Shown one piece after another: positions 1 through 34,152 of a stretch of 34,152 nucleotides of DNA. The position numbers and the translations under genes were made by a program. The first letter of the stretch is position 1; each line of letters begins with the position of its first letter. The DNA lies in contig CANBTQ010000006.1 of NCBI GenBank assembly GCA_947372425.1, positions 1-34,152 of the forward strand, read 5' to 3'. This DNA comes from Comamonadaceae bacterium (GTDB taxonomy: Bacteria; Pseudomonadota; Gammaproteobacteria; Burkholderiales; Burkholderiaceae_C). The notes below the pieces were generated by a model. It was not told the origin of the DNA. It did not search any database and saw only the letters and a program-made list of their open reading frames with translations.

Positions 1-30
1 GAAATTTACGAATTGCTTGTCGCCAACCGC

Positions 31-1131
31 TCAGTGCCGGTTTTTGCGTTGAAAACCGGCCATGAACTCCAGCAACTGATCCACCGCCGTGCTGCTCAGG
101 GCGTTGTAAATGGAGGCGCGAATGCCGCCTATGGCACGGTGGCCCGCCAGACCCGAAAAGCCTGCCTCAGCGGACTCCGCCAGAAACCGCGTTTCCAGCT
201 CGGGGGACGGCAAATCAAACACCGCGTTCATCAGCGACCGGTCGGCGGCAGCAGCCCGGCCCCGGTAGAACTGGTCACTGGCATCCAGAAAGCGGTAAAT
301 CTTGCCGGCCTTTTGCTGGTTGATGCCATCCATGCGCGCCAGTCCACCCACCTGGTGCAGCAGCCAGCGGGTAACCAGCAGCGTGACGTAAATGGAGAAG
401 ACCGGGGGCGTGTTGAAGTTGGAGTGGGTGTTGATCTGGGTGCGGTAGTTCAGAAAGTCCGGCAAATCCGTGTTGGCGTCATCCAGCAGGTCATCCCGCA
501 TCAACACCATGGTGACACCCGCCGGGCCGATGTTTTTCTGCGCATGGGCGTAGATCAATGCAAAGCGCTCGGCCTCGCAGGGGCGCGACAGAAAGTCCGA
601 CGACATATCGCACACGCGCGGCACGTCGTCGCGCCCCAGCACGCGGTGAAACTGCAGGCCCTCAACGGTCTCGTTCGAGACGTAATGGAGATAGCGGGCG
701 TCTTCGGAAAACGCCAGCTCGTTATCCCCCGGCAGTCGGTTGAAGCTGCTTTCCTGACCACTCCACAGCACGCGCACCGCCCCTTCGCGCCGGGCTTCGA
801 TGATGGGCTTGGAGCTCCAGTAGCCGGTCTGTATGTACTCCGCCGCCTTGGACTGACCGCGCAGCAGCGTCATCGGCACCATGGAAAACTGCTGGGTAGC
901 GCCGCCTTGCAGCATCAGCACGTGATAATCGGTCCCCAGCCCCAGCAGCGTGCGCACGTTGTCTTCCAGCTCGGTAATCACCGAAGCAAACCAGTCCGAG
1001 CGGTGGCTGATGCCCAGCAAGGACAGGCGCGTGCCCGGTACCTCCAGAATGGCCTGCTGGATCTCGTCCAGTACACAGGCAGGCAGTACGCCGGGTCCAC
1101 CGGAAAAGTTCAATTGGTTATGGGGGTTCAT
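31..1131 (-). CDS. SerC-like class V aminotransferase (phosphoserine aminotransferase family)
   Basis: Protein MNPHNQLNFSGGPGVLPACVL...; N-terminal FSGGPG, QGGATQQF, PLP-lysine context AHAQKNIGPAG and C-terminal GHRAIGGIRASIYNA match SerC. Start chosen at ATG 1131 (ORF extends to 1206) because it forms an ATGA overlap with the upstream gene. Confidence 0.88.
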   Translation of the reverse strand: MNPHNQLNFSGGPGVLPACVLDEIQQAILEVPGTRLSLLGISHRSDWFASVITELEDNVRTLLGLGTDYHVLMLQGGATQQFSMVPMTLLRGQSKAAEYIQTGYWSSKPIIEARREGAVRVLWSGQESSFNRLPGDNELAFSEDARYLHYVSNETVEGLQFHRVLGRDDVPRVCDMSSDFLSRPCEAERFALIYAHAQKNIGPAGVTMVLMRDDLLDDANTDLPDFLNYRTQINTHSNFNTPPVFSIYVTLLVTRWLLHQVGGLARMDGINQQKAGKIYRFLDASDQFYRGRAAAADRSLMNAVFDLPSPELETRFLAESAEAGFSGLAGHRAIGGIRASIYNALSSTAVDQLLEFMAGFQRKNRH

Positions 1132-2411
1132 GCAATCACCTTGGAGCTGTGTCCGGACATGGTTGGTGCGCCAGCGGGCGGCAGCAAGCCGTAAAGAAGT
1201 TCGCAAAACGCATTCTTCGCCTTGGCGATATGGGCGTTCTTGTAGGGAAACAGGCTTTCCACGTCCATGGCATGCACCACACCGCCGTGGTCAATTTCAA
1301 ACAGCAGCAAATCCCCAGCAGCCGTTTCGGCGCAGTCCATCACCAGATAGTCCAGTTGCATGCGCTGGCTGATGGTGTCCAGTGCCACCCGGTGCTTTTC
1401 CACGAAGTGCGGGAATTCCTGCATGAAGCGGGCCTCTTCCACCCGCTTCCAGGACTCTGCATACATGCCCGCGTTGACGTAGTGAATCATCCAGTTCTCG
1501 GACACAGCCATGTGGCAGACAAATGCTTCGCCACCAATCAAGGCAATGCGGATTTTTTTGAAATGTCCCTGTGCATCGCGGTAGTCGATAAACGGGGCCG
1601 TGAAAAACGCGTCCTCCTGCAGCCCGGCAAGGTAAGGCGCAATGTCTGCCGCGCTGTCGATTTTTTGCAGGTCGGCACCGGCCTGGGACGTCAGTGGCCG
1701 CACAATTATCGGAAAGTCACAGTCCGCGAGCACCTGTGCGATGGTCGCCCGTCCGCTGGCCACGTCTTGCAACTGCTGGCGCGATACGCGCTGTGTTTGC
1801 GGTGCCAGCAAGCGGGGCACGCCCTGTAACAGCCGGCTGGCGCTATCGCGCCCGGTATGGTGCAAATAACGCGGGGAATTCAGCACCGGCCTGGGCCAAT
1901 CTTGCAGCGCGCCCTGCAGAGCCTGCAGCAGCGGCCGGTTGGCGTCTGAGTCAGAGATGCCGACAAACAAAATGTCATGTGCCGGCACAGCGGCCAGCAA
2001 GGCGTCTGCCGGCGTGACGTAATGGAAGACCAGCTCGATGTCCGACTGTTCCAGAAGGCACTCCAGCGGTGTGTTGGACTGGATGCTGCCCTGCGTTACC
2101 AACACCAGCAGCCGCAGCCGCGCGGGGAGCCGACTGGCCGGCAAGGTATATGTCTGCCGCAGGCTGAGCGCTTCGGCCTGAAACGCCAGGCCCAGGTCCT
2201 TCTGGTTCAGGCATTGCATGGCAATGGCCAGATTCATCAGCAGGTCTGCATTGCCGCTGTCCTCATCCAGCAGGTGCAACATGTGCTGGCTTGCCTGGCG
2301 CAGGTCTGCGCCTGCAATGCTGGCACGCAGAAACGGTGCCAGGCCGAGGTAGTCCAGGCAGGCGCCTCCTCGAACCAGCGCGTCAAAATCAGGTGGGGTG
2401 TGCAACGACAT
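1128..2411 (-). CDS. RimK-like ATP-grasp domain protein with a TPR-like N-terminal region
   Basis: C-terminal ATP-grasp-like segments (PIIVRPLTSQAGADLQKI, KKIRIALIGGEAFVCHMAVSENWMIHYVNAGM, LLLFEIDHGGVVHAMD). Start MSLHTPP at 2411 with AGAGG-like RBS upstream; alternative start at 2444. Confidence 0.7.
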   Translation of the reverse strand: MSLHTPPDFDALVRGGACLDYLGLAPFLRASIAGADLRQASQHMLHLLDEDSGNADLLMNLAIAMQCLNQKDLGLAFQAEALSLRQTYTLPASRLPARLRLLVLVTQGSIQSNTPLECLLEQSDIELVFHYVTPADALLAAVPAHDILFVGISDSDANRPLLQALQGALQDWPRPVLNSPRYLHHTGRDSASRLLQGVPRLLAPQTQRVSRQQLQDVASGRATIAQVLADCDFPIIVRPLTSQAGADLQKIDSAADIAPYLAGLQEDAFFTAPFIDYRDAQGHFKKIRIALIGGEAFVCHMAVSENWMIHYVNAGMYAESWKRVEEARFMQEFPHFVEKHRVALDTISQRMQLDYLVMDCAETAAGDLLLFEIDHGGVVHAMDVESLFPYKNAHIAKAKNAFCELLYGLLPPAGAPTMSGHSSKVIA

Positions 2412-2544
2412 GGGCCTCTTTGGGGATACAGCAACCGTCCACATGGACCATGCCGCTGCCCGATTGTCCCGGCGCCCCCCGAAAACTAAAGGCTTAAAAG
2501 CGGTCTAAACCCCCGCCATTTGGGCCCGCACAGACGGCCGTGCC

Positions 2545-4824
2545 CTACTCGCGCACGCAGTCCGCAAAGTAGTGCACCTTGCCGTCGGCATCCACCTCTT
2601 CCACCAGGCCGTGCACATCGGTCTCGAAGCCGGGGCAGCGGGTGTTGAACTCGCGGGCGAACTTGAGGTAATCAACAATCTTCTTGTTGAACACTTCGCC
2701 CGGGATCAGCAGCGGAATGCCGGGTGGGTACGGTGTCACCAGGCCGACGGTAATGCGGCCTTCCAGTTTGTCGATCTCCACGCGCTCGGTCTTGCGCAGC
2801 GCAATGTGCGCATAGGCATCGCTGGGCTTCATGGCGGGCTGCAGGTCGCTCAGGTAGACGTCGGTGGTCAGGCGTGCGATGTCGTACTTGGCGTAGAGCG
2901 CGTGCAGGTGCTGGCACAGGTCGGCCAGGCCCATCTTCTCGTAGCGCGGGTGCTTCTGGCAGAACTCCGGCAGGATGCGCCACATGGGCTGGTTCTTGTC
3001 GTAGTCGTCCTTGAACTGCTGTAGCGCGGTCAGCATGCTGTTCCAGCGGCCCTTGGTGATGCCGATGGTGAACATGATGAAAAAGCTGTACAGGCCGGTC
3101 TTTTCCACCACCACGCCGTGCTCGGCCAGGAACTTGGTCACCACGCTGGCCGGAATGCCGGTCTTGGCAAACGTACCGTTCAGGTCCATGCCGGGGGTGA
3201 CGATGGTGGCCTTGATCGGGTCCAGCATGTTGAAGCCGGTGGCCATCTTGCCAAAGCCGTGCCAGTTGACCTTGACGGACTTGGCGGCCTTGCTTTCGCC
3301 TTTGAGAACCCAGTCGCTGGCGCGGCCAATGCCTTCTTCGGCAAACTTTTCCGGGCCCCAGACCTTGAACCACCAGTCGGCACCGTATTCCTCATCAATC
3401 TTGCGCATGGCCCGGCGGAAGTCCAGCGCCTCGGCAATGCTTTCTTCCACTAGGGCGGTGCCGCCGGGCGGCTCCATCATGGCGGCCGCCACATCGCAGC
3501 TGGCGATGATGCTGTACTGCGGGCTGGTGCTGGTATGCATCAGATACGCCTCGTTGAACAGCGGGCGGTCCAGCTTGACGGTTTGCGAGTCCTGCACCAG
3601 CACATGGCTGGCCTGGCTGATACCGGCCAGCAGCTTGTGGATGGACTGGGTGGCGTAGACCATGGCGTTCACCGGGCGCGCGCGCTTCTTGCCCATGGAG
3701 TGGTAGCTGCCATAGAACGGGTGGAAGGCTGCGTGCGGCAGCCAGGCCTCGTCAAAGTGCAGGTTTTCCACGTAGCCATCGAGCATGGTCTTGATGGTCT
3801 CGGTGTTGTAGAGCACACCGTCGTAGGTGGATTGCGTCAGCGTCAGCACGCGCGGCTTGACCTTCTTGGCGTCCACGCCCTTGAGCAAGGGGTTGGCCTT
3901 GATCTTGGCCTGGATGGAGGCAATCTCGAACTCTTCCTTGGGGATGGGGCCGATGATGCCGAAGTGGTTGCGCGTCGGCTTCAAAAACACGGGGATGGCC
4001 CCGGTCATGATGATGCTGTGCAGGATGGACTTGTGGCAGTTGCGGTCCACCACCACCACATCGCCCGGCGCCACCGTGTGGTGCCAGACCATCTTGTTGG
4101 AGGTGCTGGTGCCGTTGGTGACAAAAAAGCAGTGGTCCGCATTGAAGATGCGCGCTGCGTTGCGCTCGCTGGCACCGATGGCGCCGTCGTGGTCCAGCAA
4201 CTGGCCCAGCTCTTCCACCGCGTTGCAGACGTCGGCGCGCAGCATGTTCTCGCCAAAGAACTGGTGAAACATCTGGCCCACCGGGCTCTTCAGGAAGGCG
4301 ACACCACCCGAGTGGCCGGGGCAATGCCAGCTGTAGGAGCCATCCTCGGCATAGTCCAGCAAGGCCTTGAAGAACGGCGGCTGCACGCCTTCGAGGTAGC
4401 TCTTGGCCTCGCGGATGATGTGGCGCGCCACGAATTCTGGCGTGTCCTCGAACATATGGATAAAGCCGTGCAGCTCGCGCAGGATGTCGTTGGGGATGTG
4501 GCGGCTGGTCTTGGTCTCGCCATAGACGTAAATCGGCACATCCAGGTTCTTGCGCCGCACCTCTTCAATAAAGTGGCGCAGGTTCAGCACCGCCGGGTCC
4601 AGATCCGGGCCGGGTGTGAACTCTTCGTCGTCAATGGATAGGATGAAGGCGCTGGCACGCGACTGCTGTTGGGCAAACTGGCTCAGGTCGCCATAGCTGG
4701 TAACGCCCAGCACCTCAAGACCCTCGGATTCAATGGCTTGTGCCAGTGCCCGGATACCCAGGCCAGATGTATTTTCCGAGCGAAAGTCTTCATCGATGAT
4801 GATGATGGGAAAGCGAAACTTCAT
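2545..4824 (-). CDS. Orn/Lys/Arg decarboxylase (PLP-dependent, class I inducible type)
   Basis: MKFRFPIIIIDEDF...; SYSWHCPGHSGGVAF, DRNCHKSILHS, PLP-lysine region ATQSIHKLLAGISQAS, C-terminal GLVTPYPPGIPLLIPGE. Start set to ATG 4824 rather than the longer ORF to 4971. Substrate not resolvable by eye. Confidence 0.93.
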   Translation of the reverse strand: MKFRFPIIIIDEDFRSENTSGLGIRALAQAIESEGLEVLGVTSYGDLSQFAQQQSRASAFILSIDDEEFTPGPDLDPAVLNLRHFIEEVRRKNLDVPIYVYGETKTSRHIPNDILRELHGFIHMFEDTPEFVARHIIREAKSYLEGVQPPFFKALLDYAEDGSYSWHCPGHSGGVAFLKSPVGQMFHQFFGENMLRADVCNAVEELGQLLDHDGAIGASERNAARIFNADHCFFVTNGTSTSNKMVWHHTVAPGDVVVVDRNCHKSILHSIIMTGAIPVFLKPTRNHFGIIGPIPKEEFEIASIQAKIKANPLLKGVDAKKVKPRVLTLTQSTYDGVLYNTETIKTMLDGYVENLHFDEAWLPHAAFHPFYGSYHSMGKKRARPVNAMVYATQSIHKLLAGISQASHVLVQDSQTVKLDRPLFNEAYLMHTSTSPQYSIIASCDVAAAMMEPPGGTALVEESIAEALDFRRAMRKIDEEYGADWWFKVWGPEKFAEEGIGRASDWVLKGESKAAKSVKVNWHGFGKMATGFNMLDPIKATIVTPGMDLNGTFAKTGIPASVVTKFLAEHGVVVEKTGLYSFFIMFTIGITKGRWNSMLTALQQFKDDYDKNQPMWRILPEFCQKHPRYEKMGLADLCQHLHALYAKYDIARLTTDVYLSDLQPAMKPSDAYAHIALRKTERVEIDKLEGRITVGLVTPYPPGIPLLIPGEVFNKKIVDYLKFAREFNTRCPGFETDVHGLVEEVDADGKVHYFADCVRE

Positions 4825-4958
4825 GGCGGGCCTCCAACGACAGGGCAAAAAGACAGCAAATAGCCGCGAAGTGTATTCACTATTGGTGTGGGATTTGTTG
4901 CAGTGCAAACCTTTTGGCACACAATGTGGCGTCATCAACACAGCGAGACTCTTCGAAC

Positions 4959-5387
4959 ATGGCTGAATCAACCCTCTGGTGGCTGGCTACCGGTGGCGCC
5001 ATCGCAGTGGAACTGCTGACCGGCACCTTTTACCTGCTGATGCTCGCCGTCGGCCTGGCGGCCGCAGCCCTTTCGGCCCACCTGGGCATGAGCCAGACCG
5101 TGCAGATTGTGGTTGCCGCCGCGGTTGGCGGGGGTGCCGTGGTCACCTGGCACCTGCGACAGATGCGGCGCCCCAACCAGGAACCACCGGCCCAGGCCAA
5201 CGCCAACGTCAATCTGGACATTGGCGAAATCGTGCAGGTGGACGCATGGAACGCAGACGGCACGGCCGACGTGCATTACCGCGGCGCGCACTGGACAGCG
5301 CTGCCTCGCAACGGCATCGTGGCAGGCACCGGCCCGCACCGTGTGGTCGAACTGGTGGGCAGTCGGCTGCTGGTCGACAAGATCTAG
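4959..5387 (+). CDS. NfeD-family membrane protein
   Basis: MAESTLWWLATGGAIAVELLTGTFYLLMLAVGLAAA...; hydrophobic N-terminus plus OB-like C-terminal (IGEIVQVDAWNADGTADVHYRGAHWTA); immediately upstream of an SPFH gene as is typical. Confidence 0.85.
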   Translation: MAESTLWWLATGGAIAVELLTGTFYLLMLAVGLAAAALSAHLGMSQTVQIVVAAAVGGGAVVTWHLRQMRRPNQEPPAQANANVNLDIGEIVQVDAWNADGTADVHYRGAHWTALPRNGIVAGTGPHRVVELVGSRLLVDKI

Positions 5388-5412
5388 TCAAAAAATCACA
5401 ACAGGAAACGCC

Positions 5413-6321
5413 ATGGAAATTGCACTCGTACTACTCGTCATCGCCGTCATCTTTATCAGCCGCAGCATCAAGGTCGTGCCCCAGCAGCACGCCTGGGTCA
5501 TCGAGCGCCTGGGCAAATACCACAGCACCCTCACCCCGGGCCTGAACATCCTGGTGCCCTTTGTGGACCGGGTCGCCTACAAGCATGTGCTCAAAGAAAT
5601 CCCGCTGGACATTGCCAGCCAGGTCTGCATCACGCGTGACAACACGCAGTTGCAGGTGGACGGCATTCTGTACTTCCAGGTGACCGATGCCATGCGCGCC
5701 AGCTACGGCTCCAGCAACTACATCGTGGCCATCTCGCAACTGGCCCAGACCAGCCTGCGCTCGGTCATCGGCAAGCTCGAACTGGACAAGACCTTTGAGG
5801 AGCGCGACATCATCAACGCCCAGGTGGTGGCAGCGATTGACGAGGCCGCATTGAACTGGGGCGTGAAGGTGCTGCGCTATGAAATCAAGGACCTGACGCC
5901 ACCGAAAGAAATCTTGCACGCCATGCAGGCGCAAATTACCGCCGAGCGCGGTAAGCGCGCCCTGATTGCCGCCTCCGAGGGCCGCCGCCAGGAGCAGATC
6001 AATATCGCCACCGGCGAGCGCGAGGCCTTTATCGCCCGCTCCGAGGGTGAAAAGCAGGCCGCCATCAACCAGGCCCAGGGCCAGGCTGCCGCCATCACCG
6101 CCGTGGCCGATGCCACAGCCGGCGCGATTGAGCGCATTGCCGCCGCCATCCGCCAGCCCGGCGGCGAGCAGGCCGTGCAACTCAAGGTGGCTGAAAAAGC
6201 GGTGGAGGCCTATAGCAAGGTGGCATCCGACGCCACCACCACGCTGATCATCCCCGGCAATATGAGCGAGGTATCCACCCTGATCGCCACCGCCATGAAG
6301 ATGCTGCAAACAGGCAAGTAG
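5413..6321 (+). CDS. qmcA: SPFH/band-7 domain protein (QmcA/paraslipin-like)
   Basis: MEIALVLLVIAVIFISRSIKVVPQQHAWVIERLGKYHSTLTPGLNILVPFVDRVAYKH... and Q/A-rich coiled-coil ERGKRALIAASEGRRQEQINIATGEREAFIARSEGEKQAAINQAQGQA. Confidence 0.93.
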   Translation: MEIALVLLVIAVIFISRSIKVVPQQHAWVIERLGKYHSTLTPGLNILVPFVDRVAYKHVLKEIPLDIASQVCITRDNTQLQVDGILYFQVTDAMRASYGSSNYIVAISQLAQTSLRSVIGKLELDKTFEERDIINAQVVAAIDEAALNWGVKVLRYEIKDLTPPKEILHAMQAQITAERGKRALIAASEGRRQEQINIATGEREAFIARSEGEKQAAINQAQGQAAAITAVADATAGAIERIAAAIRQPGGEQAVQLKVAEKAVEAYSKVASDATTTLIIPGNMSEVSTLIATAMKMLQTGK

Positions 6322-6343
6322 CAAACTGTTACAGACGCTTCAT

Positions 6344-6462
6344 CCGGTGTTTACGCCGGGAGCGCATTGTCGGGTTGTGGCGAGTTAACGCCTCCCTGCT
6401 TCCTCCCTGGCAGGCCATCACCCGATGGTTTTGACCCAGCCTTTGTGCTGGGTTCTCTTTTT
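6344..6462 (+). ncRNA. Candidate structured RNA with intrinsic terminator (free sRNA or 5' UTR element)
   Basis: Manual folding: ccgg 6344-6347/ccgg 6356-6359; cgggt 6371-6375/acccg 6420-6424 enclosing ggcg 6379-6382/cgcc 6389-6392 and cctgc 6395-6399/gcagg 6410-6414; followed by the terminator-like hairpin at 6434-6462. CU-rich loop TTCCTCCCTG. Confidence 0.4.
6434..6462 (+). terminator. Rho-independent terminator-like hairpin with U-tract
   Basis: ACCCAGC (6434-6440) CTTTGT GCTGGGT (6447-6453) then TCTCTTTTT. A second hairpin GGTTCTC-TTTTT-GAGAACC (6451-6469) overlaps it. Confidence 0.6.
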
Positions 6463-6523
6463 GAGAACCATGCCAAACGCTTTGATACATGTCATGGTCT
6501 GCCGCAAACCGGCGCCCTACGCT

Positions 6524-6560
6524 TGCCCCTGTTTTCAACCCACGCCAAAGAAAAGGGGCA
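6524..6560 (+). promoter_or_regulatory. Predicted hairpin occluding the Shine-Dalgarno of the downstream Cache gene
   Basis: TGCCCCT-G-TTTT (6524-6535) pairs with AAAAGGGGCA (6551-6560); AAGGGG lies just upstream of ATG 6564. Confidence 0.45.
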
Positions 6561-6563
6561 CGT

Positions 6564-7454
6564 ATGAAAGTAATTCGTTCTGGCGCAGCCGGTCTGTGCA
6601 TGGCCTGTGGCCTGCTATTCGCCAACGCAGGCCATGCCGCCGATGCACCGGTTCCGCCCCAGTTGGGCTCGGTGGAGCGCGCCAAGGCCGGCCGGGCCAG
6701 TGAACTGCTGGATGCCGCCGTGGCCTTCCTGCGGCGCAACGGCACCGAGGCGGCTTTCCAGGCCTTCAATGACCCCCAGGGCAGTTTTGTTTACGGTCCC
6801 TACTACGTCTTTGTGGTGGACTCTGGGGGCCTGATGCGCGCCAACGGAGGCACCCAGATGTCCCTGGCTGGTGTGAATGCCCTGGACCTGCGTGACGCTG
6901 CAGGCAAGCCGTTCATCCGCGACCTGTTGGCCACTGCTGCGCTCAAGCCCACTGGATCGGTCGAATACCGCTGGCTGAATCCGGAAGACCACCGCATCGA
7001 GGTCAAGGTCAGCCTGTATGCCAAGGTGGACTCCTATGTTGTCAGCGTTGGCTACTACACACCCCGCGCCACGCGCCAGGAAGCCCAGGCACTGCTGGAG
7101 CGTGCGGTGGACTTTCTGAAGCAAGCCGGCCCGGAGCAGGCCTTTAGCGCCTTCAACAATCCGCAGGGCGGCTACATGCAGGACGACCAGTATGTGTTTG
7201 CCGTGGGCCTGGACGATGGCCGCTACCGCGCCTCGGGCGCATCGCCCCAGCTCAACGGCATGGATGTGCGGGGCATGAAAGACGCTGCCGGCACCCCTTT
7301 GTTTGAAAACATGATTAGCCTGGCCCGCAAGTCCGGCAGTGGAACGGTGGAATACGTTTGGCGCAACCCGGCCACCAATGCGGTGGAAACCAAGCACACG
7401 CTGATACAGCGTGTGGGTGATGTGTTGCTGGGCGTGGGCTACTACACGCGCTAA
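6564..7454 (+). CDS. Secreted/periplasmic protein with two tandem single-Cache-like domains
   Basis: Signal peptide MKVIRSGAAGLCMACGLLFANAGHA; two homologous halves (AVAFLRRNGTEAAFQAFNDPQGSFVYGPYYVFVVD.../AVDFLKQAGPEQAFSAFNNPQGGYMQDDQYVFAVG...), each ending VGYYT(P)R. No TM or signalling domain after the Cache units. Confidence 0.8.
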   Translation: MKVIRSGAAGLCMACGLLFANAGHAADAPVPPQLGSVERAKAGRASELLDAAVAFLRRNGTEAAFQAFNDPQGSFVYGPYYVFVVDSGGLMRANGGTQMSLAGVNALDLRDAAGKPFIRDLLATAALKPTGSVEYRWLNPEDHRIEVKVSLYAKVDSYVVSVGYYTPRATRQEAQALLERAVDFLKQAGPEQAFSAFNNPQGGYMQDDQYVFAVGLDDGRYRASGASPQLNGMDVRGMKDAAGTPLFENMISLARKSGSGTVEYVWRNPATNAVETKHTLIQRVGDVLLGVGYYTR

Positions 7455-7474
7455 CACGCTGCAGCCAAGCACCG

Positions 7475-7510
7475 CGGCCCGCCCGCCACCCGGCGCAGCG
7501 GGCCGTTTTT
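7475..7510 (+). terminator. Rho-independent terminator after the Cache gene
   Basis: CGGCCCGC (7475-7482) ... GCGGGCCG (7498-7505) followed by TTTTT. Confidence 0.75.
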
Positions 7511-7516
7511 GCGCCC

Positions 7517-7554
7517 AACAAAAAAGCCCCAGCTTCACAGGGAAACTAGGGCTT
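7517..7554 (-). terminator. Rho-independent terminator downstream of tRNA-Ser (minus strand)
   Basis: Minus strand reads AAGCCCTAG...CTGGGGCTTTTTTGTTGG: AGCCC/GGGCT stem followed by T6. Confidence 0.65.
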
Positions 7555-7600
7555 CTAGGTGCTTGTCGTGGACTGGTTAAGACCCACAAAGACTTTTTTC

Positions 7601-7690
7601 TGGCGGAGCAGGCGGGATTCGAACCCGCGGTGGGTTTAACCCCACGCACGCTTTCCAGGCGTGTGACTTAAACCACTCATCCACCGCTCC
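7601..7690 (-). tRNA. tRNA-Ser (anticodon GGA), CCA encoded
   Basis: Reverse complement GGAGCGGTGGATGAGTGGTTTAAGTCACACGCCTGGAAAGCGTGCGTGGGGTTAAACCCACCGCGGGTTCGAATCCCGCCTGCTCCGCCA; long variable arm, T-loop GGTTCGAATCC, anticodon GGA in CACGCCTGGAAAGCGTG. Confidence 0.96.
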
Positions 7691-7742
7691 AGAGCCTCGT
7701 ATTCTAGCATCAAGCAAGGGCCGGTTTTGACCTTGCGCAGCT

Positions 7743-8099
7743 TTAGTTGCGATCCGATGGGTCGGGCAAGGCCTGCTCAATGGCTTCGCGCACGGCCTCT
7801 TCAATCTGCAGGTGCAGTGACGGCAGCAAGGCGCTGTACTGGGCCTCAAAAAGTTCCTGGGCGATATTGCGCAACTCGGCTTCCAGTTGCGGGCGCACCA
7901 GCTTGATGAGTTGCTGCGCCAAGGCGTGGCGGTCCGGGACCACAGGCACTGGCGGCGCCGGGGTGTAGGCAGGCGCCGGCACCTCCATCGCCGTGGAGGC
8001 TTGCTCGCTCACAGGCGGGGCCACCACCTTGCCCAGATCGGCGGGATGGACCACCTCGGTCAGCGTGGGCAGGTAACGGGGTGGCAAGCGGCTGCTCAT
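7743..8099 (-). CDS. Conserved hypothetical protein, proline-rich N-terminus and helical C-terminus
   Basis: MSSRLPPRYLPTLTEVVHPADLGK...; start sits 1 nt after the holC stop, consistent with an operon pepA-holC-orf. Confidence 0.7.
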   Translation of the reverse strand: MSSRLPPRYLPTLTEVVHPADLGKVVAPPVSEQASTAMEVPAPAYTPAPPVPVVPDRHALAQQLIKLVRPQLEAELRNIAQELFEAQYSALLPSLHLQIEEAVREAIEQALPDPSDRN

Positions 8100-8100
8100 G

Positions 8101-8544
8101 TCACTCCCCTGCCCGGCTCTTCAGGTCGTGCCGGGTGATGGTGTAACCCCGTTCGGTGTACAGCTTCCAGCGCTGGCGGGCCAGGTTGCGCTCCTGCTCG
8201 TCGGTGCTGACGACTTCGATGACGCGTTGAAACTGCTCAAACTCCTTGGGCACGTCGTCCGCCAGGTTCACAAGAATCGGAAAGTCGGTATCCAGTGCCC
8301 CATCGGCATCCACCAGCAGAACAGACGATCGCCCGCGCACGGCATCGGCCGCCGATTGATCGCAATGGGTAATGAAGTCAGTCGGCCCCAGGTTCCACAG
8401 GGCGGCATCCAGCGCGGCACCGATTTCCGGGCTGCTGCGAACCACCAGGCGTGCACCGGTGGCCGCAGCCTTGCGCAACAGACGACAGGCGTAGGCGAGC
8501 CGGTCGGGCGCGCCGAAGTGGAAAGCGACTTCAGTCACCGCCAT
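8101..8544 (-). CDS. holC: DNA polymerase III subunit chi
   Basis: MAVTEVAFHFGAPDRLAYACRLLRKAAATGARLVVRS...; HolC-like; TGATG overlap with pepA stop (8542-8546), the common pepA-holC order. Confidence 0.88.
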   Translation of the reverse strand: MAVTEVAFHFGAPDRLAYACRLLRKAAATGARLVVRSSPEIGAALDAALWNLGPTDFITHCDQSAADAVRGRSSVLLVDADGALDTDFPILVNLADDVPKEFEQFQRVIEVVSTDEQERNLARQRWKLYTERGYTITRHDLKSRAGE

Positions 8545-9989
8545 CAGGCGCCGGCCTGGGCCAGCAGGTATTCCACCAGCAGGCCGACGGGCCGGCCGGT
8601 TGCGCCCTTGCTGGCGCCGCTCTTCCAGGCCGTGCCGGCAATGTCCAGATGGGCCCAGGGGTATTGGGCGGTAAAGCGCTGCAGGTATTTGGCCGCCGAG
8701 ACCGCGCCGCCGGCACGCCCGGCCACATTGGCCATATCGGCAAACGAGGTCTTCAGGCCTTCACCGTATTCTTCATCCAGCGGCATCTGCCAGCACAGGT
8801 CTTGCGCCGCCTCGCCGGCTGCACTCAGTGCCTTGGCCAGATCGGCGTCGGGCGAAAACAGGCCGCTGCGCACATTACCCAAAGCCACGACGCAGGCGCC
8901 GGTCAGGGTGGCAATATCCACCACGGCGCGCGGCTTGAAGCGTTCGGCGTAGGTCAGTGCGTCGCACAGCACCAGGCGGCCTTCGGCATCGGTATTGAGG
9001 ATTTCAATGGTCTGGCCGCTCATGCTGGTGACCACATCACCGGGCTTGACCGCGCGGCCGTTGAGCAGGTTCTCGCAGGACGGGATCAGTCCGACCACAT
9101 TGATGGCCGGCTTGAGCTCGGCCAGGGAACGGAACACGCCCAGCACGCTGGCCGCGCCGCACATGTCAAACTTCATCTCGTCCATCTCGGCCGCGGGTTT
9201 GATGGAGATGCCGCCGCTGTCAAAGGTGATGCCCTTGCCCACCAGCACCGTGGGCGCTGCCGCTTTGGCCGCGCCGTTGTACTTGAGGACGATGAAACGC
9301 AGCGGCTCGTCCGAACCCTGGGCCACAGCCAGGAAGGCGCCCATGCCCAGCTTGGCCACTTCCTTGGGGCCCAGCACCTCACAACTGATCTTGCCGTGCT
9401 TGGCGGCCAGCGCCTCAGCGGCCTTGGCCAGCAAGCTGGGCGTGGCGTGGTTGGCCGGACGGTTGCCCCATTCCTTGGCCAGTTCCACACCCCGCACCAC
9501 GGCGACGGCCCGCCCAAAGGCGGCTTGCAGGTCTGGCGCATTGCTGGCCGTCAGCAGCACGGCATGCAGGGTGCGCCCTTCGGGCTTGGACTTGGTGGTG
9601 GTGTAGCTGTAGCTGCCATCGGCCACGGCCGACACGGCTGCGCGCACCGACGCGTCGCGCGCCGGGCCGGCAAAAGCCAGCACCAGTTTCTTCAACTGGT
9701 CCGACTTGACGCTGGCCAGGGCAGCTGCAATGCCGCTGCGCACCTGCTTGGCACTGCCGTCGCCGATGCCGGCAATCACCACCCGGCTGGCCTGGGCCAG
9801 TGCAGGTTTGTACAGCGACAAAATTTTGCCGGCCTTGGTCTGGGCATCGCCGTCCTTGATGGCACGCCCCACCAGGGCCGTGAAACCATCCCGGCCCGGC
9901 TTGAAGCTGTCCGGCACCAGCACCAGCAGCGCATCACATTTTTCGGTGGCAGCCTCGTGCAGGCTCAGGGGCTTCAGTTCAAAGTTCAT
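8544..9989 (-). CDS. pepA: Leucyl aminopeptidase (M17)
   Basis: VLVGKGITFDSGGISIKPAAEMDEMKFDMCGAASVLG and NTDAEGRLVLCDALTYAERF are M17 signatures. Confidence 0.97.
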   Translation of the reverse strand: MNFELKPLSLHEAATEKCDALLVLVPDSFKPGRDGFTALVGRAIKDGDAQTKAGKILSLYKPALAQASRVVIAGIGDGSAKQVRSGIAAALASVKSDQLKKLVLAFAGPARDASVRAAVSAVADGSYSYTTTKSKPEGRTLHAVLLTASNAPDLQAAFGRAVAVVRGVELAKEWGNRPANHATPSLLAKAAEALAAKHGKISCEVLGPKEVAKLGMGAFLAVAQGSDEPLRFIVLKYNGAAKAAAPTVLVGKGITFDSGGISIKPAAEMDEMKFDMCGAASVLGVFRSLAELKPAINVVGLIPSCENLLNGRAVKPGDVVTSMSGQTIEILNTDAEGRLVLCDALTYAERFKPRAVVDIATLTGACVVALGNVRSGLFSPDADLAKALSAAGEAAQDLCWQMPLDEEYGEGLKTSFADMANVAGRAGGAVSAAKYLQRFTAQYPWAHLDIAGTAWKSGASKGATGRPVGLLVEYLLAQAGA

Positions 9990-10013
9990 AATTGGCTCAC
10001 TTCCTTGTTCGCA

Positions 10014-11126
10014 ATGTTATTCCATTCCTCTATTCGCAAAGAACTGGCCCGCAGTTTCGGCGCCACGCTGGTGGTGCTGGCCACCGTGGTGATGACCATG
10101 ACCCTGATCCGCACCGTGGGCGAGGCCTCGCGCGGCACGTTCAACCCCACGGATGTGATGATCGTCATGGGCTATACCGTGCTGTCCGACATGCCGACGA
10201 TTCTGTCCATGAGCCTTTTTATCGCCGTGCTGAGCGTGCTCACGCGCATGTACAAAGACAGCGAGATGGTGATCTGGTTTGGCAGCGGCCGTGGCCTCAC
10301 CGCGCTGCTGACGCCGCTGTACCGCTTTGCCTGGCCGATTCTGGTGGTGATTGTGGTGCTGGCGTTTTTCATTCTGCCCTGGGCCTTCGGGCGCATCGAA
10401 GACCTGCGCGACCGCTATGAAAAACGCGGCGATATTGCCCGCATCGAACCCGGACAGTTTCAGGAATCGGCCAACGGCGACCGGGTCTTCTTCATCGAGA
10501 AGAACTCCGAAAACAAGCAGACCGGCAACAACGTCTTCATCGCCACCAATGAGCAAAGCAAGGAAACCATCACCTCGGCCCGCAGCGGCCATATTGAAGT
10601 GATTGGCAGTGACAAGTTCCTGGTACTGCAGAACGGGCAGCGGTTGGAGAAATCTGCCGGCAAAAAGGAGCTCACGGTCAGCGTGTTTGAGCGCTATGGC
10701 GCGCGCGTGGGCGCGGATGATGTATCGGCGCGCAGCTACATCCCCACCAGCTCCATCAGCTCACTGGAGCTGTTCCAGAACCCCACGGCCAGAAACCTGG
10801 CGGAGCTGTCGTGGCGCGTGGGCCTGGCGCTGGCGGCCTTCAACTTCATCGTGATCGGCATTGCCGCCGCCGGCACCAACCCGCGTGTGGGGCGCACCGC
10901 CAACCTGGGCTTTGCCTTTCTGATTTTTGTGGTGTATTTCAACTTTCTGGTGCTGGGCAAGAGCTGGGTGGAATCCGGCCAGGTGCAATTCGCTCCCTTC
11001 CTGCTGGTGTTGCATGGCGGCGCACTGGCGCTGGGCATGTTGTGGCTGACCAAGCGCCACAACAACTGGGTGCTGCGCTGGCGCCCGCGCGCACGGCCTG
11101 CCGCTGCCGAAAGCAGCGCGCCATGA
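10014..11126 (+). CDS. lptF: LPS export system permease LptF
   Basis: MLFHSSIRKELARSFGATLVVLATVVMTMTLIRTVG...; YjgP/YjgQ family topology; divergent from pepA and followed by lptG. Confidence 0.95.
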   Translation: MLFHSSIRKELARSFGATLVVLATVVMTMTLIRTVGEASRGTFNPTDVMIVMGYTVLSDMPTILSMSLFIAVLSVLTRMYKDSEMVIWFGSGRGLTALLTPLYRFAWPILVVIVVLAFFILPWAFGRIEDLRDRYEKRGDIARIEPGQFQESANGDRVFFIEKNSENKQTGNNVFIATNEQSKETITSARSGHIEVIGSDKFLVLQNGQRLEKSAGKKELTVSVFERYGARVGADDVSARSYIPTSSISSLELFQNPTARNLAELSWRVGLALAAFNFIVIGIAAAGTNPRVGRTANLGFAFLIFVVYFNFLVLGKSWVESGQVQFAPFLLVLHGGALALGMLWLTKRHNNWVLRWRPRARPAAAESSAP

Positions 11127-12229
11127 AGACCGTACGCCGCCTGCTGTTCCGCGAGGTTGTGATTGCCGTGGCGCTGGTGACGCTGGGCTTTGTGTCACTG
11201 TTTTTCTTCTTCGACTTTGTGGAGGAGCTGCAGTCGGTCAACCATATCGGCGCCATCGGCTACCGCATTCCCCAGGCCCTGATCTACATCGGCCTGATGA
11301 TGCCCAGCCACGTCTATGAGCTCATGCCCATTACCGTACTGATCGGCACCATTTTTGTGATGGCCCGGCTGGCGCAGAGCTCGGAGTTCACCATTTTGCG
11401 CACCAGCGGTCTGGGCCCCTGGCGTGCCCTGCGCATCCTGCTGAGCCTGGGGCTGGCCTTTGTGTTCTTCACCTTCGCCGTAGGCGACTACATGGCCCCA
11501 CTGGCCGACAAGACGGCGCAGTTGCTCAAGGCCCGCTTTCAAGGCCAGGTCACAGTGGGCAAGACCGGTGCCTGGCTGAAGGAAAAGCAGGCCTATGGCA
11601 ACTACGCAGTCAACGTAGGGGCGCTGGCCAGCGACGGCAGCATGAAGGATGTGCGCATTTTTGAGTTTGACAACCTGGGGCATCTGGTTTCCATGACCCA
11701 GGGCCAGACCGCCAGCTTTGGCGAACATGACGACTGGCTGCTGAGCACCGTGGACCGCACCGAATTCACCACGGCAGGCGCCAAGGACGGGCGGGTTGAC
11801 CGTGTTTTTTCAGACAGCTTCCGCTGGCCGACGGGCGTGACTGCAGAAATGGTGGCCGCCGCGGTGCTCAAGCCGGAGCGCATGAGCACCATCGACCTGT
11901 TTCAGTACATGCAGCACCTGAGTTCCAACAACCAATCGGCACAAAAATACGAAATCCAGTTCTGGAAAAAGGTGTTTTATCCGCTGAGCTGTCTGGTGAT
12001 GGTGGTGCTGGCCCTGCCCTTTGCCTACTTCCACTTTCGCTCCGGTAGCATTGCCAGCTATGTGTTTGGCGGTGTGATGGCCGGCATCAGCTTTGTGCTG
12101 CTCAACAACGTGCTCAGCGACCTGGGCACCCTGCAGGGCTGGCAACCCTGGTTTACCGCGGCGCTGCCGGGGCTGATTTACTCCATGCTGTCGCTCACAG
12201 CATTTACCTGGCTGGTCTTGCGACGATGA
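11123..12229 (+). CDS. lptG: LPS export system permease LptG
   Basis: MKTVRRLLFREVVIAVALVTLGFVSLFFFFDFVEEL...; ATGA overlap with lptF (11123-11126). Confidence 0.95.
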   Translation: MKTVRRLLFREVVIAVALVTLGFVSLFFFFDFVEELQSVNHIGAIGYRIPQALIYIGLMMPSHVYELMPITVLIGTIFVMARLAQSSEFTILRTSGLGPWRALRILLSLGLAFVFFTFAVGDYMAPLADKTAQLLKARFQGQVTVGKTGAWLKEKQAYGNYAVNVGALASDGSMKDVRIFEFDNLGHLVSMTQGQTASFGEHDDWLLSTVDRTEFTTAGAKDGRVDRVFSDSFRWPTGVTAEMVAAAVLKPERMSTIDLFQYMQHLSSNNQSAQKYEIQFWKKVFYPLSCLVMVVLALPFAYFHFRSGSIASYVFGGVMAGISFVLLNNVLSDLGTLQGWQPWFTAALPGLIYSMLSLTAFTWLVLRR

Positions 12230-12597
12230 ACCCAACCGATCAACACGCCGTCATCCTGTTTGCACACGGCTCGCGCGACCCGCTCTGGCACAAACCCATG
12301 GAGGCCGTGGCCGCGCAGATGGCACTGAACAGCCCCGCCAGCCTGGTGCGCTGTGCCTACCTGGAGTTGAGCCAGCCCGACCTGCCGGCGGCCTGCCAGG
12401 AACTGGTCGAGGCGGGTGTCCGTGCCATCACCATCGTGCCCATGTTTCTGGGCGTGGGCCGCCACGCCCGCGAAGACCTGCCCATGCTGGCTGCGCAGTT
12501 GCGCGCTGCCTATCCGCAGGTGGCGATTGCAGTCAAGCCGGCGGTGGGCGAAGACCAGCGCCTGATTCAGCTGCTGGCCGCCATATCAGCCGAATAG
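12226..12597 (+). CDS. CbiX/SirB-like sirohydrochlorin chelatase, single domain
   Basis: VILFAHGSRDPLWHKPMEAV..., CAYLELSQPDLPAACQELVEAG, ITIVPMFLGVGRHAREDLP; ATGA overlap with lptG (12226-12229). Confidence 0.85.
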   Translation: MNPTDQHAVILFAHGSRDPLWHKPMEAVAAQMALNSPASLVRCAYLELSQPDLPAACQELVEAGVRAITIVPMFLGVGRHAREDLPMLAAQLRAAYPQVAIAVKPAVGEDQRLIQLLAAISAE

Positions 12598-12622
12598 GCG
12601 CGGGCCGACCCCGCTACCCGCA

Positions 12623-13189
12623 CTACTGACCCGCCGTCGGGGTATCCGGGTTCTGTGCGACCTTTGCACGGATGCTGACCAGCACCGAGCCGCCGGCCGC
12701 CAGCTTGCCCAGGTCCCAATGCACAAAGCGGTATTCGGCGTAGGGCACCGGCTGCATCAGGGTTGAGCCGCTGGCGTTCACCACCTTTCTCAGCAAGGGT
12801 TCCGGGCCAAACTGTGAATCCTTCAGCGCCACTGCATGGGCAATCGCCGGGGTGGACCGGGCACTGTCCTTGATGTACTCCACTGCCTCCGGCACCGGCA
12901 AAGTCGCCACCACGGCCAGCACGTTGGCACTCCGGTTGGTATAAGTGGCCTGGTATTCCAGCATATCGCCCGGAACCACCAGACTGGCGTCCGTCAGGCG
13001 GCTCTGACCCTTATCGTCCGTCAGCACCTTGAACTGCTTCAGATTGACCACGATAGGGGCCTGGCTCTTCGGATTCGCCTGCGCATCGGCATCGGCTGCG
13101 TACGCTGCAGCCGGCACCAGGCCCGCCATCAACAAGCCAGCCACCAGCGCAAACAGGGGGGGAAACACTTTTCGGGTTTTGCTCAACAT
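12623..13189 (-). CDS. Secreted DUF11-like repeat-domain protein
   Basis: Signal peptide MLSKTRKVFPPLFALVAGLLMAGLVPAAAYA; YQATYTNRSANVLAVVATLPVPEAVEYI resembles conserved-repeat/DUF11 domains. Start at ATG 13189. Confidence 0.65.
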   Translation of the reverse strand: MLSKTRKVFPPLFALVAGLLMAGLVPAAAYAADADAQANPKSQAPIVVNLKQFKVLTDDKGQSRLTDASLVVPGDMLEYQATYTNRSANVLAVVATLPVPEAVEYIKDSARSTPAIAHAVALKDSQFGPEPLLRKVVNASGSTLMQPVPYAEYRFVHWDLGKLAAGGSVLVSIRAKVAQNPDTPTAGQ

Positions 13190-13356
13190 GAATTCTTTCC
13201 TCGTTAAAAGTCCGTTCGGTATGTATTTTTGGGGACTCCCACTCCAGTATGAATGCTTGTTTTGCGAAAGACAACTGGGAACGCCGGGCGCCAACACGGT
13301 GGATAATGAATCCAAAGATCATTCTTTTTAGGTATTAGTGTTTTCAAGAGCCCGAT

Positions 13357-14322
13357 ATGAACCTCCACCAATTCCGCTTCGTACAAGAGGCTGCGCGCCG
13401 CAACCTCAACCTGACCGAGGCTGCCAAAGCGCTGCACACCTCGCAGCCCGGCGTCTCCAAGGCCATCATCGAGCTGGAAGAAGAGCTGGGCATTGAAATT
13501 TTTGCCCGCCACGGCAAGCGCCTCAAGCGCATTACCGAGCCCGGCCAGCACGTGCTCAAAAGCATTGAGCTGATCATGGGCGAGGTGGGCAACCTCAAGC
13601 GCATCGGCGAGCAATACAGCAACCAGGACAGCGGCACACTGTCCATCGCCACCACCCACACCCAGGCCCGCTATGTGTTGCCCGAGCGCGTGGCCGCCCT
13701 GCGCGCCGCCTACCCCAAGGTGAACATCAGCATGCACCAGGGCGCGCCCGCGCAGGTGGCCCGCATGCTGATTGACGATGTGGCCGAGATCGGCATTGCC
13801 ACCGAGTCACTGGCCGACTACGCCGAACTGGTCACCCTGCCCTGCTACGAGTGGCAGCACATGCTGGTGCTGCCGGCGGACCATCCCCTGGCCAAAAAAG
13901 AGGCCATCACGCTGCAGGACGTGGCCAAAGAACCGCTGATCACCTACCACCCCTCGTTTACCGGCCGCACCAAGATCGACCTGGCCTTTGCCCATGCCCA
14001 TCTGGAGCCGCGCATTGCGCTCGAAGCCATCGATTCGGACGTGATCAAGACCTATGTGCGCCTGGGACTGGGCGTCGGCATCGCTGCCGAAATGGCGGTG
14101 CAGGACATTGTGGACGACTGCGCCAACAACGGCGGCAAGGGTGGCTTGGTGACGCGCCCCGCCGGCCAGTTATTCGGCCAGAACATTGCGCGCGTGGCCT
14201 TCAAGCGCAGTGCCTACCTGCGCAACTTTGTCTACACCTTTGCCGAGTTGCTCAGCAACCGCCTGAGCCGTGACCTCATCATCAAGGCCATGAACGGCCA
14301 TGTGAACGACTACGAGCTGTAA
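13357..14322 (+). CDS. cysB: CysB-family LysR-type transcriptional regulator
   Basis: MNLHQFRFVQEAARRNLNLTEAAKALHTSQPGVSKAIIELEEELGIEIFARHGKRLKRITEPG...; CysB/Cbl type HTH and effector domain (TTHTQARYVLP). Confidence 0.9.
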   Translation: MNLHQFRFVQEAARRNLNLTEAAKALHTSQPGVSKAIIELEEELGIEIFARHGKRLKRITEPGQHVLKSIELIMGEVGNLKRIGEQYSNQDSGTLSIATTHTQARYVLPERVAALRAAYPKVNISMHQGAPAQVARMLIDDVAEIGIATESLADYAELVTLPCYEWQHMLVLPADHPLAKKEAITLQDVAKEPLITYHPSFTGRTKIDLAFAHAHLEPRIALEAIDSDVIKTYVRLGLGVGIAAEMAVQDIVDDCANNGGKGGLVTRPAGQLFGQNIARVAFKRSAYLRNFVYTFAELLSNRLSRDLIIKAMNGHVNDYEL

Positions 14323-14325
14323 ACG

Positions 14326-15504
14326 ATGCCCTCTGAAGCACCCAGCCTGCCGGCGTTCACCCCTGCACTCAGCAGCCGCCTGCCCCAGGTCGGCACCACC
14401 ATCTTCAGCGTGATGTCGGCCCTGGCGGCCGAACACCAGGCCGTCAACCTGGGCCAGGGTTTTCCGGACTTTGCCTGCGACCCGGCCCTGGTGAACGCCG
14501 TAACTGCAGCCATGCAGGCCGGCCACAACCAGTACCCGCCCATGGTCGGTGTGCCGGTGCTGCGCCAGGCCATTGCCGCCAAGATCGAGGCCCTGCACCA
14601 GTACCGCTACAACGCGGACACCGAAATCACCATCACGGCCGGTGCCACCCAGGCCATACTCACCGCCATTCTGGCCATCGTGCACCCCGGCGACGAGGTG
14701 ATCGTGCTGGAGCCCTGCTACGACAGCTATGTGCCCAATATCGAACTGGCCGGTGGCGTGGCCGTGCGTGTGCCCCTCACGCCCGGCACCTTTCGGCCCG
14801 ACTTTGCAAAAATCGCCGCGGCCATGACACCGCGCACCCGGGCCATTCTCGTCAACAGCCCGCACAACCCCAGCGCCACCATCTGGTCCGAAGCCGACAT
14901 GCGGGCCCTGCAGGACTTGCTGGCCCCCACCAATGTGCTGCTGATCAGCGACGAGGTCTATGAGCACATGGTGTTTGACGGCCGGCAGCACCAGAGCGCG
15001 GCCCGTTTTCCGGGCCTGGCCGCGCGCGCCTTTATCGTCAGCAGCTTTGGCAAGACCTACCATGTGACTGGCTGGAAGGTCGGCTACGTGGCCGCGCCCG
15101 CGTCCTTGAGCGCCGAGTTCCGCAAGGTGCACCAGTTCAACGTGTTCACCGTCAACACGCCGGTGCAATATGCGCTGGCCGCCTACATGGCCGACCCGGC
15201 GCCGTATCTGGACCTGCCCGCGTTTTACAGCGCCAAGCGTGACCTGTTCCGCGACGGCCTGGCCAAGACCCGCTTCAAGCTCCTGCACACCGAAGGCAGC
15301 TACTTCCAGTGCGTGGACATTTCCGCGGTGAGCGACCTGGGCGAGGCCGACTTTTGCCAATGGCTGACCCGCGAGATCGGCGTGGCCGCCATTCCGTTGT
15401 CGGCCTTTTACGGCAACGGGTTTGACCAGCGCGTGGTGCGCTTCTGCTTTGCCAAGCAGGATGCCACCCTGCTGGCGGCACTGGAGCGCTTGCAAAAGTT
15501 GTAG
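14326..15504 (+). CDS. PLP-dependent methionine aminotransferase-like protein (class I/II)
   Basis: VNLGQGFPDFACDPALV, ITAGATQAILTAILAIVHPGDEVI, NSPHNPSATIW, SSFGKTYHVTGWKVGY. Confidence 0.9.
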   Translation: MPSEAPSLPAFTPALSSRLPQVGTTIFSVMSALAAEHQAVNLGQGFPDFACDPALVNAVTAAMQAGHNQYPPMVGVPVLRQAIAAKIEALHQYRYNADTEITITAGATQAILTAILAIVHPGDEVIVLEPCYDSYVPNIELAGGVAVRVPLTPGTFRPDFAKIAAAMTPRTRAILVNSPHNPSATIWSEADMRALQDLLAPTNVLLISDEVYEHMVFDGRQHQSAARFPGLAARAFIVSSFGKTYHVTGWKVGYVAAPASLSAEFRKVHQFNVFTVNTPVQYALAAYMADPAPYLDLPAFYSAKRDLFRDGLAKTRFKLLHTEGSYFQCVDISAVSDLGEADFCQWLTREIGVAAIPLSAFYGNGFDQRVVRFCFAKQDATLLAALERLQKL

Positions 15505-15538
15505 CCGGTTGTCGATCGGCCAACCGCAGAGGCACGAT

Positions 15539-18133
15539 CTAGCGGCACACGTCCGCCACAAACTGCGCCAGGGGCATGGGCTTGCCAAAAAAGTAGCCCT
15601 GAAAGGCATGGCAGCCGCGTTGCTCCAGAAACGCCTGCTGCTCCCGGGTTTCAACGCCTTCGGCAATCACATTCAGGCCCAGGGCTTCTGTCATGGCAAT
15701 AATGGTCTGCACGATGGCCGCATCGTTCGGGTCGGTGGTGATGTCGCGCACAAAACTCTGGTCAATTTTGAGCTGGTCCAGGGGCAACAGTTTCAGGTAT
15801 TGCAGCGACGAATACCCGGTGCCGAAATCGTCCATGGAAAAGCTGATGCCCAGCAACTTGAGCTCCCGCATTTTGAAAATGGTGTCCTCTACCTGCTCCA
15901 GCACGATGCTTTCGGTCAGCTCCAGTTTCAGGTGCGACGGCTTGGCCGACGTCTGTACCAGCGCGCGGCGCACCTGGTCCACAAAATCGGCCTGGTGAAA
16001 TTGCTTGGCACTCACGTTAACCGCCAGGGTCAGGTCGCGCAAACCGGGGTGTGACTGCCAGGCCTTCAACTGGGTGCAGGCGGTATGAACCACCCACAGG
16101 CCGATCGGCACGATGGCCCCGGTTTCCTCCGCCAGGGGAATGAACTGCGCCGGCGACACCAGGCCGCGTACCGGGTGCGCCCAGCGCAACAGCACCTCTG
16201 CACCCGTGGTGTGCCCCAGGGTGTTCACCTGCTTCTGGAAATACAGCTGCAATTGATTCTTGGCGAGGGCCTGGCCCAGGTCGGAAACCAGGCCCATGCG
16301 CTCTTCCAGATCGGACTGCATCTTGGGGTCAAAAAAGCGAATGGTGTTGCGGCCGGCGCTCTTGGCCTGGTACATCGCGGTATCGGCGTGCTTGAGCAGG
16401 GAATCCACCGTTGCAATCGTATCTTTGAACAGGACAATGCCGATGCTGGCCGTGATCCGGGCCTGAACCGCCCCCAGCTGAAACGGGGTCAGCAGTGCGC
16501 TGCGAACCTTTTCGGCTACCAGCTCAGCCTGTGCCGCGGCATCACCGGAGTGCACATGCAAGCCTTCCAGCAGGATGCTGAACTCATCCCCGCCCGGCCG
16601 CGCCACCATGCCCTCTTCACGCATGCATTTGCTCAGCAACCGGGCCACCTCCTCCAGCAACTGGTCGCCCTGGTCCGGGCCCATGGTGTCATTGAAGGTT
16701 TTGAAATCATCCAGGTCCAGCAGCAGCAAAGCCCCGTGGCGGTGCGTGTGCGCGCTGACCGCCATGGCCTTTTGCAGGCCATCCTTCAGCAGTTGCCGGT
16801 TGGGAAGGCCGGTGAGCGAATCAAAATGCGCCAGCTGGTGAATCTGCTCCTGGGCACGCTTTTGCGCGGTGATGTCGTCATATACCCCCAGAATGCCCAC
16901 GCTCTCGCCCTGGGGCCCCAGCAGCGGCACTTTGGAGGTGCGCAGCCATATCTGCTGGCCGTCGGGTGTTGTCTGCGGCTCTTCAAAATTGAGCTGGGAG
17001 GCGCCGCTGTGCATCACCCGAAGGTCGTCGGCACGGTACAGCTCTGCCTGGGCATGCCAACCCAGTTCTGCGTCCAACTTGCCCACCAGGTCTTCCGGGT
17101 TTTGCATGCCGGCGTCCCGCGCAAACGAGCGGTTGCAGCCCAGGTAGCGTGACGCGTTGTCCTTCCAGAAGATGCGCAGCGGCGCCGTCTCCAGCACCTG
17201 GCGCATCATGGCGTTGACGGACAGCAGTTGCTGCTCTGCGGCTTTTTGCTCGGTGAGGTCCACAAAATAGGAAAATGTCCGCGCGCCCTGATCCGTGAGC
17301 ACTCTCTTGGACGACACCATGAATGGAAAGCGGGTGCCATCACGGCGCAAACCGATGCTGGCGTAAGCGTCGTCCGATGCTGCACCCTGTGCGCGCAAGC
17401 GGGTGAGCGCCTCGGTTTGTGCGCGTGCTTCCGGTGCGATGCAAACCGTTATGGCCTGGTTGCGCAACTCGTCCACGCTGTCGTAGCCGAACAGCTTCAG
17501 GAATGCCCCGTTGGCATCGACGATGATGCCATCGCAGGACAGGCCCACACCCATGGGGCTGAGTTCAATCAAGGTCTGAAACTGGCTTTCAATCCGCCGC
17601 AGCGAGTGTTGAAGTTGGTCCTGCGCAGCACGCGAAGCCTGTTGCTGCGCATCCTGGGTGCGACACAGCACAATGGCCCGGGCCAACTGGGCCAGCACCG
17701 GTTGCAGCACCTGCTCCAGTTTGAAGGCGGTTGCGGGCGCCTCGATCGCCAACAAGACAATCACACCATTGCCTTCCAGAGGCATTCTGAAAAACGATTG
17801 GTACTTGCTGCGCGTTGTGCCCAGCTGTGCCAGCAACGTTGCCGGCAGCGTTGCGTGTTCGGCGCAGCCCCACAGCAATTCGCAAGGCATGCTCAGGGGC
17901 TTGCCAATCCGCTCAATCAACTCAAAATCACCCACCGCCGCCTCCATGCGGGCCGGCACAACAGCGTCCGGCCCTTGGCAGGGCAGCAAATCCAGGCAGA
18001 CAAAACCGGCTGAAAACGAGGTGTGGTACAGCAGCCGCTGCAACGTTTTGGTCAGCAGCGGCTTGAGCCGGACCTCACCGCCAATGGTCACCGACAGGTC
18101 GTACAGGACCGGCAGAATGTGTTGGTGCGGCAT
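15539..18133 (-). CDS. GAF-like/PAS/PAS/GGDEF/EAL protein
   Basis: GAF-like N-terminus; PAS segments (LIELSPMGVGLSCDGIIVDANGAFLKLFGYD; MMRQVLETAPLRIFWKDNASRYLGCNRSFARDAG); GGDEF motif RPGGDEFSILLEGL; EAL domain with EVLLRW, LELTES, MDDFGTGYSSLQYL, LKIDQSFV, AEGVET. Confidence 0.94.
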   Translation of the reverse strand: MPHQHILPVLYDLSVTIGGEVRLKPLLTKTLQRLLYHTSFSAGFVCLDLLPCQGPDAVVPARMEAAVGDFELIERIGKPLSMPCELLWGCAEHATLPATLLAQLGTTRSKYQSFFRMPLEGNGVIVLLAIEAPATAFKLEQVLQPVLAQLARAIVLCRTQDAQQQASRAAQDQLQHSLRRIESQFQTLIELSPMGVGLSCDGIIVDANGAFLKLFGYDSVDELRNQAITVCIAPEARAQTEALTRLRAQGAASDDAYASIGLRRDGTRFPFMVSSKRVLTDQGARTFSYFVDLTEQKAAEQQLLSVNAMMRQVLETAPLRIFWKDNASRYLGCNRSFARDAGMQNPEDLVGKLDAELGWHAQAELYRADDLRVMHSGASQLNFEEPQTTPDGQQIWLRTSKVPLLGPQGESVGILGVYDDITAQKRAQEQIHQLAHFDSLTGLPNRQLLKDGLQKAMAVSAHTHRHGALLLLDLDDFKTFNDTMGPDQGDQLLEEVARLLSKCMREEGMVARPGGDEFSILLEGLHVHSGDAAAQAELVAEKVRSALLTPFQLGAVQARITASIGIVLFKDTIATVDSLLKHADTAMYQAKSAGRNTIRFFDPKMQSDLEERMGLVSDLGQALAKNQLQLYFQKQVNTLGHTTGAEVLLRWAHPVRGLVSPAQFIPLAEETGAIVPIGLWVVHTACTQLKAWQSHPGLRDLTLAVNVSAKQFHQADFVDQVRRALVQTSAKPSHLKLELTESIVLEQVEDTIFKMRELKLLGISFSMDDFGTGYSSLQYLKLLPLDQLKIDQSFVRDITTDPNDAAIVQTIIAMTEALGLNVIAEGVETREQQAFLEQRGCHAFQGYFFGKPMPLAQFVADVCR

Positions 18134-18142
18134 GGCTTGTAC

Positions 18143-19297
18143 CTACCAGCGCGCAGCCACCAGCGTCGCATTGTGAAACAGCGGGTAGCCGTGCAGGGTG
18201 GACCCGCCAATCTCGCCCAGCGACAGGGCACCGGCAATGCCGGCGGCCTTGGTGCGTTGCCCGAACGCGTGCAACTCCACGCTCGCCTTCTCCAGCCCCA
18301 GGTGCATGCGCCGCCCGGCACAGTAAAACAAGAGCAGTTCGGCACCCGCGCTGTCTCCATTCATGGCCGCCAGTCCATCCACCAGCACCTGCAGGGTCTC
18401 CAGGCTGTCCACCGAAGGGCTCTTCAGCAGAGTCAGCACGGAATTGGCGGGCACTTCGCCCACGCAGAACAGGGAGCCGTCGTCCTTGCGCATCACCGGG
18501 ATACGCACCACCACATGGTGGTTGGCCCGCACAATGCCAAAGGGAAAATGCACCGCGTGCTCATAAAAATTTTCGGCAGTAATCTGCACGCCATACTGGC
18601 TTTGCACCAGTTCCTGGTAGACCTCGAAAGCCGGCCGCCAGTCGATTTGCGAGATGCAATTGCCGAGGGTGCTGGTGGCATAAACCGTTTGCGCCGGTGC
18701 CTGGTAACCGTGCTCCAGAATAGCGCCCCGGTGCTCCGGCAGCAGCACCATCAACACACCGTTGCGCACCAGACGCTGCCCGTCAAACAGGCAAGCCATG
18801 GGCGCAAAGGTCTCGCTGCCTGCGTTGGCGCCAGCATAGTGCACGCGGTTGGCAAGGTGAAGGTACAAATCGTCCAGCAAGCTACCGATGTTGGGCACCA
18901 TGGCGTCAAACAGCATGAACAGCGTGGCCTCAGCCGGCCCCTGCATCTGCCCCGCAATATGCCGGGCTATGGTCTGCATCAATTCCCCGGCCGCGTCGGC
19001 CTCTGTAGGAAGGTCTGCGTGCAACTGGTAAAAGGGCATCACATCGAAGCGCAGCAGCCAAAGCCCGTCGGTGCGGAATGTGCCATCCCGAACCAGCGCA
19101 GGGAAAATCCCTCCCACCAGCGGGATGCCTCTGGCGGTGCACTGCGACTGCAACAGAGCCACCTGGTCTTTGCGCGCTTCCGGCAGAAAGGCGCATACAC
19201 CCATGTGCGGATACCTAGAACGCCATTCGGAGAGGGTTTCTTCCAGCAAGACGGAATCCGCCCCCGGCAAAAAACACAATTTGGCTAGTTTGTTCAT
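18143..19297 (-). CDS. FIST-domain sensory protein
   Basis: MNKLAKLCFLPGADSVLLEETLSEWRSRYPHMGVCAF...; GIPLVGGIFPALVRDG, HYAGANAGSETFAPMACLFDGQRLVRNGVLMVLL, C-terminal LLFYCAGRRMHLG...ALSLGEIGGS...GYPLFHNATLV characteristic of FIST_N/FIST_C. Confidence 0.87.
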   Translation of the reverse strand: MNKLAKLCFLPGADSVLLEETLSEWRSRYPHMGVCAFLPEARKDQVALLQSQCTARGIPLVGGIFPALVRDGTFRTDGLWLLRFDVMPFYQLHADLPTEADAAGELMQTIARHIAGQMQGPAEATLFMLFDAMVPNIGSLLDDLYLHLANRVHYAGANAGSETFAPMACLFDGQRLVRNGVLMVLLPEHRGAILEHGYQAPAQTVYATSTLGNCISQIDWRPAFEVYQELVQSQYGVQITAENFYEHAVHFPFGIVRANHHVVVRIPVMRKDDGSLFCVGEVPANSVLTLLKSPSVDSLETLQVLVDGLAAMNGDSAGAELLLFYCAGRRMHLGLEKASVELHAFGQRTKAAGIAGALSLGEIGGSTLHGYPLFHNATLVAARW

Positions 19298-19449
19298 CCC
19301 TAACTCGCTTTATTTTTTGGTCGTCGCCGATGCATCCATCGCGACAGCTCCGAGTATCGGACGGAATCAGGTCTGCTTCAACAAATTGTGGCCGGCAACG
19401 GTTCGTTCAAGGCCCCGGGCCGCGCACACCCCAGGGTAAACCACAGGCA

Positions 19450-22400
19450 CTAAGCCAACTGCGCCCAGGCCTTGTCCAGCCGCTTCACGCTCACCGGCTG
19501 CGGCGTGCGCAGCTCCTGCGCGAAAAAGCTCACGCGCAGTTCCTCCAGCAACCAGCGGAACTCCAGCATGCGGTCGTCCACCACGCCCTTGCGCTCGGCC
19601 ACCAGGCGCCAGTAGCGCTGCTCCAAGGGGCGCAGCTCGGCCAGGCGGGCGGCGTCGCGGGCCGGGTCGGCGCGGTATTTGTCCAGCCGCAGGGTGATGG
19701 CCTTGAGGTAGCGCGCCAGATGCTGCAGCCGGTCCCAGGGTGCGGCATGCAGAAAGCGTTTGGGCATCAGGCGCTGCAACTGCTGGGCGGCATCCACGGC
19801 CGCCTCGCCAGCGGCCTTGCTGTCCTTGATCTTGCGTGCGGCGGTGGCGTATTCCAGCAGGATGACGCCGGCCATGCGCGCCACTTCGCTGGATATCAGG
19901 GTTAGCCGGCCACGGCCCTCCTCCACGCGCTTCTTGAAGGCAAATTCGTCGGTGGGCAGGGGCTCGATCAGAAAGGCCCGGTCCAGCGCCAGGGCAATGA
20001 TTTGTTCGCGCAGCTCCTCGATGGTGCCGCCGCCGCTGTCCTTGGCCTCGGTCTTGCCCACCTGCATAAAGGTCACGGCCATTTTTTGCAGGTCGGGGAT
20101 GTTCTTTTCCAGGTACTTCAGCGCGTCCTTGATCTGCAGCGCAAACAGGCGGCGCAGGCCGGCGCGGTGTTTGGCGTGGGCCGTTTCGGGCTCGTCGAAG
20201 ACCTCGATGGTGACGGCGTCGCCGGCATCGATCAGGGCCGGGAAGCCAATCAGCGTCTGGCCGCCCTTGCGGATTTCCAGCAGCTCGGGCAACTCGCCAA
20301 AAGTCCAGGCGGTGTGGCGCTTGTCGGTGGCCGCCGGTGCCGTGTTACTGCTTGCCGGGGCTGCTGCACTGCCCGCTTGTGCGCCGCGCTGCATACCGGC
20401 CGCTGCTGCCATGGCCTGGGCCGCACCGGTTGCCCCCGCGCGACCCGCCGGGCTGGTTGGGCTGGCGTTTGCCGCTTCCGGCGCAGCCTGCGCACCCTGT
20501 CCCAGTTTGAGATTGGCCAGCGCCTGAAACGCCCCGCGCGCCTGCTTGCCCCATTCGGCTTTCAACGCACCCAGGTTGCGACCATGACCCAGCACGCGGC
20601 CATGCTCATCCACCACGCGGAAGTTCATGAAGAAGTGCGGCGTGAGCATGTCGACCTTGATGTCGGCCCGGGCGACATCCACCGCCGTGGCATCGCGCAC
20701 CAGTTTCAATACGGCATCGGTCAGGCCGCCGGCGCCAAAGCGCTCCGGCGCATTCAGTACCTCGGCAAACTTGGCCGCGGTATCGGGCAGCGGCACCAGG
20801 CGCGAGCGCGGGCGCTGGTGCAGGGTTTTGATCAGCGCCTGGATCTTCTCGCGCAGCATGCCGGGCACCAGCCATTCGCAGCGCTCCTCGTTCACCTGGT
20901 TGAGCACAAACAGCGGCACGGTCACAGTCAGGCCGTCGTGCGCGTCACCGGGCTCGTGCAGATAGGTGGCAGCGCAGTCCACCCCGCCCAGGCGAATCGT
21001 CTTGGGGAAGCTGGCGGTGGTAATGCCGGCCGCCTCATGCCGCATCAACTCCTCACGCGTCAGGCGCAGCAGCGTGCTCTCGCGCCGCCCACCGGCGTGT
21101 TGCGGGTTGTACGGCGGCTTTTTGGACTCTTCGCGGTACCAGTTTTCAAAGCTATAGCCGCTGCACACATCGGCTGGCAACTGCTGGTCGTAAAAGGCGT
21201 AGATCAGCTCGTCGTCCACCAGCACGTCCTGGCGGCGCGCCTTGTGCTCCAGGTCTTCCACCTGTTTGATGAGCTTCTGGTTCGCGGCCAGAAAGGGCAG
21301 CGGCGTCTCCCACTGGTTGTTGACCAGGGCTTCGCGGATAAAGATTTCGCGCGCACCGACCAGGTCGATGCGGCCGTAGTTCACCTTGCGCCCGCTGTAG
21401 ACCACGATGCCATACAGCGTGGCGCGCTCCAGCGCCACCACCTCGGCCGCCTTTTTCTCCCAGTGCGGGTCCAGCAACTGTTTCTTCAACAAATGGCCGC
21501 CCACCTGCTCCAGCCATTGCGGCTCGATCGCGGCAATGCCACGGCCAAACAGACGCGTGGTCTCCACCAGCTCGGCCGCCACAATCCAGCGCCCCGGTTT
21601 CTTCACCAGGTGCGCACCGGGATGCGGGTAGAACTTGATGCTGCGTGCGCCCAGGTATTCGCCGTTGGCGCCATCGGTCTCCAGCTTGCAGCCGACATTG
21701 CCCAGCAGACCGGACAGCATGGACAGATGCAGTTGCTCGTAAGACGCGGGGGCCGTGTTCAGCCGCCACTTGTGCTCCGCCACCACCGTGTGCAGCTGGG
21801 TGTGGATGTCTTTCCACTCGCGCACGCGGCGCATATTGATGAAGTTCTGGCGCAGCAGCTGCTCGTACTGGCGGTTCGTGACCTTGTGCTGGCCGACGAC
21901 GCCGGTCGTGGCCGTGGTGTGGCGCTCGCCGCGCGCATCGTGGATCCATTTCCACAGGCGCAGGTAGCCACTGAACTCGCTCTTCTCGTCGTCAAACTTG
22001 GCGTGCTGCTGGTCGGCCTGTTGCTGCGCGTCCATGGGCCGATCGCGCACGTCCTGCACGCTCAAAGCGGAGGCAATCACCAGCACCTCGTCCAGCGCGC
22101 TGCGGGAGCGCGCCTCCAGAATCATGCGGCCCACGCGCGGGTCCAGCGGCAGGCGCGAGAGCTCCTGGCCCAGCGGCGTGATTTCATTCGCCTCGTCCAC
22201 CGCACCCAGTTCGTTGAGCAGTTGGTAGCCGTCGGCAATGGCGCGCCCGGACGGCATGTCGATGAACGGAAAGTCTTCCACCACGCCCAGGTGCAGCGAC
22301 TTCATGCGCAGAATCACCCCGGCCAGCGAGCTGCGCAGGATTTCCGGATCGGTAAAGCGCTCGCGCCCGGCAAACTCCTTCTCGTCGTACAGGCGGATGC

Positions 22401-23523
22401 AAATGCCGTTGGCCACGCGCCCGCAGCGCCCGGCGCGTTGGTTGGCTGCCGCCTGGCTGATCGGCTCCACCAGCAACTGCTCCACCTTGCTGCGAAAGCT
22501 GTAGCGTTTGACGCGCGCCGTGCCGGCATCGATCACATAGCGAATGCCCGGCACCGTGAGCGAGGTTTCCGCCACATTGGTGGCCAGCACAATGCGTCGC
22601 CCGGTGTGGCCATCAAAAATGCGGTCCTGCTCGGCCGGTGACAGGCGCGCAAACAGCGGCAGCACCTCGGCATTGCGCATCAGCGGCTGGTGGCTCAGGT
22701 GCCTGCGCAGATGGTCCGCGGCCTCACGGATTTCGCGCTCGCCGGGCAAAAACACCAGGATGTCACCGGCGTTATGGGCATCGCGCCAGAGTTCGTCCAC
22801 GCCATCGGCAATCGCGTTGTTGAGGTCGTATTCGCGCGATTCTTCAAACGGCCGGTAGCGCTGCTCCACCGGGAACATGCGGCCCGACACCATGATCACC
22901 GGTGCCGGTCCGTTCTTGCTAGCGAAGTGCCGCGCAAACCGGTCCGCATCAATCGTCGCCGAGGTCACCACAATCTTCAGATCCGGGCGGCGTGGCAGGA
23001 GCTGGCGCAGATAGCCCAGTAGGAAGTCGATGTTCAGGCTGCGCTCGTGCGCCTCGTCAATGATGATGGTGTCGTAGGCGGTCAGCAGCGGATCGGTCTG
23101 CGTCTCGGCCAGCAAGATGCCGTCGGTCATCAGCTTGACCGAGGCGTCCTTGCTGAGACGGTCCTGGAAACGCACCTTGAAGCCCACCACGTCGCCCAGC
23201 GGCGTTTTCAGTTCCTCGGCAATGCGCTTGGCCACGCTGCTGGCGGCAATACGGCGCGGCTGCGTGTGGCCAATCATCTTGCCGCGCGGCGCGGGGCGGC
23301 CGTCGGGCAGGGTCAGCGGGTAATTCAGCTTGCCGCGGCCCATGGCCAAGGCGATCTTGGGCAGCTGCGTGGTCTTGCCCGAGCCGGTCTCGCCGCAGAC
23401 GATGATGACCTGGTGCTGGCGCATCGCCTCCATGATTTCGTCACGCTTGCCCGATACGGGCAGGGACTCGGGAAAATCGATGTGCAGGGGCGCAGTGGGG
23501 GAAGAGGAAATGGGTGCGTTCAC
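19450..23523 (-). CDS. hrpA: ATP-dependent RNA helicase HrpA (DEAH)
   Basis: VIIVCGETGSGKTTQLPKIAL, TIIIDEAHERSLNIDFLLGYL, VTSATIDADRFARHF, QRAGRCGRVANGICIRLY; long C-terminal region. GTG start at 23523. Confidence 0.96.
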   Translation of the reverse strand: MNAPISSSPTAPLHIDFPESLPVSGKRDEIMEAMRQHQVIIVCGETGSGKTTQLPKIALAMGRGKLNYPLTLPDGRPAPRGKMIGHTQPRRIAASSVAKRIAEELKTPLGDVVGFKVRFQDRLSKDASVKLMTDGILLAETQTDPLLTAYDTIIIDEAHERSLNIDFLLGYLRQLLPRRPDLKIVVTSATIDADRFARHFASKNGPAPVIMVSGRMFPVEQRYRPFEESREYDLNNAIADGVDELWRDAHNAGDILVFLPGEREIREAADHLRRHLSHQPLMRNAEVLPLFARLSPAEQDRIFDGHTGRRIVLATNVAETSLTVPGIRYVIDAGTARVKRYSFRSKVEQLLVEPISQAAANQRAGRCGRVANGICIRLYDEKEFAGRERFTDPEILRSSLAGVILRMKSLHLGVVEDFPFIDMPSGRAIADGYQLLNELGAVDEANEITPLGQELSRLPLDPRVGRMILEARSRSALDEVLVIASALSVQDVRDRPMDAQQQADQQHAKFDDEKSEFSGYLRLWKWIHDARGERHTTATTGVVGQHKVTNRQYEQLLRQNFINMRRVREWKDIHTQLHTVVAEHKWRLNTAPASYEQLHLSMLSGLLGNVGCKLETDGANGEYLGARSIKFYPHPGAHLVKKPGRWIVAAELVETTRLFGRGIAAIEPQWLEQVGGHLLKKQLLDPHWEKKAAEVVALERATLYGIVVYSGRKVNYGRIDLVGAREIFIREALVNNQWETPLPFLAANQKLIKQVEDLEHKARRQDVLVDDELIYAFYDQQLPADVCSGYSFENWYREESKKPPYNPQHAGGRRESTLLRLTREELMRHEAAGITTASFPKTIRLGGVDCAATYLHEPGDAHDGLTVTVPLFVLNQVNEERCEWLVPGMLREKIQALIKTLHQRPRSRLVPLPDTAAKFAEVLNAPERFGAGGLTDAVLKLVRDATAVDVARADIKVDMLTPHFFMNFRVVDEHGRVLGHGRNLGALKAEWGKQARGAFQALANLKLGQGAQAAPEAANASPTSPAGRAGATGAAQAMAAAAGMQRGAQAGSAAAPASSNTAPAATDKRHTAWTFGELPELLEIRKGGQTLIGFPALIDAGDAVTIEVFDEPETAHAKHRAGLRRLFALQIKDALKYLEKNIPDLQKMAVTFMQVGKTEAKDSGGGTIEELREQIIALALDRAFLIEPLPTDEFAFKKRVEEGRGRLTLISSEVARMAGVILLEYATAARKIKDSKAAGEAAVDAAQQLQRLMPKRFLHAAPWDRLQHLARYLKAITLRLDKYRADPARDAARLAELRPLEQRYWRLVAERKGVVDDRMLEFRWLLEELRVSFFAQELRTPQPVSVKRLDKAWAQLA

Positions 23524-23592
23524 CCGGCGATTATCCCCGCGCGCCTGCCGGGCGCTTGCAGCGCCCGCGATTCAGAATCCAATGCCGCTCCG

Positions 23593-24045
23593 TCAGGCAA
23601 GCGATGGCTCGTCCGTGCCCTTGAGCGCCTGCATCTTCTTGCCAAACTCACTGCCGGTATGGATCAGCATGACCAGGTAACGGTCCAACTGCTCCTTGGT
23701 AACGGCGCTGCCATGGTCCAGGTACTCCACGCAGGCCACCACGTTGTCCTGCCGGTCGTTCATATTGACCTTGGCCACCTTGCACAGGGTGTTGACATGG
23801 TTCATTGCCACCAGGGCATTGACCTTGTCTTCGTCCAGCTCCAGCGCATAAAAATTGGGCAAGAGCATGCGCACATAGCTCGCATCGTTCTTTGCAAACA
23901 GGTACAGCACGGCCACACCATCCAGGCTGACCGTGAAGTCCAGATTGCCCGCATCATCCTGCGTGGTCTTGCCTACGGTCCGGTCTTCCTGGGCGAGCAG
24001 GCCTTTGTAGCGTTCGGCGAGCGCCTGGATATCTGGTTCCTGCAT
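23593..24045 (-). CDS. YbjN / type III secretion chaperone (CesT)-like fold protein
   Basis: MQEPDIQALAERYKGLLAQEDRTVGKTTQDDAGNLDFTVSLDGVAVLYLFAKNDASYVRMLLPNFYALE...; length and pattern resemble this fold class, but assignment is tentative. TGATG overlap with the upstream AAA gene. Confidence 0.5.
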   Translation of the reverse strand: MQEPDIQALAERYKGLLAQEDRTVGKTTQDDAGNLDFTVSLDGVAVLYLFAKNDASYVRMLLPNFYALELDEDKVNALVAMNHVNTLCKVAKVNMNDRQDNVVACVEYLDHGSAVTKEQLDRYLVMLIHTGSEFGKKMQALKGTDEPSLA

Positions 24046-26045
24046 CAGTTGGCTTCCGTAGAGGGTTGAATAAAGGACAGCAGTCTGTCCCGGTTGAGCA
24101 CATGGTCCTGCAACAGGGCGGAGGCGATCCGGTCCAGCCGGGGGCGTCCGGCCGCCAGCAGTTCACTGGCGCGTGCAAACTGGGTCCGGATGATCTCCTG
24201 CGCTTCGCCGGCCAGTGCCGGCTCGGGCTGGCTCCACCAGTTGGGATGCAGCGTGCCAAAGCCATACAGGCCCACATAGCACTCCGCCAGACGCCTGGCG
24301 ACGGCCAGATCGTTCTGCTTGCCGGCCCCGCCAGCACCGGTGCTGGTCTTCTCCTTGCCATAGACCAGTTCCTCTGCCGCCCGTCCGCCCAGCGCCATGC
24401 AGATGCGGTCCAGGATGGACTGCTGCGTCTCGTTTTCCTCGTTGCCCGAGAAGGCGACAAAACCGAGCGCACCATTGTTGTCCGGGATGATGGAGGCAAT
24501 GCGCACCTGGTCCGACAGGGTGGCCAGCGTCAGGCCCAGCAAGGCATGGCCTGCTTCGTGAAACGCCGTGTTTTCCAGCTGGCTGGATTTGATAGGCCGA
24601 CGCTCGGCATCCGCTGGAATGCGGTAAATCTCGTCCAGGATGTCGGCCTTGGACACGCTGCGGTTGCCATCCAGCCGGGCGCGGCGCCGGGCGCCCCGCA
24701 CCAGCACCTCCACATCCGCGCCGGTCAGGCCTAGTGCGTTGGCCGCACACTCTTTGAGATCCGCTGCCGGCAGGGTGCAGCCGTGGCCTTGCAGCAGGCC
24801 GGCAAACATGGCGGCCAGCGCTTCGCCGCTGGGACGCTCCACCCGGATCACGCGGTCCAGCCGGCCGGCGCGCTGCAGGGCGGCGTCCACATTCTCCGGG
24901 TAGTTGGTGGCCGCAATGACGATGACCTGGTCCCGGCCCTCAAAGCCGTCCAGTTCGGTCAGCAGGGCATTCAGGAACGCCGTGTTCCAGCTGGCGTTCT
25001 GCCCGCTGAAGTTCTGCCGGTTGCCGACGCTGTCAATTTCGTCAATGAACACAATGCTGGGAGACTGCTGGCGCGCCAGACTGAAGGTGGCGCCCATCAG
25101 TTTGATGGCCTCGTCCAGACCGCCGCCACTCATCCAGTCCTTGACCGGCGTGACCGCCACGAAATTGGTGCCCGCCTCCAGGGCAATGGCGCGGGCAATG
25201 GTGGTCTTGCCGGTGCCGGGCGGTCCCACCAGCAGGGCTCCGCGGTCCACTTCCTGCCAGGCGATGACGCCCTCGCGCGCCAGCGCAACATCCACAAACA
25301 GCTGGCGTGCCCATTGCTTGGCCGCGTCGGCACCGTAGAGCGCATCCAGCCGGCGCGCCGTGCCCGGCAACTGCGCGGCGGCGCGCTGATCGGCCAGCAT
25401 GTGCAGGCCGCTCTCCCAATGGGTGTCCGCCAGGGTGCTGGCGATCAGCAACTCCTGCGGCCCGATCCACTTCGCCCAGGCCCTGCAGTCGTCCGAGAGG
25501 GTGATCTGCGGCCGGGTGCGCCGCGCGTAGGCAGTCAGGCGCTCGAAGTTTGGCGCCTCGATGGAGAAGTGCCCATCCTGGCGCACCACGGACCGGAAGT
25601 TTTTGGGCAGCTGGTTCTTCGAGGTGCACAACAGCAGCACGCCGGCGGGGCGGATTTCTGCCAGTGCCAGCACCAGGCGCGCCAACTCTGGCTCGCTCTT
25701 GCCTTCGATATCAATCAGGGTGAAGTTCTGCAGCGTCGCATTGGCGGCAATGGCGTCGCGCAGGCTGCCCGCATAGACCGGGTAGGGGTTCTCCAGCAGA
25801 AAGATCGGCAGCAAGGCATTGCCCTGCAAGCGCGCCAACACGGCCTGCTCCAGCGGCTCCACCATGCAGTGCCAGATGGCGTCCACCGCCGCCGGCGCAG
25901 CGGCAACGGTAGCAGCTGCCGGATCCAGGCCGGCGCTCAGATCCAGCTCGATATCCTGACTGCCAAGTTTGCGCAAAATTGCGCGGCGCACCGCCGGCTT
26001 GCGCACCAGGCGCTCGACCGGTGTGGGACGGATTTCCGTAGCCAT
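24045..26045 (-). CDS. FtsH-like AAA+ ATPase with M41 zinc protease domain, without obvious transmembrane anchor
   Basis: Walker A LLVGPPGTGKTT, Walker B SIVFIDEIDS, SRH AATNYPENVDAALQRAGRLDR, zinc motif TAFHEAGHALLG, candidate third ligand in TGAGGAGKQNDLAVARRLA. Start MATEIRP at 26045. Confidence 0.92.
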   Translation of the reverse strand: MATEIRPTPVERLVRKPAVRRAILRKLGSQDIELDLSAGLDPAAATVAAAPAAVDAIWHCMVEPLEQAVLARLQGNALLPIFLLENPYPVYAGSLRDAIAANATLQNFTLIDIEGKSEPELARLVLALAEIRPAGVLLLCTSKNQLPKNFRSVVRQDGHFSIEAPNFERLTAYARRTRPQITLSDDCRAWAKWIGPQELLIASTLADTHWESGLHMLADQRAAAQLPGTARRLDALYGADAAKQWARQLFVDVALAREGVIAWQEVDRGALLVGPPGTGKTTIARAIALEAGTNFVAVTPVKDWMSGGGLDEAIKLMGATFSLARQQSPSIVFIDEIDSVGNRQNFSGQNASWNTAFLNALLTELDGFEGRDQVIVIAATNYPENVDAALQRAGRLDRVIRVERPSGEALAAMFAGLLQGHGCTLPAADLKECAANALGLTGADVEVLVRGARRRARLDGNRSVSKADILDEIYRIPADAERRPIKSSQLENTAFHEAGHALLGLTLATLSDQVRIASIIPDNNGALGFVAFSGNEENETQQSILDRICMALGGRAAEELVYGKEKTSTGAGGAGKQNDLAVARRLAECYVGLYGFGTLHPNWWSQPEPALAGEAQEIIRTQFARASELLAAGRPRLDRIASALLQDHVLNRDRLLSFIQPSTEAN

Positions 26046-26062
26046 GGGTGTGGCGCCGTTCT

Positions 26063-26317
26063 TCAAGCCGGCAGGCACTGCAAGCGCGCCACTTCGCGCC
26101 CCACAATGCCCGTGCTCAGGGTCCACATATTCAGCTTGTCGTCGTGCACCACCTGCAGCGCGTTATGGCCACCGCCCATATTGGTGAGCGCCTGCCCCTG
26201 CATCATTTGAATCGCGGCCTCCGCCGCGCTGACGCATTGCTTGACGGAAGGCAGTGCCTGGGTGTGGAGTACCGGACTGCCCTGCAGCCAGATGATGGAA
26301 AGTAACAAAGCGTTCAC
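26063..26317 (-). CDS. Small exported hypothetical protein
   Basis: GTG start preceded by GGGGAGG; MNALLLSIIWLQGSPVLHTQALPSVKQCVSAAEAAIQMM... with hydrophobic N-terminus and two Cys; ends 17 bp before the AAA protease start. Confidence 0.6.
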   Translation of the reverse strand: MNALLLSIIWLQGSPVLHTQALPSVKQCVSAAEAAIQMMQGQALTNMGGGHNALQVVHDDKLNMWTLSTGIVGREVARLQCLPA

Positions 26318-26541
26318 GACGCCTCCCCTGCGGTGCAGTCATTATGTTGAAGTGAGCGTAGCCGAAAAAGCCAAGCGCTCTTTCCAAAAGCTGATTATTC
26401 TTTTTGCACACCGGCCGCTGTGCGAAACGGCTCCGGCCAAACCCCATGCGGGCGGCATGCGCCAGGCCGCCACCTTGCGCCCGCCCATCCTTCGGTACAT
26501 TAGCGGCTGTCCATCCACCACCCCGCAACCCCGGACCGCCT

Positions 26542-27003
26542 GTGACATCTGCCCTCCTACCCCGTTTGACGCCTCGTATCTGCCCGCCCGGGCATTGCCT
26601 GCACCCACTGCGCAGCCCGGCGGCCTGGTTTGCCGGCCTGGCCGCGCTGTTGTACCTGCCGGCGCTGCAGGCTGCCCCGCTGCTGCACTGTGAAATGACC
26701 TATGCCGGCAGCACGCAGACCCTGGAGGCCACGCCGGTGGTAAACCCCTACCCGGTGCAGTCGGTGGACGTGGGCGGGCGCTTCCGCTTCAAGGCGGTGA
26801 TGCTGGGCCATGCCGCGCAGGTGGACGCCATCAAGCTCTATGCCTACATCGAGACACGGCGCCAACCGGTGCTGGTGCAACAAGCCACCTACCTGCCGCC
26901 CTTCAGCCCGGGCGCTTCGCTCACCGGCAAGCAGTTTGTCTACGCCGGCCCGGTGGAGCGTGAGATGCAATACCAGTGCACGCTGCAGGAGGTCGCACCA
27001 TGA
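26542..27003 (+). CDS. Small secreted hypothetical protein
   Basis: Hydrophobic stretch AAWFAGLAALLYLPALQAAPLLHC then CEMTYAGSTQTLEATPVVNPYPVQSVDVGGRFRFKAVMLG; ATGA overlap with the CapA-like gene. Start uncertain (GTG 26542 chosen; ORF is open from TTG 26404, ATG 26446 also possible). Confidence 0.6.
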   Translation: MTSALLPRLTPRICPPGHCLHPLRSPAAWFAGLAALLYLPALQAAPLLHCEMTYAGSTQTLEATPVVNPYPVQSVDVGGRFRFKAVMLGHAAQVDAIKLYAYIETRRQPVLVQQATYLPPFSPGASLTGKQFVYAGPVEREMQYQCTLQEVAP

Positions 27004-27986
27004 AGCGCGCACTCAAGCACCTGCTCCTGGCACTGGCCACGGCCTGCGGCAGCCTGGCACCCGCGTGGGCCCAGCAAACACCGGTTTCGCTGGTGTTTGC
27101 CGGCGACATCGTGCTGGACGACACCGCCGGCGCCCTGATTGCGCGGGGCGGTGACCCGTTTGCCGGTTTTGGCGACCTGTTCAGCAAGGCCGACATCCGG
27201 CTGGGCAATCTGGAATGCGTGGTGGCCACCACCGGCTCGGCCGGCGAAAAGAACTACACCTTCCGCGCGCATCCGCGCACCCTGCCGGTGCTCAAACGCC
27301 ACTTCGACGCCCTGGCACTGGCCAACAACCACTCGGGCGACTACGGCCGCGAGGCCTTTGCCGAGATGCTGGGCCTGCTGCACAGCGCCGGGCTGGATTA
27401 CTTCGGTGGCGGCCATACCCTGCAAGAGGCACATACCCCGCTTCTCATCGAACGCAAGGGCCTGCGCATTGCCCTCCTGGGCTACAACGAATTCATGCCG
27501 CGCAGCTTTGAGGCCGATGCCGATGCGCCGGGCAGCGCCTGGAGCGAAGACGAGCAGGTGGTGGCCGACATCCGCGCCGCCCGCAGCCTGCACCATGCCG
27601 ACCTGGTGATACCCATCATGCACTGGGGTTGGGAAAACGAGCCGGTGGCCAATGCCCGCCAGCACCAGCTGGCACGGCTGATGGTGGATGCCGGTGCCGA
27701 CGCCGTCATTGGCGGACACCCGCATGTCACGCAGGACATCGAGCACTACCGCGGCAAGCCCATCGTCTACAGCGTGGGCAACTTTGTCATGAAGGAAACT
27801 GACAACGACAAGCAGCGCGTGGGCTGGGTGCTGCGCCTGCAGCTCGACGCCAGTGGCGTGCGCGCCTTTGACACCCGCGTGGCACGCATCGACATGGACG
27901 GCATCCCCACACCCGACACAGCCACCGCCAGCCCCTGCTGGCAGCGCGGCGAGGCCAGCGTCGGCCAGTGCCGCAACCCGGATTGA
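27000..27986 (+). CDS. CapA/PGA-capsule-synthesis-like metallophosphatase-fold protein
   Basis: Signal peptide MKRALKHLLLALATACGSLAPAWA; SLVFAGDIVLDD, LGNLECVV, LANNHSGDYGREAF, VIPIMHWGWENEP, VIGGHPHVTQDIEHYRGKPIVYSVGNFVM. Confidence 0.92.
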   Translation: MKRALKHLLLALATACGSLAPAWAQQTPVSLVFAGDIVLDDTAGALIARGGDPFAGFGDLFSKADIRLGNLECVVATTGSAGEKNYTFRAHPRTLPVLKRHFDALALANNHSGDYGREAFAEMLGLLHSAGLDYFGGGHTLQEAHTPLLIERKGLRIALLGYNEFMPRSFEADADAPGSAWSEDEQVVADIRAARSLHHADLVIPIMHWGWENEPVANARQHQLARLMVDAGADAVIGGHPHVTQDIEHYRGKPIVYSVGNFVMKETDNDKQRVGWVLRLQLDASGVRAFDTRVARIDMDGIPTPDTATASPCWQRGEASVGQCRNPD

Positions 27987-28061
27987 GCGGCACCAAAGAC
28001 AAGCGCATCCGCTACATTTAGAACCTGCCCATACCCCGCCGCATCAGCCCAACCGTACGCC

Positions 28062-29408
28062 ATGACCTCTGTCTTCAACTTCACTTTTGTGCCCTGGTTC
28101 CGCTCGGTGGCGCCGTATATCCACAAGTTCCGCAACCAGACCTTTGTGGTGGGCATTGCCGGCGAGGCGATTGCCGCAGGCAAGCTGCAAAGCCTGGCGC
28201 AGGACCTGGCCATGATCCAGAGCATGGGCGTGAAAATTGTGCTGGTGCACGGCTTTCGGCCCCAGGTGGCCGAGCAACTCAAGGCCAAGGGCCATGCGCC
28301 CAAGTATTCGCACGGCATCCGCGTAACCGACGAGGTGGCGCTGGACTGTGCGCAGGAGGCCGCCGGCCAACTGCGCTACGAGATTGAAGCCGCCTTCAGC
28401 CAGGGCCTGCCCAACACGCCCATGGCCGACTCCACGGTGCGTGTCATCTCCGGCAACTTCATCACCGCGCGCCCGGTGGGCATCGTGGATGGCGTGGATT
28501 TTCAGCACAGCGGCGTGGTGCGCAAGGTGGATACCGCCGGCATCACCAAAACGCTGGACATGGGCGCCATGGTGCTGCTATCGCCCTTTGGTTTTTCGCC
28601 CACGGGTGACGCCTTCAATCTGGCCATGGAAGAAGTGGCCACCTCGGTGGCCACCGCCCTGCAGGCCGACAAGCTGATCTTTCTGACCGAGGTGCCCGGC
28701 ATCCGCATGCGTCCGCTGGAGCCTGCCAGCGAAGACAACCCCATAGACACCGAACTGCCGCTGGCGGCGGCCGAGCGCCTGCTCCAGGACCTGCCGGCGG
28801 CCAACCAGCCCAGCGATGTCGCGTTTTACCTGCAGCACTGTGTCAAGGCCTGCAAGAACGGCGTCGAGCGCAGCCACATCATTCCCTACTCGGTGGACGG
28901 CGCCATCCTGCTGGAGGTCTATGTGCACGACGGCATAGGCACCATGGTGGTGGATGAAAAGCTGGAGAGCCTGCGCGAGGCGGGGGTGGACGATGTGGGC
29001 GGCATTCTGCAATTGATCGAGCCGTTTGAGAAAGACGGCACCCTGGTCAAGCGCAGCCGCACCGAGATCGAACGCGATATTGGCAACTACACCATCATCG
29101 AACACGACGGCGTGATCTTTGCCTGCGCCGCGCTCTACCCCTACCCGGAAGGCCGCACCGCCGAGATGGCGGCGCTCACCGTGTCACCCGATGTACAGGG
29201 TCAGGGTGATGGCGAGCGGGTCTTGAAACGGGTGGAGCAACGCGCCAAGGCGTCGGGTCTGGACAGCATTTTTGTGCTGACGACGCGCACCATGCACTGG
29301 TTCATCAAACGCGGCTTTGTGCAGGTGGACCCGGACTGGCTGCCCGAGGCGCGCAAGCGCAAGTACAACTGGGACCGCAAGAGCCAGGTGCTGGTCAAGA
29401 AGCTGTAG
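28062..29408 (+). CDS. argA: Amino-acid N-acetyltransferase (N-acetylglutamate synthase)
   Basis: MTSVFNFTFVPWFRSVAPYIHKFRNQTFVVGIAGEAIAAGKLQSLAQDLAMIQSMGVKIVLVHGFRPQV...; kinase-like domain plus GNAT (ALTVSPDVQGQGDGERVLKRVE). Confidence 0.96.
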   Translation: MTSVFNFTFVPWFRSVAPYIHKFRNQTFVVGIAGEAIAAGKLQSLAQDLAMIQSMGVKIVLVHGFRPQVAEQLKAKGHAPKYSHGIRVTDEVALDCAQEAAGQLRYEIEAAFSQGLPNTPMADSTVRVISGNFITARPVGIVDGVDFQHSGVVRKVDTAGITKTLDMGAMVLLSPFGFSPTGDAFNLAMEEVATSVATALQADKLIFLTEVPGIRMRPLEPASEDNPIDTELPLAAAERLLQDLPAANQPSDVAFYLQHCVKACKNGVERSHIIPYSVDGAILLEVYVHDGIGTMVVDEKLESLREAGVDDVGGILQLIEPFEKDGTLVKRSRTEIERDIGNYTIIEHDGVIFACAALYPYPEGRTAEMAALTVSPDVQGQGDGERVLKRVEQRAKASGLDSIFVLTTRTMHWFIKRGFVQVDPDWLPEARKRKYNWDRKSQVLVKKL

Positions 29409-29456
29409 GCCTCAGGGGGCAGCGCAGCACACGCAGAGGCAAGCCGGGGGCCTGGC

Positions 29457-29969
29457 CTATCGCCGTGCCTGGCGCACCAGCAGAATGAGTGCTACGACGG
29501 CGGCAAAGCAGAACCAGACAAAGGACCAGTTGGCAATCGAGCCGCCCAGAAAAGTCCAGTCCACCTTGGAGCAATCGCCGCTGCCCTTGAAAACCATGGG
29601 CAGCACGCGCTGCAGCGGGAAGGTTTCGATCATGCCGTAGAGGTCACGCCCGCAGGACGACACCTCGGGCGGGTACCACTGCAACCAGCTCTGGCGCGCC
29701 GCCACAAAGGCGCCGCCACAGGCAAACAGCAGAACGCCCGCAGTGGCCGCCAGTTGCACCACGCGCTTGCTGGCCGACGCCACCACGATGGCGCAGAACA
29801 GCAGCAGAAAGTCGGCATAGCGCTGCACGATGCACATCGGGCATGGCTCCAGGCCCAGCACATGCTGCAGGTACATGCCAAAGCCCAGCATGCTGGCACA
29901 CACCAGGGCCAGCAGGCCCATCACCCGGCGCGGGGCGTAGTCAAAGTTTTCAAGAAGGAAGGTAAACAT
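29457..29969 (-). CDS. dsbB: Disulfide bond formation protein DsbB
   Basis: Four-TM pattern with CPMCIVQRYADFLLL and second periplasmic Cys pair (SSCGRDL ... GDCSKVDW). Confidence 0.93.
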   Translation of the reverse strand: MFTFLLENFDYAPRRVMGLLALVCASMLGFGMYLQHVLGLEPCPMCIVQRYADFLLLFCAIVVASASKRVVQLAATAGVLLFACGGAFVAARQSWLQWYPPEVSSCGRDLYGMIETFPLQRVLPMVFKGSGDCSKVDWTFLGGSIANWSFVWFCFAAVVALILLVRQARR

Positions 29970-29986
29970 TCGGACGCGATCCGGTA

Positions 29987-30014
29987 GGTGGAAACAATGG
30001 CGCCATTTTCCACC
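29987..30014. repeat. Near-perfect inverted repeat in the tamB-dsbB intergenic region
   Basis: GGTGGAAA-CA-ATGGCGCCAT-TTTCCACC: 8-bp outer arms, 2-nt bulge, 10-bp central palindrome. Confidence 0.7.
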
Positions 30015-30047
30015 ATGTTGCAGGTGCGGCGCAGCAATCAGGGCTCT

Positions 30048-33000
30048 CTAATCAAACCGGCTGGTAAAGATCAGGTCCACGGCGTTCTGTTCACCCGACT
30101 CGCCGCGCAGCGTGAGGCGGCGCGACAGGTCGTAAAACACATAAAAGGTGCCCAGCGCGCCCGACAGGCCGCGTTCATAGGCCACATAAAAGTCACGCGA
30201 TATGCGCTTGCCCAGCTTGACCGTGGCCTCGGTGCCACTGCTGCCATCGAGGTTGGTGGTGGCGGTCTGGCCCAGCGACACCTCATCCAGCCCGAAGGCG
30301 TTGATCAGGCCGTCGGCAGGCGTTTTGCCATTGCCAGCCAGCAATGCCAGCGCCGCCTGCTGCAGCATGGCCGCTTCGGCACCGCCATTGCTGCTGGCCT
30401 TGCCCAGCACCAGCCAGGAGAGTTTGTCGGCGTCCGGCAGGTCGGGGTCGGAATACAGGCGCACCACCGGCAACTGCGCCGTGCCGCTGATCTGCACGCC
30501 CACCACCTGCTGCAGGTTCGGACGCAGCGCCCGGATGTCCAGCGCCGGGTTGTCGTAGACGCCGCCAAAGCGCAGCGTGCCCTCCTCAATGTTCAGGCGC
30601 TGGCCGTAGGCACGGTAGGTGCCGTTGACGGTATGCAGTTCACCGGTCAAGCGGGGCGTGGCGTTGGCGCCTTCGGCCTTGAGCGTGAGCAAACCTGCCA
30701 GCCGCGTGTTCAGGCCGTGGCCCTGCAACTGGAAGTTGCTGCCCGGATCCAGTGTGAGGCTGATGTCGGGCACCACGGCCAGGCTCTGCACCGGTGCGGG
30801 CGGGGCGTCCACGCGCTGCGCACCGACCGCGGCCGTCTTGGGCCGTAGCACCAGCACGTCAGAGCCCAACCGGGGTGCCGTGTCTTCGGGCAGCACGAAC
30901 AGGGCCTGGTCAGCCACCAATGCACCGCGCACCACCAGCCGGGCGTCCTGCAGCCTGGCATTCAGGTTGCCCGACACCACCAGACGCTGGTCTGGCCGGG
31001 CGCTGACGCGAAAGGCCTGCGCCCTGGCTTCCAGCGCCAGGCGCACGCGCTTGGCCGGCGCCGTGCCTGCCGCAGCCGGCAACCAGTCGGCAGAGCCCGT
31101 GATCTGCAGCTTGCCGCCCGCGGCGCCACCGGCACCGAGCAGGGTCAACTCCGCAATGTCCGTATGCAGGCCGTTGACCTGCAGGCGCATCACGCCCTGG
31201 CTGAAGTCAATGCCGTCCACCACCGAGCGCACGGCCATGTCGTGTGCCTCTAGGTTGCCCTTCCAGGAGGGCACTGCGCGCGTGCCGGACAGCACGGCAT
31301 CGGCATCCAGCGTGCCCTGGATGCGCCAGCCCACCGGCGCCACCAGCGACCAGGCACCCACCCGTGGCAGGCTGGCATGCAGTCTGGCCTGCAGCGGAGC
31401 GTCCGGGCCCCAGACTGCCGCGCCATCGCGTGTTTGCAAGCGGGTCTGGAAGTCGCCCTGCACATTGCCGCCGGCATCGCTGGCCCAGACCAGGTTGGTA
31501 CGCAGGGCGTTGTTCTCCAGCTCCAGCGTGACGTGGGCATCGCGCAGGCCGGCCGCCAGCGCCGTGCCAGACGGGTCGGCTGCCAGCAGTTGCAGATCGC
31601 CACTGCTGCGCTGCAGGCCGGCACGCAGGCGCAGGCCAGAGGCCGCGTCGGAGGCAGCGTCCCACTGGCCGCCAAACAGCAAGTCACCGCGCAGGCCCAG
31701 GTTGGCCAGGCGGGTTTGCCCCAGCAGTTCCAGCCAGCCCAGCGGCAGGCCTTGCAACTGGCCCTTGCTGCTCCAGCGCGCCGCACCGCTTGCACCCGCG
31801 CGGGACCACTGCACCGGCTGCCATTGCAGCTGGGCCACGCCCGCAGCCGGGCCGGCCAGTTGCACCTGGCCCGCGGCCAGTGTGAAGGATTGCGCCAGTG
31901 CGCCGGTTTGCCAGTCCAGGGGCACCGGCTGCTGCAAGGCCAGGGTCCAGGGTTTGCCGGTCTGTGCCGTGCCGGCGCTGAGTTGCAGCGCGTCCAGCAA
32001 GCCATGCCACTGCCCGGCGGCAATCTGGCCGCCATGCGACTGCAGCTGCCAGGCCAGCTGTGTAGTGCCCAGCTGCGCCTTGCCACGCAGCTGCAAGGCC
32101 AGGGCGCGCAGTGTGCCGTTCAGGTCGAGTTGCAGCTCCCGCAGGTGGTAACGGTCATCGATATCCAGACGCGGGCTTTGCAGCGTGGCCTGCACCTGCA
32201 GCGCCTCGCCCAGCCGCTGCCAGCCGCCGCTCCAGCTGGCAGACACATCCAGCGCACCCTGTGCATCGGGCAGCGCGGCATGACCCGCCAGACCGGGCAG
32301 GCTGCCCAGCCATTGCAGCAGCGCATGGGCATCACGCACCTGCCAGCTGCTTTTGCCCTGGCCTGCCGCAGAGCCTATGTCGCCGTCCACCACGGCCTGT
32401 GCGCCGGGCAGCGTGGCCTGCAGGTGGACCGTGCTGGCATAGGTTTCGGTGTTGAGCAGCAGCTTGCCGGCGATCTGCGCCTGCGGTGTCTGCAGCTGCA
32501 CGGTGTCCAGCTGCAGCAGCGGCGTGCTCCAGCGGCCCTTGGCCGAGAGCAGGCCCTGGGAGCCGGCCGCACTGCCCTGCAGCGGGGCGCTGAGCTGGGT
32601 GTCAAAGGCAATGCCCTGGGCCGATTGCTGCGCGGCCACGCTGCCGTGCAGCACCGGGTAGTGCCAGCGCGTGTCCACTTGCACCGGGTCTATGCCTTGC
32701 AGTGTGCCCTGTAAGGCCCATTGCTGCGGGCTACCGGCAAACCGGCCCTGTGCCTGCAATGTGCCACCGGCCACGTCCGCCTGCAGCGCCGACAGCAGCC
32801 AGGCGCCGTTGCGGTACAGCAGGCTGGCGCTGGCACTGCGCAGCGGCAGGCGCTGCTGGTCGAGTGTGCCGGCCTGGCTGTTTTGCAATTGCACATCACC
32901 CTTCCAGCCGCTGCCGTCGGGCAACACCCGGGCCTGGCCGGCGAGGCTGGTGTGTGGCGCCTGCGGCCACAGGCTGGCCAGATTGAGTGCGCTCCATTGG

Positions 33001-33836
33001 GCCTGGGCGTTTGCCACCGGCTGTGGCTGGCCGGGTCGCAGCCGGGCCTGCAGGCTGGCCTGCATGGCACCCAGCGGCCGGCTCTTGCCCTCGCCCTGCG
33101 GTTGCAGCGCCAGCGCCACATCCACGCTCGCGTCCAAGCCGGACAGGGTGCCCTTGGCAGTGCCCTGCGCCTGCAGGTTCAGTGCGGCCTGCCGGATGTA
33201 CACCGGCGTCTGCACATTGCCATCGAGCTGCAGCGCCAGGGCCATCGGTTGGCTGGCCTGCAACTGGCCACTGAGGCGGTAGCTGCCGTCGGCCATCTGC
33301 ATGGCAGCGTCCTGCAGCCAATGCTGCGTGCCGTCATAGCGGTAATGCCCGTGCAACTGCTCTGCCTGCAGCACCGGCGGGCCGGCCCACTCCAGCCGGT
33401 CCAGTGCAAACTGCAGGTCCACCCGCAGCGGCAAGTGCCATTCAGTCAGCGGCGTGGTGGATGCGGGGCTGCGGTCGTCCACGCGCAGCAGGCGTGCATG
33501 CAGGGTGGAGAGGCGCAGCTCGCCGTTTAGCGCGGCATGCCAGTCCCAGGCTAGGTCCAGATCCTGCAGCTCCACGCGCAAGCCATTCTTGGTCCACAGC
33601 AACTGGCCCAGATGGCCGCCGTCGCGCAACGTGCCGCTTACGCCATCGCTGTGCAGGCTTTGCCCCGCCGGCAACACCGCCGCGGCCAGCTGCAGGGCCT
33701 GTCGCAGCGAGCCCTCGGACTGCAACCACAGCCACACAGCCAGCACACTGCAGACCAGCAGCGCGGCGCCCAGGCTGAGTGCCAGGCTCAACACCGCACC
33801 CAGGCGGTGGAACAGGGGTCGGCTGGGCTGATTCAA
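30048..33836 (-). CDS. tamB: Translocation and assembly module subunit TamB
   Basis: 1262 aa, N-terminal TM, repetitive beta-rich sequence, C-terminal DUF490 (GTAQLPVVRLYSDPDLPDADKLSWLVLGKAS...LGKRISRDFYVAYERGLSGALGTFYVFYDLSRRLTLRGESGEQNAVDLIFTSRFD). Apparent TTG start in TTGA overlap with the upstream gene. Confidence 0.95.
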   Translation of the reverse strand: MNQPSRPLFHRLGAVLSLALSLGAALLVCSVLAVWLWLQSEGSLRQALQLAAAVLPAGQSLHSDGVSGTLRDGGHLGQLLWTKNGLRVELQDLDLAWDWHAALNGELRLSTLHARLLRVDDRSPASTTPLTEWHLPLRVDLQFALDRLEWAGPPVLQAEQLHGHYRYDGTQHWLQDAAMQMADGSYRLSGQLQASQPMALALQLDGNVQTPVYIRQAALNLQAQGTAKGTLSGLDASVDVALALQPQGEGKSRPLGAMQASLQARLRPGQPQPVANAQAQWSALNLASLWPQAPHTSLAGQARVLPDGSGWKGDVQLQNSQAGTLDQQRLPLRSASASLLYRNGAWLLSALQADVAGGTLQAQGRFAGSPQQWALQGTLQGIDPVQVDTRWHYPVLHGSVAAQQSAQGIAFDTQLSAPLQGSAAGSQGLLSAKGRWSTPLLQLDTVQLQTPQAQIAGKLLLNTETYASTVHLQATLPGAQAVVDGDIGSAAGQGKSSWQVRDAHALLQWLGSLPGLAGHAALPDAQGALDVSASWSGGWQRLGEALQVQATLQSPRLDIDDRYHLRELQLDLNGTLRALALQLRGKAQLGTTQLAWQLQSHGGQIAAGQWHGLLDALQLSAGTAQTGKPWTLALQQPVPLDWQTGALAQSFTLAAGQVQLAGPAAGVAQLQWQPVQWSRAGASGAARWSSKGQLQGLPLGWLELLGQTRLANLGLRGDLLFGGQWDAASDAASGLRLRAGLQRSSGDLQLLAADPSGTALAAGLRDAHVTLELENNALRTNLVWASDAGGNVQGDFQTRLQTRDGAAVWGPDAPLQARLHASLPRVGAWSLVAPVGWRIQGTLDADAVLSGTRAVPSWKGNLEAHDMAVRSVVDGIDFSQGVMRLQVNGLHTDIAELTLLGAGGAAGGKLQITGSADWLPAAAGTAPAKRVRLALEARAQAFRVSARPDQRLVVSGNLNARLQDARLVVRGALVADQALFVLPEDTAPRLGSDVLVLRPKTAAVGAQRVDAPPAPVQSLAVVPDISLTLDPGSNFQLQGHGLNTRLAGLLTLKAEGANATPRLTGELHTVNGTYRAYGQRLNIEEGTLRFGGVYDNPALDIRALRPNLQQVVGVQISGTAQLPVVRLYSDPDLPDADKLSWLVLGKASSNGGAEAAMLQQAALALLAGNGKTPADGLINAFGLDEVSLGQTATTNLDGSSGTEATVKLGKRISRDFYVAYERGLSGALGTFYVFYDLSRRLTLRGESGEQNAVDLIFTSRFD

Positions 33837-34152
33837 AACAGAAAGCCCACGTTGAGGTGCAGACGCAGAGCCTGGCTTGCCACGCCATAGGCCACATCAA
33901 TCTGCAGCGGGCCGATCGGGCTCTTCCAGCGCGCGCCCACGCCGACGCCGGACTTGAAGCTGAACTCCTCGACCCGGTTGGCTACGGCGCCAGTGTCGAC
34001 AAACACGGCCGTCTCCCAGTCGGTCATCACGCCATTGCGCACGATGGGGCGCTGCCACTCGATACCCGCCGTGGCAACGTAGCGGCCGCTTTCGGCAGTC
34101 AGAATGCCGTCGTGGGTCACGCCCAGCTCCTGGTATTTGTAGCCGCGCACGG
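33833..34152 (-). CDS. tamA: TamA/BamA-family outer membrane protein, C-terminal portion (5' end outside window)
   Basis: ...ETAVFVDTGAVANRVEEFSFKSGVGVGARWKSPIGPLQIDVAYGVASQALRLHLNVGFLF: terminal beta-strands of an Omp85 barrel ending in Phe; adjacent to tamB. Confidence 0.88.
   Translation of the reverse strand, partial: VRGYKYQELGVTHDGILTAESGRYVATAGIEWQRPIVRNGVMTDWETAVFVDTGAVANRVEEFSFKSGVGVGARWKSPIGPLQIDVAYGVASQALRLHLNVGFLF

Follow-up and report, generated by a model that had tools for sequence, protein, structure and literature searches.

Between qmcA and a gene for a protein with two Cache stretches, the window analysed here (a stretch of 34,152 nucleotides from a Comamonadaceae bacterium, whose genus is Rhodoferax or a near relative) carries an intergenic region that was proposed in an earlier note to encode a structured, terminated RNA. 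The question raised by this locus is whether such an RNA is a free small RNA (sRNA) or a leader of the downstream gene, and to which kind of RNA it belongs. With a probability of about 0.8, we consider the element to be an independent, trans-acting sRNA of ~86 nt, a divergent anti-hemB paralogue that has its own promoter and blocks translation via Shine-Dalgarno pairing. The boundaries were obtained by homology and the fold by covariation, the loop of the seed hairpin is conserved, and independence from the neighbouring genes was shown; we infer transcription, the exact start, Hfq binding, the targets and their repression by the window sRNA.

Features and fold of the RNA

The following features were assigned to the locus:

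5413-6321, + strand: qmcA (SPFH/Band 7; Pfam PF01145, PF16200), upstream neighbour, outside the element
6376-6462, + strand: the sRNA, about 86 nt, start placed at ~6376-6378 and end in the U-tract
6379-6392, + strand: hairpin H0, GGCG-AGTTAA-CGCC, the 5' hairpin, outside the Rfam model (covariation, shuffle test)
6395-6414, + strand: hairpin H1, the seed hairpin, with the anti-Shine-Dalgarno-like loop UCCUCCCU at 6401-6408
6415-6428, + strand: hairpin H2, CCATC-ACCC-GATGG, a small hairpin (covariation)
6433-6462, + strand: hairpin H3 (stem 6433-6454) and U-tract, the intrinsic terminator (prediction, fold, covariation)
6451-6469, + strand: inverted repeat GGTTCTC-TTTTT-GAGAACC, overlapping the terminator and probably incidental
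6564-7454, + strand: gene of the protein with two Cache stretches (Pfam PF17200, PF08269), downstream neighbour, outside the element

The region 6322-6475 folded better than 200 of 200 shuffles (z -2.9), and the sRNA itself (6376-6462) was predicted to form four consecutive hairpins, with identical minimum free energy and centroid structures and a z-score of -4.1 against 200 shuffles. The intrinsic terminator was the sole one predicted in 6200-6600, where shuffles average 0.3. Together with the covariation of the helices described below, this bears out the earlier proposal of a structured, terminated RNA between the two genes. All segments named in that proposal are present, including CCGG..CCGG at 6344-6359, CGGGT at 6371-6375 and ACCCG at 6420-6424, and CCTCCC and TTCCTCCC both occur in the element.

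Homologues and covariation of the helices

Alignment of divergent copies with MAFFT misplaced H1, and a four-sequence seed combined with a covariance search was used instead. The first covariance model (R1) was built from four compact paralogues from other genomes, leaving out the window copy, and it recovered this copy at 6394-6463 (51.6 bits, E 3.5e-10) as the top match in its genome, ahead of the canonical anti-hemB copy. Matches to R1 were obtained in 100 of the 103 genomes of the genus, at one to seven per genome and with canonical copies also found. Up to seven matches per genome were seen in G090 and G101, one locus (L147) holds tandem copies on the minus strand (1764-1833 and 2024-2100, ~190 bases apart), and weaker second matches lie near the copies of L126 and L132. 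Close orthologues of the window sRNA were found only six times among the 103 genomes; these agree in fold, loop and upstream blocks but differ in their neighbours, and Rhodoferax lacus is one named carrier of the sequence pattern of an orthologue.

The 41 matches aligned with R1 showed changes on both sides in 17 of 19 pairs, giving 119 such cells compared to 30 in shuffles, and this set includes a few of the weakest, chance-looking matches (L144 to L146), whose inclusion acts against the result. R2, the second model, includes the window copy and adds the 5' hairpin preceding the Rfam model; it matched the window at 6376-6463 with 93.5 bits, a score to which the copy itself contributes. Among the 42 copies of the R2 alignment, 96.6% of the paired cells could pair and 205 cells were double-changed (52 in shuffles), while the covariation score reached 0.632 compared to 0.162 for shuffles and at most 0.082 with the partners slid; as this alignment was fitted to the structure, the numbers favour it, but the margin is large nonetheless. 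Covariation was present in all four helices and exceeded every shuffle and all slid controls. All four pairs of H0, all five of H1 (97% paired) and all five of H2 had changed on both sides, and H3, the terminator, was likewise conserved with covariation. An independent count for the 5' hairpin gave a mean stem score of 6.06, the maximum in 100 shuffle sets being 4.71, and the H1 loop UCCUCCCU was kept in most copies. Conservation and covariation of the stems, whose absence the earlier note had named as counting against its proposal, were thus found in the related genomes.

The same alignments change the proposed architecture. The earlier note had seen a nested multibranch junction, in which a stem of 6371-6375 with 6420-6424 encloses two hairpins. 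The inner hairpins (6379-6392 and 6395-6414) stand, whereas the enclosing stem is not conserved and was rejected because homologues form the covarying H2 at this place, with ACCC as its loop, and because its 5' partner CGGGT precedes the putative RNA start at about 6376, where homology begins. In homologues, the place of H2 is taken by a hairpin, CCATC-N4-GATGG, with variants such as CCACA/TGTGG, GTCT/AGAC and CCC/GGG.

Relation to anti-hemB and other Rfam families

At gathering thresholds, the Rfam search of the window gave tRNA-Ser alone and matched no sRNA family, so that a permissive search was needed. In this search, 6393-6461 matched anti-hemB (RF02837) with 39.3 bits (E 7.3e-8), which falls short of the curated gathering cut-off of 49.5 bits; the alignment was full-length, covering model positions 1-81 of 81 and thereby the seed hairpin, the middle hairpin and the terminator. 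Up to E 0.1, anti-hemB was the only match in the whole window besides tRNA-Ser. The Betaproteobacteria toxic small RNA family (RF02278) scored 17.2 bits on the element, below its 50-bit cut-off, and Hrs13 (RF02631; 20.9 bits, cut-off 52) and SorX (RF02784; 16.6 bits, cut-off 46.6) were rejected as far below theirs. Matches to RyhB, PrrF, isrO and eukaryotic or viral families were dismissed as chance level. The earlier note could not assign the element by eye to a known riboswitch class, and no bacterial riboswitch or cis-regulatory family matched 6250-6650 up to E 10.

Of 61 genomes searched, 55 contained anti-hemB with a score exceeding the cut-off. The genome of the window is itself a carrier, with a canonical copy (C241, 54.6 bits) that precedes the gene of a membrane protein identified by eye as HemJ-like, and the window copy, which sits behind qmcA and not at the canonical location, is therefore a second, divergent one. 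It is a known kind of RNA in a new divergent branch, apparently an undescribed sister or paralogue of an RNA carried by most Burkholderiales. In canonical anti-hemB (L040, L012, L227 and others), a conserved 5' hairpin, e.g. GACGATG-TTT-CATCGTC, was observed just before the RF02837 match. The Burkholderia RNA ncS04/anti-hemB has a length of 105 nt (PMC5688073), which, set against a model of 81 positions, would be consistent with such an extra 5' hairpin.

Independence from the neighbouring genes

In many relatives, qmcA and tRNA-Ser are neighbours; in the window, the sRNA and the Cache gene (its protein apparently has no output domain) lie between them. Synteny with qmcA was rejected as a source of homologues, as the downstream regions of qmcA that were read in relatives contained no copy of the sRNA and often held a tRNA-Ser. 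The closest copies are found behind alaS (L002), among shikimate-dehydrogenase- and amidohydrolase-like genes (L126) and beside a tetrapyrrole-methyltransferase-like gene (L127), all named by eye from translations, and others elsewhere; a homologue of the Cache gene was absent from the other relative loci searched. In the relatives, the sRNA has no conserved association with the downstream gene and is independent of both qmcA and the Cache gene.

These observations bear directly on the second proposal of the earlier note, a leader RNA with alternative hairpins, which would act in cis on the Cache gene as leader or attenuator and switch between the terminator and the hairpin at 6451-6469. The sRNA does lie on the same strand, 102 bases before the Cache gene, and the two hairpins do overlap, but the alternative one is weaker (-9.7 kcal/mol compared to -12.6 kcal/mol for the terminator stem) and absent from all five closest relatives. 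Since, moreover, the Cache gene was not found beside other copies in the loci searched, a riboswitch match was absent and the covariation contradicts the junction, we give a leader function hardly any credence. The free sRNA with a CU-rich seed, which the note had offered alongside it, agrees with the covarying hairpins, the conserved terminator and own upstream region, the varied neighbours and the homology to known CU-rich sRNAs. The element is a real, structured sRNA gene and neither a riboswitch nor a leader.

Upstream region of the sRNA gene

Two features were assigned upstream of the sRNA:

6328-6354, + strand: putative activator site, with TGTTAC at 6328-6333, GTTTAC at 6349-6354 and CTTCAT at 6339-6344 between them, the TTAC cores being 21 bp apart
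6365-6370, + strand: putative -10 element CATTGT (TATCTT or TACATT in orthologues), from the alignment of six orthologues

Upstream of the six orthologues, TTAC is followed in most by TTTAC or a variant 21-22 bp on, then, some ten bases further, by a -10 element resembling TATCTT, and by a TGGCGAA block. A consensus sigma-70 promoter pair was not found upstream of the window sRNA, and the layout is probably that of an activator-dependent promoter. The TTAC half-sites presumably resemble OmpR-type sites, which we take as a lead only. The separate hairpin that the earlier note saw at 6344-6359 is present, although it lies upstream of the putative RNA start and overlaps the putative activator site. 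In the repeat statistics of the upstream regions, lag 22 gave 19 matches (shuffled mean 7, maximum 17) and lag 11 gave 26 (shuffled mean 9, maximum 29); the apparent 11-bp peak was discarded, being mostly one tandem repeat in L129, without which a modest excess is left at lags 11 and 22. Two paralogues (L091 and L092) carry perfect direct repeats of GTTAATCT, spaced 11 bp, ~45-56 bases upstream of the seed hairpin, and such repeats are typical of response-regulator sites.

The missing sigma-70 consensus could also be read in favour of an sRNA of the same type that derives from the qmcA 3' UTR, with read-through followed by cleavage by RNase E. The distance from the qmcA stop codon to the start of the sRNA is 55 bases, and there is a precedent in Bordetella S17S, which RNase E excises from a longer RNA (PMC11722255). 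However, the downstream regions of qmcA read in relatives are devoid of the sRNA, and orthologues at unrelated places keep the upstream blocks at a fixed distance, as a promoter would, making this origin unlikely. Still less probable is a decaying, silent copy left from a duplication of anti-hemB: the sRNA is sparse among relatives and variable in location, and its -10 element is weaker than those of the orthologues, but its helices, seed loop and terminator are all intact, and orthologues elsewhere keep the same architecture through compensatory changes. We thus favour an sRNA transcribed as its own gene, a reading weakened by the lack of a sigma-70 pair, the sub-cut-off Rfam score, the presence of only six close orthologues in 103 genomes and the small number of sites in a pattern search for targets.

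Promoter of canonical anti-hemB and wider meaning

Outside the genus of the window, canonical anti-hemB has a sigma-E-type promoter (GGAACTT-like, ~16 bases, TCTNA or TCATA) upstream in 30 of the 35 loci that could be read from other Burkholderiales families (among L010-L019, L021, L024 and L214-L237), a count that includes related species and hence events that are not independent. The strict form GGAACT-N16-18-TCW was present in 24 of these loci, while 0.06 were expected from shuffles. Within the genus, none of the 17 canonical copies had the element. In the literature searched, mostly outside subscription journals, we found no statement on a sigma-E promoter of anti-hemB. Judged from these motifs, canonical anti-hemB may be an envelope-stress sRNA whose promoter changed in the genus of the window, which suggests a specific role for this RNA. 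Such a role would be comparable to that of MicA and RybB of enterobacteria.

More tentatively, the Rhodoferax group could possess duplicated anti-Shine-Dalgarno sRNAs (one to seven copies) with a shared seed loop and different promoters, the window copy being wired to an OmpR-type regulator and the ancestral anti-hemB having passed from a sigma-E to a sigma-70-type promoter. If this speculation is true, different signals would reach one type of translational brake, each through its own copy. With their differing upstream regions, the copies offer a way to test how several regulators come to control a single seed sequence. The analysis also extends an order-wide, barely characterised sRNA family by adding the 5' hairpin, by including sub-cut-off paralogues and by making up to seven copies per genome visible.

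Proposed mode of action and comparison with known systems

We propose that transcription of the sRNA would start shortly after the stop codon of qmcA, at a promoter belonging to the sRNA and probably dependent on an activator, and would end at the intrinsic terminator. The loop of H1 may present UCCUCCCU in imitation of the anti-Shine-Dalgarno tail of 16S rRNA and, with Hfq at the U-rich 3' end, could pair with ribosome-binding sites rich in purines and so block the translation of a group of mRNAs. The terminator with U-tract and the accessible conserved seed are as in Hfq-dependent trans-acting sRNAs. In the window's own genome, AGGGAGG 4-10 bases before ATG occurs at 9 sites, compared to 2 for the reversed pattern; these few sites are compatible with targeting and show nothing by themselves. 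Convincing genes follow at least two of these nine sites, one for a TRAP-type permease (L212) and one for a PilT/PilU-like ATPase (L207), both named by eye.

The gene is probably expressed. Homologous Burkholderia RNAs are expressed, ncS27 attenuates growth and Hfq binding was reported for ncS04 (PMC5688073). The RF02278 double-hairpin RNAs (ncS03, ncS05, ncS27 and ncS62) resemble the window RNA in being CU-rich and anti-ribosome-binding-site-like, in having a terminator and in occurring in several copies per genome, and their CU-rich regions were predicted to cover ribosome-binding sites (PMC5688073); with two hairpins compared to four and a score below the family cut-off, they are a likely analogue in working mode. 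Hrs13 and SorX share the layout of a CU-rich element followed by a terminator, a resemblance only. In Bordetella, S17 acts directly to repress the gene of a sigma-54 activator, and pairing at the majority of its predicted sites would keep the ribosome from binding (PMC11722255). S17/S17S is likewise a betaproteobacterial sRNA with a terminator and a C/U-rich unpaired region over ribosome-binding sites, but it is an RNase E product of a longer RNA and is likened here by description. With anti-hemB (RF02837; Burkholderia RNA 7, ncS04), the window RNA shares the CU-rich seed hairpin UCCUCCCUG, the second hairpin, the terminator and the 5' hairpin, which falls outside the RF02837 model. It differs in the much shorter H2 and linker, in its locus and in its promoter, and it coexists with a canonical copy in the same genome.
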